Positions 1 to 64,000 of a DNA stretch of 64,000 nucleotides are shown one piece after another. The translations under genes were made by a program, and so were the position numbers. The notes below the pieces were generated by a model. It searched no databases. It saw nothing but the letters and a program-made list of their open reading frames with translations, and had not been told where the DNA came from. Source of the DNA: Arthrobacter sp. zg-Y844 (GTDB lineage Bacteria > Actinomycetota > Actinomycetes > Actinomycetales > Micrococcaceae). The first letter of the stretch is position 1. The number at the start of each line of letters is the position of its first letter. The stretch covers positions 124,001-188,000 of the forward strand of contig NZ_JANFLS010000005.1 in NCBI RefSeq assembly GCF_024385465.1, written 5' to 3'.

Positions 1-3000
1 CGGCGCGCCCTGCTGACGCGGCCGCCGGACATCCTCATCACCACGCCCGAATCCCTGTTCCTGATGCTCACATCCTCCGCCCGGGAAACCCTGACCGAAG
101 TGGAAACCGTGATCGTGGATGAGGTGCACGCCGTGGCAGGCACCAAACGCGGTGCCCACCTGGCCGTGACGCTGGCGCGGCTGGACGCCATGCTGGAAAA
201 GCCCGTGCAGCGGATCGGGCTCTCCGCCACGGTGGAGCCGCACGAAACCGTGGCGCGTTTCCTTGGCGGCAACGCTCCGGTGCGGATCGTGGCGCCGCAG
301 TCCCGGAAGAATTGGAACCTCACCGTCACCGTTCCGGTGGAGGACATGACGGATCTGGGCAACGCACCTACCACTGAGGACACCGTTGAGGGCGGTTACG
401 CTCCGCAGGCGAGCATCTGGCCGCATGTGGAGGAGAAGATTGTCGACCTCATCGAGGCCAACCGCTCCACCATCGTGTTCGCCAACTCCCGGCGCCTCGC
501 CGAGCGCATCACCGCCCGCCTGAACGAGATCCATGCCTTCCGGCTGGAGGCTGCGCAGGCGGCCACAGGAACGGACGGGATCCCGGCCCCGGCAGCACCT
601 GCACGTCCGCCGGCCCAGATCATGGCACAGGCCGGGGTGTCCGTGCTGCGGCGCGAGGACCTCGCCGTCGAAGACGACACCCCCGTGCTCGCACGGGCGC
701 ACCACGGCTCGGTGTCCCGGGACCAGCGGGCCCTGATCGAAGACGACCTGAAATCCGGCCGGCTGCGCTGTGTGGTGGCCACCAGCTCGCTGGAGCTCGG
801 CATCGACATGGGGGCCGTGGATCTGGTGGTGCAGGTCGAATCGCCGCCGTCGGTGGCCAGCGGCCTGCAGCGGGTGGGCCGGGCCGGGCACCAGGTGGGC
901 GAAATCTCCCAGGGCGTGATGTTCCCCAAACACCGCGGCGACCTGCTGAACTCGGCCGTCACCGCCGAACGGATGCTCGCGGGCCAGATCGAACCTCTGA
1001 CCATACCGGCCAACCCGCTGGACATCCTCGCCCAGCAGACCGTGGCCGCCGCCGCCCTGGGCTCCATCGACGTGGAGGAATGGTTCGACGTCGTCCGCCA
1101 GTCCGCACCCTTTGCCGGCCTGCCGCGCTCCGCGTTCGACGCCACCCTGGACCTGCTTTCCGGCCGCTACCCCTCGGACGAGTTCGCCGAGCTGCGGCCG
1201 CGGATTGTCTGGGACCGCACCGAAGGCACCATTACCGGCAGGCCCGGCGCGCAGCGCCTCGCCGTCACCTCCGGCGGCACCATCCCCGACCGCGGCCTCT
1301 TCGGTGTCTACCTGGTCGGCGATTCCGAAGGAAAGAACAGCCGCCGGGTCGGTGAACTTGACGAGGAAATGGTCTACGAATCCCGGGTCGGGGACATTTT
1401 CGCCCTGGGTGCCACGAGCTGGCGGATCGAAGACATCACCCATGACCGGGTGCTGGTCTCCCCCGCCTTCGGCCAGCCCGGCAAACTGCCGTTCTGGCGC
1501 GGGGATACCCTCGGCCGGCCGGTGGAGCTGGGCCGTGCCCTGGGCGCCTTCGTCCGCGAGATGGCCGCCGCTGATGACGCAGCGGCCCGGGAACGCCTGA
1601 CCGCCGTCGGGCTGGATGACTGGGCCGCCGGCAACCTGATCAATTACCTGCACGAACAGCAGCAGGCCACCGATGTGGTGCCCAACGACCGGTCGCTGGT
1701 GGTGGAACGCTTCCATGACGAACTCGGCGATTGGCGGGTAGTCCTGCACAGCCCGTACGGCATGCCGGTCCATGCGCCCTGGGCACTCGCTGTCGGGGCG
1801 CGGCTGCACGCCCGGTACGGGCTGGATGGATCTGCCATGGCATCCGACGACGGCATTGTGCTGCGCGTGCCGCTGATGGAGGACGAACCGCCCGGCGCCG
1901 AGCTGTTCCTGTTCGACCCCGAGGAACTCGACTCCATTGTCACCGCCGAGGTGGGCGGCTCGGCGTTGTTCGCCTCACGGTTCCGGGAGTGCGCGGCGCG
2001 CGCGCTGCTGCTGCCGCGGCAGAACCCCTCCAAACGCACCCCGCTCTGGCAGCAGCGGCAGCGGTCGGCGCAGCTGCTGGATGTCGCCAAAAAGTACCCC
2101 ACGTTCCCGATCCTGCTCGAAACGGTCCGCGAATGCCTGCAGGATGTCTATGATCTGCCGGCCCTGAAAGACATTGCGTCCGGCATAGAGCGGCGCGAGA
2201 TCCGTTTGGTGGAAACCACCACCCCCTCGCCGTCGCCGTTCGCCCGCTCCATGCTCTTCGGCTACGTGGGTGCGTTCCTGTATGAAGGCGATTCGCCGCT
2301 GGCCGAACGCAAAGCCGCCGCCCTGTCCCTGGATCCCACGCTGCTCAATGAGCTGCTGGGCCGGGCCGAACTGCGCGAACTGCTGGACGCGCGGATCATC
2401 GCCCGGATCGAAAGCGAACTCCAGCGCCTGGCTCCGGACCGCCATGCCCGCGGCTTGGAAGGCGTGGCGGACCTGCTGCGGCTGCTCGGCCCGCTCTCCG
2501 TTCCGGAGGTCGCCGCCCGCCTGCAGCCGGTGGAGCTTCCCGCCGACGACACCGGGACGGCGGTGGAACCGGCTCCGGCCGCCGCCGCCCCGGAGGATGC
2601 CGAAGAGCTGCTGGAGCAGCTGGTCCGCGCCAACCGGGCCCTGAAAATCGGCATGGCCGGCAGCACCCGGTATGCAGCCATCGAAGACGCCGCCCGGCTG
2701 CGGGACGCCCTGGGTGTTCCGTTGCCGATGGGCGTGCCGCTGGCGTTTATCGAACCCGTTGCGGATCCGCTCGGTGACCTGGTGGGCCGGTATGCACGAA
2801 CCCACGGGCCTTTCACCGCAGCCGAAGCCGCCGCCCGGCTGGGCCTCGGCGTCGCCGTCGTCACAGGCACCCTGCAGCGCCTGGCCGGCGAGGGACGCGT
2901 CGCGGAGGGCGAATTCCGCCCGGCCGAAACGCTGCTGCTGGACGCGGCCGACGGCGTCGACTCCACTCCCCCCGCCACCGTCACCGTTCCCGGCTCTCCC

Positions 3001-4410
3001 GCCGGAACCGAATGGTGCGACGTCGAGGTGCTGCGGCGGCTGCGCCGCAGTTCGCTGGCGGCCCTGCGTTCCGAGGTGGAGCCGGTGGACCCGGCCACCT
3101 ACGGGCGGTTCCTGCCGGTCTGGCAGAACGTGGGTTCGTCACTGCGCGGGCTCGACGGCGTGGCCACCGTGATTGACCAGCTTTCCGGCGTGCCGATTCC
3201 GGCATCGGCCTGGGAACCGCTGATCCTGGGCTCCCGGGTGCGCGACTACGCCCCGGCCATGCTGGACGAGCTGACCGCCACGGGCGAAGTGGTGTGGTCC
3301 GGCAGCGGTTCCCTGCCGGGCAACGACGGCTGGATAGCCCTGCACCTGGCCGAAAACGCGCCGCTGACGCTCAACCCCTCCCCCGATTTCGAGCCGGGCG
3401 GCCTGCACCAGCGGCTGCTGGAACTGCTGGGCAACGGCGGCGCGTACTTCTTCCGCCAGCTCGGCGACGGCCTCGCCGCAGACGGCATGGCCGAAACGGA
3501 TGCGAACATCATTTCCGCCCTCTGGGAACTCGTCTGGGCCGGGCGGATCAGCAATGACACCTTCACCCCGGTGCGGTCCCTGCTCTCCGGCGGGAAAACC
3601 GCCCATAAGCAACGGGCCGCCACCCCGCGTGCCCGCACCGCACGGATGGGACGGCTGGGCCGGGCACCCGGGGCGTCGCTGACGGGCAGCTCCATGCGGC
3701 TGGCGGCCGGCGGCGCGTCCGCTCCGGCACTCCGCAACGCTCCGCCCCTGGTCGCGGGGCGGTGGAGCATGCTCCCCGCAGTGGAAACCGACGCCACCCT
3801 GCATGCCCACGCCACGGCCGAGCTGATGCTGGACCGCTACGGTGTGGTCACCCGCGGCTCCGTGGCCAGCGAAGGCACCCCGGGCGGTTTCGCCCTGCTG
3901 TACCGGGTGCTGGCCCGGCTGGAGGAAATGGGCAGGTGCCGGCGCGGCTACTTCATCGAGCAGCTCGGCGCCGCCCAGTTTGCCGTGCCCGCCACCGTGG
4001 ACCGGCTGCGTTCCTTCTCCGAAGACGCGCAGTTGAAGCAGCCCGAACCGTCCGCCGTCGCCCTGGCTGCCACCGATCCGGCGAACCCCTACGGCGCCGC
4101 CCTGCCCTGGCCCACGCTGGAGGGCGGACACCGGCCCGGCCGCAAGGCCGGGGCACTGGTGGTCCTGGTCGACGGCGAGCTTGCACTGTACGCCGAACGC
4201 GGCGGCAAGACACTCCTGACCTTCACCGAGGAGCCGGCCGCCTTGGAGCTTTCCGCTGCCGCCCTGGTGCGGATTATCCAACGGGGTGCGGCGGAGAAAA
4301 TGGCCATCGAGAAGGTCAACGGGACGGATATCCTCGATACGGACGCTGCACGGGCACTGACCGCTGCCGGTTTCTACACCACGCCGAAAGGGCTGCGCTA
4401 CCGTGTCTGA
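1..4410 (+). CDS. lhr: Lhr-type ATP-dependent superfamily 2 helicase (5' end outside window)
   Basis: Coding runs in frame from base 1, so the N-terminus lies upstream; about 1,469 residues are visible. The DEVH box (DEVHAVAG), motif III (GLSAT), the second RecA-fold segment (TIVFANSRR) and the motif V/VI region (SSLELGIDMGAVD, then LQRVGRAGH) are all present. A very long C-terminal part with winged-helix and Lhr-core character follows. Known family role: 3'-5' DNA/RNA-DNA helicase of DNA repair in actinobacteria. The nei2 gene starts 38 bp downstream on the same strand, an order familiar from other actinobacteria, so co-transcription in a DNA-damage setting is likely. Walker A and motif I are not visible. 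Confidence 0.95.
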   Translation, partial: RRALLTRPPDILITTPESLFLMLTSSARETLTEVETVIVDEVHAVAGTKRGAHLAVTLARLDAMLEKPVQRIGLSATVEPHETVARFLGGNAPVRIVAPQSRKNWNLTVTVPVEDMTDLGNAPTTEDTVEGGYAPQASIWPHVEEKIVDLIEANRSTIVFANSRRLAERITARLNEIHAFRLEAAQAATGTDGIPAPAAPARPPAQIMAQAGVSVLRREDLAVEDDTPVLARAHHGSVSRDQRALIEDDLKSGRLRCVVATSSLELGIDMGAVDLVVQVESPPSVASGLQRVGRAGHQVGEISQGVMFPKHRGDLLNSAVTAERMLAGQIEPLTIPANPLDILAQQTVAAAALGSIDVEEWFDVVRQSAPFAGLPRSAFDATLDLLSGRYPSDEFAELRPRIVWDRTEGTITGRPGAQRLAVTSGGTIPDRGLFGVYLVGDSEGKNSRRVGELDEEMVYESRVGDIFALGATSWRIEDITHDRVLVSPAFGQPGKLPFWRGDTLGRPVELGRALGAFVREMAAADDAAARERLTAVGLDDWAAGNLINYLHEQQQATDVVPNDRSLVVERFHDELGDWRVVLHSPYGMPVHAPWALAVGARLHARYGLDGSAMASDDGIVLRVPLMEDEPPGAELFLFDPEELDSIVTAEVGGSALFASRFRECAARALLLPRQNPSKRTPLWQQRQRSAQLLDVAKKYPTFPILLETVRECLQDVYDLPALKDIASGIERREIRLVETTTPSPSPFARSMLFGYVGAFLYEGDSPLAERKAAALSLDPTLLNELLGRAELRELLDARIIARIESELQRLAPDRHARGLEGVADLLRLLGPLSVPEVAARLQPVELPADDTGTAVEPAPAAAAPEDAEELLEQLVRANRALKIGMAGSTRYAAIEDAARLRDALGVPLPMGVPLAFIEPVADPLGDLVGRYARTHGPFTAAEAAARLGLGVAVVTGTLQRLAGEGRVAEGEFRPAETLLLDAADGVDSTPPATVTVPGSPAGTEWCDVEVLRRLRRSSLAALRSEVEPVDPATYGRFLPVWQNVGSSLRGLDGVATVIDQLSGVPIPASAWEPLILGSRVRDYAPAMLDELTATGEVVWSGSGSLPGNDGWIALHLAENAPLTLNPSPDFEPGGLHQRLLELLGNGGAYFFRQLGDGLAADGMAETDANIISALWELVWAGRISNDTFTPVRSLLSGGKTAHKQRAATPRARTARMGRLGRAPGASLTGSSMRLAAGGASAPALRNAPPLVAGRWSMLPAVETDATLHAHATAELMLDRYGVVTRGSVASEGTPGGFALLYRVLARLEEMGRCRRGYFIEQLGAAQFAVPATVDRLRSFSEDAQLKQPEPSAVALAATDPANPYGAALPWPTLEGGHRPGRKAGALVVLVDGELALYAERGGKTLLTFTEEPAALELSAAALVRIIQRGAAEKMAIEKVNGTDILDTDAARALTAAGFYTTPKGLRYRV

Positions 4411-4448
4411 CGTGCTGGCCCAGTGCGGAGTCGAACCGGGGAGGAACC

Positions 4449-5246
4449 GTGCCTGAGGGCGATACCATCTGGCGGGCGGCGAGGGACCTCAACGCCGTCC
4501 TGGCCGGCAAAGAGCTCACCCGGTGCGATATCCGCGTCCCGAAATTCGCCACCACCGATTTCACCGGCTCCGCCGTGCAGGACGTCGTGTCCCGCGGCAA
4601 GCATCTGCTGATCCGCGGCGGCGATCCCGTGGACGGCTGGATCCTCCACTCCCACCTGAAAATGGAGGGGCTTTGGCACGTTTACGCGCGCGGCGAGAAG
4701 TGGCGCCGGCCCGCGTTCAAGGCCCGCTGCATCCTCGAAACGGACACCCACCAGGTGGTCGGCTTCGACCTCGGGTTCCTTCGTGTCCTGCCCCGCTCGG
4801 ACGAGGACGACGCCGTCGGCTACCTTGGCCCGGACCTGCTGGGGCCTGACTGGGACGCCGAAGAAGCGCTGCGCCGCCTCTCCGCCCAGCCGGACCGGCC
4901 CATCGGCCTTGCCCTGCTGGACCAGCGGAACCTCGCCGGGATCGGCAACATCTACCGGTGCGAGCTGTGCTTCCTGGCCGGCATCCACCCGCTGACCCCG
5001 GTCTCGGACGTCCCGGATCTGCCCCGCCTGGTGGACCTGTCCAAGCGCCTTTTGGAGGTCAATAAGGCCCGCTCCCGCCGGATCACCACCGGCGCCATGG
5101 GCCGGGACCAGCTCTGGGTCTATCGCCGGGAACGGCGGGGCTGCCTGCGCTGCGGCACCAAGGTGGCGCATGAGCTGCTCGGCGACAACGAGATGGAAAT
5201 GCGGGACCTGTACTACTGCCCGCACTGCCAGCCGTTTCCGAGTTAG
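4449..5246 (+). CDS. nei2: Nei2-type endonuclease VIII / Fpg-family DNA glycosylase-AP lyase
   Basis: 265 residues from GTG. The start is fixed by the N-terminus V/M-P-E-G-D-T, because the family needs Pro2 and Glu3 as catalytic residues, and by an upstream GGGAGGA ribosome site. The reading frame stays open far upstream, overlapping lhr in another frame, but that part is not Fpg-like. Visible are the helix-two-turn-helix region (QRNLAGIGNIYRCE) and a C-terminal zinc finger CLRC...CPHC. Family role: excision of oxidised pyrimidines in base excision repair, with beta/delta lyase activity. It follows lhr at 38 bp. A second Fpg-like glycosylase lies at 34183-35067. Confidence 0.93.
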   Translation: MPEGDTIWRAARDLNAVLAGKELTRCDIRVPKFATTDFTGSAVQDVVSRGKHLLIRGGDPVDGWILHSHLKMEGLWHVYARGEKWRRPAFKARCILETDTHQVVGFDLGFLRVLPRSDEDDAVGYLGPDLLGPDWDAEEALRRLSAQPDRPIGLALLDQRNLAGIGNIYRCELCFLAGIHPLTPVSDVPDLPRLVDLSKRLLEVNKARSRRITTGAMGRDQLWVYRRERRGCLRCGTKVAHELLGDNEMEMRDLYYCPHCQPFPS

Positions 5247-5262
5247 CCGGGGACGGGCTTCC

Positions 5263-6129
5263 TTACCTGAGCTGCCGGCCGGCCCGCCGGATTGAGTCAC
5301 CGATGCGGTGCAGCCGTTCCGAGTCCAGCTTCCAGGCCTGCCAGTACAGCAGGACGTCCCGGTGCGCACGCTCATCGAGCAGCACCAACGTCCCGTCCTT
5401 GAGCCCGTTACCCAACTGCAGTTCCGGCAGCATGCCCCAGCCGAGTCCTGCACGGACCGCCGCCACGAAGGCCTCCGAGGACGGGATCGTGTGCCGGGGC
5501 GGTCGTCCGTCAACGCCGCGTGCCTGCAGGAACCGGCGCTGCAGATCGTCCTTGGCATTGAATTGAACCACCGGCATGGCTGCCCAATCGACACCGTCTT
5601 CGCGCGTGAAGCGCTGCTGCAGGTCCGGCGTCGACACCGGGAGGTAACGCATGGCGCCCAAGGCCTCGACCCTGCAGCCGTTGACCGGTGTCGGATCGGC
5701 AGTGACGGCGCCGATCACGTCCCCTTGGCGCAACAGCTGCGCACTGTGGTCCTGGTCTTCGACGTGCAGGTCCAGGGTGCTGTCCGTCCACTCGGCTGCT
5801 TCAGAGAGGACGGGGACGAACCATGTGGCGAGGGAGTCCGCGTTGACGGCCACCGGCGTCGGCGTCCGCGGTGACGTGCCACCTGAGAGCGCGGAACGGG
5901 TTTCCCCCTCCAGCAGCTGCACCTGCCGTGCCATGCGCAGCAGAACCATGCCCGCATCCGTCGGCGTGCAGGGTGTCCCCCGGCGAATGACGATCTGGCC
6001 CACGGAGCTTTCCAGTGCCTTGATGCGCTGGCTTACCGCGGACGGACTGATATGCAGCCGATCCGCCGCCGCTTCGAACGTGCCCTCGTCTACGACGGCG
6101 GACAGTGCGCGGAGATGCTCAAAGTTCAT
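5263..6129 (-). CDS. lysG: LysR-family regulator of the LysG/ArgP type
   Basis: 288 residues: an N-terminal winged HTH (residues about 1-60, with the SPSAVSQRIKALE recognition helix) and a C-terminal LysR effector domain. It is divergent from the LysE exporter gene with 69 bp between the starts. That is the classical arrangement in which LysG activates lysE in response to intracellular lysine or arginine (known for Corynebacterium). A TAGGTT hexamer exactly 6 nt before the ATG suggests a leaderless transcript. The effector cannot be read from the sequence; the assignment rests on architecture plus partner gene. Confidence 0.85.
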   Translation of the reverse strand: MNFEHLRALSAVVDEGTFEAAADRLHISPSAVSQRIKALESSVGQIVIRRGTPCTPTDAGMVLLRMARQVQLLEGETRSALSGGTSPRTPTPVAVNADSLATWFVPVLSEAAEWTDSTLDLHVEDQDHSAQLLRQGDVIGAVTADPTPVNGCRVEALGAMRYLPVSTPDLQQRFTREDGVDWAAMPVVQFNAKDDLQRRFLQARGVDGRPPRHTIPSSEAFVAAVRAGLGWGMLPELQLGNGLKDGTLVLLDERAHRDVLLYWQAWKLDSERLHRIGDSIRRAGRQLR

Positions 6130-6135
6130 GAAGCA

Positions 6136-6141
6136 AACCTA
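6136..6141 (-). promoter_or_regulatory. -10 hexamer of a putative leaderless promoter (lysG)
   Basis: TAGGTT, TGCTTC, ATG 6129 on the minus strand. Confidence 0.55.
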
Positions 6142-6186
6142 ATGCATCCTTCAAATCATTCGTTTGTCTGAACCACTGCAGCTGGT

Positions 6187-6192
6187 TACCGT
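6187..6192 (+). promoter_or_regulatory. Possible -10 hexamer before lysE
   Basis: TACCGT ends six bases before ATG 6199. The six bases (CGAGGA) also look like a ribosome site, so leaderless initiation is less certain here. Confidence 0.35.
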
Positions 6193-6198
6193 CGAGGA

Positions 6199-6795
6199 AT
6201 GCTAAGTATTTGGGCAACCGGAATGGTCACCGGTTTCGGACTGATTGTGGCCATCGGAGCGCAGAATGCCTTCGTCCTGCGGCAGGGGCTGCGGCGGGAA
6301 CACATCGGCGCGGTAGTGGCCCTGTGCATCATCAGCGATGCCCTGTTGATCTTCGGCGGCACCGCCGGAATCGGGGCATTGGTGTCCCGTTTCCCGGCGG
6401 TCCTGGACATCCTGCGCTGGGCCGGCGCCGCCTATCTCGCCTGGTGGGGTATCCGCTCGCTGATCTCCGCCGCCAGGCCCTCGGCACTGGAAGCACAGGC
6501 ACCGCGGGCCAAGGGCACCGTCATCCTGACCACCCTTGCCCTGACCTTCCTGAACCCGCACGTGTATCTGGACACCGTGGTGCTGCTGGGCAGCCTGGCG
6601 AACCAGTACGGTTCCGACACGCGCTGGATTTTCGCCGCCGGCGCCGCCGTCGGCAGCGTCATCTGGTTCACCGCGCTGGGTTACGGTGCCCGCAGCTTAT
6701 CTGGGGTGCTGAACCGGCCGCGCACCTGGCAGATTGTGGACCTGCTGATCGGCGTCGTTATGCTGTTCCTCGCCGTCCGGCTGGTCTTGGACTGA
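6199..6795 (+). CDS. lysE: LysE/ArgO-family basic amino-acid exporter
   Basis: 198 residues, very hydrophobic, five to six membrane segments. It opens with the family signature GFGLIVAIGAQNAFVLRQGLRR, which covers residues 9-30. Family role: efflux of L-lysine and L-arginine. It is divergent from lysG. The start is supported by GAGGA directly before the ATG and by a -10-like TACCGT six bases upstream. It may relieve lysine excess. That could matter in an organism that also carries a dapA-linked polymer synthetase 39 kb away, although nothing here links the two directly. Confidence 0.9.
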   Translation: MLSIWATGMVTGFGLIVAIGAQNAFVLRQGLRREHIGAVVALCIISDALLIFGGTAGIGALVSRFPAVLDILRWAGAAYLAWWGIRSLISAARPSALEAQAPRAKGTVILTTLALTFLNPHVYLDTVVLLGSLANQYGSDTRWIFAAGAAVGSVIWFTALGYGARSLSGVLNRPRTWQIVDLLIGVVMLFLAVRLVLD

Positions 6796-6835
6796 TCCGG
6801 ACGACGGCGGTGGTCCGGCCGTGCGTGCTCGCCAG

Positions 6836-8194
6836 CTAGGCCCGCGGGACGTGCGTGGCCGTGACCCAGCGCAGCAGCGAGTACAGCAGCTGGGAAGCAC
6901 CGGGCATAAAGCCGGATCCGTGGTGGTAGACCGGGTCCATGGTGGTCACCAGCAGGCGGGCAGGCTGGTTCACCTCATCCACATACAGCAGCGTGCCGGA
7001 TTCGGCGCCGTCCTCTTCCATCACCACCAGCGAGCGGGCACCGGGGTGCGGATGCAACAGCCCGTGATGATGCCAGGACACCGACCAGGGGGTGAAGAAC
7101 TCCCACATCGGATCCTCGGGCAGCCGAAGCCGGGTGCCGTTGTCCTCGCCGGTGCGCCACATCCAGAACACCGTGGGGCGGAAACTGTAGCCGACGCCCG
7201 GCAGCCACTGTTCAACCTTGTTCTCACCAAGCACGATCACGGTTTTCCCCGGGTCGGACAAAGCGGCCAGGATGGCCGGAACAAAGCGCCCAAGCTGGCC
7301 CTGATGCAGCCGGTCGCTGACAATCACCACGTCCAGGTCCGCGAGTACGGCCGGATCGGCGTCCGGAAGATAAACGGACTCCAGCCGGTACGGCGCCAGG
7401 GCCGGGTCGGCCAGGGTCCGCAGGGGCTGGAAGGTGCCGCAGTGCAGCAGCCCGATCCGCGGGGCGGCTGATCCCTCGGTGCGTGAAACGGCGGAGGGCC
7501 GGGGTCCGACGGCGGCAGGAGCGGGGGCGGACGCCGGCTCGGCCGCGGTGCGTTCCCCGGCTTCCAGCCACTGCACCAGGTTCGGGCCCAGCACGCGGGT
7601 GGAATACTGATCGTCGCTGAAGCTCTCCAGGTCATTGCCGCCGTGCACCAGCACTTCGCCGGAGCCGATCCTGTAGCTGTAGTCCAGCGGGAGCCGGTAC
7701 TGGCCGATGCCGGTGACCACGGTCGCGTTCTCGGGCAGGTCCAGGTGATAGCCGCGGCCGTAGAAACCGGCGACGCCGATCTCCTCCAACCGCTCGTAGC
7801 TGTGGGTTCCGGGCACCCCGGTGCGGTAGTGCAGGTCCCGGTAGTCAATGCCTGTCCAGACCGGGTGTGGAGAGACCGGATGCGGCCGGACGTCCTGCGC
7901 GCCGCGGAATTCCAGCTTGCGCCAGACCGCCAGCCCGTCGATGAAAGGCTTAACCACCTGGCCGTTGACCAGTACCCGGCCGCCGGCACGGATGAAGCCG
8001 GTGAGCGCTTCGCGGTGCTTTCCCAGCAGGAGATGGTCCACGCCGCCGCCGATCACCAGCCCGTCGGCCGAGAGGATCCGGGCGCGGGCGGCGTCGTCGT
8101 CGAGGTCGTAGGCGTCGACATCCTCGAAGGCGCCGCGCCAGGTGGTGTCGGTCTGGCCGCGCATCGGCGTGCCGCCGATCAAGCGGATAATCAC
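6836..8194 (-). CDS. Unassigned two-domain protein, last gene of the iron ABC operon
   Basis: 452 residues, no signal peptide or membrane segment. The N-terminal half (about 1-215) looks like a class I amidotransferase/ThuA-like Rossmann fold, with strand-glycine patterns such as GLVIGGGVDHLLLG. A proline/alanine-rich linker (about 216-245) follows. The second half (about 246-452) again begins with a beta strand, IGLLHCGTF, and contains DVVIVSDRLH and VIVLGENKVEQW. It ends with a histidine-rich stretch SWHHHGLLHPHPGA and DPVYHHGSGF. It has no clear Cys-His-Glu amidotransferase triad. Its start overlaps the ATPase stop by 4 bp (ATGA), so it is translationally coupled to the transporter. I infer a role in handling the transported chelate; function unknown. 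Confidence 0.8.
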   Translation of the reverse strand: MIIRLIGGTPMRGQTDTTWRGAFEDVDAYDLDDDAARARILSADGLVIGGGVDHLLLGKHREALTGFIRAGGRVLVNGQVVKPFIDGLAVWRKLEFRGAQDVRPHPVSPHPVWTGIDYRDLHYRTGVPGTHSYERLEEIGVAGFYGRGYHLDLPENATVVTGIGQYRLPLDYSYRIGSGEVLVHGGNDLESFSDDQYSTRVLGPNLVQWLEAGERTAAEPASAPAPAAVGPRPSAVSRTEGSAAPRIGLLHCGTFQPLRTLADPALAPYRLESVYLPDADPAVLADLDVVIVSDRLHQGQLGRFVPAILAALSDPGKTVIVLGENKVEQWLPGVGYSFRPTVFWMWRTGEDNGTRLRLPEDPMWEFFTPWSVSWHHHGLLHPHPGARSLVVMEEDGAESGTLLYVDEVNQPARLLVTTMDPVYHHGSGFMPGASQLLYSLLRWVTATHVPRA

Positions 8195-9108
8195 GGGTGT
8201 TCCTTTCCAAGGGGTGTTCGTATTTCCACCGGAGTCGGCCCTGGCGCCGGTGCCCCGACTGCGCCGGGCACCGGGCAGGCACGGCAGGACGGGCCGAAAT
8301 CCGGAACGGCGATTACGCGTTCGCCGGATACCGTGCCCACGGTGGGGGTGCAGATCGGCAGGCCGTAGACCTCGGAGAGGGCGGGGCCGGTAAGCAGCTC
8401 CTCGGTAGGTCCCCAGCGGACGTCGTGGCTGCCGACAAACAGCAGTGCGTTGCGGGACACGTGGAGTGCGTGGTCAGGATGATGGGTGGTCATGATGACG
8501 CCCATCCCCTCCGCGGCCAGTCCGGTGAGCACGCTCAGCACGCGGGACTGGTTGTTCAGGTCCAGTGCCGACGCCGGTTCGTCCAGGACGAGCAGTTCGC
8601 AGCCCGAGGCCACGGCCCGGGCAATCAGCACCAGCTGCCGCTGCCCGCCGGAGAGGGTGGAATAGTCGCGTCCGGCCCAGCCTGCCACGCCTACCCGTTC
8701 CATGGCCGCATCGGCGGCGGCATGGTCCTCCGGGCGCGGAGTCTGATAGGCGCGCAGGTGCCGGGTGCAGCCCATCAGCACCATGTCGGCGACCGTGAAG
8801 GACGGACCCGCGCCGTGGTCCTGGGGCACGTATCCGATGCCCGGCGCACCGTGAACCGTGCCCTCACGCGGGGCAAGCAGCCCGGAGAGGCACTTGAGCA
8901 GCGTGGTTTTGCCGCGGGCGTTGGGCCCCAGGATGGACAGGACCTCCCCGCGTTCCAAGGAAAATTCCAGGTTCCGGAAGAGCCACGGACGCAGCCGGGA
9001 ATAACGGAAACCGAGGCCGGTGGCCTGCAGCAGCGGCGCGGAGTCAGCCACCGGGCTGCCCGTTAGGGGATCCCCGGGAACCGGGCGGGGCAGGGAAACG
9101 AGGGTCAT
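8191..9108 (-). CDS. Iron/siderophore (FecCD-type) ABC transporter ATP-binding protein
   Basis: 305 residues. Walker A is GPNARGKTT (residues about 61-69), the signature is LSGGQRQ, and Walker B is ELLVLDEP, followed by the H-loop in TTHHPDH. The C-terminus carries an extra tail with two cysteines (PSCRACPVPG). Family role: energises uptake of ferric siderophore, heme or cobalamin through a BtuCD-like complex. It overlaps the permease by 4 bp and the downstream gene by 4 bp. Walker A has Ala-Arg where Gly-Ser or Ala-Gly is more usual, but the catalytic Lys-Thr is intact. Confidence 0.93.
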   Translation of the reverse strand: MTLVSLPRPVPGDPLTGSPVADSAPLLQATGLGFRYSRLRPWLFRNLEFSLERGEVLSILGPNARGKTTLLKCLSGLLAPREGTVHGAPGIGYVPQDHGAGPSFTVADMVLMGCTRHLRAYQTPRPEDHAAADAAMERVGVAGWAGRDYSTLSGGQRQLVLIARAVASGCELLVLDEPASALDLNNQSRVLSVLTGLAAEGMGVIMTTHHPDHALHVSRNALLFVGSHDVRWGPTEELLTGPALSEVYGLPICTPTVGTVSGERVIAVPDFGPSCRACPVPGAVGAPAPGPTPVEIRTPLGKEHP

Positions 9109-10262
9109 GAGAGCTCGGCTTTCTTCTGCGAACGGGCCAGCAGCAGCACGAAGACCGGGGCGCCGATAATGGCGGTGAGGATGCCGAGCGGAAGTTCGCT
9201 GCTGCTGATGGAACGGCTAAGGGTGTCGATGAGCATCAGGTAGGTACCACCCAAGAGCAACGACGCCGGCAGCAGGATCCGGTGGTCCGGTCCCACCCAG
9301 AGCCGGGCGAGGTGCGGAACCACGAGCCCCACCCAGCCGACGGCACCCGCCACGGCGACGGTGCCCGCAGTCATCAGGGCAACGGCACACAACAGCACCA
9401 CCCGGGAGCGCTGCGGGTTCACGCCCAGCGCGGCGGCGTCGTCGTCCCCCAGGGACATCACATTCAGGCGCCAGCGCAGGGCCAGGACTATCACCGCGCC
9501 GATGGCCACCGGGACTAGTGCGGTGAGCACCTTGTCATAGCTGGCCGCGGCGATGGAACCGAGCAGCCAGTGCACGATCGAGGGCAGTTCGGAGTACGGG
9601 TCGGCCAGGTAGGTCATGAAGGAGACCAGCGCGTTGAAGAACGCCGCCACCACAATTCCGCCCAGGACGATCATCAGCATGGCGTTGTCCCGTCCGCCCA
9701 GCCGGCCCAGCAGCAGGACGCCGGCGAGTGCGGCCAGTCCGAACCCGAAGGCACCGCCGACCATCCAGCCGCCGGACAGGCCGAGGGTGAGCACCAGTAC
9801 CCCGCCGAAGGACGCCCCGGCAGTGACGCCGATAATGTCCGGGCTGACCAGCGGATTGCGGAACAGCGCCTGCAGGCAGGCGCCGCCGAGCGAGAGCGCT
9901 CCGCCCACCAGGAAGGCCAGCAGCACGCGCGGCAGCCGTACATCCAGGACCACGGTGGCTTCCTGGTCGGTCCAGGTCCGGCGGAGCATCCCCTCGCCGC
10001 CGAAGAGTGCGGTGAGTTCGTTGAACAGGATGCGCAGGATTTCGTTCGGCGGCACCCAGTACCGGCCGGCGGCCATGGAAACCAGGGCCACCGCGCACAG
10101 GATCAGGACGCAGAGCGGCAGGATCAACCGGCGGCGGGCCGACGACGGCGGGGCACCGGCCGACGACGGCGATGTCGAGCCATCACGGGCAGATGCAGGT
10201 GCGCCGGAGCTATGCGGAGCCGCCATCTCAGCCGCGGAAGACGTCGTAGCCAACGCTGGCAC
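9105..10262 (-). CDS. FecCD-family iron/siderophore ABC permease
   Basis: 385 residues from GTG at 10262. An ATG at 10226, one base after the substrate-binding gene's stop, is an equally plausible start; neither has a strong ribosome site. A Ser/Ala/Pro-rich cytoplasmic head precedes about ten membrane segments. Family landmarks are RLPRVLLAFLVGGALSLGG, the Gly-rich loop NPLVSPDIIGVTAGASFGG (residues about 133-151) and GWVGLVVPHLARL. Family role: membrane channel for ferric-siderophore or cobalamin import. It is the middle gene of the operon. Confidence 0.93.
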   Translation of the reverse strand: MPALATTSSAAEMAAPHSSGAPASARDGSTSPSSAGAPPSSARRRLILPLCVLILCAVALVSMAAGRYWVPPNEILRILFNELTALFGGEGMLRRTWTDQEATVVLDVRLPRVLLAFLVGGALSLGGACLQALFRNPLVSPDIIGVTAGASFGGVLVLTLGLSGGWMVGGAFGFGLAALAGVLLLGRLGGRDNAMLMIVLGGIVVAAFFNALVSFMTYLADPYSELPSIVHWLLGSIAAASYDKVLTALVPVAIGAVIVLALRWRLNVMSLGDDDAAALGVNPQRSRVVLLCAVALMTAGTVAVAGAVGWVGLVVPHLARLWVGPDHRILLPASLLLGGTYLMLIDTLSRSISSSELPLGILTAIIGAPVFVLLLARSQKKAELS

Positions 10263-11376
10263 CGTTCAGGTCCAGCCGCAGTGCGGCATCAATCTGGGCT
10301 TCGCTCACTTCGTACCCGTAGAGGTACGCAATCTTTTCCTTCATGGCCGCGCGCAGGGGGTTGCTGGTGCGGCCGGGATGGAACACCTCGGCTGCCCACT
10401 GCCACATCAGCGGGGACTCGGCGCAGGGAACCTCCCAGCGGTACCCACCCAGCGGGGCCTTGTAGACCCGGCGGTTTTTCACGGCGGACACGGAGGCGAG
10501 GGAGGGATCCGCGTAGACCTCGGCCGGGGTGCGGGTATCGAAGCCGCCCAGCGTGATGACCTCGGGATCCCACTCGATCAGCTGCTCGGCGCTGACCACG
10601 TTCTCGGCGGAAAGGTTCTCTGCCGCCATATTCTGCCCGCCGGCCAGCTCCATCCAGTAGTGCATGTAGGAGGACTTGTTGGAGGCCGAATAGCCGTCGC
10701 CGGACTGGCCCAGGTGGACCACCCGCACGGGCGTGGAAACCGTGGTGAGTTCATCCTCCAGCCGGGCGATTTCGGCGTGCATCCAGTCCACGATTTCGGT
10801 GCCGCGCTCAGGCTTGCCGAGGATGGTGGCGAACAGGGACACCCAGGTTTCCAGGTATTCCTGCGTTCCGTAGAGCAGGCAGACCGTTTTGAAGCCGGCG
10901 TTTTCCAGCGGCTCCACAAGTCCGTCGCCCTGGTCCGCCCACTGGAACACAACGTCGGGCTCCAGTTTGGTGATGGTCTCGATGTTGGGGGTGAAGCTCG
11001 ACGGGGCGATGGTGGTGGTGGTTTTCGAATCGGGGAACATCTCGCCGAACAGGCCCTGCCGGTTGGCCTGCAGCGTGGATTCATTGATGCCCACGATCTT
11101 GGCGTACCCGCCGTCCACGGCAGCCAGCATGGAGGGAGAGGGAATGACGGTGGTGGCGATTTTCTGCACCGGCCCGTCGAAGGAAACCTCGACCCCGCGC
11201 ATATCAGTCACGGTGAAACCGCCGGATCCTGCTGCATTCCCTGCCGCCGCCACAGTGTCGCGGGTGGAGCAGGCCCCTAGCGCCAAGGCCAGGAAACCGA
11301 GCCCGGCTCCGCCCAGGATATTTCGGCGCGAGGGTCCGGTTTTGGGACCGGACGGGGAGATTTCGGGTGCAGTCAA
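10228..11376 (-). CDS. Tat-exported lipoprotein, siderophore/iron-binding protein of the ABC transporter
   Basis: About 382 residues from TTG at 11376, which has AGGA nine bases upstream. The frame is open to an ATG at 11430, but that would put the iron box at 11397-11415 inside the coding region, so TTG is preferred. The N-terminus has a twin-arginine SRRN motif, a hydrophobic stretch and the lipobox LALGAC. The rest is a BtuF/FecB-type fold with TDMRGVEVSFDGPVQKI at the start of the mature domain. Role: captures the iron chelate at the outer face of the membrane. First gene of the four-gene operon. Confidence 0.88.
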   Translation of the reverse strand: MTAPEISPSGPKTGPSRRNILGGAGLGFLALALGACSTRDTVAAAGNAAGSGGFTVTDMRGVEVSFDGPVQKIATTVIPSPSMLAAVDGGYAKIVGINESTLQANRQGLFGEMFPDSKTTTTIAPSSFTPNIETITKLEPDVVFQWADQGDGLVEPLENAGFKTVCLLYGTQEYLETWVSLFATILGKPERGTEIVDWMHAEIARLEDELTTVSTPVRVVHLGQSGDGYSASNKSSYMHYWMELAGGQNMAAENLSAENVVSAEQLIEWDPEVITLGGFDTRTPAEVYADPSLASVSAVKNRRVYKAPLGGYRWEVPCAESPLMWQWAAEVFHPGRTSNPLRAAMKEKIAYLYGYEVSEAQIDAALRLDLNGASVGYDVFRG

Positions 11377-11396
11377 GGACGTTCCTATCGCAGGCG

Positions 11397-11415
11397 AGAG
11401 GTAAGGATTACCTAA
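11397..11415 (-). promoter_or_regulatory. IdeR/DtxR-like iron box
   Basis: The 19 bases AGAGGTAAGGATTACCTAA match 14 of 19 positions of the DtxR/IdeR consensus TTAGGTTAGGCTAACCTAA. They contain a perfect inverted repeat AGGTAA-GGA-TTACCT (11399-11413). The site lies just upstream of the siderophore-uptake operon start, where iron-bound repressor would block transcription. A further ACCTAA half-site follows at 11422-11427. Confidence 0.75.
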
Positions 11416-11528
11416 GGGGACACCTAACATCTGACCACAGCCGAAGAGATTACATCACGTTTTTATGCCCTAATTGTAGTGTGAAATGCATCGCATTAAT
11501 TCCTAGGCGTCCTACCTTCCAGCGAGGC

Positions 11529-11534
11529 TAGGAT
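11529..11534 (+). promoter_or_regulatory. -10 hexamer of a putative leaderless promoter (marR)
   Basis: TAGGAT ends 7 nt before the ATG of the MarR gene and there is no ribosome-binding site between them. Confidence 0.55.
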
Positions 11535-11541
11535 TGGTCGA

Positions 11542-12066
11542 ATGGACACCCCGAAACAGCTCCCGGAGCAGGACGGCTACTGGTACGGCCCCGATCCGGA
11601 GCACCCAAAAGCCCGCGCCGTGCTGGATGCAGTGCGCAGCTACCGCGCCGCCGAGACCCTGGTCCGCCGTCGCACTCAGGATGCCATGGGGATGAACGAA
11701 AACGACCTTTTGGCCATGCGCTGCCTGATGCAGGCCCGGCAGGCCGGTGGAAGCCTCGGCCCCAAGGACCTGAGCCGGCTCCTTGGGATCTCTACCGCCT
11801 CCACCACTGCACTTATCGACCGGCTGGAACGCGGCGGATACGTCCGACGGCGTGCCCGGCCCAATGACCGCCGCGCCTGGGAGATTGTCCCCACCGACGC
11901 ATCGGACGCCGATGTTCGCCAGACCGTGGGTGATATGCACCAGCGCATGATGCAGGCCGCGGCAGAGCTGTCGCCGGAGGAAGCCGGGATTGTCATTTCC
12001 TTTATGGACCGCCTGCGTTCTGCGCTGGAGGAACCGAAGCCGGATCCGGGGAAGCCGCAGCACTGA
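11542..12066 (+). CDS. MarR-family transcriptional regulator
   Basis: 174 residues with a winged HTH: LGPKDLSRLLGISTASTTALIDRLERGGYVRRR, followed by the wing sequence PNDRRAW and flanking dimerisation helices. It is divergent from the siderophore-uptake operon, with the IdeR-like box in the shared intergenic region, so it could also influence that operon. The effector is unknown. The start is supported by TAGGAT seven bases upstream. Confidence 0.88.
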   Translation: MDTPKQLPEQDGYWYGPDPEHPKARAVLDAVRSYRAAETLVRRRTQDAMGMNENDLLAMRCLMQARQAGGSLGPKDLSRLLGISTASTTALIDRLERGGYVRRRARPNDRRAWEIVPTDASDADVRQTVGDMHQRMMQAAAELSPEEAGIVISFMDRLRSALEEPKPDPGKPQH

Positions 12067-12188
12067 TCCCGCCCGGGATTTGTCGTCGCACCGGGAATCC
12101 AGACCCGAAAGCTGGACTCAACTGCGCACCCATCCTATCGTTAGCCGGATTAGTAAATAGACAAGCTAGCTAATACTCCGGGGGCGGC

Positions 12189-13073
12189 ATGGACAGGTAT
12201 CCAGCATCAAGAACCGCAGCATCCCCTGTTTCCGACGCCTCGGGCTTTAGCGCCCACGTGCTCATCGGCGGCCGGTTCTGCCTGGACGAACCTATCGGGC
12301 GGGGCACTGCCGGCTACGTCTGGCGGGCTACCGATCTGGCGTCCCTGGAGAAGGTGGCGGTAAAGATCTTTTCCGCGCCGCTTGGGCACAGGCCGGAGGG
12401 GCATGAAGCCATCCGGGAAGCGGCCGCGCTGCGGGCCGTCGAGAATCCGCACGTGGTTCGGATGATTTCCACGGGCACCATCAGCCACCCCGGCACCGGC
12501 GTGCAGACGCCGTACCTGGTCCTGGAACTGGTGCAGGGCACCGACCTCCGGCAGAACCTCTCCGGCGGGCTGCCGCCCAGCGACGCTGCGCGGCTCGGCG
12601 TCGAGCTCGCCGCCGGACTTGGCGGCGTGCATGCTGCGGGGTACATCCACCGGGACGTGAAGCCCTCGAACATCCTGGTGGATCCGGCAACCGGCCACGC
12701 CAAAATCACTGATCTGGGCATCGCCGTCAGCAGCCAGGGGGTCGGGGATAAGGAACCGTCCTACGGGAGCCTGCCCTACATGAGTCCCGAGCAGGTGCGG
12801 CGCGCACCCCTGACCTCCGCCACGGATATTTACTCGCTGGGACTTGTCCTGCTCGAATGCCTGACGGGGGTCCGCACCTTCGACCTGCCGCAGGTCGAAT
12901 CCATGGTGGCCCGGACGGTCCGCGGACCGGTGATCCCGCCCGCACTCCCCGCCGGATGGCGGTCGCTGCTGTCCGCCATGACCTCGCTCTCGCCGCGCGA
13001 ACGCCCCAGCGCAGAGCAGTGCCGGGTGGAGCTGGCCTCCCTGCAGCAGCACGCACACGCCGCCGCGGCCTGA
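12189..13073 (+). CDS. Soluble eukaryotic-type Ser/Thr protein kinase
   Basis: 294 residues, almost only a kinase domain. It has the Gly loop IGRGTAGYVW, catalytic lysine VAVKIF, HRDVKPSNIL catalytic loop, a DLG in place of the usual DFG (ITDLGIAVS), and the SLPYMSPEQV segment. There is no transmembrane helix, PASTA or other sensor domain, unlike PknB. It is short for the family, and regulation may come through partner proteins. It stands alone, with no cognate phosphatase nearby. The GGGGGCGG stretch before the ATG is a weak ribosome site. Confidence 0.9.
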   Translation: MDRYPASRTAASPVSDASGFSAHVLIGGRFCLDEPIGRGTAGYVWRATDLASLEKVAVKIFSAPLGHRPEGHEAIREAAALRAVENPHVVRMISTGTISHPGTGVQTPYLVLELVQGTDLRQNLSGGLPPSDAARLGVELAAGLGGVHAAGYIHRDVKPSNILVDPATGHAKITDLGIAVSSQGVGDKEPSYGSLPYMSPEQVRRAPLTSATDIYSLGLVLLECLTGVRTFDLPQVESMVARTVRGPVIPPALPAGWRSLLSAMTSLSPRERPSAEQCRVELASLQQHAHAAAA

Positions 13074-13104
13074 ACCCGGGCAACCGCACGGACGCGGCCG
13101 GCAG

Positions 13105-14667
13105 CTAGGGCAGCTTGCCGGCCATCCGTTCGCGCATCTGGCCGCTGGCCTCATTCAGTCCGGTGATCCGCACCTCGGTTCCGCGCCGCCGGTACTTCTC
13201 CGTCACGGCGTCGAGCGCAGCCACGGTTGACGCGTCCCAGACGTGGGAGCCACTCAGGTCAATGACCACATTCGCCGGATCCAGGACGTACTCGAACTGG
13301 GAATACAAATCATTCGAGGAAGCGAAGAACAGCTCGCCGTTCACCGTATAGACGGCGGTGGCATCGGCGTCGTTCCCGGTGACCGTACGATCCACGGTGA
13401 CGAAGTGCGCCACCCGGCGCGCGAACAGCACCATGGCCACCAGCACCCCGACGCCGACGCCGCTGGCCAGGTTGTGGGTCCAGACGGTCACGGCCACGGT
13501 GGCCAGCATGACCGCGGTTTCACTCTTGGGCATCATCTTCAGCGTGGACGGGCGGATGCTGTGCCAGTCGAAGCTGGTGACCGCCACGAAGATCATCACG
13601 GCCACCAGGGCTGCCATCGGAATCAGGGCCACAACGTCTCCGAGGACAACCACCAGGAGGAGCAGGAATACCCCGGCCAGGAACGTGGAAATCCGGGTTC
13701 GGGCACCGGAGCCCTTCACATTGATCATGGTCTGGCCGATCATCGCGCATCCGCCCATGCCGCCGAAGAATCCGGTGATGAGGTTGGCTGCACCCTGGCC
13801 CCAGGCTTCGCGGGTCTTGTTGGAGCGGGTGTCGGTGACGTCATCCACCAGCTTGGCCGTCATCAGCGATTCCAGCAGCCCCACAAATGCCACGGCCAGT
13901 GCGTAGGGGAAGACCACCTGCAGGGTGTCGAGGCTGAAGGGCACATCGGGCAGCAGCAGCGACGGCAGGCTGTCCGGCAGTTCGCCTTTGTCCCCGACGG
14001 TCGGGACGGAAAGGGACGCGAACACCGTGATGGCCGTGAGGACCACGATGGCCACCAACGACGCCGGCACCGCAACCGTGAGCCGGGGCAGGCCGAAGAC
14101 GATCAACAGCCCAAGCGCCACGAGCGGATAGACAAGCCAGGGCACCCCCAGCAGTTCGGGCACCTGGGCAATGAAGATCAGGATGGCCAGTGCATTGACG
14201 AAGCCGACCATCACCTGGCGCGGAATGAAGCGCAGGAGTTTCGCCACGCCAAGCAGTGCCAGCAGCACCTGGAAAACCCCGGCCAGCAGCACGGCGGCAA
14301 TCATGTACTCCACGCCGTGGGAGGCCACCAGCGGTGCAATCACCAGGGCCACAGCGCCGGTGGCGGCGGAAATCATGGCCGGACGGCCGCCGAGGAACGC
14401 GATGGAGACAGCCATCGTGAAGGCCGAAAACAGGCCGATCCTCGGGTCCACCCCGGCAATGACCGAGAAGGCCAGGGCCTCGGGGATGAGCGCAAGGGCC
14501 ACCACCAGTCCGGCCAGGACCTCCGTCTTGAGCAGTTTCGGCGAACGTTGCGTACGCATGACCGACTGGCGCTCTTCCGGCGTCAGGGCCGGCGTCGTCG
14601 TTGGAGGCGGCGCTGTCCGCGTCGGCTCCTTCTGGTCAACAGGAGGAAGAACTGGTTCGGTGGCCAC
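13105..14667 (-). CDS. SulP-family inorganic anion transporter with STAS domain
   Basis: About 520 residues from GTG 14667 (GGAG just upstream). The frame is open to 14874, which would overlap the divergent pseudouridine synthase; ATG 14559 is an alternative. Landmarks: EVLAGLVVALALIPEALAFSVIAGVDP at the first membrane segments, GFFGGMGGCAMIGQTMIN in the middle, ten to twelve hydrophobic spans, and a C-terminal STAS domain (DPANVVIDLSGSHVWDASTVAALD). Family role: transport of sulfate, bicarbonate or similar anions. The substrate cannot be read; SulP proteins of this shorter type are often bicarbonate transporters. Confidence 0.9.
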   Translation of the reverse strand: MATEPVLPPVDQKEPTRTAPPPTTTPALTPEERQSVMRTQRSPKLLKTEVLAGLVVALALIPEALAFSVIAGVDPRIGLFSAFTMAVSIAFLGGRPAMISAATGAVALVIAPLVASHGVEYMIAAVLLAGVFQVLLALLGVAKLLRFIPRQVMVGFVNALAILIFIAQVPELLGVPWLVYPLVALGLLIVFGLPRLTVAVPASLVAIVVLTAITVFASLSVPTVGDKGELPDSLPSLLLPDVPFSLDTLQVVFPYALAVAFVGLLESLMTAKLVDDVTDTRSNKTREAWGQGAANLITGFFGGMGGCAMIGQTMINVKGSGARTRISTFLAGVFLLLLVVVLGDVVALIPMAALVAVMIFVAVTSFDWHSIRPSTLKMMPKSETAVMLATVAVTVWTHNLASGVGVGVLVAMVLFARRVAHFVTVDRTVTGNDADATAVYTVNGELFFASSNDLYSQFEYVLDPANVVIDLSGSHVWDASTVAALDAVTEKYRRRGTEVRITGLNEASGQMRERMAGKLP

Positions 14668-14776
14668 CGGGCTCCGTTTCGGATGGGGTTTCTGCGGCAG
14701 GATCTGCCTGGATTGCGAGGAGGGCGGGCCTGTTCTACCCAGAACAGCCAAGCCCAATTTAAGCCCGCACGCGCGA

Positions 14777-14782
14777 TATCCT
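14777..14782 (+). promoter_or_regulatory. -10 hexamer of a putative leaderless promoter (pseudouridine synthase)
   Basis: TATCCT ends 6 nt before GTG 14789, favouring that GTG over the ATG that directly follows it. Confidence 0.5.
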
Positions 14783-14788
14783 GAAACC

Positions 14789-15697
14789 GTGATGCAGTCC
14801 CCGCTTCCCGTGCGCAACGGAGTCAACGCCACCCGCCTGCGCCTTCCCGGTGAAGGACCGTGGGACACCGCCATGGACTACGTGCTTGAACGGTTCGGCC
14901 ATGTGGATCCGGACGGAATCATAGAGCGGTTCGAACGCGGTGAAGTAGTGGGCCTGGGCGGCATTCCGCTGACCGCGGCCACTCCCCTGACCGAGCACAC
15001 CTTCATCTGGTACTACCGCGAGCTTCCGCCCGAAGAGCGGATCCCGGTGGAGATCGGCATCCTGCACCAGGATGAGGACCTGCTTGTGGTGGACAAGCCG
15101 CATTTCCTGCCGACGACGCCGGGCGGCATGTACGTGGCCGAGTCGGCCCTGGTGCGGCTGCGGGTCCAATTGGGGATTCCGGACCTGATTCCCATGCACC
15201 GCCTGGACCGCATGACCGCCGGCGTGCTGCTGTTCTCCACCAACCCCGAGACCCGGGGCAAGTACCAGACCCTCTTCGAGAAGCGCCGGATCAGCAAGGA
15301 GTACGAAGCGGTGGCTCCGGTGCGGGAGGACCTCGACCTGCCGCGGATTGTCCGCAGCCGGATGATCAAATCCCGCACCTACCTGCTGGCCCAGGAGGTC
15401 GAGGGCGAACCCAATGCGGAGACCCGGATCGAGCTGATGGAGACCAGCGGCGGGCTGGGCCGGTACCGGCTGCTGCCGCATACGGGGAAGACCCATCAGC
15501 TGCGGGTGCACATGGCATCGCAGGGCATCGGCATCCTGAATGATTCGTTCTACCCGGAGCTGCTGCCCCAGGCGCCGGACGACTATTCCCGGCCGCTGCA
15601 GCTGCTGGCGCGGTCCGTGCAGTTCACCGATCCGCTGACCCGCCTGCCGGTGGAGTACCGCAGCCGGCTTTCCTTGGACGCTTTCCCCGGCGCCTAG
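14789..15697 (+). CDS. RluA-family RNA pseudouridine synthase
   Basis: 302 residues. The signature HRLDRMTAGVLLFS contains the catalytic Asp of the RluA family, preceded by the typical DEDLLVVDKPHFLPTTPGG. Later conserved blocks are KEYEAV and LLPHTGKTHQLRVHMA. The N-terminal part is not a clear S4 domain but resembles one (GEVVGLGGIPLT). Family role: isomerises uridine to pseudouridine in rRNA or tRNA. The RNA target is not predictable here. Confidence 0.92.
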   Translation: MMQSPLPVRNGVNATRLRLPGEGPWDTAMDYVLERFGHVDPDGIIERFERGEVVGLGGIPLTAATPLTEHTFIWYYRELPPEERIPVEIGILHQDEDLLVVDKPHFLPTTPGGMYVAESALVRLRVQLGIPDLIPMHRLDRMTAGVLLFSTNPETRGKYQTLFEKRRISKEYEAVAPVREDLDLPRIVRSRMIKSRTYLLAQEVEGEPNAETRIELMETSGGLGRYRLLPHTGKTHQLRVHMASQGIGILNDSFYPELLPQAPDDYSRPLQLLARSVQFTDPLTRLPVEYRSRLSLDAFPGA

Positions 15698-15722
15698 GGC
15701 CGTCCTTTTACAGCAGGTCCTC

Positions 15723-16028
15723 CTACAACACCGTCCAGCGTCCGCGCATCCGCCGGAGCACACGCAGGTCCTGCCCGTTCGCTACTTCTTCCACTGCGGC
15801 ACGCATGTTGATGGCGGCGCGGCGGGCCCGTGAGTTTTCCACGGACCATTCATCGTCCGGGACGGTGAAACGCAGCGTGATCCGCGGAACCCCGGAGACG
15901 ATATCCAGCTGGTTTGCCTCCACGTGGTGGGCGGCCCCCAGGGCGGCGACGGCCGTTTCCATGACGGCCTCGGGCGGATTGCCCGGCTTCAGTCCGAGAA
16001 TATTCAACTGGACGCGGAAAGAAGGCAT
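15723..16028 (-). CDS. Conserved small protein, unknown function
   Basis: 101 residues, soluble, mixed alpha/beta. It begins with the strand-like FRVQLNILGLKPGN and contains repeated VxAL/VxAxQLDIVSG patterns and a basic C-terminal end, RVLRRMRGRW. No recognised domain. TAGGCT ends exactly 6 nt before the ATG, which supports both the start and transcription. Confidence 0.7.
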   Translation of the reverse strand: MPSFRVQLNILGLKPGNPPEAVMETAVAALGAAHHVEANQLDIVSGVPRITLRFTVPDDEWSVENSRARRAAINMRAAVEEVANGQDLRVLRRMRGRWTVL

Positions 16029-16034
16029 GGATCC

Positions 16035-16040
16035 AGCCTA
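16035..16040 (-). promoter_or_regulatory. -10 hexamer of a putative leaderless promoter (101-residue protein)
   Basis: On the minus strand TAGGCT is followed by GGATCC and then the ATG at 16028. Confidence 0.55.
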
Positions 16041-16202
16041 GTGCGGATGCCGGGGGTGCCTGCGACGCCGTCCATCACCGGACCAGCACCCCGTCCGTTA
16101 CGGGCAGGAGCCGGGCACAGGCATGGGGCCCGGCGGGCAGTCCGTAGACCACTATCGCCGGACCCCATGAACGTTTGCGCGGTTGGCTAGGGCGTCGTCG
16201 GC

Positions 16203-16649
16203 TTAGACATCGTCCGGGTTGAAATCGGCAAGCGGGTCGCCGCCGCGGTGTGCGGGGTCATCGCTGGCGTCTTCGTCGCCTACCGTCGGATCGCCGAAGT
16301 CGACGTCATTGGCGGCCTCGCCGATGGTCGGTGCTTCCGGCGGAATCTGCGTGTCCCCGTTCAGGAAGCGCTCTTCGGCGGTCTCGTCGCGGAGGGTCTG
16401 ATCGGAGAGCTCACCGGGTTCGTTCAGCGGTGCTTCCTCGCGGATCAGCGGGTCTTCCTGCCAGTTGTCCGGGTTGTCTTCTGCTGCTCCGGGGTACGTG
16501 AGGTCTTCAGCGTCCACCAGCTCATCCTGCTCCAGCAGCTCGTCTTCGGACACCACCGTCAGCTCGTCCGGAGTGGCCACAGCGGCGACGTCGTCGGCGA
16601 GAACCGGATCGTCGCCCAGCTCGGGATCGGGAATGCTCTGCTCGGTCAT
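16203..16649 (-). CDS. Highly acidic, probably disordered protein
   Basis: 148 residues, dominated by Asp, Glu and Pro with few hydrophobic or basic residues and no Cys. No domain is visible. AAAGG lies upstream of the ATG. Similar acidic, low-complexity proteins are common and poorly described in Arthrobacter-like genomes; a shorter one lies at 26701-26910. It is the last gene before a 1-kb repeat block. Confidence 0.65.
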   Translation of the reverse strand: MTEQSIPDPELGDDPVLADDVAAVATPDELTVVSEDELLEQDELVDAEDLTYPGAAEDNPDNWQEDPLIREEAPLNEPGELSDQTLRDETAEERFLNGDTQIPPEAPTIGEAANDVDFGDPTVGDEDASDDPAHRGGDPLADFNPDDV

Positions 16650-16882
16650 AAACCATGCCTTTCACGTCCGGTGAACCGGGCCGCTGTTCCTGCGGCCCAT
16701 TTAGTAAGCCTACTGATCCTGAGGGCGGCATGCCACCCGACCGTTCCGCCGGGCAGCAAATGGTGCCCGGCCGTCAGCGCCAAGTGCAGGCCTCGAAACC
16801 GTGGAAATCAACACTCTGGCCTGGTTCTGTCCCGGCCAGCTAGCTCCCTCTGCGCCGGGCCGGGCAACCACCCGGGGTGGGA

Positions 16883-16920
16883 GGGGGAAACCCTGCGGTT
16901 TGGGGGAAACCCTGCGGTTT
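16883..16920. repeat. Perfect tandem duplication of a 19-bp hairpin unit
   Basis: GGGGGAAACCCTGCGGTTT occurs at 16883-16901 and again at 16902-16920 without change. Each unit contains the inverted repeat AAACC-CTGC-GGTTT. Confidence 0.9.
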
Positions 16921-16980
16921 GTGGCAATCCCTGCGCCGCGCGAAGCGGGGAACCCGACAAACCCAAGGGATTCGGACAAA
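16906..16980. repeat. Dispersed direct repeat, copy 1
   Basis: Aligns with 17385-17459 at a constant offset of 479 bp through most of its length. The shared core includes GTGGCAATCCCTGCGCCGCG and GCGGGGAACCCGACAA. Differences are scattered substitutions, so it is an older duplication. Confidence 0.85.
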
Positions 16981-17384
16981 TCGTAGGGAAACGCCCGGAA
17001 ACGGCCTGCGGCAAAGGCACTTCGGCACGCAGGACTGGGGCCCCTGCTTCCCGGGCAAGCCTTTCGGCCAGCGGCCGCGCGATTTCCGCCTGGTTTGGGA
17101 ATTTGCTGCCGGTTTGGGAAAACGCTCCGCTGCGCAGCGGCAGGGATTTCCCAATCCGGCAGGTTTTCCCATAACGGAGCAAAACCGGATCGCTTCGGAG
17201 CGACCTTACGGGCCAAACACCCGAGTTAACCGGTTCAGCGTTCGGCCCGGCTCCTTTCAGCCCTCCCGCGTCCACCGGGGCAGGGTTAGCCGCGACGGCT
17301 TCCCGCGGACGGCGACGCGCCATGTCGAAGCGCACTCGCCGGAAGGCGGCACGCCGGGGCTCCGAAGCGACCACCCCGCAGGCG

Positions 17385-17459
17385 GAAACCCTGCAGTTTG
17401 TGGCAATCCCTGCGCCGCGCAACGCGGGGAACCCGACAATCCGAAGGGATCTGCACAAA
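17385..17459. repeat. Dispersed direct repeat, copy 2
   Basis: Second copy of the 16906-16980 element. It has GCAG for GCGG in the small hairpin and AACGCGGGG for GAAGCGGGG. Confidence 0.85.
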
Positions 17460-17488
17460 CCGAAGCGTCTGGAGGAAGGCGGCACGCC

Positions 17489-17589
17489 GGGGCTCCGCTG
17501 CTGCCTGCACCAACCGGGGCTCCCGAGGGGCCTGCACCAACCGGGGCTCCGCTGCTGCCTGCACCAACCGGGGCTCCGGAGGGGCCTGG
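17489..17589. repeat. 27-bp tandem array with an alternating (54-bp) higher-order pattern
   Basis: Units start at 17489, 17516, 17543 and 17570 (last partial), each opening with GGGGCTCC. Units 1 and 3 carry GCTGCTG and units 2 and 4 carry (C/G)GAGGGG at the same place, so the array alternates A-B-A-B. Contiguous tandem units without spacers exclude CRISPR. Confidence 0.9.
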
Positions 17590-17605
17590 ATAAGGCGGCT
17601 TTAAT

Positions 17606-17635
17606 ATTTCCCGCGAGCTCTGCGAGCGCGGAAAT
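17606..17635. terminator. Strong inverted repeat downstream of the acyl-CoA dehydrogenase gene
   Basis: ATTTCCCGCGAGCTC on one side pairs with GAGCGCGGAAAT on the other, flanked by A/T runs. It lies about 85 bp beyond the stop of the minus-strand gene. It lacks a clean U-tract, so function as a terminator is possible but not certain. Confidence 0.45.
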
Positions 17636-17719
17636 TTCGTTGCCGCCGTTCCAGGCCCCACAGGGGCCCGCCCGCAGGGCCCCCAGCAGACCCCACCCCG
17701 CAGGATCCAGCGAAGACCC

Positions 17720-18940
17720 CTAACGCAGGGCCGATACCCCGGTGATGTCCCGCCCGACAATCAGCGTGTTGATCTCATAGGTGCCTTCATACGTGTAGAT
17801 GGCCTCGGCGTCGGCGAAGATCTTGGCCATCCGGTAGTCGGTGACAATCCCGTTGCCGCCGAGGATGCTGCGGCCCAGTGCCACGCTTTCCCGCATCCTG
17901 GCACTGGCGTAGGACTTCGCCAGGGCGGCCCGCGCCATATCCCCGGAGGCTGTGCCGGCGACGGGCGCTTCGTTACCGGGTACGGGGTAGCCACCGTGTT
18001 CGAGCTCGGTAACCCGGGCCAGCATTCCGGTGCTGGCCACCGCATTGCCGAGGATCTGCACCAGCTGCTGCTGGATTAGCTGGAAGGCTGCCAGCGGGCC
18101 GCCGAACTGCAGGCGTTCGACGGCGTACGCGCGGGCGACGTCGAACGCGGCCAGCTGGGCTCCCACCGCCTGCCAGCCGACCATGATCCGGGATCCCTGC
18201 AGCAACTGCTTGGTGTCGTCGAAGCTTTCCACGCCGGCGAGCAGGTCCGCGGCGGGCACCCGGACGTCAGTCAGCACAATGTCCGCGTTCTGCACCGTTC
18301 GCAGCGCGGTCTTGTTCTCGATCCGGGTTCGGGTTACTCCGGGCAGGTTCGCGTCGAGCAGGAAACCGCGGGTGTGTCCGGTTTCCGGTTCCCGCGCCCA
18401 CAGGACCATGTAGTCGCAGAACGTGCCGTTGCCGATCCAGCGTTTGGCACCGTTCAGCACCCATGTGTCGCCGTCGCGCACGGCGGTGGTGGACATGCCG
18501 CCGGCAACATCGGAGCCGTGTTCCGGCTCGGTCAGCGCGAAGGCACCGGTAATCCGCAGCGCACGGGCGTCGTCGAGCAGCCGGGACTTCTGCTCCTCGG
18601 AGCCAAAGACATGCAGCGCTTCGACAAACAGGTCATGGTGGACCATGAAGAACGTGGCGAGCGAGGTGTCGGCGCGCGTCATTTCCGCGATCACCAGGCC
18701 TGCGAACAGCGGCGAGTAGCCCTGCTGGACAGGCGTGGAAAGTTCCAGCTGTGCCAGCTTCGGCAGGAGGTCGGAGGGGAAACGCGCCTCGTTCCACCAG
18801 TCCACGGCGTGCGGCAGCACTTCCTCGGCGAGGAAGCGCCGCAGTTCGGCAAGCTTGGCTTTCTCGGTGTCGCTGAGCAGGTCTTCGAAACCGTAGAAAT
18901 CGGCGTCGGGCAGTTGGTGCAATGGTGCGGAGGAGCTCAT
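17720..18940 (-). CDS. Acyl-CoA dehydrogenase (glutaryl-CoA dehydrogenase-like)
   Basis: 406 residues of the standard acyl-CoA dehydrogenase fold. FAFALTEPEHGSDV-type FAD contacts appear as GAFALTEPEHGSDVAGG, then KRWIGNGTFCD, and the active-site segment YTYEGTYEINTLIVGR contains the catalytic glutamate in the position used by glutaryl-CoA dehydrogenases. Family role: FAD-dependent oxidation of an acyl-CoA. Its start is 5 bp from the stop of the upstream SDR gene, so the two form an operon for degradation of a short- or branched-chain acyl-CoA. Exact substrate uncertain. Confidence 0.92.
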   Translation of the reverse strand: MSSSAPLHQLPDADFYGFEDLLSDTEKAKLAELRRFLAEEVLPHAVDWWNEARFPSDLLPKLAQLELSTPVQQGYSPLFAGLVIAEMTRADTSLATFFMVHHDLFVEALHVFGSEEQKSRLLDDARALRITGAFALTEPEHGSDVAGGMSTTAVRDGDTWVLNGAKRWIGNGTFCDYMVLWAREPETGHTRGFLLDANLPGVTRTRIENKTALRTVQNADIVLTDVRVPAADLLAGVESFDDTKQLLQGSRIMVGWQAVGAQLAAFDVARAYAVERLQFGGPLAAFQLIQQQLVQILGNAVASTGMLARVTELEHGGYPVPGNEAPVAGTASGDMARAALAKSYASARMRESVALGRSILGGNGIVTDYRMAKIFADAEAIYTYEGTYEINTLIVGRDITGVSALR

Positions 18941-18945
18941 GAAGG

Positions 18946-19719
18946 TCAGCGCGGTCCCATCCGGATGGCGCCGTCCAAGCGGATGGTCTCGCCGTTGAGC
19001 ATCTGGTTTTCAATGATGTGGGCTGCCAGGGAGGCGTATTCCGTGGCCCGGCCCAGGCGCGAAGGGTGCGGCACCTGTGCGGCCAGGGAATCCTGGGCGG
19101 CCTGCGGCAGTCCCGCCATCATGGGTGTTTCGAAGATTCCCGGCGCGATGGTGACCACCCGAATCAGGTGCCGGGCCAGCTCACGCGCCAGCGGGAGCGT
19201 CATGGCGGCCACGCCGCCCTTGGAGGCGGAGTAGGCGGGCTGGCCGATCTGGCCGTCAAAGGCGGCAACGGAGGCGGTGTTGATGATGACGCCGCGTTCC
19301 TCGGTCCCCTTGGCGGTGACCGGATCGGTTTCGGCCATGGCAGCGGCGGCGAGCCGGGTGACATTGAAGGTGCCGATCAGGTTCACGCTGACCACGCGGG
19401 CAAAGCCCTCCAGCGCAAGGACACCGTCGCGGCCCAGCACCTTGCCCGGTGTTGCGATACCCGCGCAGTTCACGGCCACCCGGAGCGGTCCTGCAGCCAT
19501 GGCTGCTTCGACGGCGGCCTGCATCTGTTCCGGGTTGGTGACGTCGCCGGGGACGAACCGGGCGTCGTCGCCGAGTTCCGCTGCATAGGCAAGGCCCTCG
19601 GACTGCGGCAGGTCCACCAACACCACGGTGGCGCCGGCGTCGTACAGCCTCCGCGCCGTGGCCCGTCCGAGTCCGGACGCTCCCCCTGTGACTATGGCCG
19701 ATGCGCCTGCGATGTCCAT
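18946..19719 (-). CDS. SDR-family 3-hydroxyacyl-CoA dehydrogenase (HSD10-like)
   Basis: 257 residues. The frame is open much further upstream, but ATG 19719 has a perfect AGGAGGA site and begins the SDR fold ([13 protein letters not shown]). The active site is [10 protein letters not shown]...YSASKGG with the catalytic Ser, Tyr and Lys. The C-terminus [14 protein letters not shown] matches HSD17B10/3-hydroxy-2-methylbutyryl-CoA dehydrogenase-like enzymes. First gene of the two-gene operon with the acyl-CoA dehydrogenase, giving two successive beta-oxidation-type steps. Confidence 0.92.
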
Positions 19720-19824
19720 GCGTTCCTCCTGGCAGATTTGCTCACCGGCAGTGTCGTCTATGTCACACCGGCAGTATCCGAGCCTACTGTGCGTTGGCCG
19801 GTGCCGCATCTTCGGCGGCTGGCA

Positions 19825-19830
19825 TAGGGT
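19825..19830 (+). promoter_or_regulatory. -10 hexamer of a putative leaderless promoter (GH76)
   Basis: TAGGGT is followed by TGGCGC and then ATG 19837; no ribosome site is present. Confidence 0.6.
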
Positions 19831-19836
19831 TGGCGC

Positions 19837-20955
19837 ATGCTCTACGAGGATTCCGACGACCGCGCCGAGACCGCCGCCCGCACCGTGAGCGCCGCGTTTG
19901 GCCGTTCGTTTGCCGGGTTGCCCGGGACCCATCTGGCTGCCACCAGCCGCCCGGCCTCGCGGCTGCAGCAGCTGCGCCAGCCCTGGCATTACTGGTGGCA
20001 GGCACACTACCTCGATGCCCTGATCGACGCCGGCCTGCGCGAACGCCGCACCGGCACGCCGTTCCGCGGACCGGAGCATCCCTCGGCTGCGGACCTGGCA
20101 CCGGCGCTGGTGCGGACCATCGGACTGCGGAACCGGATGCACTACACCAACCGTTTCTATGACGACATGGCGTGGCTGGCCCTGGCCGTCGGCCGCCTGA
20201 ACTCGTTGTCGGGAGCGCGGGACCGGCAGCGCCCCTACCGGAAAATCCTCTCCACCCTGAACACAGCACTGGAGTCCGCCCACACCCCGGAACTGGGCGG
20301 CGGCATCTACTGGAACAAGGACCGCAACTTCAAGAACACCCCGGCCACCGCTCCGGCTGCCCTGCATTTTGTCCGCACCGGATCACGGGACCGGGCGCAG
20401 GAGCTGGTGGATTGGCTCAACGCCACCGTGCTGGATCCGGAAACCGGACTGTATCTGGACGGGGTCAAGGTGGTCCGGGGCCGTCCACAGCTGGAGAGCA
20501 CCGTGTTCACATACAACCAGGGGCCTGTCCTGGGTGCCCTGCTCGAGCTCGGCGGCAGTGCCAACCTCACCCGCGCTGCGGAACTGGTGCGCGCCGTCGA
20601 CACCCACCTGACCGACGACGGCGGCACCTCGCGCGTGCTGCGCACCCACGGCACCGGCGACGGCGGTCTTTTCACCGGCATCCTGGCGCGCTACCTGGCC
20701 CAGGCCGCCGTGTCCCCCGCCCTGCCGGAACCGTCCCGCCGGACGGCGGCCGCGCTGGTGGAAGCCACGGCGACGGCACTGTGGGAGGGCCGGAGCAAAC
20801 GGGCGGACTGGATCCTCTTCTCCGCCAAGCCGCTGGTACCGGCCGCCGTATCCTACCCGGGCGGCTCCGCCGTCGGGCTTTCCACCCAGCTTCAGGCCTG
20901 GATGGTCCTCGAAGCGTCGGCGCGGGTGCAGCGGGCCGGGGCGGACCTCACCTGA
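19837..20955 (+). CDS. GH76-family protein (endo-alpha-1,6-mannanase-like), cytoplasmic
   Basis: 372 residues with the (alpha/alpha)6 pattern of glycoside hydrolase family 76: [29 protein letters not shown] with the adjacent catalytic-type Asp pair, [17 protein letters not shown], and [14 protein letters not shown]. Family role: cleavage of alpha-1,6-mannose linkages. There is no signal peptide, so the substrate would be intracellular or the start is misjudged; the latter is unlikely because TAGGGT sits six bases before the ATG. Confidence 0.88.
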
Positions 20956-20964
20956 GGCACAGCA

Positions 20965-21837
20965 TCAGCCCGTCTTGAGCGGGTGCTGCGACGCCGCCGC
21001 TGCCGGGTCCAAATCCGCCAGCGTGATCAGGTGCTGCGGGTGCTGCGGGAGCGGAAACGTGCGCAGGACATTGAGGTCGCTGTCCACATGCAGCATTTCG
21101 CCGGAGTCCAGCAGCCGCCAATTCGGGTTGGCATCCATCTTTTCGGTTGCCACCAGCACTTCCGGCCGCTTCTCCTCGCGTATCTGGTCACTGTGGACGC
21201 TGATCCGGCTGCTCCGCTTCTCCCCCACCGGACCGCCCGGCCCCTGCTGCAGGACGTACAGCGGATGGGTGTCCGGGTAGCGCACGGCCCACAGCTCGGT
21301 GGCGGTGGTGAGGATGATGTTCACCGCGTACAGCCGCAGGTTCTGCGCAATCCAGGTCAGCGTTGATGCAATCGCAGCCGAAACGTCTCCGCCGTTCACC
21401 CTCGCTGCGCCGGTGATAAGGGCGAAGACCCGCTCGCTGTCCGTCTCCCCCTTGACCAGGTGGTACATCTCCAACTGGCGCAGCCGGTCATCGAGCTTGT
21501 CCAGGTCCTCCACCACCCCGTTGTGGGCCAGGAGACGGTTGTCCTGCTCAAAGGGGTGCGTGTTGACGTCCGTGTCCCCGCCGGTGCTGGCGTAACGCAC
21601 GTGCGCCAGGAAGGTGGTGCTTTCCAGTTCCCGGGCCTCCTGGGCGTACTGCACATCCTGATACGCAGCGATGGGCGCTTTATCGACCACCGGGCTGCCG
21701 TCGGGGGCGAACGTTCCGATCCCGAAGCCGTCCGCTTCCTTACGGCTCTGCTGGGCCAGGCTGTCCGGGGCCGTGAGCAGCCAGAACGTTGCCCGGACCG
21801 GATCCTTCCCGGCATGCATACCAAAGAGTCGGCACAT
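20965..21837 (-). CDS. Class II glutamine amidotransferase (EgtC/YafJ-like)
   Basis: 290 residues. It begins MCRLFGMHAG, placing the Ntn nucleophile Cys2 at the N-terminus after Met removal. Other landmarks are FLAHVRYASTGGDTDVNTHPF and the oxyanion block RLLAHNGVVED. It is a stand-alone glutaminase/amidohydrolase domain with no synthase partner fused. The start has AGGAGGT upstream. EgtC is involved in ergothioneine synthesis, but no other egt gene is present, so this is left general. Confidence 0.88.
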   Translation of the reverse strand: MCRLFGMHAGKDPVRATFWLLTAPDSLAQQSRKEADGFGIGTFAPDGSPVVDKAPIAAYQDVQYAQEARELESTTFLAHVRYASTGGDTDVNTHPFEQDNRLLAHNGVVEDLDKLDDRLRQLEMYHLVKGETDSERVFALITGAARVNGGDVSAAIASTLTWIAQNLRLYAVNIILTTATELWAVRYPDTHPLYVLQQGPGGPVGEKRSSRISVHSDQIREEKRPEVLVATEKMDANPNWRLLDSGEMLHVDSDLNVLRTFPLPQHPQHLITLADLDPAAAASQHPLKTG

Positions 21838-21909
21838 GTGGACCTCCTGGGGGCGGTTCTGGTGGACGGACGGGGCCCCGGGCGAACCGAGGAAGCCAAG
21901 CCGCGGCGG

Positions 21910-22536
21910 CTAGGCGTTAGGCGCCTGCCCCACCGCTGACGGAGGTGACGGCTTCCGTTTCTGCGGATAGGGCGCGCGGTGTTCGCTGAGCATCTGCACA
22001 TAGTCCGCGATCCAGCGCTCGCGGGTTGCCTGCGTCTTGAGGCCTTTGAGCCGGATGTACATGGCGAAGCGGTTCTGCGATGTCAGTACGTCGAACATTT
22101 CCTGGGCTGCGGGAACGGCGGCGATGGCCGCCCGAAGGTCCTCCGGGATTTCCGCCGTTGCCGATCCGGCGTAGGCGGCATCCCAGCGGCCGTCCACCTT
22201 CGCGCTGAGAACGGCGTCCCGTCCGGCCGGATGCATTCTGCCTTCCGCTTCCAGCCGGTTGATGTAGCCAACGTTCCGCAGCGACCAGTTACTGCGCGGA
22301 CCGCGCGGCTGAAACCGCTGCAGGTAGCTTTGCTCGTCGCGCCGGTCAGCCTGCGCATCGATCCAGCCGAAACAGAGTGCTTCCTGAAGGGCCTCGCGAT
22401 ACGTCAACCGGGTGACGCTTCCGCCCTTCTTCCCCAGCACCAGGCGGACGCCGACGGATAACCCGTAATTGTGCTCCAGCCACTCCCGCCAGGCCCCGGC
22501 ATCCGGCAGGAGAAGCTCCGGGAGGTCCCGTGTCAT
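21910..22536 (-). CDS. YdeI-family protein
   Basis: 208 residues. Family blocks: GVRLVLGKKGG, LTYREALQEALCFGWIDAQ, and FQPRGPRSNWSLRNV near residue 80, with a basic Pro-rich tail. Proteins of this family are annotated as YdeI/OmpD-associated; the biochemical role is unresolved. TAGACT ends exactly 6 nt before the ATG. Confidence 0.85.
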   Translation of the reverse strand: MTRDLPELLLPDAGAWREWLEHNYGLSVGVRLVLGKKGGSVTRLTYREALQEALCFGWIDAQADRRDEQSYLQRFQPRGPRSNWSLRNVGYINRLEAEGRMHPAGRDAVLSAKVDGRWDAAYAGSATAEIPEDLRAAIAAVPAAQEMFDVLTSQNRFAMYIRLKGLKTQATRERWIADYVQMLSEHRAPYPQKRKPSPPSAVGQAPNA

Positions 22537-22542
22537 AGCCCA

Positions 22543-22548
22543 AGTCTA
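22543..22548 (-). promoter_or_regulatory. -10 hexamer of a putative leaderless promoter (YdeI)
   Basis: TAGACT, then TGGGCT, then the ATG at 22536 on the minus strand. The same hexamer precedes the TetR gene at 62522. Confidence 0.6.
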
Positions 22549-22639
22549 GGGATGCATCTGCCGGGCTGAAAGGGTCCGGACCGGTTCAGCCGATGGCCGA
22601 AGCGTAGCGTGCCGTGTGACGGGCACGGCACCTTTGGGG

Positions 22640-22645
22640 TAGAAC
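22640..22645 (+). promoter_or_regulatory. -10 hexamer of a putative leaderless promoter (NUDIX-like)
   Basis: TAGAAC is followed by ACTGCT and then ATG 22652. The last base departs from TAnnnT. Confidence 0.45.
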
Positions 22646-22651
22646 ACTGCT

Positions 22652-23191
22652 ATGAACGTTCGTACTCCTGACCCGTATCCAGGCTGGCTCTCCGAGGAAG
22701 ATCTCTACGAGGCCCGGCAGCGCCTGCCCATGGTTTACGTCGAGGCGGTGCCCGTGCGGTGCGACCCGCTGGGCTACGTCACCGAGGTTGGGCTGCTGCT
22801 GCAGGCGACGCCGGAAGGCCAGATGGTACGTTCCTTCGTTTCGGGCCGGGTGCTGTACCGCGAAACCATCCGCGGGGCCCTGCTGCGCAACCTGGAGAAG
22901 GATCTGGGGCCGATGGCGCTGCCGCAGCTGCCGCCCACCCTGGTGCCGTTCGCCGTCGCCGAGTATTTCCCCTCTCCTTCGCAGAGCGGGCTGACGGATG
23001 AACGCCAGCACGCCGTGGCGCTTGCCTATCTGATTCCCGTGACCGGTGAGTGCAATCCCCGCCAGGACGCACTGGAACTGTCCTGGCTGACTCCGGACGA
23101 AGCACTCAGCCCCGCGATCTACGCCGAATTCTCCGGCGGCCGCGGAGACCTGCTGCGCCAGGCACTGGCCTCGGCCGGCTGGGGCCGCTGA
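22652..23191 (+). CDS. NUDIX-like protein (DUF4916 type)
   Basis: 179 residues with a NUDIX-like layout: a strand region PMVYVEAVPVR...EVGLLLQA, RETIRGALLRNLEKDLG where a Nudix helix would lie, and later EYFP and LAYLIPVTG strands. The canonical GX5EX7REUXEEXGU box is degenerate, because the Glu residues that bind metal are largely missing, so hydrolase activity is doubtful. I recognise it as the actinobacterial DUF4916 type. Confidence 0.75.
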   Translation: MNVRTPDPYPGWLSEEDLYEARQRLPMVYVEAVPVRCDPLGYVTEVGLLLQATPEGQMVRSFVSGRVLYRETIRGALLRNLEKDLGPMALPQLPPTLVPFAVAEYFPSPSQSGLTDERQHAVALAYLIPVTGECNPRQDALELSWLTPDEALSPAIYAEFSGGRGDLLRQALASAGWGR

Positions 23192-23263
23192 AAAAGTCGC
23201 AGCTGACAAGCTTTATATACTGGAGGTTCTGGGGAGCCGAGGTCCAACCACGAAGGAATCGCC

Positions 23264-24130
23264 ATGTCTGAGAGCCTGCCGGAAACGTACGCGTTCCGGG
23301 TCAACGCGGAACTGCTTGCCCCCGGACAGATCCTTGTCCCGGGTGAGGGTGCTGCAGAACCACTGGCTCCGGTAGCCGGAACCAGTGTGGAGGCCGATGA
23401 TTTCGGTGTTCCCGCGCTGGTGCTCGCTAAATTGGACGACGGAACTTCGCTCCGGCTGGCCTACGGATCCGCCGTCCGGGTACAGGCTCCGGCTCCCGAA
23501 GGTGCGCCGTCGGACGCTGTTCGACAGGTGCCTTCGGAGGAAGACAACGCGGCCGAAATCATTGCCGACGCCGCGGCCGCCCACCCGGAAAACTCCGCCG
23601 TACAGGAGATTGCAGCGCGCCTGGACCGTGGTTTGAACGTAAAATCCGGCAGCCACCTGCAGGATGTCCGAGATTTGGCCCACATTCTCTATATCGATCT
23701 CGGTGATGCTGAAAACGCCCTGAGGGTCTGCAACGTCATCACCGGGCTCCCCTTTGACGGGAACTTTGGCCGTTGGAACTGGATCCAGGGCGCTTTGGCC
23801 CTGGCGGCGCACATCACCCATGAGGCCGGCGACGCCGAGAGCGCGGCGGCGTACAGCCATGCCGTGCGTGCTGCGGACACGTCCGAGACCGACCCGATGA
23901 AGGCCAAGCTGGCTGCCGAGCTGCTGCAGCGCCAGCTGAACGAACCCAACCTGTACGACCGCGAAATCCACCGGGCTGCCGAGGCCGGAAAAGATGCCAG
24001 CGAACGGGAATGGCGGGTCCTGCGCCTGAACGCCCTGCTCTACCTGCGCTCCCACGGCGGTTCGCAGACGCTGTCCGACGCGGAGCTGGACCGGCGCATC
24101 CGCACCGAGCTGATTGCCGTGCGCGGCTAG
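23264..24130 (+). CDS. Conserved hypothetical protein
   Basis: 288 residues, soluble, acidic. An N-terminal beta-rich part (about 1-75) is followed by a helical part with repeat-like Ala-rich helices (AAEIIADAAAAHPENSAV, LAAHITHEAGDAESAAAYSH) reminiscent of TPR-type packing. No catalytic motif seen. AAGGAA lies upstream of the ATG. The stop overlaps the convergent FUSC gene by 4 bp. Function unknown. Confidence 0.75.
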   Translation: MSESLPETYAFRVNAELLAPGQILVPGEGAAEPLAPVAGTSVEADDFGVPALVLAKLDDGTSLRLAYGSAVRVQAPAPEGAPSDAVRQVPSEEDNAAEIIADAAAAHPENSAVQEIAARLDRGLNVKSGSHLQDVRDLAHILYIDLGDAENALRVCNVITGLPFDGNFGRWNWIQGALALAAHITHEAGDAESAAAYSHAVRAADTSETDPMKAKLAAELLQRQLNEPNLYDREIHRAAEAGKDASEREWRVLRLNALLYLRSHGGSQTLSDAELDRRIRTELIAVRG

Positions 24131-25161
24131 GCGGACTTCCGCTTCTTTTGCTGCAGCTGCTTTTGCCGGACATGGACGGCCACCACCACGGCCATGCCGA
24201 CGACGGCGCCGATCAGCGTTTCAATGCCGCGGTCCCGCAGCAGCTCCATCGGGTTGCTGGGGTGGGCCAGCTCCGTGCTGACCAGCGCCAGCGGCGTGAC
24301 CACCGCCTGGGCCAGTGCGTATTGCCGGGCGATGAACATCTCCGCCCCGAACTGGCAAGCGGCAATGACCAGGACCATCTGCCAGGGCTCCAGGCCCGGA
24401 AGCAGGATCAGTGCCGTCAGCAATAGGCCGCCGAACGTGCCCAGGATGCGCTGCAGGCCGCGGTGGACCCGGTGGCGCACTGTCGCGCCGATCAGCGGAA
24501 CGGTCGCCGCGACCATGGCCCAGTAGTTGTGGCCGATGCCCAGCAGGGTGGCGATGGATCCTGCCACCACTGCGGCCACCGCATACTGCAGCCCGTCAAT
24601 GTAGATGAGGCGGCGCTGGGCCGGCGTGAAGCGCAGGCGTTCCGGTGGTTTCCATTCCCTGCGGTACTTCTGCACGAGCATCCCGGACAGGCCCAGCAGG
24701 ATGGAAAAGGCCACCGTGAGGACTGCGGTGAGCATCCCCTGCCAGAGCGGAGGATGGTTCGGGACGGAGGATATGGCGGCGAAGGCGAAGATATGGAACA
24801 GGGAGCCGACCGGGCGCAGCCGCCAAAAGCCCGTGGCAATGGTGCCGAAACCGGCTACTGCCGTGGTGCCGATGACGGTTCCCCAGTCATCCAGGTCCAG
24901 GCGGGCGCACAGCGCTGCCGCCAGGATGACGGCCAGCATAAGTGTCCCGGCGCGGCCCTGGTGGCCCAGTCGCTGGCGGTGCGGTTCGTTCCGGCCGTAG
25001 ATCCCGGTGAAGGCACCGAACGTGGCGAAAATGGCCAGGTCGATCCGCCCCAGGAAAAGCAGCAGGAGAAGCGGAACGCCCACTCCGATGGCGCAGCGGA
25101 TGGCCGCGTGGTGGTCGTTGTGTGCCGGAGCGATCCTGAACATTTCCTGCAGGTGCGTCAA
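24127..25161 (-). CDS. FUSC-family membrane protein (aromatic acid exporter-like)
   Basis: About 344 residues from TTG 25161, preceded by AGAGG. The frame continues to an ATG at 25230 with no ribosome site, and ATG 25143 is another option. Several membrane segments appear in two clusters (for example VGVPLLLLLFLGRIDLAIFATFGAFTGIYG and ILAAALCARLDL), with the conserved NYWAMVAATVPLIGATVRHRVHRGLQRILGTF region covering residues about 230-262 and a basic Lys-rich C-terminus. Family role: efflux of aromatic acids or similar; substrate unknown. Confidence 0.85.
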   Translation of the reverse strand: MTHLQEMFRIAPAHNDHHAAIRCAIGVGVPLLLLLFLGRIDLAIFATFGAFTGIYGRNEPHRQRLGHQGRAGTLMLAVILAAALCARLDLDDWGTVIGTTAVAGFGTIATGFWRLRPVGSLFHIFAFAAISSVPNHPPLWQGMLTAVLTVAFSILLGLSGMLVQKYRREWKPPERLRFTPAQRRLIYIDGLQYAVAAVVAGSIATLLGIGHNYWAMVAATVPLIGATVRHRVHRGLQRILGTFGGLLLTALILLPGLEPWQMVLVIAACQFGAEMFIARQYALAQAVVTPLALVSTELAHPSNPMELLRDRGIETLIGAVVGMAVVVAVHVRQKQLQQKKRKSA

Positions 25162-25286
25162 CGCGGGTGGCCTCTGCCTTTCGTGCCGTAGGCATCGGGG
25201 GTGCGGGGATATTCCGGCGGCGGGGTGCATGGCCGGTTGAATTCCGCCAATCCAACCTATCCCCGGGAAAGCACCAGCAGATATAA

Positions 25287-26647
<1,361 letters not shown>

Positions 26648-26700
26648 ATCCTTGCGTGCAACGTGCCGAGTTCCAGGGGTTCTGCAGAAAGCCAAGCCGG

Positions 26701-26910
26701 CTAGGAATTGTCCGGCTTCGCCTGGGTCGATTCATCCACTTCCAAGGCGGGCTGGGCATCCCGTTCCTCGTCTCCGGGGCTCGAATCCTTCTCCTGGGCG
26801 TCTTCGATCATTGCCTTGGTGACTTCGTCATTGAATTCCTCCGCGGTTCCGGCAAGATTTTCATCTACTGCCTTGGCACCGGGGTTCGGGACTGGTTCCT
26901 GATTGCTCAT
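26701..26910 (-). CDS. Small acidic protein
   Basis: 69 residues from ATG 26910, chosen over the longer frame because GGAG lies 6 nt upstream. Rich in Asp, Glu, Pro, Gln; no Cys, no hydrophobic core; likely disordered. A helical stretch (AGTAEEFNDEVTKAMIEDAQ) may be its only structured part. Function unknown; compositionally like the protein at 16203-16649. Confidence 0.65.
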   Translation of the reverse strand: MSNQEPVPNPGAKAVDENLAGTAEEFNDEVTKAMIEDAQEKDSSPGDEERDAQPALEVDESTQAKPDNS

Positions 26911-27086
26911 GTTTGTCTCCTGCCGTACGGGGGAAGTGAAGCTCTGGCGTTCCCCCACCTTTGCACACCTGGGCAGGGATTTCGCCCGGTGACCTGATTG
27001 GCGTTTCCCCGCACGGCAGGGCCCGTTGCCGCTAGGCTCGGAGCGGAGGCCTGGCGGTCTTACAACGGCTATTCGAAGGGGTCAGC

Positions 27087-27317
27087 ATGGCGGAAAAGCA
27101 GGGGAATCCTGTAGTGCGGCGCGGGCACGGCACTGTTGGATGGACCATCCAGATCCTCGTTACGCTCTCCCTGCTGCTGGCGCTGGTAGTGGTGGCGGCA
27201 TGGAAGCCACCCTCCCAAGCGATCATCACCGTCGCCATTTCCCTCGTCCTCGGGCCGCTTCTGATGTTCATGGGGACGCGGCGGAGCAGCGGACGCCGCG
27301 ACGAATCGCGGCAGTGA
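27087..27317 (+). CDS. Small two-helix membrane protein
   Basis: 76 residues. Two membrane spans, TIQILVTLSLLLALVVVAAW (20-39) and IITVAISLVLGPLLMFMG (46-63), lie between basic ends, giving an inside-inside hairpin topology. AAGGGG precedes the ATG. No homologue recognised. Confidence 0.65.
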   Translation: MAEKQGNPVVRRGHGTVGWTIQILVTLSLLLALVVVAAWKPPSQAIITVAISLVLGPLLMFMGTRRSSGRRDESRQ

Positions 27318-27345
27318 CGGGGAGCGCCGAACCCGGCCCCCGCCC

Positions 27346-28080
27346 CTACGCCGCGACAGGCTCCAGCTCAGCCGGCACGTAGCTGGGTTCGCGCTTCTTG
27401 ATGACCCGGATGACCAGGGCCGTGACCGGCACAAAAAGGTACTCAATGAGCGTCTTGTAGAGGAAGCCGAACAGGACGTAGTTGAAGAACCCGCCGGCGT
27501 CGGTAATCCCGATGACCGGAGCCGCAATGGCACAGAAAATCAGGGTGTCCGCAAACTCCCCCACACCGGTGGACAGCATCAACCGTCCGGCCAGTGCCTT
27601 CTCGCGGAACCGCTCCTTCATCCGCACCAGCACCATCGAGTTCAGCAGCTGGCCGGCCAGGAACCCCAGCAGGCTCGCCAGGACAATCTGCCAGACCGGA
27701 CCGAGAGCTACTTCCAGTGCAGCCTGCTTCTCCAGCCCGTAGGCGTCATTGAACCCCGGCAGCGCAATGATTACGGCAAAACTGACGACGGCGAGAAGTG
27801 CCATCGCAAAGCCGGTGAAGATGGCGCGGCGGGCGGCTTTGAAACCGTAGACCTCGCTCACCACGTCGCCGAGAATGTACGCGAGCGGGAAGAGGAAGAA
27901 ACCGCCGTCGGTGACAATGTCCCAGCCGCCGGGAAGGGAAAACTGTACGCCCTTGGAAGCGCCGATATTCGAAATGACGATGACCACGCACATCAGGGTG
28001 AGGATCAGGTCGTACTGGGAGCTCCCGCGGGAGGCGTAGGCTGCAGCGTTTTTCACAGCTGCCCGTGGCTGTGCGTTCAT
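27346..28080 (-). CDS. yhhQ: Queuosine-precursor transporter, YhhQ/VUT family
   Basis: 244 residues, about six membrane spans. Family blocks: VVIVISNIGASKGVQF, DGGFFLFPLAYILGDVVSEVYGFK and GEFADTLIFCAIA. Known role of YhhQ: uptake of preQ0, preQ1 or queuine. It sits close to tgt (0.7 kb), which makes queuosine salvage the best reading. I looked for a preQ1-type riboswitch in the 190 bp upstream and saw none. Confidence 0.9.
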   Translation of the reverse strand: MNAQPRAAVKNAAAYASRGSSQYDLILTLMCVVIVISNIGASKGVQFSLPGGWDIVTDGGFFLFPLAYILGDVVSEVYGFKAARRAIFTGFAMALLAVVSFAVIIALPGFNDAYGLEKQAALEVALGPVWQIVLASLLGFLAGQLLNSMVLVRMKERFREKALAGRLMLSTGVGEFADTLIFCAIAAPVIGITDAGGFFNYVLFGFLYKTLIEYLFVPVTALVIRVIKKREPSYVPAELEPVAA

Positions 28081-28210
28081 GGCATTTCCGTTCGGTTAGT
28101 GGTTCGCCTGGCTTTCGCCGGCTGTATTAGCACTGTGCCCGCTGCCCCGGGCAGCCCCGCAGGGCCGCATCCATTCTGCCACGCCCGGTCCGCTCCTGCC
28201 GCGCACCCGA

Positions 28211-28228
28211 TTTTGAACACGTTCAAAA
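28211..28228 (+). promoter_or_regulatory. Perfect 18-bp palindrome, likely TetR operator
   Basis: TTTTGAAC-AC-GTTCAAAA is an uninterrupted 8+8 inverted repeat. It contains a TTGAAC -35-like hexamer (28213-28218), with TCTACT 16 bp downstream as a -10. Repressor binding would block the -35, so autoregulation of the TetR gene that follows is likely. Confidence 0.7.
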
Positions 28229-28271
28229 AAGTGGTCTACTAAACGCTGAAAATACTGCAAAGGGAGCATCA

Positions 28272-28925
28272 TTGGCCGTCACCGCCAAGAGCGAACAGAC
28301 GCGCCGGCTCCTCATCGACACCGCGCTGCGCCTCTTCGCCTCACAGGGCTACGAAAAGACCACCATGCGCGCTGTCGCACAGGAGGCAAACGTTTCGGTA
28401 GGCAACGCCTACTACTATTTCCGTTCCAAGGATGACCTCCTCCACGAGCTTTACCGGTCCCTCCAGGATGAACACCGCTCCCTTGCGCTGCCGCAGATCC
28501 GCGAGGGCCACAACCTGGGCGAAAACCTGGCGGTCATTCTGTCCACCGGCCTGACAACCATGGAGCCGTACCACGCCTTCGGCGTGCATTTCCTGCGTGA
28601 CGCCATGTCACCGAACCGTCGGGAGGACGACGCCGTCGGGCGGGGGAAATCCATCGCGATGTTCCGGCAGGCGGTGTCGACCGCCCGGCCGCAGCCGCCC
28701 GTGGCTATCCGCGACGACCTGCCCGAACTGCTCTGGCTGATGCATATGGGGATCACCTTCTTCTGGGTGTATGACCGCTCCCCCGGACAGCGCAGGTCCC
28801 ACCGGCTGGCCGCGAATCTGGCCCCGCTGGTGGCCAAACTCGTGATCCTGTCCCGGCTCCCGGTGGTCCGGAACATCATGGAGGACGTAGTCCGCCTGCT
28901 CCGAGGCGTCCGCCGGGACGGTTAG
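28272..28925 (+). CDS. TetR-family transcriptional regulator
   Basis: 217 residues from TTG 28272, with GGGAG six bases upstream. The N-terminal HTH is typical: ALRLFASQGYEKTTMRAVAQEANVSVGNAYYYFRSKDDLLHE, spanning about 42 residues. The C-terminal ligand domain is unassigned. The 18-bp palindrome at 28211-28228 overlaps its promoter. No obvious divergent target gene; yhhQ is the left neighbour on the other strand and could share the operator, although it is 131 bp away. Confidence 0.9.
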   Translation: MAVTAKSEQTRRLLIDTALRLFASQGYEKTTMRAVAQEANVSVGNAYYYFRSKDDLLHELYRSLQDEHRSLALPQIREGHNLGENLAVILSTGLTTMEPYHAFGVHFLRDAMSPNRREDDAVGRGKSIAMFRQAVSTARPQPPVAIRDDLPELLWLMHMGITFFWVYDRSPGQRRSHRLAANLAPLVAKLVILSRLPVVRNIMEDVVRLLRGVRRDG

Positions 28926-29019
28926 CCCGCAGCGACGCCGGGACAACGACGGCGGCGCGCCGTAACAGCGCGTCTTACAAGGGTGGCCGGTTCCGCCGTT
29001 TTGGGTGGAAGATGGAGCC

Positions 29020-29865
29020 ATGTCTGCAAACACATCCTCTTCTGCGGCCTCAGCTCCGGCCGTCACGCTCACCATCGCAGGTTCCGAAGCCACCGGCGGC
29101 GCCGGCGCCCAGGCCGACCTGAAGACCTTCCAGGAACTCGGCGTCTACGGCATCACCGCCCTGACCTGCATCGTGTCCTTCGATCCCAACAACTCCTGGA
29201 ACCACCGGTTCGTCCCGGTGGACCCGCAGGTCATCTCCGACCAGCTCGAAGCCATCATGACCGCCTATGACCTCGACACGGTCAAGATCGGCATGCTCGG
29301 CACCCCGGCAACCATCGACGTCGTTGCCAAGGCGCTGCAGGCCCAGGACTGGAAGAACCTCGTGCTGGACCCGGTGCTCATCTGCAAGGGCCAGGAGCCC
29401 GGCGCGGCACTGGATACCGACAAGGCGCTCAAGGCCCAGATCCTCCCGCTGGCCACCTTCGTCACCCCCAACCACTTCGAGTCCATGTCCCTGTCCGGCA
29501 TGGATTCCATTGAGACCGTGGAAGACCTGCAGGAAGCAGCCCGCCGCATCCATGAAGCCAGCGGAGCCGTAGTGCTGGCCAAGGGCGGAGTCCGGCTGGA
29601 AGGCGACGACGCCGTCGACGTCTTCTACGACGGCGAAACCATGGAGGTCCTGCGGGCACCCAAGGTAGGCGAGGTAGCTGTCAGCGGTGCCGGTTGCACC
29701 CTCGCTGCGGCTATCACTGCTGAACTGGGCAAGGGGGCCACGCCTCTGGAAGCGGCAAAGACGGCGAAGGCGTTCGTCACGGAAGGTATCCGCAACCGCG
29801 TTTCCTCCAACGCACCGTTTGATGCGCTGTGGCAGGGCAACGCCGGCCAGGGCCCGGCGCTCTAA
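29020..29865 (+). CDS. pdxK: Pyridoxine/HMP kinase of the ThiD-like (PdxK) type
   Basis: 281 residues from ATG 29020 (GGAAGA seven bases upstream; a GTG 15 bases earlier is less likely). Ribokinase fold: TIAGSEATGGAGAQADLKTF near the start, KIGMLG, VLDPVLICKG, FVTPNHFE, and the anion-hole motif SGAGCTLAAAITA with a Cys where PfkB kinases have Asp. This Cys-type site is characteristic of Bacillus PdxK/ThiD-related pyridoxal kinases. Role: ATP-dependent phosphorylation of B6 vitamers or hydroxymethylpyrimidine. It stands alone, with no thi genes nearby, favouring the B6 role. Confidence 0.85.
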   Translation: MSANTSSSAASAPAVTLTIAGSEATGGAGAQADLKTFQELGVYGITALTCIVSFDPNNSWNHRFVPVDPQVISDQLEAIMTAYDLDTVKIGMLGTPATIDVVAKALQAQDWKNLVLDPVLICKGQEPGAALDTDKALKAQILPLATFVTPNHFESMSLSGMDSIETVEDLQEAARRIHEASGAVVLAKGGVRLEGDDAVDVFYDGETMEVLRAPKVGEVAVSGAGCTLAAAITAELGKGATPLEAAKTAKAFVTEGIRNRVSSNAPFDALWQGNAGQGPAL

Positions 29866-29902
29866 CTGCGTCAACCCGCACAAAAACAAGCCAGAAGAAT
29901 CA

Positions 29903-29940
29903 CGGAAGGAGCCGTCCCCGCAACGGGGCGGCTCCTTCCG
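29903..29940 (+). terminator. Terminator-like hairpin after the pyridoxine kinase gene
   Basis: CGGAAGGAGCCGTCCCCG, a CAA loop, then CGGGGCGGCTCCTTCCG: 17 pairs with one bulged T. The U-tract is poor (GCGTTAATTC follows). Confidence 0.7.
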
Positions 29941-30219
29941 GCGTTAATTCGACCCGCGGGCGCTGGAATTTACAGCCTGAATTGCTAAAAAACAAGGGTC
30001 AAAGAAGTAATTCACTATTAATAAGGCCAACCTTTGCACTGGGCGTTTGCTCCTCTATTGTGACCCTACGGCTGCTTGGTTTGGGGGCCGTTACGTGCAC
30101 GCTGACACTCCTTACGGGGGTTGGAGGCACAACGGAAAACCTGCCGCAGCGTGTCAGCAGCCGTGCAATTGTCTCTTGGACATGCCCGGTAGCGCTCGGT
30201 GGAATGTTCAAGGAGCGCA
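29941..30219 (+). promoter_or_regulatory. Low-GC promoter and leader region before the subtilase gene
   Basis: Unusually A/T-rich for this window around 29970-30060 (AATTGCTAAAAAACAAG, TATTAATAAGG). The TATTAAT stretch near 30017 is a possible -10, which would leave an mRNA leader of about 190 bases. I searched for a known riboswitch fold and could not recognise one. AAGGAG lies directly upstream of the ATG at 30220. Confidence 0.4.
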
Positions 30220-33200
30220 ATGAGATTGTCCATCCATCACAAACCCGGCGCGGTTGTCACTGCCGCATTCGCCGGGATCGCACTCACAGCGGGCCTCGGC
30301 CTGAGCCTGCCGGCGCAGGCCACTGAGACACCTGCCGGCGGCAATGAACTCACCGAGGGCATCTCCCTCGAGCGGTTCGCCGAACAAAAAGTGTCCCCCA
30401 GCCTGCGGGACGCCACCGGCCAGGTTTCGGTTTACGTGCAGTTCACGGGCGAAGGCGCCTTTGAACAGACCCAGCCCGAGGAGGTCAAGGACGGAAAAGC
30501 GGAGCCGGTGGTGAACAAGCCCCTGGTCGAAGAGATCCGCAGCGACATCACTTCGCAGGCAGAATCAGTGGCACAGGAAGCTGCCGCGAGCACCCTCTAC
30601 ACAACCACCAACACGCTCCCCGGCACCGCGATCGTCGGCGACGCCGAGGCCATCCGCGAGCTGGCCGGCCGCTCGGACGTTGCCCGCATCACCAAGATCG
30701 TTCCGAAGCACGTCGACAACAAGGGCGCGGATATTGACACCCGGGCCCTGAACACGTGGGTGGAGCGCAAGCAGACCGGAGAAGGCATCACCATCGCCGT
30801 CCTGGATACCGGCCTCGACTACACCCACAGCGATTTCGGCGGCCCCGGCACCATCGAGGCCTACCAGGCAGCGCAGGCTTCGGCCACCATTCCCTCGGCC
30901 CAGAGCGGCCTTCTTGATTCCAATAAGTTCATTGGCGGCTACGACCTCGTTGGCGATGACTACGATGCCGATCCCGACTCCCCCACTTACCAGCCGGTCC
31001 CCCGGCCGGACCTGAATCCGCTCGACTGCGGCGGGCACGGCACCCACGTGGCCGGCACTGCCGCCGGGTACGGGACCAACAACGACGGCTCCACCTTCCG
31101 CGGCGACTACTCCACCCTCACGGCGGAGCAGGTCAATTCCATGCGGATCGGCCCCGGTTCCGCACCGGATGCCCAGCTCGTGAGCATCCGTGTCTTCGGC
31201 TGCGCAGGCTCTTCCGAGGTGGTCGGCCAGGCGCTGGACTACGTGCTGGACCCCAACGGCGACGGCGACTTTTCGGACCGTGCCCAGGTAGTGAACATGT
31301 CCCTCGGCTCCGATTACAGCCCGGTTGACGATCCCGAAAACGACATCGTCAACAAGCTCACCGAACAGGGCATCCTTTCCGTTGTCGCTTCGGGCAACGC
31401 CGGAGATGTCTATGACATCGGCGGTTCCCCCGGGAACGCAAAGTCGGCCCTGACCGTGGCCAGCACCATCGGTTCCCGGGTCACTCTCGACCGCGCCGAC
31501 GTCCTCGCTCCAGCCGAACTGACCGGATCCGTCGCCGGGCAGTACTCCTCCAACTTCAATTACTCGGACCCGGCAGTTACCGAAGCACAGCTCACCGGCA
31601 ATGTGGTGATGGCTCCGGCAGACAACCGCTTTGGCTGCAACGCCTTCCCTGCCGGTTCCCTGACCGGTAAATGGGTCTGGATCCAGTGGGAAGAAGACGC
31701 TTCTTTCCCCTGCGGCTCGGGGGTCCGGTTCAATAATGCCCAGGCCGCCGGAGCCACCGGCGTGGTGCTCGATTCCCCGCGTGCGGTCTTTGAATCGGGT
31801 ATCGGCGGAAACGCCACCATCCCCGGCATCCAGCTCAACGCCGAATCCTCGGACCGACTGCGGCCGTCCGCAGAAGCGGGGACCTTGACCCTGCGCCTGT
31901 CGCCGGCCTACATGGCCACCGCCAGCGCCCCCTCGGGCGCCGGTGACACCGTCAGCCCGTTCACCTCCCGCGGAGTGCACGGTTCCAACGGCATCGTGAA
32001 GCCCGACGTCGCGGCGCCGGGTTCGGCTATTGGATCAGCAGCCGTCGGCTCCGGCACCGGTGCAGCTGTCAGCAGCGGCACGTCCATGGCCACCCCGCAT
32101 GTGGCCGGTATTGCGGCCCTGCTCTACGCGGCTACGGATTTGAACCCGTACGAGGTCAAGACCGCCATCATGAACACCGCCACGCATGACCTGCTCACTG
32201 CGTCCGGTGCCGTTCAAGGGCCCAACCGGGTCGGTTCCGGCCGGGTAGATGCCCTTGACGCCCTGAATAACAAGGTCCTGGCCTACGCCACGGAGGACCC
32301 GGCCCTGACCAGCGTCAACTTCGGCGTCCTGGAGCTCGGCAAGGAAGCACTGGTGCTGACCCGGCAGGTCACGGTGGAGAACAAATCCGACCGCCCTGTG
32401 TCCTACAACGTCAGCTACCTGCAGGCGTCCACCATGCCCGGCGTCGTCATCAGCACCACACCTTCGGTGAACGTGCCGGGCAACGGCAAGGCAACCGTGG
32501 ACGTGACCTTGAGCATCTCCGATCCGGCTGCACTGGCCAAAACCATTGATCCGGCTGCCGAGACCGACCAGTTGAGCATTACCAGGCAGTTCCTGGCGGA
32601 CGTTTCCGGCCGGGTGCAGTTTGCCGGCAACGGCACGCCCACCCTGCGCGTACCCGTCTACTCGGCCCCGAAGCCGACGTCGGATATGAGTGCCGGCAAG
32701 GAAATCGCCTTCGCCGACTCCGAGGCATTGAAGAGCACCGTGACCCTGCAGGGCCGCGAACTCAACCAAGGCACGGGTGCCTCGCGCTACCTGTCCCTGG
32801 TTTCGCCTTTGGTCCTCGGCGCGCAGAGCCCGCGGCTGGAATCCGTGAAAATGGATTCCATGTACGCCATGGACCTGCAGGCCGTGGGCGCATCTTCCAC
32901 GATTCCGACGCTGAAGGCTGCCGGCGGCAATCTTCAGACGTCCGTCGTGAACTTCGGCGTCAGCACCTGGGCCAACTGGCCCATGCTGGGCGGTGCGTTC
33001 GAGATTGACGTGGAGATCGACACCAATGGTGACTCGGTCCCGGACTTCGTCACCTTCACCTCCCGCGCGGCCGACGTGGACCTGGTTCTGGCTGCGACTT
33101 ACCGTTTGACCCCCGGCGCCGCTCCGGTAATGGTGGACCAGACCGGTGCCAACGGTGTCCAGGGCGGCACTGATACCAACACCTTCGATACCAATGCGGT

Positions 33201-34089
33201 TACCCTGCCGGTTTCAGCAGCGGCCCTGGGCCTGGATGTAAACGCGGCATCGGCACCGTTGCGGTACCGGGTCACCACCTGGAACCCGTACAGCGTGGAT
33301 GAACAGGGCGAGAGCGTTCCTGTCGACACCACCGAGTACATCCCGTTCGACGCGGCCAACCCGGCATTGACCTTCGCGGGCGCCACGCCCGCCAGCCTGT
33401 TTGCGGACGTCAACGGCGGCAAGATGGATGTCACCCGCAGTGCGGGCAACACCGACGCCAAGGCGCTGTTCCTGCACCTGCACAACGCCACCGGAGACTT
33501 GAGCGGCACCAACGGTGACGGCGGCAAGGCGGAAGTGGTCCCGATCAAGGTTCCGGCCAAGGTGGTTCCGACACCGACGCCGACACCTACCTCTACGGCC
33601 ACGCCTAAGCCGACGGTGACACCGAAACCCACGGCCACGCCTAAGCCGACGGCGACGCCCAAACCCACGGCTACACCTAAGCCGACGGCGACACCCAAAC
33701 CCACGGCTACACCCAAGCCCACTGTGAAGCCGACGCCGGTCAATCCGGTCAGCGCGGTCAGCAAGTGCTCGGGTTCGGGTGCCGAGATTGCGGTGACGGT
33801 CAAGAACACCGGGACCAAGCAGGCCAACGTGACGGTGAAGTCCAACTACGGCACCGCTACGGTGAACAAGCTGGATCCGGGCAAGAGCAAGTCGGTGGTC
33901 GTCAAGACCCGCCAGTCCTCCATCAAGGCAGGCGACGTCACCGTAACCCTCACCTCCACGGGTAAGGGCAAGGTCGAAAAGGCCACCTACAAGGCTCACT
34001 TTGAAGCCCAGAAGTGCAAGGGCGGCAACGGCCACGGCGGCGGTCATGGCGGCGGCCACGGCGGCGGCCACGGCGGCGGTCGCGGCTAG
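30220..34089 (+). CDS. Large secreted subtilisin-like S8 serine protease
   Basis: 1,289 residues from ATG 30220, which has AAGGAG upstream. Signal peptide of about 33 residues ends LSLPAQA. A propeptide-like region follows, then the catalytic triad: Asp196 (VLDTGLDY), His273 (GGHGTHVAG) and Ser622 (SGTSMATPHVAG). A PA-type insert lies between His and Ser (about 430-580). After the protease come Ig-like/Fn-type beta modules, a Pro-Thr-Lys spacer of TPKPTA repeats (about 1118-1173), a small beta domain bounded by two Cys, and a terminal Gly/His tail with four His spaced by GGG. No LPXTG. Role: extracellular proteolysis; wall or metal attachment by the tail is inference. Confidence 0.93.
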   Translation: MRLSIHHKPGAVVTAAFAGIALTAGLGLSLPAQATETPAGGNELTEGISLERFAEQKVSPSLRDATGQVSVYVQFTGEGAFEQTQPEEVKDGKAEPVVNKPLVEEIRSDITSQAESVAQEAAASTLYTTTNTLPGTAIVGDAEAIRELAGRSDVARITKIVPKHVDNKGADIDTRALNTWVERKQTGEGITIAVLDTGLDYTHSDFGGPGTIEAYQAAQASATIPSAQSGLLDSNKFIGGYDLVGDDYDADPDSPTYQPVPRPDLNPLDCGGHGTHVAGTAAGYGTNNDGSTFRGDYSTLTAEQVNSMRIGPGSAPDAQLVSIRVFGCAGSSEVVGQALDYVLDPNGDGDFSDRAQVVNMSLGSDYSPVDDPENDIVNKLTEQGILSVVASGNAGDVYDIGGSPGNAKSALTVASTIGSRVTLDRADVLAPAELTGSVAGQYSSNFNYSDPAVTEAQLTGNVVMAPADNRFGCNAFPAGSLTGKWVWIQWEEDASFPCGSGVRFNNAQAAGATGVVLDSPRAVFESGIGGNATIPGIQLNAESSDRLRPSAEAGTLTLRLSPAYMATASAPSGAGDTVSPFTSRGVHGSNGIVKPDVAAPGSAIGSAAVGSGTGAAVSSGTSMATPHVAGIAALLYAATDLNPYEVKTAIMNTATHDLLTASGAVQGPNRVGSGRVDALDALNNKVLAYATEDPALTSVNFGVLELGKEALVLTRQVTVENKSDRPVSYNVSYLQASTMPGVVISTTPSVNVPGNGKATVDVTLSISDPAALAKTIDPAAETDQLSITRQFLADVSGRVQFAGNGTPTLRVPVYSAPKPTSDMSAGKEIAFADSEALKSTVTLQGRELNQGTGASRYLSLVSPLVLGAQSPRLESVKMDSMYAMDLQAVGASSTIPTLKAAGGNLQTSVVNFGVSTWANWPMLGGAFEIDVEIDTNGDSVPDFVTFTSRAADVDLVLAATYRLTPGAAPVMVDQTGANGVQGGTDTNTFDTNAVTLPVSAAALGLDVNAASAPLRYRVTTWNPYSVDEQGESVPVDTTEYIPFDAANPALTFAGATPASLFADVNGGKMDVTRSAGNTDAKALFLHLHNATGDLSGTNGDGGKAEVVPIKVPAKVVPTPTPTPTSTATPKPTVTPKPTATPKPTATPKPTATPKPTATPKPTATPKPTVKPTPVNPVSAVSKCSGSGAEIAVTVKNTGTKQANVTVKSNYGTATVNKLDPGKSKSVVVKTRQSSIKAGDVTVTLTSTGKGKVEKATYKAHFEAQKCKGGNGHGGGHGGGHGGGHGGGRG
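33571..33738 (+). repeat. Intragenic Pro-Thr-Lys repeat region of the subtilase
   Basis: Codes for a spacer made of TPKPTA/V hexapeptide units, six to seven in a row, preceded by TP dipeptides. It probably forms a rigid extended linker or a glycosylation stretch in the wall layer. Confidence 0.85.
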
Positions 34090-34120
34090 GACATCATGCT
34101 GACCTAGCCAACCAATAAGG

Positions 34121-34158
34121 CAGCGGGCCCCGGAGAAATCCGGGGCCCGCTGTTTTTC
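34121..34158 (+). terminator. Rho-independent terminator of the subtilase gene
   Basis: CAGCGGGCCCCGGA, GAAA loop, TCCGGGGCCCGCTG, then TTTTTC: a perfect 14-bp stem with a U-tract. It may also serve the convergent glycosylase gene from the other side. Confidence 0.92.
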
Positions 34159-34182
34159 TGGGTCGGAAGCCCTGCCGCGCAG

Positions 34183-35067
34183 CTACTTCAGCAGCCGGGA
34201 CATCCTCCGGTCCGCCAGCAGCTTGCCGCCGGTCTGGCAGGTAGGGCAGTACTGCAGGGAGGAATCCGCGAAGGCCACCTCCCGGACGGTGTCCCCGCAC
34301 ACCGGGCAGGGCTCACCGGTCCGCGCATGCACCCGCATGGCCTGCCGCTTGGAGTCCTTCAATTCCGCGGCGGGACGCCCGGACGCATTCTCGATTGCAG
34401 ATTCCAGGACGGCACCCATGGCTTCGAACAACCGTTGGACCTCGGCCGGTCCCAGCTTCGCGCCGATGGCAAACGGAGACAGATGCGCTGCATGCAGGAT
34501 CTCGTCGCTGTAGGCATTGCCGATCCCCGCGATGGCTGATTGGTCCCGAAGCAGCCCCTTGATCTGGCCGTGATGGGTGCCGACCAGCTCCCCGAAAGCC
34601 GCCGGGTCGACGTCGAGCGCTTCCGGCCCCAGCCGGGCAATCCCGGGGACGTCGGCGAGGTCCCGGACAACGTACACCGCCAGCGACTTCCGGGTGCCCG
34701 CTTCCGTGAGGTCAAAGCCCGGTTGCGCCGAGCCGTCCTCCGTTGCGAACCGCACCCGCAGCGCCATCGCTCCCCGGCCCGGCCGCAGCCGGCCCGGCTT
34801 CAACGCATCGGACCAGCGCAGCCAGCCCGCCTTGGCCAGATGCATCACCAAATGCACTCCCCCGGCGGTGACCACCAGGAACTTCCCCCGGCGTTCGACG
34901 TCGGTCACCGGACCGGCATAGAGCTCCTCCAGCGGCACCGCCGCGGTTTTCAGCACGGGGAAAGACAGCACTTCGACGTCGGCGATCACCAGTGCGGGGG
35001 CATCGGGCGGGAGCAGCTTTGACCGCAGGTAATCAACCAGTCCCTGTACTTCAGGCATCTCGGGCAT
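34183..35067 (-). CDS. Fpg/MutM-type formamidopyrimidine-DNA glycosylase
   Basis: 294 residues. The N-terminus MPEMPEVQG matches the Fpg consensus MPELPEVE, giving catalytic Pro2 and Glu3. Further blocks: RRGKFLVV, HLAKAGWLRW, IAGIGNAYSDEILHAA, and a C-terminal zinc finger CPVC...YCPTCQT, with a KDSKRQAMRVHART stretch before it. It resembles the atypical Fpg-like proteins of actinobacteria more than canonical MutM, so substrate preference is open. TAGGGT lies exactly 6 nt before the ATG. Confidence 0.9.
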   Translation of the reverse strand: MPEMPEVQGLVDYLRSKLLPPDAPALVIADVEVLSFPVLKTAAVPLEELYAGPVTDVERRGKFLVVTAGGVHLVMHLAKAGWLRWSDALKPGRLRPGRGAMALRVRFATEDGSAQPGFDLTEAGTRKSLAVYVVRDLADVPGIARLGPEALDVDPAAFGELVGTHHGQIKGLLRDQSAIAGIGNAYSDEILHAAHLSPFAIGAKLGPAEVQRLFEAMGAVLESAIENASGRPAAELKDSKRQAMRVHARTGEPCPVCGDTVREVAFADSSLQYCPTCQTGGKLLADRRMSRLLK

Positions 35068-35073
35068 GCCAAC

Positions 35074-35079
35074 ACCCTA
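35074..35079 (-). promoter_or_regulatory. -10 hexamer of a putative leaderless promoter (Fpg-like)
   Basis: TAGGGT, GTTGGC, ATG 35067 on the minus strand. Same hexamer and spacing as for the GH76 gene. Confidence 0.6.
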
Positions 35080-35099
35080 ACGGTGGTCCGGTGGCGGCG

Positions 35100-36599
35100 T
35101 CACTGCTCCGAATGCGCCTGCAGGAACGAATACACCTCGGTCTCGTCGACGCCGGGGAACGCACCGGGCGGCAAGGCAGCCAGCAGGTGCGAATGCGCCC
35201 GTGCGCTGGGCCAGGCAAAGCCGGACCACTCGGACGCCAGCTCCCCCGGCGGGGTGCGGCAGCAGTCCGGATCGGGACAGCGCGATTTGGACCGTTCCGT
35301 GGTGTCCCGGCCCCGGAACCACTTCACGTGCTGGTACGGCACCCCGATGCTGAGCGAAAACTTGCCGGCCGAACCCCGTTCCGTACGTGCCGTGCACCAG
35401 TAGGTGCCGGCCGGAGTGTCGGTGTACTGGTTGAATGCACTGAACTGGTCCGGCACGGAAAAGACCTCCCGAGAGGTCCAGTACCGGCAGATCGGCTGGC
35501 CCTCAATGGCGCCGGTGTGGTCCGCAGGGAACGTCACGCCGTCGTTCTCGTATGCCTTATAGACAATGCCGCTCTCATGCACCTTCTGGAAATGGGTGGG
35601 AATACCCAAATGCTCGGTGGCGAGATTGGTGAACCGGTGCGCAGCAGTTTCATAGGACACCGCGAAGGCGTCCCGGATGTCCTCCACGGCAATCTCCTTG
35701 GCGGCCTTGGCCCGCTGCAGGAACTCGACCGTCGCCTTTTCCGGCAGCAGCAGCGCGGCGGCGAAGTAGTTCGTGGCCACCCGCTGGCCCAGGAACTCCC
35801 CGTAACTGCTGGGCGTCTGGTGCTGAAGCACGTAGTGTCCCAGCGCCTGCAGCAGTACGGACCGGGGATCGTGGTCCGATCGCTGGGACTGGGTCAGGTA
35901 GATGCGCCGGTTCTTCAGGTCGGTGACCGAACGCGTGGAGTGCGGCAGGTCGTTGACATGGTGGAGGCTGAAACCCAGGTGCGCCGCAATATCGGCGATC
36001 ACATGCTGGGACAGCGGACCGGACGTGTGCCCCACCGAATCCAGCACCTTCTGCGCCTCGGCCTCGTATTCGGGGAAGTAGTTGTTCCGCTCGCGCATCA
36101 TGGCCCGCAGTTCGCCGTTGGCCCGGCGGGCCTCCTCCGGGGTGGCCACCTGCTCGTTGAGCCGGCGCTCGAGCTCGGCCTGCAGCCCCACCAGGGATTC
36201 GAGGACGTCGATGGGCAGCCGTGAACCGATCCGCACCTTCGGCAGGCCCAGGGAAGCATAGAGCGGGCCGCGCTGCGCCCGCTCTAGTTCGATTTCCAGC
36301 GCGGCACGCCGGCTCGGCGGCTCCGCGCCCAGCAGGGAATCGATGCTGACGTCCAGCGCAGCGGCCAGCGCCTGCATCATGCCGAGCTTGGGCTCGCGCT
36401 TGCCGTTCTCGATGAGGGACAACTGGGACGCCACGGTTCCGACGGCGGCGCCCAGGTCATCGAGCGTCATGCCCTTGGCCTTGCGCAGGTGCCGGACGCG
36501 GCGGCCGAGGCTGATGACGTCCAGCGTGCGCTCGGCGTCGGGCCCCAATCCGCCCTTCGGGGAGTCAGGAGCGGGTCTATTCCATGTAGTAGGCGTCAC
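35100..36599 (-). CDS. ramB: RamB/ScfR-type regulator of acetate and glyoxylate metabolism
   Basis: 499 residues from GTG 36599. An N-terminal XRE-type HTH (RRVRHLRKAKGMTLDDLGAAVG...QLSLIENGKREP) is followed by an IrrE-like peptidase domain whose metal motif is degenerate (LLQALGHYVLQHQ in place of HEXXH), then a C-terminal ScfR domain with cysteines (CPDPDCCRTPPG). Known role: RamB in Corynebacterium represses aceA/aceB and acetate genes, and mycobacterial RamB acts on icl. It is divergent from aceA with aceB next, the expected regulon. TAATCT lies 6 nt before the GTG. Confidence 0.92.
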   Translation of the reverse strand: MTPTTWNRPAPDSPKGGLGPDAERTLDVISLGRRVRHLRKAKGMTLDDLGAAVGTVASQLSLIENGKREPKLGMMQALAAALDVSIDSLLGAEPPSRRAALEIELERAQRGPLYASLGLPKVRIGSRLPIDVLESLVGLQAELERRLNEQVATPEEARRANGELRAMMRERNNYFPEYEAEAQKVLDSVGHTSGPLSQHVIADIAAHLGFSLHHVNDLPHSTRSVTDLKNRRIYLTQSQRSDHDPRSVLLQALGHYVLQHQTPSSYGEFLGQRVATNYFAAALLLPEKATVEFLQRAKAAKEIAVEDIRDAFAVSYETAAHRFTNLATEHLGIPTHFQKVHESGIVYKAYENDGVTFPADHTGAIEGQPICRYWTSREVFSVPDQFSAFNQYTDTPAGTYWCTARTERGSAGKFSLSIGVPYQHVKWFRGRDTTERSKSRCPDPDCCRTPPGELASEWSGFAWPSARAHSHLLAALPPGAFPGVDETEVYSFLQAHSEQ

Positions 36600-36605
36600 A
36601 TTTTC

Positions 36606-36611
36606 AGATTA
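36606..36611 (-). promoter_or_regulatory. -10 hexamer of a putative leaderless promoter (ramB)
   Basis: TAATCT, GAAAAT, GTG 36599 on the minus strand. It abuts the inverted repeat at 36611-36626. Confidence 0.6.
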
Positions 36612-36631
36612 CGCGAAGAATCGCGTTTCTT
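36611..36631. promoter_or_regulatory. Overlapping inverted repeats in the ramB-aceA control region
   Basis: ACGCGA-AGAA-TCGCGT (36611-36626) is a perfect 6+6 repeat, and AAGAA-TCGCGT-TTCTT (36616-36631) a second one overlapping it. They lie against the ramB -10 and about 115 bp before the aceA start. This is the best candidate operator for RamB autoregulation; the sequence is not the Corynebacterium RamB motif as I remember it. Confidence 0.5.
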
Positions 36632-36744
36632 TCCATAGAAAACCCCTAGAAGAGGGCTTGTTGTTGGCACAGGCTTAGTTCACAGCAGGAAATTCCGGTT
36701 TGAAGCGGACCGGTTTGAATGAATGATTTCAAGGAGATACAAGC

Positions 36745-38043
<1,299 letters not shown>

Positions 38044-38132
38044 ACCCGGTCCTGCGGGGGCGTCGACTGCATCCGCAGCGGCGCCCCCGCGGCAACACCG
38101 CCACAGTTTTGAAAGACCACAAGGAGAACGCC

Positions 38133-39764
38133 ATGAATGACCCGATCACCCTGAACGGCATTTCCCTCACCGCTCCCGCAGTGCGGCGGCAGGAGGAAAT
38201 CCTCACCCCGCAGGCGTTGGACTTCGTCAAGGCGCTGCACCGGGCCACGGCCACCCGCCGGCAGGAACTCCTTCAGCAGCGCCAGGCCCGCCGGACGCAG
38301 ATTTCCAACGGTGCGGACCCGACGTTCCTGCCCGAAACCCGGAACATCCGCGAGGACGACTCCTGGCAGGTAGCCCCCACGGCTCCGGGGCTGGAAGACC
38401 GGCGTGTGGAGATCACCGGCCCGGTGGACCGGAAGATGACCATCAACGCCCTGAACTCCGGTGCGAAGGTATGGCTGGCCGACATGGAGGACTCCTCCAC
38501 GCCGTCGTGGTCCAACGTCATCAACGGCCAGTTGAACCTGCGCGACGCCCTGGACCGGCGCATCGACTTCACCTCTCCGGAGGGCAAGGAATACCGGGTA
38601 CAGGGCGCCTCGCTCACCGACCTGCCCACCATCGTGGTCCGCCCCCGCGGCTGGCACCTGCCGGAAAAGCACATGCTGGTGGACAACACCCCGATCGCCG
38701 GCGGTCTCGTGGACTTCGGGCTGTACTTCTTCCACAACGCCCAGCGCCTGATCTCCCAGGGCCGCGGCCCCTACTTCTACCTGCCGAAGATTGAAAACCA
38801 CCTCGAGGCACGGCTCTGGAATGACATCTTTGTCCTGGCCCAGGACCTGCTCGGCATCCCGCAGGGAACCATCCGCGCCACGGTCCTGATCGAGACCATC
38901 ACCGCCGCGTTCGAGATGGAGGAAATCCTCTACGAACTGCGGGACCACGCTGCAGGCCTGAATGCCGGCCGCTGGGACTACATCTTCTCGGTGATCAAGA
39001 ACTTCCGGACGCGCGGACCCCGGTTCGTGTTGCCGGACCGGAACATGGTCACCATGACCGCGCCGTTCATGCGTTCCTACACCGAGCAGCTTGTCCGCGC
39101 CTGCCACCGCCGCGGCGCCCACGCTATCGGCGGCATGGCTGCCTTCATCCCGAACCGCAAGGACGCCGCAGCCAACGACGTCGCCATGGAGAAGGTGCGC
39201 GCCGACAAGACCCGCGAGGCCGGCGACGGTTTCGACGGATCCTGGGTGGCGCACCCGGACCTGGTGCCCGTGGCCATGGAGGTGTTCGACGGGGTGCTCG
39301 GCGACCGTCCCAACCAGCTGGAGAAGACCCGTGAAGACGTGGTGCCCAACGACAAGGCGCTGCTGGACATCGCTTCCACGCCCGGCGTCATCACCGAGGC
39401 CGGCATCCGCAGCAACATCGAGGTGGGCATCCGCTACATCGAGTCCTGGCTGCGGGGCAACGGTGCGGCCGCCATCAACAACCTGATGGAAGACGCCGCC
39501 ACCGCGGAAATCTCCCGCTCGCAGATCTGGCAGTGGATCCACTGCTCCGCCGTGACCGACGAGGGCGACGTTGTGACCCACCAGTGGGTGGAGGAACTGC
39601 TCGACGAGGAGTTCACGAACCTGCAGCGCTTCGAGGGCGACCGCTTCGACGATGCCCGCGAGCTTTTTGAGGAAGTTGCCTGCGGGGAACATTTCCCCAC
39701 CTTCCTCACCGTGCCGGCCTACGCCCGCTTCCTGCATGAATCGCAGGAACTGGCCGCGGCCTAA
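38133..39764 (+). CDS. aceB: Malate synthase A
   Basis: 543 residues from ATG 38133 with AAGGAG eight bases upstream; the frame opens slightly earlier with a TTG that is not preferred. Conserved blocks: VWLADMEDSSTPSW, VDFGLYFFHNAQ, IRATVLIETITAAFEMEEILYEL, GRWDYIFS, and the late catalytic-Asp region AAINNLMEDAATAEISRSQ. Role: condenses glyoxylate with acetyl-CoA to malate in the cytoplasm. Likely co-regulated with aceA by RamB. A terminator-like hairpin follows. Confidence 0.97.
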   Translation: MNDPITLNGISLTAPAVRRQEEILTPQALDFVKALHRATATRRQELLQQRQARRTQISNGADPTFLPETRNIREDDSWQVAPTAPGLEDRRVEITGPVDRKMTINALNSGAKVWLADMEDSSTPSWSNVINGQLNLRDALDRRIDFTSPEGKEYRVQGASLTDLPTIVVRPRGWHLPEKHMLVDNTPIAGGLVDFGLYFFHNAQRLISQGRGPYFYLPKIENHLEARLWNDIFVLAQDLLGIPQGTIRATVLIETITAAFEMEEILYELRDHAAGLNAGRWDYIFSVIKNFRTRGPRFVLPDRNMVTMTAPFMRSYTEQLVRACHRRGAHAIGGMAAFIPNRKDAAANDVAMEKVRADKTREAGDGFDGSWVAHPDLVPVAMEVFDGVLGDRPNQLEKTREDVVPNDKALLDIASTPGVITEAGIRSNIEVGIRYIESWLRGNGAAAINNLMEDAATAEISRSQIWQWIHCSAVTDEGDVVTHQWVEELLDEEFTNLQRFEGDRFDDARELFEEVACGEHFPTFLTVPAYARFLHESQELAAA

Positions 39765-39779
39765 CCCCTGGGGGGTGAC

Positions 39780-39868
39780 GCGGATACCGCTTCAGTATCC
39801 GCACCGGCAAGGGCCGGGAGTACTTCCGCTGGTGTTCGAACACTGCGGGAATTGCTCCCGGCCCTTTC
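39780..39868 (+). terminator. Compound hairpin region after aceB
   Basis: A small hairpin GCGGATAC...GTATCCGC (39780-39802) is followed by a long one. AAGGGCCGGGAG (39809-39820) pairs with CTCCCGGCCCTT (39855-39866), enclosing an inner palindrome around GTGTTCGAACAC. TTTCTG at the end gives a short U-tract. Confidence 0.75.
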
Positions 39869-39883
39869 TGCGTTGCACCCGAT

Positions 39884-40591
39884 ATGAAGATTGATATCTG
39901 GTCCGACATTGCCTGCCCGTGGTGCTACATCGGCAAGCGCCGCTTCGAGGCCGCCCTCGCCCGTTTCCCGCACCGGGACGAGGTGGAAGTCCACTGGCAC
40001 AGTTTCCAGCTCGATCCGTCCCTGCCCGACCACTTTGACGGCACCGAGGTCCAGTACCTCAGCGAACGCAAGGGCATCGACCCCGAACAGCTCGCCGGAA
40101 TGCTGGACCAGGTGTCGGTCCAGGCGGCGGGCGAAGGCCTGTCCTACGACTTCGATTCCCTCGTAGTGGCGAACAGCTTCTCCGCGCACCGGCTGATCCA
40201 TCTGGCCAAGGCGGAAGGCGGCCCGAAGGCTGCCGATGCCGCCAAGGAAGCACTGCTATCGGCCCATTTCGTGAAGGGAAAGGACATCGGCGCGGCAGAT
40301 GACCTGCTGGAAATCGGCACCGGCATCGGGCTGCCCGCGGACCGGGTGAAGGCCGTGCTGGCCAGTGACGAATACGCCGACGCCGTTCGCGCCGACATTG
40401 CCCAGGCCCGCTCCCTGGGGATCAGCGGCGTCCCGTTCTTCGTGCTCGATGACAAGTACGGCATTTCCGGTGCGCAGCCTGCCGACTTGTTTGCCTCCGC
40501 CCTGGAACAGGCCTGGCAGGAATCGCACCCGCTGGTTCACCTGACACCGAAGTCGGCGGACGGACCTGCCTGCGGACCTGACGGCTGCTAG
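39884..40591 (+). CDS. DsbA-family oxidoreductase, FrnE-like
   Basis: 235 residues, no signal peptide, so cytoplasmic. Thioredoxin-fold active site CPWC in DIACPWCYIGKRRFE (residues about 8-22). Later DsbA/FrnE blocks are NSFSAHRLIHLAK, FVKGKDIG and the cis-Pro region GISGVPFFVLDD. A C-terminal GPACGPDGC adds further cysteines. Role: disulfide oxidoreductase or isomerase, or 2-hydroxychromene-2-carboxylate isomerase-like. Convergent with and overlapping the M1 peptidase gene by 4 bp. Confidence 0.92.
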   Translation: MKIDIWSDIACPWCYIGKRRFEAALARFPHRDEVEVHWHSFQLDPSLPDHFDGTEVQYLSERKGIDPEQLAGMLDQVSVQAAGEGLSYDFDSLVVANSFSAHRLIHLAKAEGGPKAADAAKEALLSAHFVKGKDIGAADDLLEIGTGIGLPADRVKAVLASDEYADAVRADIAQARSLGISGVPFFVLDDKYGISGAQPADLFASALEQAWQESHPLVHLTPKSADGPACGPDGC

Positions 40592-41940
40592 GCCCTGAAG
40601 ACGGCTGCCGGGACCGTGGGTTCGAACAGCCACGGTCCCAGCAGCCCGCCGGCCGAGACACCGGCAGCGGCATATGCCTTGTCGGCGAGGTCCAAAAAGT
40701 CAGAAGTACCGGCACAACCGTGCCGGTACTTCTGCGTCCACTCCTGCAGCAGCTCGAAGAAGATCCCGTCGCCGGCGCTGCGCCGCAGGACATGCAGGGT
40801 CAACGCTCCGCGCCGGTAAACCCGTTCATCGAACATGGCCGCCGGCCCGGGATCGGCCAGCTGCAGGTCCTGCCGCTGGTGCCGCAGCCACTCCAGGTCG
40901 GCCGCGGCCCGCTGGTCGCTGCCGGCGCCGTCGGCCGCCTCCGACCACAGCCACTCCGCGTAGGTTGCGAAACCCTCGTGCAGCCAGATATCCCGCCAGC
41001 TGCCCGCCGTGACCGAATTGCCGAACCACTGATGCGCAAGTTCGTGAGCCACCAAAGACGCCGACCCCGAATCCAGGTGGTTGCATCCGAAGATCGACAC
41101 CGACTGCGCCTCCAAAGGGATCTCCAACTCGTCGTCGGTCACCACCACCGTGTACCGGCCGAAGGGATAGGGCCCGAACCGGGAGGTAAACAGGGTCATC
41201 ATGGCGTCCTGCCGGGACAGCGCGGCACTCGCGCGGTCGGTCAGGGACGGGGGCGCAACGACGGACTGCGGTACGTCGCCGGGCAGTTCCAGGTACTCGT
41301 ACCGGCCAATCTGGACCGTCGCCAAATAGCTGGACATGGGGTCGGGTTGTTCGAAGACCCAGGTCTCCCGGCCGCGGCGGTCTTCGCGGGAGACCAGCTC
41401 TCCGTTGCACGTCACCCGGTAGCCGGACTCCACCGTCACGCTGATCCGATACCGCGCTTTGTCCGCCGGCAGGTCGTTACAGGGAAACCAGGACGGAGCT
41501 CCGGTCGGCTGTCCGGCAACGAGGGCGCCGTCGGTCAATTCCTCCCAGCCGATGTCTCCCCACAGGCCGTTGCCCGCACGCGGCTTGCCCCGGTAGCGGA
41601 TGCCCAGCCGAAACGTGTCACCGGCCTTCAGCTCCCGACTGGGCGTGATCGCCAGTTTGCCGCGTCGCTGCCGGAAGGAACGGACGTCCACCGGAGTTCC
41701 GGCGCACCAAAGCAGGACTTCTTCCACCCGCATCGGCCGGTCCAGGTCCAGGATGAGCTGTTCAATGTCGACCAGGGCCGAGCCGGCGAGGCGCGCCTGC
41801 CCCTTGAGCCGGTTGGGGCCGACGTCGTAATCCAGTGTCAGGTCATACTCGGTGATGCTCAGGTCCGTGGAGCCTGACGCGGGGGTATAGGGATCGGGCG
41901 CGTGGTGCTGGTGTTGGTGGTGGGATCCGGTCGGCCACAT
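40588..41940 (-). CDS. Short M1-family zinc metallopeptidase
   Basis: 450 residues from ATG 41940, which has AGGA upstream; GTG 41976 and ATG 41949 are alternatives. Zinc site HELAHQWFGNSV plus, after exactly 18 residues, the third ligand in WLHEGFATY (HEXXH-X18-E). The usual GXMEN exopeptidase motif is replaced by a stretch reading EIPLEAQS. It is about half the length of PepN, lacking the C-terminal helical domain. The N-terminus has a His-rich patch HHQHQHH. It is the last gene in a same-strand series below the Pls-type synthetase. I recall epsilon-polylysine-degrading enzymes of Streptomyces being Zn aminopeptidases, so a depolymerase role is a hypothesis. Confidence 0.9.
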   Translation of the reverse strand: MWPTGSHHQHQHHAPDPYTPASGSTDLSITEYDLTLDYDVGPNRLKGQARLAGSALVDIEQLILDLDRPMRVEEVLLWCAGTPVDVRSFRQRRGKLAITPSRELKAGDTFRLGIRYRGKPRAGNGLWGDIGWEELTDGALVAGQPTGAPSWFPCNDLPADKARYRISVTVESGYRVTCNGELVSREDRRGRETWVFEQPDPMSSYLATVQIGRYEYLELPGDVPQSVVAPPSLTDRASAALSRQDAMMTLFTSRFGPYPFGRYTVVVTDDELEIPLEAQSVSIFGCNHLDSGSASLVAHELAHQWFGNSVTAGSWRDIWLHEGFATYAEWLWSEAADGAGSDQRAAADLEWLRHQRQDLQLADPGPAAMFDERVYRRGALTLHVLRRSAGDGIFFELLQEWTQKYRHGCAGTSDFLDLADKAYAAAGVSAGGLLGPWLFEPTVPAAVFRA

Positions 41941-41997
41941 GGCGGACATCCTGACACGGCGCAGCGTTTTCGCCACGGGTAGCTCCGGGAACCGGCC

Positions 41998-42189
41998 TTA
42001 GTTTTCAGCGTCCCGGGCGTATTGGCGCCAGCGCTGCCGGTCCGCTTCGGGCAGGTCCTCCCAATCGGGTGCCGGGGGCATCCACAACCCGGGGAGCAGC
42101 GCCGCCCGTTCCTCGTACAGCAACCTGCCCTCGTCGGCTGCGTCGGGGTCCGTCCAGGCCGTCCCGTCGCCGGCAGGTGTTTCGCTCAC
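41998..42189 (-). CDS. Small acidic protein between the synthetase operon and the M1 peptidase
   Basis: 63 residues from GTG, rich in Asp/Glu and Trp (five Trp, including WEDLPEADRQRWRQYA). It probably holds one C-terminal helix. TAGAGT lies exactly 6 nt before the GTG, a sign that it is really expressed. It lies 32 bp after the L,D-transpeptidase-like gene and just before the M1 gene on the same strand. No known family recognised. Confidence 0.65.
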   Translation of the reverse strand: MSETPAGDGTAWTDPDAADEGRLLYEERAALLPGLWMPPAPDWEDLPEADRQRWRQYARDAEN

Positions 42190-42195
42190 GCTTAA

Positions 42196-42201
42196 ACTCT
42201 A
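42196..42201 (-). promoter_or_regulatory. -10 hexamer of a putative leaderless promoter (63-residue protein)
   Basis: TAGAGT, TTAAGC, GTG 42189 on the minus strand. Confidence 0.55.
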
Positions 42202-42221
42202 AGCGACACCGCAAAAACGCA

Positions 42222-43316
42222 TCAGGGATTATGTGAAGAAACATCCTCCCGCGGTTTCCCTTCGCGCCCGCTCTCCAGCGGGCGGTCCCGTGTTCGGTCC
42301 AGCAGCCGGGGGTCTTCCGCCGGTGGGGACCACCCCGTATGGGTCCGTGGTCTTGCCGCAGCCTGGCGGTCCGACGCCGCCGTCTTGGCGAGTGTGCCGG
42401 CGCCGGGCGGCGAGCCCCGCGGCGTCCGCCGACGCCCGGCCCTTTTGAGCGCCAGCCGGATCAGCAGCCCCAGCGCCGCCAGTACGCCGAGGGTCGTCAG
42501 CGTGCCGGTCAGCGTCTCCAGCCTGTGCTCGACTGCCGCTGCCTTCTCTTCGGCCCGTGCGGCAGCGGCGGCAGCTTCGGAGGCGGCACTGGACGCCGTG
42601 AAAACGTCTTCCACGGTCCCCATAACGATGCGGTCGCCCGGGACGGCCCTGCGCAGCAACCGTGTGACCGTGGCCAGGTCCGTGGAAATGCATCCCCACG
42701 TTGGTGCGTACCCGGCATGGAAGAAGATCGCGAAGGAGGCACCCTGCCGGGTCGGCATATCCGGCGGGCGGTTCCAATTGATCACGGCTGCCTGTTCATA
42801 GAGGCCCTGCTCCATGTACCGCCAAAGGTTTTCGTCTGCTCCTCCACCTTCCCCTTCGAAGTACTGGTTATAGGTCTCTCCGTGCTGTCCGCCCCACCGG
42901 GAGGATGGTTTCAGCTCGTGATATTCCAGTTCAGTGCCCGGGTTGCTGCGGCCGAGCGCCTCGGTGAAGCTGAAGGACCCGGTCGGTGAATACAAGGTGT
43001 TCTCCCACATGCTGCCCGGGGGTGCAAAGCCGTTGCGGCCGCTGAAGCCCCAGGACTGCCATTCCTGCACATAGCCCCCGTCCTCGAAGACGCAGCCGGT
43101 GAGGCGGGTTTCCGCAGCTCCGTACTTTTCAGCCGTCGCGAAAGTGACGCGCTTGGCTTTCTGGACGGAGTAGCGGACCTCCCCCGCGTTGAGCCTCGCA
43201 CACGGGTCGTGCTCCTGCTCCGCGCCGGCGGCCGGCAGCGGAGGCAGCAAAAGGGCGGCAAGCAGCACCGAAGCTGCCGCAAGCCCGAAACGGCGTGCAC
43301 GACTCAACAGCATCAA
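42222..43316 (-). CDS. Membrane-anchored L,D-transpeptidase-like (YkuD-type) protein
   Basis: 364 residues. Signal peptide (RFGLAAASVLLAALLLPPLPAAGA), then a mature domain ending in the YkuD-like catalytic block FAIFFHAGYAPTWGCIS (about residues 195-211), with His and Cys, followed by DRIVMG. This matches the His...Gly-Cys pattern of L,D-transpeptidases, although the SHGC core is replaced by TWGC. An Ala/Glu-rich coiled coil (about 240-265), a membrane span (LTTLGVLAALGLLIRLAL) and a long basic cytoplasmic tail follow. Its start overlaps the acetyltransferase stop by 4 bp. Role inferred: a cross-link or attachment reaction at the wall. Confidence 0.78.
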   Translation of the reverse strand: MMLLSRARRFGLAAASVLLAALLLPPLPAAGAEQEHDPCARLNAGEVRYSVQKAKRVTFATAEKYGAAETRLTGCVFEDGGYVQEWQSWGFSGRNGFAPPGSMWENTLYSPTGSFSFTEALGRSNPGTELEYHELKPSSRWGGQHGETYNQYFEGEGGGADENLWRYMEQGLYEQAAVINWNRPPDMPTRQGASFAIFFHAGYAPTWGCISTDLATVTRLLRRAVPGDRIVMGTVEDVFTASSAASEAAAAAARAEEKAAAVEHRLETLTGTLTTLGVLAALGLLIRLALKRAGRRRTPRGSPPGAGTLAKTAASDRQAAARPRTHTGWSPPAEDPRLLDRTRDRPLESGREGKPREDVSSHNP

Positions 43317-44677
43317 CTGCGCTGACGGGACCGGTGACGGGCCCGGCCTTCCGGCTCCGGCGGAGCCGGCGGATAGGGCGGGGCGGGTGGGTACGCCACC
43401 TCGCGCGGTGCCGACGAGGACGGGGCAGCCGGCTCAGCCGGCGTTCCCGCAGCCGCTGGGGCAGCCGTTGTCGGCGACGTCCGGCTCTTCCGCTGGCCTC
43501 CGGCGCGCTCCAGGTATCTGTTCCGCGCCCACTTCGAGGCTTCGGCAACTCCCTTCTCCAGCGGCCCCTGGGCGGCGTACCGCAGCCAGATGGCGGCGAA
43601 AGCCGAAAGGATGGCCAGCTGGAGAATCATTGCCGGCACTGGCTGGTCCGCCAGCAGCCCGGTAGCCAGGAGTATCAGGTGCAGGGAGTACAGGGTCAGG
43701 GTCATCTTTCCCAACAGGGCCAAGGGCTGCAGGAGCCGCCCGCTTGCCCGCCCCAGCAGCAGCAGGACCGCCAGGAACGCCGCCGAGGTGCCGATGGTGT
43801 TGGCCAGCACCAACGGCGTACTGGAGTAGGGGGCCAAGGAGGCGAGCCACCACCACGAATCTGTCGGCATCACCGGGTCCGGCCCCCAGATCAGTATCTC
43901 TTCAACGGTGTCCTCGGGGGCCGAGGACCATACCGACGTCGTGTCCACCAGATGTTGCCGTCCGCCGAAGGGGCCGAGGATGAGGGCGGAAAGGACTGCT
44001 GTTGCAAGGGCAAGGCCGATGCCGGCCGCCAGCAGCCGAATCTGCACCACCCGTTCGGCCAGGTCCAGCCGCCCGATGGCCAATCCGACGCAGACGTACG
44101 CCATCCAAGGCAGTGCGGGATACGTGCCCGAGAGAAGGACCTGGCCAAGGACACCGCCGGGGGCTTCGACGAGCGTGGTGAAGGTGGGTTCCACTCCAAG
44201 CATGTCCGGCAGCACATCCCTGGTGGCGTGCATCAGGATGGGGCCGGCGGCAGCGATACCTGCAGCAAGAACCAGCAGGGTCCGCACGCGCAGCCCGAGC
44301 AGTGGAAGGGCGAGCAGGAACATCACTCCGTAATAGACGAGGATCACCTGGGCGTTGATGGCGAGGTAGCCGAGAAACAGCCCGATGACGGTGATGAGGG
44401 CAGCGCGCACCGCAAGTCCGTATCGGACGGCAGCCATCTCCCGTCCCCGCGGCGGGTGCTTGCCGCCTGACATAAAGGCCAGCGATATCCCGGCTAGCAG
44501 TGCAAAAAGTGCGGCTCCTCGGCCGGCGAACAGAAGCCAGGTGAGCGTGGGTGCGAACTCCTCGTTCCAGGCGGGCAGGATGTGGATTGCCATCATGGCA
44601 ATCAGCGCCGCTCCCCGGGCAGCATCGACACCGGTGACCCGCCGTTTGCCCACCCCTGCCAGAGCCGACCCGCTCAT
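43313..44677 (-). CDS. HGSNAT/DUF1624-DUF418-like membrane acetyltransferase, copy A
   Basis: 454 residues from ATG 44677 (AAAGGGGG upstream; the frame is open further but would run into dapA). Starts with the family block VDAARGAALIAMMAIHILPAW, which holds a conserved His. About ten membrane segments follow, with GTYPALPWMAY, DSWWWLASLAPYS and MTLTLYSLHLILLATG, and a long Pro/Ala-rich cytoplasmic tail (residues about 390-454). Related proteins transfer acetyl groups from acetyl-CoA across the membrane to amino groups. Coupled to dapA (14 bp) and the L,D-transpeptidase gene (4-bp overlap). A paralogue is at 50099-51283. Confidence 0.82.
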   Translation of the reverse strand: MSGSALAGVGKRRVTGVDAARGAALIAMMAIHILPAWNEEFAPTLTWLLFAGRGAALFALLAGISLAFMSGGKHPPRGREMAAVRYGLAVRAALITVIGLFLGYLAINAQVILVYYGVMFLLALPLLGLRVRTLLVLAAGIAAAGPILMHATRDVLPDMLGVEPTFTTLVEAPGGVLGQVLLSGTYPALPWMAYVCVGLAIGRLDLAERVVQIRLLAAGIGLALATAVLSALILGPFGGRQHLVDTTSVWSSAPEDTVEEILIWGPDPVMPTDSWWWLASLAPYSSTPLVLANTIGTSAAFLAVLLLLGRASGRLLQPLALLGKMTLTLYSLHLILLATGLLADQPVPAMILQLAILSAFAAIWLRYAAQGPLEKGVAEASKWARNRYLERAGGQRKSRTSPTTAAPAAAGTPAEPAAPSSSAPREVAYPPAPPYPPAPPEPEGRARHRSRQRS

Positions 44678-44691
44678 GCTTCCCCCTTTGT

Positions 44692-45660
44692 TCAATGCGC
44701 CCGTGCCAGAGTTTCGGGGAGTGCGGGGGCGGGCGCAAGCGTAGTCGGCAATCCCGCGGCGGCGAGGTCCGCCACAAGCAGTTCGGTCTCCTCTTCGCTC
44801 AGGTCCGTCAGCGGCCCCCTGACGGGGCCGGCGGGCAGCCCCAGTTTCCGAAGCGCTGCCTTGGCCGATGCCGCGCCGGGGCACCGGAACATACCGGTGT
44901 AGATCGGCAGCAGGTCACGGTGAATCCGCAGCGCGTCATCCACCCGGCCCTGCCGGTACGCGACTGTCAGGGCACGCAGCCGGTCAGCGGCGACGTGTCC
45001 GACCACCGAAACGACGCCGACGGCACCAACGGACATCAGGGGCAGATTCAATGCGTCATCACCCGAGTAATAGACCAGCTCGCTGTGCTTCATGACCCAG
45101 GATGAGGATACGAGATCCCCCTTGGCGTCCTTCACCGCAACGATGTTCGGATGGCGGCCGGCCGCCACCAAGGTTTCGGGGGCGATTGCGACGCCGGTGC
45201 GGGCAGGGATGTCGTAGAGCATCACCGGCAGGTCGGTGCTGTCGGCAATGGCTTCGAAGTGGCGCAGCAGGCCTTTTTGCGTGGGGCGTGAATAGTACGG
45301 GGCAACCACCAGCAGCCCGTCTGCCTTCTGTTCGGCCGCGGCCCGAGCCAGCTCGATGCTGTGCCGTGTGTCGGTGGAGCCCACTCCGGCGATAACCCGC
45401 CGCTCGGTGCCCGCGGTGACCCGCTTGGCGGAATGGATCATCGACGCTTTTTCCCAGTCCGAGGTTGCGAAGGACTCCCCGGTGGTGCCGTTGACCACCA
45501 CGCCGTCATTCCAGCCGGTCCGCAGCAGCCATCGGGCCAGCTCCTCGGCGCCGGTCTGGTCCAGTTGGCCGCGTTCGTCCATGGGCGTGACCATTGCGGT
45601 CAGCACGGTGCCGAACCGCCGGGAGACCGTTGTCCCTGCGTTGTCCGTAGATGTACTCAT
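44692..45660 (-). CDS. dapA: 4-hydroxy-tetrahydrodipicolinate synthase family (DapA)
   Basis: 322 residues of the DHDPS/NAL barrel. Active-site residues are intact: GTTGES (Thr-Thr), the APYYSRPTQ tyrosine, LYDIPARTG (Tyr and Arg) and the Schiff-base Lys in VAVKDAKGD. By alignment with E. coli DapA, the lysine-feedback residues Ala49, His53, His56, Asn80 and Glu84 appear as Phe, Asp, Lys, Thr and His, so it is probably not inhibited by lysine, as in Corynebacterium. Its start overlaps the Pls-type synthetase stop (ATGA), with AGGAGCAGGA inside that gene. Inferred role: dedicated precursor supply. Confidence 0.9.
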   Translation of the reverse strand: MSTSTDNAGTTVSRRFGTVLTAMVTPMDERGQLDQTGAEELARWLLRTGWNDGVVVNGTTGESFATSDWEKASMIHSAKRVTAGTERRVIAGVGSTDTRHSIELARAAAEQKADGLLVVAPYYSRPTQKGLLRHFEAIADSTDLPVMLYDIPARTGVAIAPETLVAAGRHPNIVAVKDAKGDLVSSSWVMKHSELVYYSGDDALNLPLMSVGAVGVVSVVGHVAADRLRALTVAYRQGRVDDALRIHRDLLPIYTGMFRCPGAASAKAALRKLGLPAGPVRGPLTDLSEEETELLVADLAAAGLPTTLAPAPALPETLARAH

Positions 45661-48600
45661 AATCCTGCTCCTACAGTTTTGTACTCGATCGATTTACGGT
45701 GGCGGGCACGGCGTTCCGTGGGGCGGCTCTGGCCCCAATGTGCCAACGGGTTCCCGCACCAGGCGCTGTTCGTGGGGACGCTTTCCCCGCGCATCACCAA
45801 CGAGCAGCCACCAACGGTGCCGCCCACTTCGATGGCGCTGCCCGGCAGCACGATGCTGTTTGGTCCCAGCGTGGAACCGTCACCCAGCGTTACTTCGTCC
45901 AGGCGCATGATCCGGTCATGGAAAAGATGGGTCTGCAGTACTGTGCCGCGGTTGATGCTCGCTCCGTCGCCCACCTGTATCAGGTCGAATTCCGGTAGCC
46001 ACCAGGTTTCGCACCAAACGCTGCGGCCGATCCGCGCCCCCATCCAGCGCAGCCAGGCGTTGAGCATCGGGGTGCCCAGACTCATCCGCACCAATCCGGG
46101 AACGGCGAGGGATTCCGAAAACACGTCCGCCAGCTCGTTCCGCCAGACAAAGGAACTCCACAGCGGGTACTCCGAAGTTTCGAAACGGCCCACCAGCAGC
46201 CACTTCGCCATGACGGCGATGAGCGCTGCGGCGATCCCGCTCAGCAGGAGGACCGGACCGGACCACAGGACGGCCGTGAGGAACCCGAAGGTGTCATACA
46301 GTCCGGCCAACGCCCACACGGTCAGCAGGGCCAGCCAGGCCGTGATCACCGCCGGCAGGATCCTGCAGGCTTCAACTGCGCTTCGGGCAACCAGCAGGCG
46401 TCGGGGAGGATCGTAGGTCCGTGCGGTGTCCCCCACCTGCACCGGCCGCGGAAGCTCAACCGCCGGACGCCCGAACCAGGACGTACCCGCCGGCATATTC
46501 CCGGGAGCCGAAGAAAGTACCGCGATCAGGGAGTTCCCCGGCACATGTGTGTCCGGCCCCACGATCGCCGAGTTCCCGACGAAGGATTGTTCCGCGACAC
46601 TCGCGGGACCGAGGTGCAGCCATCCCTGCCGCACCCGCCGCGCCGACATCATGGAATGGTCCGCCAGGAAGGTCCGGTCCTCCAGCCGCGTCAGGTGCGG
46701 CACGGTTTCCATAGTGGAGATTTCCACGTGCCGGCCGACCTTCGCGCCCAGGAGCCGCATCCACACCGGCGTGAGCACGCTGGCATAGATCGGATACATC
46801 GTAATCAGCGACCGGCTAAGCATCAGGTTGCTCAACCAGGACGCCCAGCCTGTCATGCCGTCCGCCGGGTGCATGCCCGGCGGCATCAGGTGGGCGGTAC
46901 CGCGGACCACGGCGGCGGTGAGCGCGAGGAACATCAGCATGGAAATCACCACGAAGACCGGTGCCCAGACGGCCAGGATCCACAACGCATCGGTGAAAGA
47001 GGAAACACCGTTCAGCAACCACAGCATCAGGGCGGATCCGGGTGCTATGGAAAGGAGATTCAACAACGCGATGCCGGCCAGGGACGCCGGGTAGAGCAGC
47101 CGCACGCTTCGGGATTCAGCGGCAGGCGCTGCTTCCTCGGGCCATCCCGCCCCGGCGCTGCCGGTCTTCCGCATCTGGGATCCTGCCCAGAGCTCATAGG
47201 CGGGGATTTCGCCGGAGACCAGGGTGCCCGGTTCCGTTTCGGCTCCGCGGCCCACTTTCGCCCCGCCCATCAGCGTGGACCGTGCACCGATCCGTACGTC
47301 TTCACCGATCTGGATCCTGCCGATGTGGAGCTGCCCGCCTTCGATCCAGTGGCCCGCCAGGTCTACTTCGTATTCGATCGAAGTCCGGTCGCCGATCGAC
47401 GCAAAACCGGTAACGGGCGGCATGGCGTCAAGGTGCACGCCTTCGCCGATGTTGCAGCCCAGCTGGCGGGCATACCATGTGCCGAGCGGGGATCCCATGA
47501 TGGGTTCGAGCTTGCAGTACGTCACTATCCGCTCCGCTGCCCACAGCCTCAGGTGGGTGCTGCCGCCGCGCCGATAAATGCCGGGGCCGATCCCCAGGAG
47601 CAGCAACCTGGACGACACCACCGCGGCGATCATCCGTGCCGGCAGGCTGTACAAGGCCAGCCAGGCCGCAAGGGTGGGAACCACGGGTGGATCCGGGGTC
47701 CAGGGGCTGCCCACGACATGGAACATCACCATGCATACGACGGCGATGCCGGTGACGTACCGCAGGCCCGTAATCCCGTAGAGCGCCACGATCAGCGGCG
47801 CCTGGACCAGCCCCAGCCACCAGGGCGATTCGGGGGTTTCGCGGACGTCCAGGGTTGAATCGCGCAGCGACGCCAAGTGCTCGGACATCGTGATCAGCGT
47901 CGGGTGCTCGTAGATATCGGCGACCGAGACCTTCGGGTAACGTTCCCGCAGTGCAGAGACCAATTGGGCGGCGGCCAGGCTGGCTCCGCCCAGGGCAAAG
48001 AAATCGCTTTCCTCGGTCAGCGGCAGCGGGCCCAGCAGATCGGTCCACCGCTGGCCCAGCCAACGCAGATCGGCGTTGAGCTCCACCCGGACGTCGGTGG
48101 GGGTTTCCATCACAGGCAGGGGCCAGGGCAGGGCCTTGCGGTCGACTTTCCCCGAGGCCTTCATCGGCAGCTCATCGACGATCCCCAGCGACGGGACGAT
48201 GGATGCCGGCAGGTTCTGTGCCAGTTGGGCCCGCGCGGCGCCAAGGTCCAGGGTGGCGCCGGCCGCCGGGACCAGGTATCCAGCCAGCACCTGGTTTCCG
48301 GACTGGGTGGAATGGACGGCGGCTGAAGCCGCGGCCACGCCCGGCAGCCGGCTTAGGGCATCGTCAATCTCGCCGAGTTCAACCCGCCGGCCGCCCAGTT
48401 TGATCTGCTCATCCACTCGCCCCACGAAGACGAGGCCCTCTTGGTCTGCACGGACATGGTCTCCGCTGTAGTAGGCCCGCTCCCATCCGAGGGCGGGAAG
48501 CGGGGTGAATTTCTCGGCGTCCTTTTTCGGATCGAGGTACCGCGAAACCCCTACACCGCCGATGACCAGTTCGCCCACTTCCCCCCAGCGCACGGGGTTC

Positions 48601-49712
48601 CCGTCTTCGCCGATGACGGCGAGGCTCCAGCCGTTCAGCGGCAGGCCAATCCGGACGGTGGACTGTCCGTCTAAAAGCGCGCCGCAGGCTATCACCGTGG
48701 TTTCAGTGGGGCCGTAGGTGTTCCAGACCTCCCGCCCGGGGGCTGCCAGACGCCGGACCAGGTCCTCCGGGCAGGCTTCTCCGCCGAAAATCAGCAGCCG
48801 CACGCGGTCAAGGGTCTCGGTGGACCAGTGCGCGGCAAGGGTGGGCACTGTTGAAACGGCAGTGATCCTCCGTTCAACGAGCCAGGGGCCGAGGTCGGCT
48901 CCGGACCGCACCACGGATCGAGGCGCCGGAACCAGGCACGCACCGTGGGCCCACGCCAGCCACATCTCCTCGCATGAGGCGTCAAAGCTGACGGACAGCC
49001 CGGCCAGGACCCGGTCCCCTGGGGAAAGCGGCGCACCGGCGCAGTAGAGCGAAGATTCGGCATCCACCAGGGCAGCCGCGGAGCGGTGGGTGACGGCCAC
49101 GCCCTTGGGCTTACCCGTGGAACCGGAAGTGAAGATGATCCACGCATCGTCTTCGGGGTGCGGTTGGGGGCTGTGTCCGCCGCTGGGGACGCCCTGGAGA
49201 AGGTTCAGCTCCAACCCTGCTTCAATTACCGCGCAGACTCCGCCTTCGGCCCACACCGTTTCGGCACGGCCGGCCGGTTCGTCCGTATCCACCGGGACGT
49301 AGGCGGCCCCGGAGTACAGCACCCCGAGAATAGCTATGTACAGGTCCACGGAACCGGAGGGGACATAGATTCCCACCCGGTCTCCTGCACCGATGCCGCC
49401 GGCCCACAGCCGTTTCGCGAGGTCCTGCACACGGAGCTCAAGTTCGGCGTAGGTCAAGGAGACGGTTCCGTCATCGATGGCGGGTGCGCCCGGATAGGCG
49501 GAGACCGTTTCGGTGATGATATCGACCAGTGTCCGCTGCTCCGGTGTGCGGCCCCCGTGAAGTACCGCCAATCCTGCGGGAACGTGACCGGGGCTTGCTA
49601 CTGATGGTTCCCTTTGCGGAAGGGGTGGTGCGGTCTTGCTGCCGGAGGCGGCCGGGTGCCGGATGGCTAATGGTCCTGTCGCCACGGCTTGCGGGTTTTC
49701 GGGCGTGTTCAT
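45657..49712 (-). CDS. Pls/PosA-type single-module non-ribosomal peptide synthetase (polylysine-synthetase-like)
   Basis: 1,351 residues from ATG 49712 (GGGAG upstream; the frame is open to a TTG at 49766). The adenylation domain (about 60-530) has FTSGSTGKPKG, FDASCEEMW, NTYGPTET, YYSGDHVR, GRVDEQIKLGGRRVELGEID and ASGKVDRKAL. Pocket code D244 A245 E248 S287 I308 G310 T332 V340 I341 K522. The carrier domain FFALGGASLAAA has phosphopantetheine Ser578. Then follow three repeats of two membrane helices plus a hexapeptide (left-handed beta-helix) soluble domain: helices near 632-713, 871-938 and 1119-1175. This is the layout described for epsilon-polylysine synthetase Pls. No thioesterase or canonical condensation domain. 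Role: iterative peptide-bond formation at the membrane. Confidence 0.93.
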   Translation of the reverse strand: MNTPENPQAVATGPLAIRHPAASGSKTAPPLPQREPSVASPGHVPAGLAVLHGGRTPEQRTLVDIITETVSAYPGAPAIDDGTVSLTYAELELRVQDLAKRLWAGGIGAGDRVGIYVPSGSVDLYIAILGVLYSGAAYVPVDTDEPAGRAETVWAEGGVCAVIEAGLELNLLQGVPSGGHSPQPHPEDDAWIIFTSGSTGKPKGVAVTHRSAAALVDAESSLYCAGAPLSPGDRVLAGLSVSFDASCEEMWLAWAHGACLVPAPRSVVRSGADLGPWLVERRITAVSTVPTLAAHWSTETLDRVRLLIFGGEACPEDLVRRLAAPGREVWNTYGPTETTVIACGALLDGQSTVRIGLPLNGWSLAVIGEDGNPVRWGEVGELVIGGVGVSRYLDPKKDAEKFTPLPALGWERAYYSGDHVRADQEGLVFVGRVDEQIKLGGRRVELGEIDDALSRLPGVAAASAAVHSTQSGNQVLAGYLVPAAGATLDLGAARAQLAQNLPASIVPSLGIVDELPMKASGKVDRKALPWPLPVMETPTDVRVELNADLRWLGQRWTDLLGPLPLTEESDFFALGGASLAAAQLVSALRERYPKVSVADIYEHPTLITMSEHLASLRDSTLDVRETPESPWWLGLVQAPLIVALYGITGLRYVTGIAVVCMVMFHVVGSPWTPDPPVVPTLAAWLALYSLPARMIAAVVSSRLLLLGIGPGIYRRGGSTHLRLWAAERIVTYCKLEPIMGSPLGTWYARQLGCNIGEGVHLDAMPPVTGFASIGDRTSIEYEVDLAGHWIEGGQLHIGRIQIGEDVRIGARSTLMGGAKVGRGAETEPGTLVSGEIPAYELWAGSQMRKTGSAGAGWPEEAAPAAESRSVRLLYPASLAGIALLNLLSIAPGSALMLWLLNGVSSFTDALWILAVWAPVFVVISMLMFLALTAAVVRGTAHLMPPGMHPADGMTGWASWLSNLMLSRSLITMYPIYASVLTPVWMRLLGAKVGRHVEISTMETVPHLTRLEDRTFLADHSMMSARRVRQGWLHLGPASVAEQSFVGNSAIVGPDTHVPGNSLIAVLSSAPGNMPAGTSWFGRPAVELPRPVQVGDTARTYDPPRRLLVARSAVEACRILPAVITAWLALLTVWALAGLYDTFGFLTAVLWSGPVLLLSGIAAALIAVMAKWLLVGRFETSEYPLWSSFVWRNELADVFSESLAVPGLVRMSLGTPMLNAWLRWMGARIGRSVWCETWWLPEFDLIQVGDGASINRGTVLQTHLFHDRIMRLDEVTLGDGSTLGPNSIVLPGSAIEVGGTVGGCSLVMRGESVPTNSAWCGNPLAHWGQSRPTERRARHRKSIEYKTVGAGL

Positions 49713-50098
49713 AGAAAGCAGTTCTCCCTGCTGGTACATCTCATATCCGTGGTCGAGGGACCACAACCTGAGCCCGGCGACGGCCGGGGCGATGCAGGGA
49801 AGACTAGGAAAATGACGGCGGGTTCACATGAGTACCGCGGGCACGCAGGAGTCCATTCGGTACGGGGTTAATTACTTCCCCACCTCCGCGGCTACTCGGA
49901 CCACTACCCGAACTGAATTTCGTTCCATGGGCGTCCCGCGTCAGGACGGGCAACCAGGGCACAGGTAAAAACCGCTTCCGGTGCTTCACAGCCTGCGCTT
50001 AGGTTTCCGATAGGTTACGGACAGATGCCGTTGGTTGTGTGGTCCACCCCGGCACTCGACAGGGGCGCTGGACAACACCTGCCGATGGGATCCAAAGC
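49713..50098. promoter_or_regulatory. Divergent control region of the synthetase operon and acetyltransferase copy B
   Basis: About 385 bp with no gene. It includes a less GC-rich part (49869-50020), the inverted repeat CGTCC...GGACG (49932-49948) and TTAGGTTTCCGATAGGTTACGG near 49998-50019. The latter holds two AGGTT motifs 12 bases apart, candidates for a regulator site or a -10 for the rightward gene. No regulator gene is adjacent. Confidence 0.4.
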
Positions 50099-51283
50099 AT
50101 GTCTTCCGTAGCTACATCGAGGCCCAGGCTGTCAGGAGTGGACGCTGCGCGCGGGCTGGCGCTTTTCGGGATGATGGCGATCCATGTCCTGCCTGCCGCG
50201 GACGAAGACGTCGAGCCGACGCTGACGTGGCTGCTGTTCGCCGGCAAGGCGGCCGCGCTCTTTGCCCTTCTGGCCGGGGTGACCTTGGCCTTCACCACCC
50301 GAAAAGCCCGGACGGAAGGGGGACACTTCCTGGCTGCGGCCCGGTGGAGCCTGGCGGCAAGAGCGGGACTGGTCACCGCCCTTGGCCTGGCCATCGCCTA
50401 TGTGGACATGGACGCCTTCATCATCCTGGCGTACTACGGCGCCATGTTCCTGCTGGCAGTTCCGCTGCTGGGGGTATCCACCCGGACGCTGTTCATCGCC
50501 GCGGCGGGGTTCGCGCTGCTGGGGCCGGCCCTGATGCAGGGCCTGCGGGATTACCTCCCTGCGCCCGGGTACGACCCCACGTTCTCCACTGTGGTCACTG
50601 AACCCGGCGTCTTGGCGAGCCAGCTTTTGCTGACAGGAACCTACCCTGCCATTCCATGGCTGGCCTACATTGCCGCCGGGCTCGCTATCGGCAGGATGAG
50701 CCTGGACCGGACCAGAGTGCAGCTGGTGCTGCTGGGGTCAGGCGCGGCACTTGCCGCGGCTGCCTGGTTCGGCTCCCGGCTCTTGCTCGCCGGTCCCGGG
50801 TTTGACCGGTTGCTGGCATCGGAACCGTATCTAGGTTCCGACGATCTCCAGGGCATCCTGGTGTGGGGCACCGACGGGTACCTTCCCACCAGCTCCTGGT
50901 GGTGGCTGTCCATCGCCGCACCGCACAGCACCACACCATTCGACCTGCTGCACACCATGGGAGTTGCCACGGGCGTGCTCGGCGCCATGCTGCTGGTCGC
51001 ACGCTTTGCGGGCAAGGCGTTGCTTCTCCTGTCCGCGCCCGGCCGGATGACGCTTACCCTGTACTGCACCCATCTGCTTTTCCTCGGCACCGGGGCACTG
51101 GCCGACCTCCCGGAATTCTCTCTCTGGCTTCAGATCATCGCATTCGTAATCTTCGCGGTGATCTGGCAGCGTGCGGGGAAACAGGGGCCGTTGGAGAAAC
51201 TCGTCTCCCGTGGCGCCGCTTCCGCGCGGGACTCCGTCCTTCGGCGGCACCCGGACACCCGTTCCGCCAAGCGGGGCCGCTAA
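50099..51283 (+). CDS. HGSNAT/DUF1624-DUF418-like membrane acetyltransferase, copy B
   Basis: 394 residues from ATG 50099; the frame opens earlier without a ribosome site. Clear paralogue of the gene at 43313-44677: VDAARGLALFGMMAIHVLPA, PTLTWLLFAGKAAALFALLAG, GTYPAIPWLAYIAAGLAIGR, SSWWWLSIAAPHS and MTLTLYCTHLLFLGTG align block by block. It lacks the long Pro-rich tail. It is divergent from the synthetase and its stop overlaps the phosphopantetheinyl transferase stop by 4 bp. Inferred role as for copy A: acetylation or other acylation of amino groups outside the membrane, possibly as self-protection against a cationic polymer. Confidence 0.82.
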   Translation: MSSVATSRPRLSGVDAARGLALFGMMAIHVLPAADEDVEPTLTWLLFAGKAAALFALLAGVTLAFTTRKARTEGGHFLAAARWSLAARAGLVTALGLAIAYVDMDAFIILAYYGAMFLLAVPLLGVSTRTLFIAAAGFALLGPALMQGLRDYLPAPGYDPTFSTVVTEPGVLASQLLLTGTYPAIPWLAYIAAGLAIGRMSLDRTRVQLVLLGSGAALAAAAWFGSRLLLAGPGFDRLLASEPYLGSDDLQGILVWGTDGYLPTSSWWWLSIAAPHSTTPFDLLHTMGVATGVLGAMLLVARFAGKALLLLSAPGRMTLTLYCTHLLFLGTGALADLPEFSLWLQIIAFVIFAVIWQRAGKQGPLEKLVSRGAASARDSVLRRHPDTRSAKRGR

Positions 51284-52023
51284 GCCAACCCGTCCGCCTT
51301 ACCCGCGTCCACGGCGTAGGACAGCGCAAAGGAGGCGGGCAGCCCCAACTCCTCCGGCTCGACGTCGTACGCGCGCAGCCCGGTGAACCCGACGCCGTTT
51401 CCGCGCCCCCGTTCGCCGAAATCCGTTTCCACACTGCGGGGATCAACTCGCAGCCCGTGCCCGGAGGCCTTCAGCAGGGCTTCCTTGCGTACCCAGATCT
51501 GCGCCCGCAGGCGGGGGCGGTTCGGAACCGGGACGGCGGCGATGGCCGCCTTTTCCGTATCGGTGGCCATGACGTCCTCGACCGCCGTATCCGCGAAAGC
51601 CCGTGCGGCTGCGTCTTCCAAATCCACTCCCACACGCGTCTCGGCGAGCGCCGCCGCGAGCCAGTTCCCGGAACGGCTGAAACTGACCTTGAACGGGATT
51701 GGCCCGCCCGCAATGAAATAGCGCGGCTCCCCGTGGCTTCCGTCATTGCCGTGCAGGCAGTCGGGACAGTGCGCCGCTGCGCTCACCGCATCCTCGGGTG
51801 CGTGCAGGTACGCTGCCACGAAGGACCGGGCGGCCAGCCGTCCGGCCAGGAAACGACGGCGGTCCTCCTCGTGATGGAACCCCTCCGCCCGTGCGCGTAC
51901 GGCGGCGCCCAAGCTGTCCGCTGCCCGAAGGTCCACCGTGTCCAGCGGCCGTACGGCCAGCCGCAGCACTCCCGGTTCCTGCCGGGGTGGAAACGTGTGT
52001 GTTTCACTGTGCGGCAGGCCCAC
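51280..52023 (-). CDS. Sfp-type 4'-phosphopantetheinyl transferase
   Basis: 247 residues from GTG. Family motifs: FSRSGNWLAAALAE, VGVDLED (Mg-binding Asp) and WVRKEALLKASGHGL. Role: transfers phosphopantetheine from CoA to the carrier Ser of peptide synthetases. Only one carrier-bearing protein is in the window, the Pls-type synthetase 1.5 kb away, so that is the likely client. It starts 5 bp after the LytR_C gene stop and so is probably co-transcribed with it. Confidence 0.93.
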   Translation of the reverse strand: MGLPHSETHTFPPRQEPGVLRLAVRPLDTVDLRAADSLGAAVRARAEGFHHEEDRRRFLAGRLAARSFVAAYLHAPEDAVSAAAHCPDCLHGNDGSHGEPRYFIAGGPIPFKVSFSRSGNWLAAALAETRVGVDLEDAAARAFADTAVEDVMATDTEKAAIAAVPVPNRPRLRAQIWVRKEALLKASGHGLRVDPRSVETDFGERGRGNGVGFTGLRAYDVEPEELGLPASFALSYAVDAGKADGLA

Positions 52024-52028
52024 CGCGG

Positions 52029-52706
52029 TTACTGTCCGTCCGGCGTCGAAGTGCCTGGACAGCTCAGGGCACCCGGGCCCGCTGCCACGGCCTGTTCCGC
52101 CGGGAGAAGTTCCTGGAATCCGGAGCCGATCACCACGTCCACCGATGCGTCCGTCCGCTCGTCCATAACGTAGTCCGTGCCGGGAATGTGCTGCTGCAGC
52201 GTGTAGGCAGCGGCGGCCCCGGAGGGGCCGGAAAGCACCAGCGCGGTCATGCCGGAACGGTTCACGCTGCTGTTGCCTACCCGGTCCACCCGGAAGCCGC
52301 GCTCATTCAGGGCGTCTCCGACGGTTCCGCCCAGGCCCGGCGACGCCGTCGCGTTGTAGACATTGACCGTCACGGTGGCGGGGTCCAGATACGGAAAAGG
52401 CCCGGCCGGACATTCGTCCACCGGACCCGCAGAGGTACTGGGTGCTGCCACGGGCAGCCGTACCCACCCCGAAATCAATCCCTGCGCCAGGATCACCGCG
52501 GCCACCAGGAACAACGCCAGGATCCCGACCACTGAATTATGCAGCCGGCGGCGCCGTCTCGCGCGCCGGACCAGCTCCGGTTCGTCGGTCGGTGCAAATA
52601 CCGCGCCGAGGTCGCCGCCGGTGATGATCCGGTGCCCGTGCCATTCCCTTGGATCGTTCCTCGCCGGGTTGCCGCGGTGCCGCCCCTCAAGGGGCTCCTT
52701 AGTCAT
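52029..52706 (-). CDS. LytR C-terminal-domain (LytR_C) membrane protein
   Basis: 225 residues: a basic cytoplasmic head (RRARRRRRLH), one membrane helix (VVGILALFLVAAVILAQGL, about 59-77), then an extracytoplasmic LytR_C domain (VTVNVYNATASPGLGGTVGDALNERGFRVDRV). No LytR/CpsA/Psr catalytic domain. Role in wall-polymer attachment is guessed from the domain only. Its ATG lies inside the preceding gene's last codons (8-bp overlap), so they are translationally coupled. Confidence 0.88.
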   Translation of the reverse strand: MTKEPLEGRHRGNPARNDPREWHGHRIITGGDLGAVFAPTDEPELVRRARRRRRLHNSVVGILALFLVAAVILAQGLISGWVRLPVAAPSTSAGPVDECPAGPFPYLDPATVTVNVYNATASPGLGGTVGDALNERGFRVDRVGNSSVNRSGMTALVLSGPSGAAAAYTLQQHIPGTDYVMDERTDASVDVVIGSGFQELLPAEQAVAAGPGALSCPGTSTPDGQ

Positions 52707-52998
52707 CGAGGACCAGCACGCGTGCGTGCAGTATGGTCCGCTGGTGCAATGCCGTCCTTACGGCCCGGTGCAATCCGTCTTCAAGGTACATGGTGCCCTT
52801 CCATTGGACGACGTGCGGGAACAGGTCTCCGAAAAAGGTGGAATCCTCGGCCAGCAGCGCGCCAAGGTCCAGTGTGGCCTTCGTGGTCACCAGTTCATCC
52901 AGGCGAACCTGCCGGGGAGGTACCGCTGCCCAGTCCTTCGGTGTTACGTATCCATGGTCAGGGTAGGGGCGTACGTCGCCAACAGCTTTGAAGATCAC
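52699..52998 (-). CDS. Conserved actinobacterial protein, sometimes labelled VapB-like
   Basis: 99 residues from GTG 52998, fixed by TACTCT six bases upstream. Begins VIFKAVGDVRPYPDHGY and contains RQVRLDELVTTKATLDLGALLAEDSTFFGDLFPHVVQW, a block I recognise as conserved across actinobacteria next to LytR_C genes. A toxin-antitoxin antitoxin label has been used for such proteins, but no toxin gene is adjacent, so I leave the function open. Confidence 0.75.
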   Translation of the reverse strand: MIFKAVGDVRPYPDHGYVTPKDWAAVPPRQVRLDELVTTKATLDLGALLAEDSTFFGDLFPHVVQWKGTMYLEDGLHRAVRTALHQRTILHARVLVLDD

Positions 52999-53004
52999 TA
53001 GTAC

Positions 53005-53010
53005 AGAGTA
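53005..53010 (-). promoter_or_regulatory. -10 hexamer of a putative leaderless promoter (VapB-like/LytR_C/PPTase)
   Basis: TACTCT, GTACTA, GTG 52998 on the minus strand. It would drive the 99-residue gene, LytR_C and the phosphopantetheinyl transferase together. Confidence 0.55.
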
Positions 53011-53125
53011 GATAACATCCGCACCCAAAGAAACAGCGGTGCTCGGGCGCGCCGTCCCCAAAAGCCCCGATTAGGCCGCTGTTTACCCCCCAGACACGAA
53101 AATGCGGTCCGGACAGTAGACACGG

Positions 53126-53131
53126 GATACT
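53126..53131 (+). promoter_or_regulatory. -10 hexamer of a putative leaderless promoter (HAD hydrolase)
   Basis: GATACT, GGGAAG, GTG 53138. The GGAAGG directly before the start might instead act as a ribosome site for an in-frame downstream codon, but none is apparent. Confidence 0.45.
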
Positions 53132-53137
53132 GGGAAG

Positions 53138-54037
53138 GTGAACACCTCTGCTCCCCGAATCGGTCTCCTGCTCGACGTCGACGGCCCCGTGGCCAGCCCT
53201 GTCTCCCGGAGCGTCCGTCCCGCCATCATCCGGGACCTGGTTACCCTGGCATCCGCAGGCTGGCCGGTCATCTTCAATACGGGCCGGTCCGACGCCTTCA
53301 TCCGCGAGCAGGTCATGCAGCCGATGATGGCCGCCGGGCTGCCGGAAGGGGTGCGGCTGCACGCCGTGTGTGAAAAGGGCGCCGTCTGGTTCTCCTTCGA
53401 CGGGACCGGATCAGACCAGCCCCAGGTGGACCCGGAATTGAAGGTCCCCGGCGACTACGCCGAGGCCATCCGCGACCTGGTGGCCGCCAAGTACTCCGAG
53501 ACCATGTTCTTCGACGAAACCAAGCTGGCCATGGTCTCCGTGGAGCAGCACGTACAGGTGGACAACTCGGATTACCTCACGGACCAGCGCCGCTTCGACG
53601 CCGACGCCCTGGAACAGATGTCCCTGGCCGGACTGGGCGGCCGGCGATTGGAACATGCCATTCCGGACGCCCGCGGAGCCGTCGCTTTCCGGATTGATCC
53701 CACCATCATCTCCACCGACATTGAAGCCATGGGGGTGGGCAAGGACCTGGGTGCACGGCGCGCACTGTCCCTGCTCGAAGCGGACGGCACGCCGGTTCCG
53801 CACGTCTGGCGGACAGTCGGGGATTCCCGCACCGATTACGCCATGGCTGACGAACTGCACGCGCTGGGGTACGACGTCGCGCACGTGGACGTGCGGCCGG
53901 CGGACGGTGTCCCGTCCACGCCCTATCCGGTGCTGACGGCCGGGTCCCTGATTCACGACGACGCCGGCGCGGCCTACTTTGAACGCTGGGTGGCAATGGC
54001 TGCCGGGGAAGCGGGGGACGACGCCGTCGTCGCCTAG
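53138..54037 (+). CDS. HAD-superfamily hydrolase (Cof-like)
   Basis: 299 residues from GTG. HAD motif I LLLDVDGPVA, motif II FNTGRSD, an inserted C2-type cap, and motif IV GDSRTDYAMADEL. Typical of phosphatases acting on sugar phosphates or small metabolites; substrate unknown. Neighbours (LytR_C operon, glutathione peroxidase) give no clear clue. Confidence 0.85.
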   Translation: MNTSAPRIGLLLDVDGPVASPVSRSVRPAIIRDLVTLASAGWPVIFNTGRSDAFIREQVMQPMMAAGLPEGVRLHAVCEKGAVWFSFDGTGSDQPQVDPELKVPGDYAEAIRDLVAAKYSETMFFDETKLAMVSVEQHVQVDNSDYLTDQRRFDADALEQMSLAGLGGRRLEHAIPDARGAVAFRIDPTIISTDIEAMGVGKDLGARRALSLLEADGTPVPHVWRTVGDSRTDYAMADELHALGYDVAHVDVRPADGVPSTPYPVLTAGSLIHDDAGAAYFERWVAMAAGEAGDDAVVA

Positions 54038-54058
54038 CACTCCCCCGGCGCCGAAGCC

Positions 54059-54571
54059 CTACTCCAGGCGCAGTACCGCTTCGACGGATTGCTGGATTTC
54101 GGGTGCCCCGGGGGCGACGGCGGACGCGAAGCGGCCCACAATCTCGCCGCTGTCTGTGATGAGGAACTTCTCGAAGTTCCAGCCGATGTCGTCGCCCAGC
54201 TCGCCGTCATGGAACCGGGTCAGGGCTGCGTAGAGCGGGTGCCGGTTCGGTCCGTTGACATCGGCCTTGGCGGTCAGCGGGAAGGTGACGCCGAAGTTCC
54301 GCGAGCAGAACTCGGCGATTTCTTCGTTGGTGCCCGGTTCCTGCCCGGCGAAGGAGTTGCTGGGCACGCCGAGGATGCTGAAGTTCCGGTGCTCATACGT
54401 TTCGTAGAGGGCCTGCAGTCCCTCGTACTGGGCGGTGAACCCGCAGCGCGAGGCAACGTTCACCACCAGCACGGCCTTACCGCGGAACAGTTCTCCGAAG
54501 GTGGTTTCGGTGCCGTCCAGCATGGTGAGGGGAATGTCGTACAAGTTGTCGTTCACGGCGTTGGTCTCCAC
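54059..54571 (-). CDS. Glutathione-peroxidase-family peroxidase
   Basis: 170 residues from GTG 54571 with AAAGGGAG four bases upstream; the frame is open to 54709 but without family similarity. Thioredoxin fold with the peroxidatic Cys in VNVASRCGFTAQYEGLQ, then GVPSNSFAGQEPGTNEEI with the Gln, and IGWNFEKFLI with the Trp of the catalytic tetrad. Bacterial members usually use thioredoxin or mycothiol rather than glutathione. Role: peroxide removal in the cytoplasm. Confidence 0.93.
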   Translation of the reverse strand: METNAVNDNLYDIPLTMLDGTETTFGELFRGKAVLVVNVASRCGFTAQYEGLQALYETYEHRNFSILGVPSNSFAGQEPGTNEEIAEFCSRNFGVTFPLTAKADVNGPNRHPLYAALTRFHDGELGDDIGWNFEKFLITDSGEIVGRFASAVAPGAPEIQQSVEAVLRLE

Positions 54572-54718
54572 GGAGCTCCCTTTCGATTGGCCTGCTTCCA
54601 TTGCATCCCATTCCCGCCGCAATACCGAATTCCCGCCTCCGGTGCCTGCCGAACGAAACACCGGGACGTGATTCATAGCACTTCGTAATATTCGGTTCGA
54701 ACTTGACATACCCGGTGA

Positions 54719-54724
54719 TAGCTT
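54719..54724 (+). promoter_or_regulatory. -10 hexamer of a putative leaderless promoter (dioxygenase)
   Basis: TAGCTT, GCCGCT, ATG 54731. A TTGACA lies only 10 bp upstream of it, too close to be its -35. Confidence 0.45.
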
Positions 54725-54730
54725 GCCGCT

Positions 54731-55759
54731 ATGAGTGTGATTCCCGAGTCAATTCCCGTCCTGGACCTGAGCACGGCACGCAATGCCGACGGCTCCTTCA
54801 ATCCCCAATTCATCGATCAGCTGCGCGATGCCACGCACCGGATCGGGTTCTTCCAGCTGGTCGGCTACGGTGCCGCCCAGGCCCGGGTCGAGGAACTGTT
54901 CGATGTCACGAAGCGGTTCTTCAACCTGCCGCTTGAGGACCGGTTGGCCCTGGACAACCGTAATTCCCCGCACTTCCGCGGCTACACCCGGCTCGGCACC
55001 GAAATCACCAAGGGCCGCCCGGACGCCCGCGAGCAGGTGGACTTCGGCCCGGAACGCGCACCCGTGACGGACTATCCTGCGGACCAGCCGTACTGGCTGG
55101 TCCAGGGCCCCAACCAGTTCCCGGACGAGGTGCTGCCCGAACTGCGCTCCACCGCCATGGACTGGGCCGAGGCGATGAGCTGGGTGGGTGCGGAGCTGCT
55201 CAGCGCTATCGCGGTGTCCCTGGAACTGCCCGAGGACCACTTCACCGAACCCTTCGAGGACACTCCCGCCTGGATGGCCAAGCTCATCCACTACGTGGGC
55301 GGCGTCGTGAAGGAAGCCGGCACCCAGGGCGTCGGCGCGCATGCCGACTACGGCTTCATCACGCTGCTGCTGCAGGATTCGGTGGGCGGCCTGGAAGTAA
55401 AGCCGCACGAGTCCGACACCTGGCTTCCGGTGGAGCCCATCCCCGGCGCGCTGGTGGTGAACCTGGGCGAAATGCTCGAGGTGGCCACCCAGGGCTACCT
55501 CTCCGCGACCATCCACCGTGTCCTGGCGCCCGCTCCCGGCGTGGACCGGTACGCCATTCCGTTCTTCTGGTCGCCGCGGCTGGACACGGTGATCAACCCG
55601 GTGCAGCTTCCCGCCGAGCTGGCTGCGCAGTCCCGCGGCATTTCCGATGATCCGGACAACCCCATGCTGGCTTCCTACGGCGCGAACGTCCTGAAGGGCT
55701 GGCTGCGGGCGCACCCGCAGGTGGCCAAGCTGCACCATCCGGAGCTTGCGGGGAAGTAA
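54731..55759 (+). CDS. Isopenicillin-N-synthase-family 2-oxoglutarate/Fe(II) dioxygenase
   Basis: 342 residues. N-terminal DIOX_N-type region (IPVLDLSTARNADGSF, HRIGFFQLVGYG), then the iron-binding facial triad in GVGAHADYGFITLLLQDSVGGLEV (His and Asp) and ATIHRVLAP (His), plus RYAIPFFWSP for the 2-oxoglutarate region. Role: oxidation of an unidentified small molecule. The neighbouring BCCT transporter is convergent. The start is supported by TAGCTT 6 nt upstream. Confidence 0.9.
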   Translation: MSVIPESIPVLDLSTARNADGSFNPQFIDQLRDATHRIGFFQLVGYGAAQARVEELFDVTKRFFNLPLEDRLALDNRNSPHFRGYTRLGTEITKGRPDAREQVDFGPERAPVTDYPADQPYWLVQGPNQFPDEVLPELRSTAMDWAEAMSWVGAELLSAIAVSLELPEDHFTEPFEDTPAWMAKLIHYVGGVVKEAGTQGVGAHADYGFITLLLQDSVGGLEVKPHESDTWLPVEPIPGALVVNLGEMLEVATQGYLSATIHRVLAPAPGVDRYAIPFFWSPRLDTVINPVQLPAELAAQSRGISDDPDNPMLASYGANVLKGWLRAHPQVAKLHHPELAGK

Positions 55760-55780
55760 GGGGCGGCTCAGCCCGACGGC

Positions 55781-55819
55781 AGCGGACGCGGGAACCATGT
55801 GGTTCCCGCGTCCGCTTTC
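55781..55819 (+). terminator. Bidirectional hairpin between the dioxygenase and BCCT genes
   Basis: AGCGGACGCGGGAACC, loop ATGT, GGTTCCCGCGTCCGCT, then TTCAGTT. A perfect 16-bp stem between convergent genes, with a modest U-tract on the plus strand. Confidence 0.85.
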
Positions 55820-55834
55820 AGTTCGGCAGGAGCG

Positions 55835-57769
55835 CTAGTCGACGGCGCCGGCCTTCACCTTGCCCGAAGGCTCCTCCTCCGGGCCCTCCACGACGTCCGG
55901 GTCCTGCACGTTGTCCGTGTACCACTCGGTGAGGGCGGGGTCGTCGCTCTCGAAGTCGGCGCCGGCGCCTTCGGCTTCCGGCACGTGCGCGGTGCCGAAG
56001 ACGAAGTCGTCTCCGTGCTCGTCGATGCCGCGGCGCACGCCGCCGCTGATGGCCTCCAGCGCATACCGGCGCCGGATCATCAGCGGGTCGTTGCGCAGGT
56101 CCTTGGCCCAGGAGACCATCACGCCGACGAGGATGACGGTGAACGGCAGGGCGCAGGTCACCATGATGGCCTGGAGTCCCGAAAGGGCGTTCTGGCCCCC
56201 GGCCAGCAGCAGGAACAGGGCGATCAGCCCGAGTGCCGCCGACCAGATGATGGTCACCGATTTCGAGGGTACGGGCCGGCCCGACTGGGACATCGAGCCC
56301 ATGACGTTGGCGGCCGAGTCCGCAGCGGTGACGAAGAAGACCACAATCGCGAGCATGCACACGATGGCCGTCACGGAACTGAACGGCAGGTTGGCCAGCA
56401 GATCGAACATAACGTTCTCTCCGGAGCCCTTCATGGTCAGCTCAAGCCCGTTCTGGTTCATCCAGATGGCGGTGCCGCCGAAGACCGTGTACCAGCAGAC
56501 GGAGATGGTCATGGGAACGAAAACGACGACGGTGACGAACTGGCGCAGGGTGCGGCCCTTGGAGATCTTGGCGATGAACATTCCCACGAACGGCGACCAG
56601 GAGATCCACCAGGCCCAGTACAGGGTGGTCCAGCCGGTCAGGAAGGCCTCCTGCTCGGCGCCCTGGCCGGCGAAGACGGTCAGCATGTCCGGCATGTTGC
56701 CGACAAACGCGATGAGCGAGGCCGGCAGCAGATCGAGCAGGAAGAACGTCGGCCCGGCCAGCAGGACAAAGAGCGTCAGCAGAATGACCAGGGTCATGTT
56801 GAGGTTGGAGAGCAGCCGGATGCCCTTCTTGATGCCGGCGACCGCGGAGATGGTGAAGACAACCGTCAGGAGGCTGATCGCGACGACGACGAAGCCGTTG
56901 CCCAGCTCCTGGCCCGTGATGATCGAGACTCCGGTGCGGATCTGGAGCGCGCCGATGCCCAGCGAGGTCGCGGTGCCGAACAGTGTCACCAGCACGGCGG
57001 AAACGTCGATGATCTTTCCCAGCACCCGGTTGTTGCCGTCGGGGAAGACCGGTTCGAACAGCGACGAAATCAGCGGCAGCCGGCCGCGCCGGAACGAGGC
57101 GTAGGCCAGGGCGCCGCCCACCAGGGCGTAGATGACCCAGGCGAGACTGGCCTGGTGCAGGAAGGTGGTCGACATGGCCGGCAGGATGGCGGCGGAGGTG
57201 CCGGCCTCGGCATCAGTCGAGGGCGGTGGGGAGAGGAAATGGCTGAGCGGTTCCATCGGCCCGTAGAAGATCAGCGCGATGCCCAGACCAGCGGCGAACA
57301 GCATGGAGATCCAGGACGTCGTGGAGTACTCCGGCGTGCTGTCGTCGGCCCCCAGCCGGATCTTGCCGGTCGGCCCGAAGCCGACCACCAGCATGAAGAT
57401 CGCGGCGGCAACCATGGTGGCGTTAAACAGCCAGCCGAAATGCACAACCACCCAGCCCTGTATGCCGGTGCCCACGGAACTGAGGTTGCTGGGCGCAAAA
57501 ATCGCCCACGCCAGAACGGCGAGAGAGATGGCCATGGCAAGAATGAACACGCTTCGCCGGGTCGGATAGCTGACCCCGGTGTCCTCAACGCTGATGCCCG
57601 GAACCAGCCCGGGATGGAGGCTAAGCGCCGGGGCGGAAGCAGCAGTACGCAGCGCCTTTTTCACACGTTCAACTGGGCGGCCGGCGGGTTTGCGCATCGG
57701 CGACCCGGCCACGCTTGAACCGTCGGTGGTGCCTGCGACGTGCGCTGGGGGTGAAGATTCGGAATTCAT
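55835..57769 (-). CDS. BCCT-family transporter (betaine/choline/carnitine type)
   Basis: 644 residues from ATG 57769; an upstream ATG at 57799 is in frame but less likely. Twelve membrane spans with family blocks GPMEPLSHFLS, the Trp-rich WAWWISWSPFVGMFIAKISKGRT on helix 8, and FFVTAADSAANVMG. The cytoplasmic head is Pro/Ser-rich and the tail (about 560-644) strongly acidic (EEEPSGK). Role: sodium- or proton-coupled uptake of a quaternary ammonium compound, often for osmoprotection. CTAAA-C-TTTAG (57774-57784), an 11-bp palindrome, lies just upstream of its start. Confidence 0.93.
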   Translation of the reverse strand: MNSESSPPAHVAGTTDGSSVAGSPMRKPAGRPVERVKKALRTAASAPALSLHPGLVPGISVEDTGVSYPTRRSVFILAMAISLAVLAWAIFAPSNLSSVGTGIQGWVVVHFGWLFNATMVAAAIFMLVVGFGPTGKIRLGADDSTPEYSTTSWISMLFAAGLGIALIFYGPMEPLSHFLSPPPSTDAEAGTSAAILPAMSTTFLHQASLAWVIYALVGGALAYASFRRGRLPLISSLFEPVFPDGNNRVLGKIIDVSAVLVTLFGTATSLGIGALQIRTGVSIITGQELGNGFVVVAISLLTVVFTISAVAGIKKGIRLLSNLNMTLVILLTLFVLLAGPTFFLLDLLPASLIAFVGNMPDMLTVFAGQGAEQEAFLTGWTTLYWAWWISWSPFVGMFIAKISKGRTLRQFVTVVVFVPMTISVCWYTVFGGTAIWMNQNGLELTMKGSGENVMFDLLANLPFSSVTAIVCMLAIVVFFVTAADSAANVMGSMSQSGRPVPSKSVTIIWSAALGLIALFLLLAGGQNALSGLQAIMVTCALPFTVILVGVMVSWAKDLRNDPLMIRRRYALEAISGGVRRGIDEHGDDFVFGTAHVPEAEGAGADFESDDPALTEWYTDNVQDPDVVEGPEEEPSGKVKAGAVD

Positions 57770-58168
57770 AACGCTAAACTTTAGGGTATAAAACGCCAAT
57801 TACAGTAAATCTTGGATTCCACCAGCGCCCTCCCAGTCGGTCGCAGAACCGCCCGCATAGCACTAATACCGCGGCAGGACCAATCGAGCGAAAGCGCTCG
57901 AACCATGCTCCGCGGAGAGCCCTGCGCCCCGGAAGTATTGCATTTTACTCACCGATGCAATTGATAGAAATAGCAAAAGTCCCGATAATTATATCCCTTT
58001 ATAGTTTCTTCCGATAATTTGCGGAAAACAATTCCAACCGACCGAATATCGCCATCACTCACCTACCGTTGACTCGCTCCCGCCCCGTCCCTAGGCTGTC
58101 GGGCAAGCCGGAGCGGCACTGCCATTTCCATTCCAGGACGCTCCCTCGGTGATCGAAAGGCTTTCGAC
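57770..58168. promoter_or_regulatory. A/T-rich intergenic region between BCCT and FmdB
   Basis: About 400 bp, divergent promoters, no gene. It contains the palindrome CTAAACTTTAG (57774-57784), the hairpin TCGAGCG-AAAG-CGCTCGA (57884-57901), and a markedly A/T-rich part (57945-58060) with CCGATAATT occurring twice. Such a low-GC pocket is rare in this window. Osmotic or nitrogen control is conceivable but not shown. Confidence 0.5.
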
Positions 58169-58477
58169 ATGCCGCTCTACGCCTATCGCTGCGTTGCCGG
58201 CGGTTCAGCCGGGTTAATCTGCGCCGATTTCGAGGTCCAGCTCGCCATGGGCTCCGCCCCTTCTTCCCTCCCCTGCCCCGCCTGCGGGGCTCCCGCCCGG
58301 CGTCGCTTCACCGCGCCCAATCTCTCCCGCGCTTCCTCCACCGCTTACCGCCTGATCGAGTCCACGCAGCGCTCGGCGTCGGAGCCCGCCGTCGTCCGCT
58401 CCCCCGTCCCCGGCACCCGTCCGGCCGGCAATATGACCACCAATCCGCTCCACCGAAAGCTGCCCCGCCCCGACTAA
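58169..58477 (+). CDS. fmdB: FmdB-family zinc-ribbon protein
   Basis: 102 residues. Starts MPLYAYRC like FmdB proteins, with the first Cys at position 8, a further Cys at 18 in GLICADFE, and a CPAC knuckle at 36-39 followed by GAPARRRF. The rest is a disordered Ser/Pro-rich tail. GAAAGG is upstream of the ATG. It lies 39 bp before the formamidase gene, so it is likely co-transcribed and may regulate or assist it, as proposed for Methylophilus fmdB. Confidence 0.85.
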   Translation: MPLYAYRCVAGGSAGLICADFEVQLAMGSAPSSLPCPACGAPARRRFTAPNLSRASSTAYRLIESTQRSASEPAVVRSPVPGTRPAGNMTTNPLHRKLPRPD

Positions 58478-58516
58478 AACTCCGCGCAAGAGACCGCCCC
58501 AGTTAGAGGAGAAGCC

Positions 58517-59773
58517 ATGCCCAAGACCGTCTTTCCCCTTGATTCGTCCCGGAAGTTCGAGGACCAGGAAAAGCTGGGGCACAACCGGTGGCATCCCGAA
58601 ATACCGCCCGTCGCGGTACTCAAGCCCGGTGAGGCCTTTCGGGTGGACTGCCGCGAGTGGTTCGACGGCGCCATCGTCAACGACGATTCCGCCGAGGACA
58701 TCCTCAACGCTCCCCTGCTGACCGTGCATAAACTCAGCGGCCCGTTTGCCGTGGAAGGGGCGCGTCCCGGCGACCTGCTCGTGGTGGACATCCTCGACGT
58801 CGGCCCCATTCCGCAGGAAGATACCGGCCCGCTGGCGGGACAGGGCTGGGGTTACACCGGGATTTTCGCCCGCGAGAACGGCGGCGGGTTCCTCACCGAG
58901 CAGTTCCCCGACGCCTACAAGGCCGTCTGGGATTTCACGGGCCAGACCGCCACGTCGCGGCACGTTCCCGGCGTCTCCTTTACCGGCCTGATCCATCCCG
59001 GACTGATGGGGACCGCGCCGTCGTCGGACCTGCTCGCCAAGTGGAACCGGCGGGAAGGCGACCTGATTGCCACCGACCCGCACCGGGTGCCGCCGCTCGC
59101 GCTGCCGCCGGAGGCCGAACACGCCGTGCTCGGGGGCCTGCCCCGGGACCAGTGGGAGCGGGTGGGCGCGGAAGCTGCCCGCACGGCGCCGCCGCGGGAG
59201 AACGGTGGAAACCAGGACATCAAGAACCTGTCCAAGGGGAGCCGGATTTTCTATCCCGTGTTTGTGGACGGCGCGAACCTCTCGGTGGGTGACCTGCACT
59301 TCTCCCAGGGCGACGGCGAAATCACCTTCTGCGGCGCGATTGAAATGGGCGGGTTCATCGATCTGAAGGTGGACCTAATTAAGGGCGGCATGGAGACCTA
59401 CGGCGTCTCCGAAAACGCGGTCTTTATGCCGGGCAACGTGGATCCTCAGTTCAGCGAGTGGATCGCGTTCTCCGGCACCTCGGTGACGCTCGACGGCGAG
59501 CAGCGTTACCTCGACTCGCACCTGTCCTACCAGCGGGCCTGCCTGCACGCGATCGACTACCTGACGAAGTTCGGTTACAGCCCGGAACAGGCCTACCTGC
59601 TGCTGGGCGCCGCACCGATCGAGGGCCGGCTGTCCGGAGTGGTGGACATCCCCAATTCGTGTTCCACCGTGTACATTCCGACGTCCATTTTCGACTTCGA
59701 TGTCCGCCCGTCGGCGGCCGGACCGTTCCGGATTGACCCGGGGATCGGAGCGCCGCGGGCAAGCCGCACTTGA
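58517..59773 (+). CDS. fmdA: Formamidase/acetamidase
   Basis: 418 residues with AGGAG upstream of the ATG. FmdA/AmdA family blocks: HNRWHPEIPPVAVLKPGE, CREWFDGAI, GPFAVEGARPGDLLVVDILD, GVSFTGLIHPGLMGTAPS, LHFSQGDGEITFCGAIEMGGFIDL and GMETYGVSENAVFMPGN. Role: hydrolysis of formamide (or short amides) to ammonia and acid. Second gene of the fmdB-fmdA pair. Confidence 0.95.
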   Translation: MPKTVFPLDSSRKFEDQEKLGHNRWHPEIPPVAVLKPGEAFRVDCREWFDGAIVNDDSAEDILNAPLLTVHKLSGPFAVEGARPGDLLVVDILDVGPIPQEDTGPLAGQGWGYTGIFARENGGGFLTEQFPDAYKAVWDFTGQTATSRHVPGVSFTGLIHPGLMGTAPSSDLLAKWNRREGDLIATDPHRVPPLALPPEAEHAVLGGLPRDQWERVGAEAARTAPPRENGGNQDIKNLSKGSRIFYPVFVDGANLSVGDLHFSQGDGEITFCGAIEMGGFIDLKVDLIKGGMETYGVSENAVFMPGNVDPQFSEWIAFSGTSVTLDGEQRYLDSHLSYQRACLHAIDYLTKFGYSPEQAYLLLGAAPIEGRLSGVVDIPNSCSTVYIPTSIFDFDVRPSAAGPFRIDPGIGAPRASRT

Positions 59774-59811
59774 GCCGCGGGGCCGTGCGTTTACGGTGTA
59801 CACAACCGGGC

Positions 59812-59817
59812 TAAAAT
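59812..59817 (+). promoter_or_regulatory. -10 hexamer of a putative leaderless promoter (OYE-like reductase)
   Basis: TAAAAT, ACCCCT, GTG 59824, with TTTACG 16 bp upstream as -35 (59790-59795). An 8-bp palindrome GTGTACAC (59796-59803) sits inside the spacer and could be an operator. Confidence 0.6.
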
Positions 59818-59823
59818 ACCCCT

Positions 59824-61935
59824 GTGAATACCAAAAACTTCCCGCACCTCATGGCCCCGGGGCGCATGGGCCCCATGGAAACGCACAACCGCATCGTCCT
59901 GCCGGCGATGGACATGAACGTCTCCGAGCACGGCGAGATTGAACAGCCTGAAATCGACCACTACGTGGCCCGTGCCGCGGGAGGCGCCGGACTGATCATC
60001 ACCGGTGCCTGCGCCATCGCGTTCCCGCACGGAGCGGCGTCCATGAAGGAGCCGGGACTGTCGGATGACAAGTACATTCCCGGTCTCAAGGCGCTGGCCG
60101 ATGCCGTCCACGCCGCCGGCAGCAAGCTCTGCATCCAGTCCACGCACCACGGCAAGGTTGCCCGCGTGGACGTCGCCAATGACCGTCCGGTGCTCGCGCC
60201 CAACCAACCGGACTACTCCTATGACATGTCCGCCCTGGCGGACAGCACCCGTGAAGAGCTCGGCAAGATGGGCGCCGCCACCGCCGGCAAGAAGACCGCC
60301 TACCGCGAGATGACCGCCGAGGACATTTCCTGGCTGGTCTCCACCTGGGCCGACGCCGCCGAACGCGTCGCCAAAGCCGACGCCGACGCCATCGAGATCC
60401 ACGTGGCGCACGGCTACATCCTCGGCGTCTTCCTTAACCAGCGGGACAACCTGCGCACGGATGAATACGGCGGCTCCCTGGAAAACCGGGCCCGGCTGGC
60501 CTGCGAGGTCATCGGTGCGGTCAAGGAACGGGTGGGCGATCGCCTGGCCGTCCTGGTCCGTGTGGCCGGTGAAGAATACGGGCAGGAGGGTGGCCTGACC
60601 CTCGACGAGGCGATCGAGGCCTCCAAGCTGTTCGAAAAGGCCGGCGCTGACGCCATCCACGTCACCGGCTGGGGGCGTAACCCGTTCGACAACTTCACCG
60701 ACGGCCCGCTGCCCAACAAGGTGGGTGCCTACCTGAAGAACGCCGCGGAGATCAAGAACCACGTCAGTGTTCCGGTGATCGCCGTCGGCCGGATGCTGCC
60801 GGAGGTGTCCGAGAAGGCGCTGGCCGCCGGACAGATCGACTTCGCCGCCATGGGACGCCAGCTGCTGGCCGACCCGGAACTGCCGAACAAGCTGCGCGAC
60901 GGCAAGTTCGACCAGGTCCGCCCCTGCATCAACTGCTACCTCTGCGTCGCGGAGAACTTCTTCGACGACACCCCGTTCTGCGCGGTCAACCCCGCACTGG
61001 GCAACGAGGCGCTGCTGCCGCTGAAGCCTGCGTCCGCGACCAAGCACGTAGTGGTTGTCGGCGCCGGCCCCGCGGGCCTGGAAAGCGCCCGCGTCCTGAC
61101 CGAGCGCGGCCACCGGGTCACCGTGGTGGACAAGTCGGACCGCCTCGGCGGGACCATGTGGTTCTCCACCATGACCACCCCGGACAACGAACGGCTGCTG
61201 AAGTGGTTCAAGTCCGAGATTCGGCGCCTGAACATTGCGGTGAAGCTGAACACCAAGGCCACGGTGGAATCCATCCGGGCCCTGCACCCCGACCACGTGA
61301 TCGTGGCCACCGGCGCCGTCCGGCCCAAGCCGGACTTCCCCGGCGGCGACCTGCCGATCGTGCAGACCGGCGACACGCTGCGGGCCATGATGCTCGGCAC
61401 CGCCACCGCTGAGGAAGCCGGCGCCGTGCTGAGCACCCTGGGCAAGCTCGGCCGCCTCTCCGGCGTGACCAAGAGCCCGGAGTTTGTCCGCCAGTTCACC
61501 AAGGTCTGGCTGCCGATGGGCAAGGACGTCGTGGTGATCGGCGGCTCCCTCGTGGGCCTGGAGCTGTCCGAGTTCCTTGCCGAGCGCGGCCGCCGCGTCA
61601 CGCTGCTGCATGAAAAGCAGCAGCTCGGCCTGCCGCTGGCCATGCCGCGCCGCTGGACCGCCGTGAAGGAATCCGAAAAGCACGGCGTGAAGATCCACCG
61701 CAACGCCTCGATCACCCGCATCACCGAGAAGAGTGTCGAGTGGACCGTGGGCGGGGAGAGCTTCTCCGCCCCTGCGGACATGGTGGTCTACGCGGACGGC
61801 ACGACGTCGGCCTCACCGCTGGCGGACGAACTGCGGGCCGCGGACATCAGCTGCGACGTCGTCGGCGACGCCGGGGAGGTCAACTACATCCACGGCGCCA
61901 TCCACTCATCCTGGAAGGTGAGCACCGAACTCTAG
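59824..61935 (+). CDS. FadH-like NADH:flavin oxidoreductase (Old Yellow Enzyme family) with FeS and FAD/NAD domains
   Basis: 703 residues from GTG. N-terminal OYE TIM barrel (LMAPGRMGPMETHNRIVLP, HVAHGYILGVFLNQRDNLRTDEYGGS), then a 4Fe-4S site RPCINCYLCVAENFFDDTPFC (CX2CX2CX11C, one residue shorter than the CX2CX3C of FadH). An FAD-binding fold VVVVGAGPAGLESARVL and an NAD-binding fold VVIGGSLVGLELSEFLAERG follow. Related enzymes reduce 2,4-dienoyl-CoA or other enoyl/quinone substrates, or demethylate trimethylamines. The TetR gene is convergent with a 4-bp overlap. Confidence 0.93.
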   Translation: MNTKNFPHLMAPGRMGPMETHNRIVLPAMDMNVSEHGEIEQPEIDHYVARAAGGAGLIITGACAIAFPHGAASMKEPGLSDDKYIPGLKALADAVHAAGSKLCIQSTHHGKVARVDVANDRPVLAPNQPDYSYDMSALADSTREELGKMGAATAGKKTAYREMTAEDISWLVSTWADAAERVAKADADAIEIHVAHGYILGVFLNQRDNLRTDEYGGSLENRARLACEVIGAVKERVGDRLAVLVRVAGEEYGQEGGLTLDEAIEASKLFEKAGADAIHVTGWGRNPFDNFTDGPLPNKVGAYLKNAAEIKNHVSVPVIAVGRMLPEVSEKALAAGQIDFAAMGRQLLADPELPNKLRDGKFDQVRPCINCYLCVAENFFDDTPFCAVNPALGNEALLPLKPASATKHVVVVGAGPAGLESARVLTERGHRVTVVDKSDRLGGTMWFSTMTTPDNERLLKWFKSEIRRLNIAVKLNTKATVESIRALHPDHVIVATGAVRPKPDFPGGDLPIVQTGDTLRAMMLGTATAEEAGAVLSTLGKLGRLSGVTKSPEFVRQFTKVWLPMGKDVVVIGGSLVGLELSEFLAERGRRVTLLHEKQQLGLPLAMPRRWTAVKESEKHGVKIHRNASITRITEKSVEWTVGGESFSAPADMVVYADGTTSASPLADELRAADISCDVVGDAGEVNYIHGAIHSSWKVSTEL

Positions 61936-62522
61936 GCCGGTATTGCCTTCTCCTTCGGAGGCGCGAGAAGCCGGCAGGCCGCTGTGATGGCGGCCTGCCG
62001 GCGTCGTTCGCGGGCGGCGTCGGAATCCTCGGCCCTGCCGGTGTAGAGCAGTTCCGGGGACTGCGCCCATGCGGTGGCCATCGAAAAAAGCAGGGTCATC
62101 AGGTCATCCGGATTCCAGGCAGGATCTATGATCCCCTGCGCCTGGGCGGCGGAAATATCGGCTGATGTCGGCCCCGGGCGGCTGCTGGGGGCCAGCACTT
62201 CCGGCGCCCCCTCGAGCCGGGCCCAGTCCAGCATGCGCAGATGCTCGGGGTGCTCCACCGAGTGGTCGTAAAGGGCGCCGACGAACCCGGGAAGATCCAG
62301 CGCATCCCGCGGAACCTGGTCCGTGGTCTCCTGCAGGTTCGTCGCCAGCACTGCGGCGAACAACGCATTCTTCCCGCCGAAATACGCATAAAGGCGTTCC
62401 TTGCTGGCGCGTGCCTCTTCCGCAATACGGTCAACACGGGCACCGGCCAGCCCATACTGTGCAAACTCTTTTCGTGCTGCAGCCAGGATCCTGGCCCGCG
62501 TGGCTTCGCCGTCGGTTCTCAT
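61932..62522 (-). CDS. TetR-family transcriptional regulator
   Basis: 196 residues. HTH: ARILAAARKEFAQYGLAGARVDRIAEEARASKERLYAYFGGKNALFAAV, about 49 residues. The ligand domain (TetR_C) is unassigned. It is divergent from a DHA2-type exporter gene with 55 bp between starts, the classical repressor/efflux layout. TAGACT is exactly 6 nt before the ATG. Confidence 0.92.
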   Translation of the reverse strand: MRTDGEATRARILAAARKEFAQYGLAGARVDRIAEEARASKERLYAYFGGKNALFAAVLATNLQETTDQVPRDALDLPGFVGALYDHSVEHPEHLRMLDWARLEGAPEVLAPSSRPGPTSADISAAQAQGIIDPAWNPDDLMTLLFSMATAWAQSPELLYTGRAEDSDAARERRRQAAITAACRLLAPPKEKAIPA

Positions 62523-62528
62523 ACCTGT

Positions 62529-62534
62529 AGTCTA
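62529..62534 (-). promoter_or_regulatory. -10 hexamer of a putative leaderless promoter (TetR)
   Basis: TAGACT, ACAGGT, ATG 62522 on the minus strand. Confidence 0.6.
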
Positions 62535-62538
62535 GCTA

Positions 62539-62577
62539 AGCCAACCAACCAGTTCGTTTGATTAGGATTTCCCCTTC
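62539..62577. promoter_or_regulatory. Shared operator region of TetR and the MFS exporter
   Basis: CCAACCAACCAGTTCGTTTG (62541-62560) contains an imperfect palindrome, CAAnC-N5-GnTTG. TAGGAT (62563-62568) nine bases before the exporter ATG is the likely -10, so TetR bound here would cover both promoters. Confidence 0.5.
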
Positions 62578-64000
62578 ATGGACCGCACCACCCCTTCCGG
62601 CCTGCCCCGGGCCGCCGCCGTCGACCACTCGGCACATCCGCACCGCTGGCTGCTGCTGGCCGTCCTGGCGCTGGCCCAGCTGATGGTGGTCCTGGACGGC
62701 ACCATCGTGAACATCGCCCTGCCGGACGCGCAGCGCGAACTGGGCATGTCCGACGGCGACCGCACCTGGGTGGTCACGATCTACGCACTGGCCTTCGGCT
62801 CGCTGCTGCTGCTCGGCGGACGCATCGCCGATTACTGGGGCCGCAAGCGCACGTTCATGGTGGGAATGGCCGGCTTTGCCGTGGCCTCCGCTATCGGCGG
62901 TTTTGCGGAAAGCACCGAAATGCTCCTGGCTGCCCGCGGCCTGCAGGGCGCCTTCGCCGCACTGCTGGCACCGGCGTCGCTCGCCATCCTGACCATCACC
63001 TTCCCCTCGGGCAAGGACCGCATCAAGGCCTTCGCCGTGTACGGTGCCATCGGCGGCGGCGGCGCGGCCATCGGCCTGCTGCTTGGCGGCGTCCTGACGC
63101 AGTACGCCAGCTGGAACTGGTGCCTGCTGGTCAACGTGCCGATTGCGATTGTCGCCATGGCCGCCGCCCTGCCGCTGATCCGGGAGAGCAAGGCCCACGG
63201 CAACACCCGCTACGACCTGCCGGGCGCCGTTCTCGTGGTGGCCGGACTGGCTTCGCTCGTGTACGGATTCTCCCAGGCCGAAAACGGCTGGGCACGTGTT
63301 GAAACCATTGCCTTCCTTGCCGCCGGCGTGCTGATCCTGGCGCTGTTCGTGTTCGTGGAAAGCCGCGTTTCCAACCCGCTGCTGCCCCTGCGCGTGCTGA
63401 CCAACAAGGTCCGCGGCGGCGCGTTCCTGACCTCCACGCTGACCGGCGCTGCCCTGCTGGGCGGCATCCTGTTCCTGATCTTCTACTTCCAGATTGTCCT
63501 GGGCTACTCGCCGCTGAAGTCCGGCCTTGCGTCGCTGCCCATGACCATCGCCATCACCGTCGGCGCCGGCGTCCTGTCCAAGTTCCTGCCGCGCACCGGC
63601 GTCCGCCTGCCCATGACCGTGGGGCCGATCGTCGGCGCTGCCGGCCTGATCTGGCTCTCCTTCATCACGGTCGAGGGGAACTACGCCCTGGAGGTCCTCC
63701 CCGGACTGGCGCTGCTGGGCTTCGGCCTCGCGATGATCTTCGTGCCGCTGCAGAACGTGGCCCTGGCCGGCATTGACGAGCACGACGCCGGCGTGGCCAG
63801 CGCCGCTGTATCGGCCACCCAGCAGATCGGCGGGTCCATCGGCACCGCACTGTTCACGGCCGTCTACACGGCCGGCATCACTTCCTACCTGAGCAGCAAC
63901 GGCGGCCAGCCTGCCGCAGAACTCGAAGCGCTGGTGAACGGTTACTCCACCGCGTTCGTCTGGGCCGGCGTCGCACTCTTCCTTGCCGCCCCGATCGGCT
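62578..64000 (+). CDS. DHA2-family (EmrB/QacA) MFS drug exporter, 3' end outside window
   Basis: 474 residues visible from ATG 62578; the stop is beyond the window. Motif 1 LDGTIVNIALPDAQRELG at the first helix, GRIADYWGRKRTF in loop 2-3, GRGLQG-type motif as ARGLQGAFAALLAPASLA, and 14-helix topology so far (about twelve spans seen). Family role: proton-driven efflux of hydrophobic cations or drugs. Divergent from its likely TetR repressor. Its product may be linked to the reductase at 59824, but only by neighbourhood. Confidence 0.93.
   Translation, partial: MDRTTPSGLPRAAAVDHSAHPHRWLLLAVLALAQLMVVLDGTIVNIALPDAQRELGMSDGDRTWVVTIYALAFGSLLLLGGRIADYWGRKRTFMVGMAGFAVASAIGGFAESTEMLLAARGLQGAFAALLAPASLAILTITFPSGKDRIKAFAVYGAIGGGGAAIGLLLGGVLTQYASWNWCLLVNVPIAIVAMAAALPLIRESKAHGNTRYDLPGAVLVVAGLASLVYGFSQAENGWARVETIAFLAAGVLILALFVFVESRVSNPLLPLRVLTNKVRGGAFLTSTLTGAALLGGILFLIFYFQIVLGYSPLKSGLASLPMTIAITVGAGVLSKFLPRTGVRLPMTVGPIVGAAGLIWLSFITVEGNYALEVLPGLALLGFGLAMIFVPLQNVALAGIDEHDAGVASAAVSATQQIGGSIGTALFTAVYTAGITSYLSSNGGQPAAELEALVNGYSTAFVWAGVALFLAAPIG

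What the first reader, a model, noticed from the sequence alone, without database searches (positions are those of the whole stretch)
40588..52023. Candidate polylysine-type biosynthetic locus built around a Pls/PosA-family synthetase
Seen: a 1,351-residue synthetase with one adenylation domain, one carrier and three membrane-plus-hexapeptide modules. It is followed on the same strand by dapA (ATGA overlap), a membrane acetyltransferase-like gene (14 bp gap), an L,D-transpeptidase-like gene (4-bp overlap), a small acidic gene and an M1 peptidase. A second acetyltransferase copy is divergent and a phosphopantetheinyl transferase lies beside it. Known: this architecture is that of epsilon-polylysine synthetase (Pls). 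Inference: a self-contained system to supply precursor, polymerise, modify or anchor, and possibly degrade a cationic homopolymer. I do not know this exact gene combination as a described pathway.
Basis: partly seen in the sequence, partly recalled or inferred. Interest (0 to 1): 0.88.

Follow-up and report, generated by a model that had tools for sequence, protein, structure and literature searches.

The report
Eight-gene polylysine cassette in Arthrobacter relatives
This is a compact, all-or-nothing block of eight genes built around the known enzyme that makes the antimicrobial polymer epsilon-polylysine; the enzyme itself is a known kind, but I found no description of its partner genes for supplying, and probably chemically modifying, the polymer.

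Summary
The synthetase is a Pls-family epsilon-poly-L-lysine synthetase (TIGR02353, 573 bits; adenylation domain 611 bits to the solved epsilon-PL domain 7WEW). That part is known: Pls homologues in Arthrobacter were reported in 2021.

The surroundings are less ordinary. Eight genes (PPTase, AT2, pls, dapA2, AT1, LD-transpeptidase-like, a 63-aa acidic protein, M1 peptidase) occur in the same 12 of 29 congeneric genomes and in none of the other 17. Six cassette-free genomes examined show the flanking genes as neighbours. A marker tree needs 5 presence changes. In a sample of 111 Pls, two clades differ in partner within 5.5 kb downstream. In clade A (the window's), 43 of 44 have a transmembrane acyltransferase (HGSNAT/AT3 type). 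In clade B, 59 of 67 have an M1 peptidase and none has the acyltransferase.

Best reading: a self-contained epsilon-PL cassette in which dapA2 feeds lysine, the PPTase activates Pls, Pls polymerises and exports, M1 trims, and the acyltransferases probably acylate the polymer on the outer face. The LD-transpeptidase-like role is open. No chemistry was tested. New variant of a known kind.

The parts
40588..41976 (-). M1-family metallopeptidase, PldII-like (probable epsilon-PL-degrading enzyme)
   Evidence: Pfam Peptidase_M1 and M1_N; 42-53% identical to the M1 genes downstream of clade-B pls; HELAH-x18-E read from the sequence; orthologue in the same 12 of 29 genomes
41998..42189 (-). 63-aa acidic protein, motif LYEER..LLPGLWMPPAP.WE.LPEA.R.RW, function unknown
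   Evidence: no Pfam family above cut-off
42222..43316 (-). LD-transpeptidase-like (YkuD-fold) protein with signal-like N-terminus and long C-terminal hydrophobic helix
   Evidence: His and Cys of the HAG-x(3)-TWGC stretch invariant in 24 of 24 aligned; model pLDDT 90.7; Csd6 Z 13.6, YkuD Z 12.1; same 12 of 29 genomes
43313..44677 (-). AT1, transmembrane acyltransferase (TmAT superfamily, HGSNAT type)
   Evidence: PF07786 E 1.2e-12; DxxRx10H and FxxxxG; model pLDDT 89.9; 12 of the 14 best PDB hits are labelled HGSNAT, the other two only 'membrane proteins'
44692..45660 (-). dapA2, second 4-hydroxy-tetrahydrodipicolinate synthase
   Evidence: TIGR00674 251 bits; same 12 of 29 genomes; clade separate from housekeeping dapA
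45657..49766 (-). pls, epsilon-poly-L-lysine synthetase (A, T, then Pls-type terminal region)
50039..51283 (+). AT2, second transmembrane acyltransferase, divergent from pls
   Evidence: PF07786 E 2.3e-13; groups with two other divergent copies, support 98; same 12 of 29 genomes
51280..52023 (-). Sfp-type 4'-phosphopantetheinyl transferase
   Evidence: PF01648 E 1.8e-12; same 12 of 29 genomes, no match at E <= 0.001 in the other 17
39884..40591 (+). left flank: dsbA-like gene (outside the cassette)
   Evidence: PF01323; neighbour of the LytR_C gene in the 6 cassette-free genomes examined
52029..52706 (-). right flank: LytR_C-domain gene (outside the cassette)
   Evidence: PF13399; in 28 of 29 genomes

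Best explanation
An epsilon-poly-L-lysine production cassette of the clade-A type, gained or lost as one block. Shown from sequence: Pls family and lysine-type pocket; eight genes that occur together; a discrete insertion site; a dapA copy of its own lineage; TmAT and YkuD folds by model. Inferred: dapA2 raises flux from aspartate semialdehyde to lysine; the PPTase makes holo-Pls; Pls polymerises lysine through epsilon-amide bonds and exports it; AT1 and AT2 carry acyl groups from cytosolic acyl-CoA to free amines of the polymer on the outer face, lowering its charge and protecting the producer or tuning the product; the M1 enzyme trims or degrades the polymer; the membrane-held LD-transpeptidase-like protein acts at the wall, either remodelling it for tolerance or attaching polymer to it.
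For: Pls identity. Unit behaviour: each of the eight genes in the same 12 of 29 genomes; flanking genes adjacent in 6 of 6 cassette-free genomes examined, five within about 100 bp and one with 1.7 kb between; 5 presence changes on a marker tree, 4-5 over bootstraps. Partner switch: TmAT within 5.5 kb downstream in 43 of 44 clade-A and 0 of 67 clade-B pls, M1 in 59 of 67 clade-B. TmAT chemistry: DxxRx10H in 22 of 22, HGSNAT fold; HGSNAT moves acetyl from cytosolic acetyl-CoA to an amino group across the membrane (PMC11357348 passages; PMC12423673 passages). PldII is translationally coupled to pls, lies outside the membrane and limits chain length (PMC9223678 passages). A corynebacterial Pls made epsilon-PL in Streptomyces (PMC8117764 parts 1-2 of 4).
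Against: No product, activity or transcript data. The two confirmed Pls loci whose context I read about (S. albulus, C. variabile) have the peptidase context of clade B, so a clade-A product is inferred. The 29 genomes are related, so 12 of 29 is not 12 independent cases; the tree gives 4-5 changes. TmATs of the same large clade also occur away from pls (10 rows, plus a second Kocuria copy), and another TmAT sits beside the housekeeping dapA in 29 of 29 genomes, so the acceptor may not be polylysine. The outer-face charge of pls-linked TmATs is only modestly more acidic (mean -10.9 of 21, against -7.6 of 25 dapA-linked, p 0.0009, and -9.2 of 22 others, p 0.048; neither corrected for relatedness).
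Confidence: 0.6

Rival explanations
1. The acyltransferases act on the cell envelope (wall polymer, teichoic acid or glycolipid), not on polylysine; they and the LD-transpeptidase-like protein are an immunity module that makes the producer's surface tolerant of a cationic polymer.
For: AT3-type enzymes acylate diverse carbohydrates (PMC9833829, start of abstract; PMC12423673, passages); paralogues occur without pls; the LDT fold belongs to peptidoglycan enzymes among its solved relatives.
Against: The pls-linked ATs stay next to the synthetase even where LDT, dapA and M1 were not found nearby (Kocuria, Corynebacterium), which fits a product-directed role at least as well.
Confidence: 0.35
2. 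The LD-transpeptidase-like enzyme covalently links epsilon-PL to peptidoglycan, by analogy with LD-transpeptidases that attach a lysine-ended lipoprotein to the wall (recalled); the polymer is mainly a wall component and not a secreted antimicrobial.
For: YkuD fold with His and Cys conserved in 24 of 24 aligned; LDT-fold neighbours include Csd6 and DpaA; a signal-like start and a C-terminal hydrophobic helix, encoded in the pls operon.
Against: No LDT homologue found near pls in Nesterenkonia L038, four Kocuria or three Corynebacterium loci; the best structural match, Csd6, is a carboxypeptidase as I recall it, so the enzyme may cleave. Of 68 family genomes with a homologue (of 295) 21 have it beside pls.
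Confidence: 0.12
3. Clade-A Pls makes a different cationic polymer (for example ornithine, diaminobutyrate or a mixed chain).
For: Most clade-A rows differ from the canonical pocket at one position (36 of 44 read VI and 2 of 44 II where clade B and 7WEW read VV), and Paeniglutamicibacter L037 keeps both clades side by side.
Against: Six of 44 clade-A rows (Nesterenkonia group) have the canonical VV, so the change is not a clade mark. The other readable positions are those of 7WEW, and the second position is Ala, the change that raised lysine use in PosA (M218A; PMC10522769 passages). A dapA of its own points to lysine or DAP. Odds lowered from 0.10 to 0.08 on recounting the pockets.
Confidence: 0.08
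4. The neighbourhood is a chance or passive linkage around a known pls gene.
For: Close relatives share gene order by descent.
Against: Eight genes present or absent together with 5 changes on the marker tree, and flanks joined where they are absent; the partner switch follows the Pls tree.
Confidence: 0.03

Closest known systems
Streptomyces albulus pls-pldII (epsilon-PL synthetase and degrading enzyme)
   Same: Same synthetase family and domain order, near-identical lysine pocket; an M1-type metallopeptidase is also encoded here.
   Different: The M1 gene is not directly behind pls: dapA2, a TmAT, an LDT-like gene and a small acidic gene lie between; a PPTase and a second TmAT are added.
Corynebacterium variabile pls (PMC8117764)
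   Same: Non-filamentous actinobacterial Pls, product confirmed as epsilon-PL in S. coelicolor.
   Different: [quoted passage not shown] the words dapA and transpeptidase do not occur in the paper.
PosA of Acinetobacter baumannii (delta-poly-L-ornithine)
   Same: Same synthetase family (the TIGR02353 model is named Pls/PosA).
   Different: Ornithine pocket (DMEHNGTVSK) and a single-gene operon (PMC10522769 passages).
Poly-diaminobutyrate clusters (pddA, pldA)
   Same: Precursor-supply genes are drawn with the synthetase (dat, ask; PMC8117764 Fig. 1 legend).
   Different: Other substrate and other precursor genes; here the supply gene is dapA.
TmAT superfamily (HGSNAT, AT3/OafB)
   Same: Pfam family, DxxRx10H, FxxxxG, predicted fold.
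   Different: Encoded beside a polylysine synthetase; acceptor unknown.

Membership tests
Pls/PosA-family cationic homo-polyamino-acid synthetase | One A domain, one T domain, no condensation or thioesterase domain, Pls-type C-terminal region | tested here: met
   TIGR02353 573 bits over cut-off 423.1; no condensation or thioesterase family in the Pfam table
epsilon-PL synthetase (lysine-specific Pls) | Lysine-type substrate pocket | tested here: met
   DAESIGTVI against DAESIGTVV of 7WEW; positions assigned from PheA numbering recalled from memory plus motif anchors
epsilon-PL synthetase (lysine-specific Pls) | Makes epsilon-poly-L-lysine | not testable with these tools
   needs expression and mass spectrometry
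PldII-type epsilon-PL-degrading peptidase | M1-type metallopeptidase adjacent to pls | tested here: inconclusive
   M1 family and 42-53% identity to clade-B genes downstream of pls, but in this locus four genes lie between; the S. albulus PldII sequence itself was not compared
TmAT superfamily | Ten-helix fold with DxxR and FxxxxG | tested here: met
   motifs in 22 of 22; HGSNAT best hit E 1.9e-4, probability 1.00, TM 0.50 by query length; only 4 hits at E <= 0.001
LD-transpeptidase (YkuD) family | YkuD fold with catalytic His and Cys | tested here: met
   (Foldseek TM by query 0.37 for Csd6; VIA Z 13.6); Pfam on P0004 itself gives no hit; of the relatives scanned L150, L153, L154, L144, L146 and L035 reach E 3.7e-5 to 2.6e-3, L155 none
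LD-transpeptidase (YkuD) family | Canonical SHGC motif (recalled) | tested here: not met
   The motif reads TWGC here (SWGC, TVGC, SAGC or TAGC in relatives). Hence called LD-transpeptidase-like
LD-transpeptidase (YkuD) family | Transpeptidase activity | not testable with these tools
   needs an enzyme assay
DapA (4-hydroxy-tetrahydrodipicolinate synthase) | Equivalog model above cut-off | tested here: met
   TIGR00674 251 bits over 206.15; best solved relative 5j5d, 265 bits

The most novel reading that the evidence does not exclude
Clade-A bacteria make a modified, wall-tethered polylysine: the transmembrane acyltransferases acylate the exported chain on the outer face, and the membrane-held LD-transpeptidase-like enzyme attaches it to peptidoglycan, giving a new kind of cationic cell-surface polymer that the M1 enzyme can release.
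Probability: 0.12. Interest if true: 0.85.

Novelty: new variant of a known kind. Interest (0 to 1): 0.55.

Why it matters
Epsilon-PL is an approved food preservative, yet its natural role and regulation are less well understood (PMC8117764). A synthetase clade whose regular partner is a transmembrane acyltransferase instead of a degrading peptidase suggests a second way of handling the polymer. It also gives a defined 11.4-kb block, with natural cassette-free relatives as controls, on which precursor supply, modification and tolerance can be tested gene by gene.

Tried and rejected
The idea that dapA2-AT1 is a copy of the housekeeping dapA-AT pair was rejected: dapA2 is one clade against housekeeping dapA, pls-linked ATs do not group with dapA-linked ATs, and Kocuria and Corynebacterium have pls-AT with no dapA found nearby.

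That pls-linked ATs form a clade of their own was suggested by a first tree and withdrawn after adding ATs from elsewhere: 10 rows from elsewhere fall in the same large clade.

Outer-face charge of ATs gave weak support only. No repeat of 20 nt or more pairing the two borders was listed. P0006 against PDB sequences: no hit at E <= 1. A tRNA scan found none in the window. No promoter scan or RNA-family search was run.

Rows dropped or chosen: LDT alignment, 26 chosen of 55 loci with a homologue (most others are copies of the same places), of which 2 were dropped for internal stops (L018, L130) and one trimmed (L037). AT alignment A2, 2 of 22 near-duplicates left out (L148, L042). Pls tree, L004 left out (same as the window); 7 of the 111 rows are identical copies in the kept columns, all in clade A, so clade A is 36 of 37 distinct. 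AT tree, 4 of 20 added loci (L192, L200, L204, L205) gave no ORF by my motif filter and were left out; L204 and L205 are pls-linked. The named loci are the best 80 of at least 595 matches.

Pocket positions 299 and 301 could not be read by my pattern in 31 of 112 Pls, and position 278 in 1 of 112.
Full report
WHAT IS THERE. The 1369-aa (1351 from ATG) synthetase scores 573 bits on TIGR02353, the Pls/PosA model, over a cut-off of 423. Its adenylation domain matches the solved epsilon-PL synthetase domain 7WEW with 611 bits, against 185 bits for the PosA domain 8G95. At nine substrate-pocket positions the window reads DAESIGTVI and 7WEW reads DAESIGTVV (the numbering is recalled from PheA and tied to motif anchors). 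PosA for ornithine is DMEHNGTVSK, and its M218A change favoured lysine (PMC10522769, passages). So lysine is the likely substrate.

WHAT IS KNOWN. Jiang et al. 2021 (PMC8117764; parts 1 and 2 of 4 read, plus term search) showed that a Corynebacterium variabile Pls makes epsilon-PL when expressed in Streptomyces. They listed Pls homologues in Arthrobacter and other coryneform genera, and described pls with a peptidase gene. The words dapA and transpeptidase do not occur in that paper's main text, and acetyltransferase is used only for the C domains. Seven full-text searches (listings seen) and one without any hit showed me no paper on a pls-dapA-acyltransferase-transpeptidase cluster; most subscription papers are outside that library, and these word searches cannot prove absence from print.

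ONE UNIT. In the 29 genomes of the genus held, full-length pls is in 12 (the other 17 have only adenylation-domain matches). The LDT-like gene, an M1 orthologue of 51-100% identity (the other 17 have only matches of 28-35% to longer, mostly PepN-sized frames), two pls-flanking ATs, the small acidic gene (E <= 2.3e-13, next best 0.012), the PPTase and dapA2 are in the same 12 and in none of the other 17. In six cassette-free genomes that I fetched (6 of 17) the dsbA and LytR_C genes face each other; the ends of the matches are 39, 41, 70, 88 and 100 bp apart, and 1.7 kb in one. On a tree of RNase J plus FtsK from all 29 genomes presence changes 5 times (4-5 over bootstraps). In the distant congeners L155 and L034 the cassette also lies beside the LytR_C gene. 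This fits an old block lost several times as a whole; transfer is not excluded.

PARTNER SWITCH. A tree of 111 Pls (104 different) has two clades. Clade A (44 rows, support 100; 37 distinct) includes the window, Arthrobacter, Citricoccus, Nesterenkonia, Zafaria, Paeniglutamicibacter, Kocuria and three Corynebacterium. In 43 of 44 a TmAT gene lies on the same strand within 5.5 kb downstream, often with dapA between; the exception is L043, a metagenome-assembled contig. Clade B (67 rows: Nocardia, Rhodococcus, Mycobacterium, Streptomyces and others) has an M1 gene in that range in 59 and a TmAT in none; eight have neither. M1 also occurs in part of clade A (window, L034, L038). PldII of S. albulus is translationally coupled to pls, lies outside the membrane, and its repression lengthens the polymer (PMC9223678, passages). 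The 80 named loci are the best matches to the window, so clade B is only partly sampled, and loci L005-L033 carry only 1.5 kb of flank.

THE ACYLTRANSFERASES. AT1 and AT2 match HGSNAT_cat. All 22 homologues collected have DxxRx10H and FxxxxG, conserved elements of the TmAT superfamily (PMC12423673, passages). The AT1 model (pLDDT 89.9, pTM 0.88) finds HGSNAT: 12 of the 14 best hits are so labelled and the other two, 8jkv and 8jl4, only 'membrane proteins' (best E 1.9e-4, TM 0.50 of the query). HGSNAT passes acetyl from cytosolic acetyl-CoA to an amino group on the other side of the membrane (PMC11357348, passages). Epsilon-PL, exported and rich in free alpha-amines, is a natural candidate acceptor; this step is inference. 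Against it, related TmATs occur away from pls, and a distinct TmAT lies beside the housekeeping dapA in 29 of 29 congeners.

THE LDT-LIKE PROTEIN. P0004 has no Pfam hit. Relatives L150, L153, L154, L144, L146 and L035 match YkuD at E 3.7e-5 to 2.6e-3, one above the curated cut-off (L146); three of them carry LGFP repeats, one FG-GAP repeats, and one (L035) is pls-linked; L155 gave nothing. His and Cys are invariant in 24 of 24 aligned. The model (pLDDT 90.7) aligns to Csd6 (Z 13.6, 2.6 A over 130 residues), YkuD (Z 12.1), mycobacterial LDTs (up to 12.3) and DpaA (Z 10.2); Foldseek alone gives low TM-scores (0.37-0.39 for the first four). In 295 family genomes a homologue is in 68, beside pls in 21 by my comparison of coordinates. 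Whether it joins, trims or cuts is unknown; the usual SHGC (recalled) reads TWGC.

dapA2. It is a DapA by equivalog model. All 31 pls-linked dapA rows (copies included; 57 rows in all, 47 different) form one side of a branch with support 100 against 26 housekeeping rows. The housekeeping copy sits with rnj and ftsK. A lysine-supply gene in a pls operon parallels the dat and ask genes named with the poly-diaminobutyrate synthetases.

VERDICT. A known synthetase in an unusual, coherent cassette that comes and goes as a whole. The synthetase assignment is firm, the unit is firm, and the roles of the TmATs, the LDT-like protein and the 63-aa protein are open and testable. In the observation check the relatives of the LDT-like protein are counted without L155's unscored neighbour set: the plain tally is six with a YkuD match (L150, L153, L154, L144, L146, L035) of seven scanned, L155 being the one without; where that field says 5 of 6, read 6 of 7.

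Noticed in passing
L147 8667-9938 and the same place in all 29 congeneric genomes: A third TmAT (about 40% identical to AT1) lies beside, and divergent from, the housekeeping dapA in 29 of 29 genomes of the genus, with or without pls (a 1.6-kb gap in G159); rnj and ftsK follow dapA. Its role there is unexplained.
   Followed up: partly
L037 3256-17191 (Paeniglutamicibacter antarcticus): A clade-B pls with its M1 gene and a clade-A pls with dapA, TmAT and PPTase stand back to back, with the LDT-like gene between them: two polylysine systems in one locus.
   Followed up: partly
L150 5519-7420, L154 5659-7629, L146 1372-2718: Relatives of the LDT-like protein carry LGFP repeats and lie away from pls.
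   Followed up: partly
window 41998-42189: The 63-aa acidic protein with the motif LPGLWMPPAP reaches no Pfam cut-off and is tied to the cassette in the genus.
   Followed up: yes
L046, L047, L061, L073, L074, L094: Six Streptomyces or Kitasatospora Pls loci show no homologue of the window M1 gene nearby; their partner genes were not identified.
   Followed up: no
G042 (nine TmAT matches): Some Micrococcaceae carry up to nine matches, some of them fragments, to this TmAT family, an unexplained expansion.
   Followed up: no
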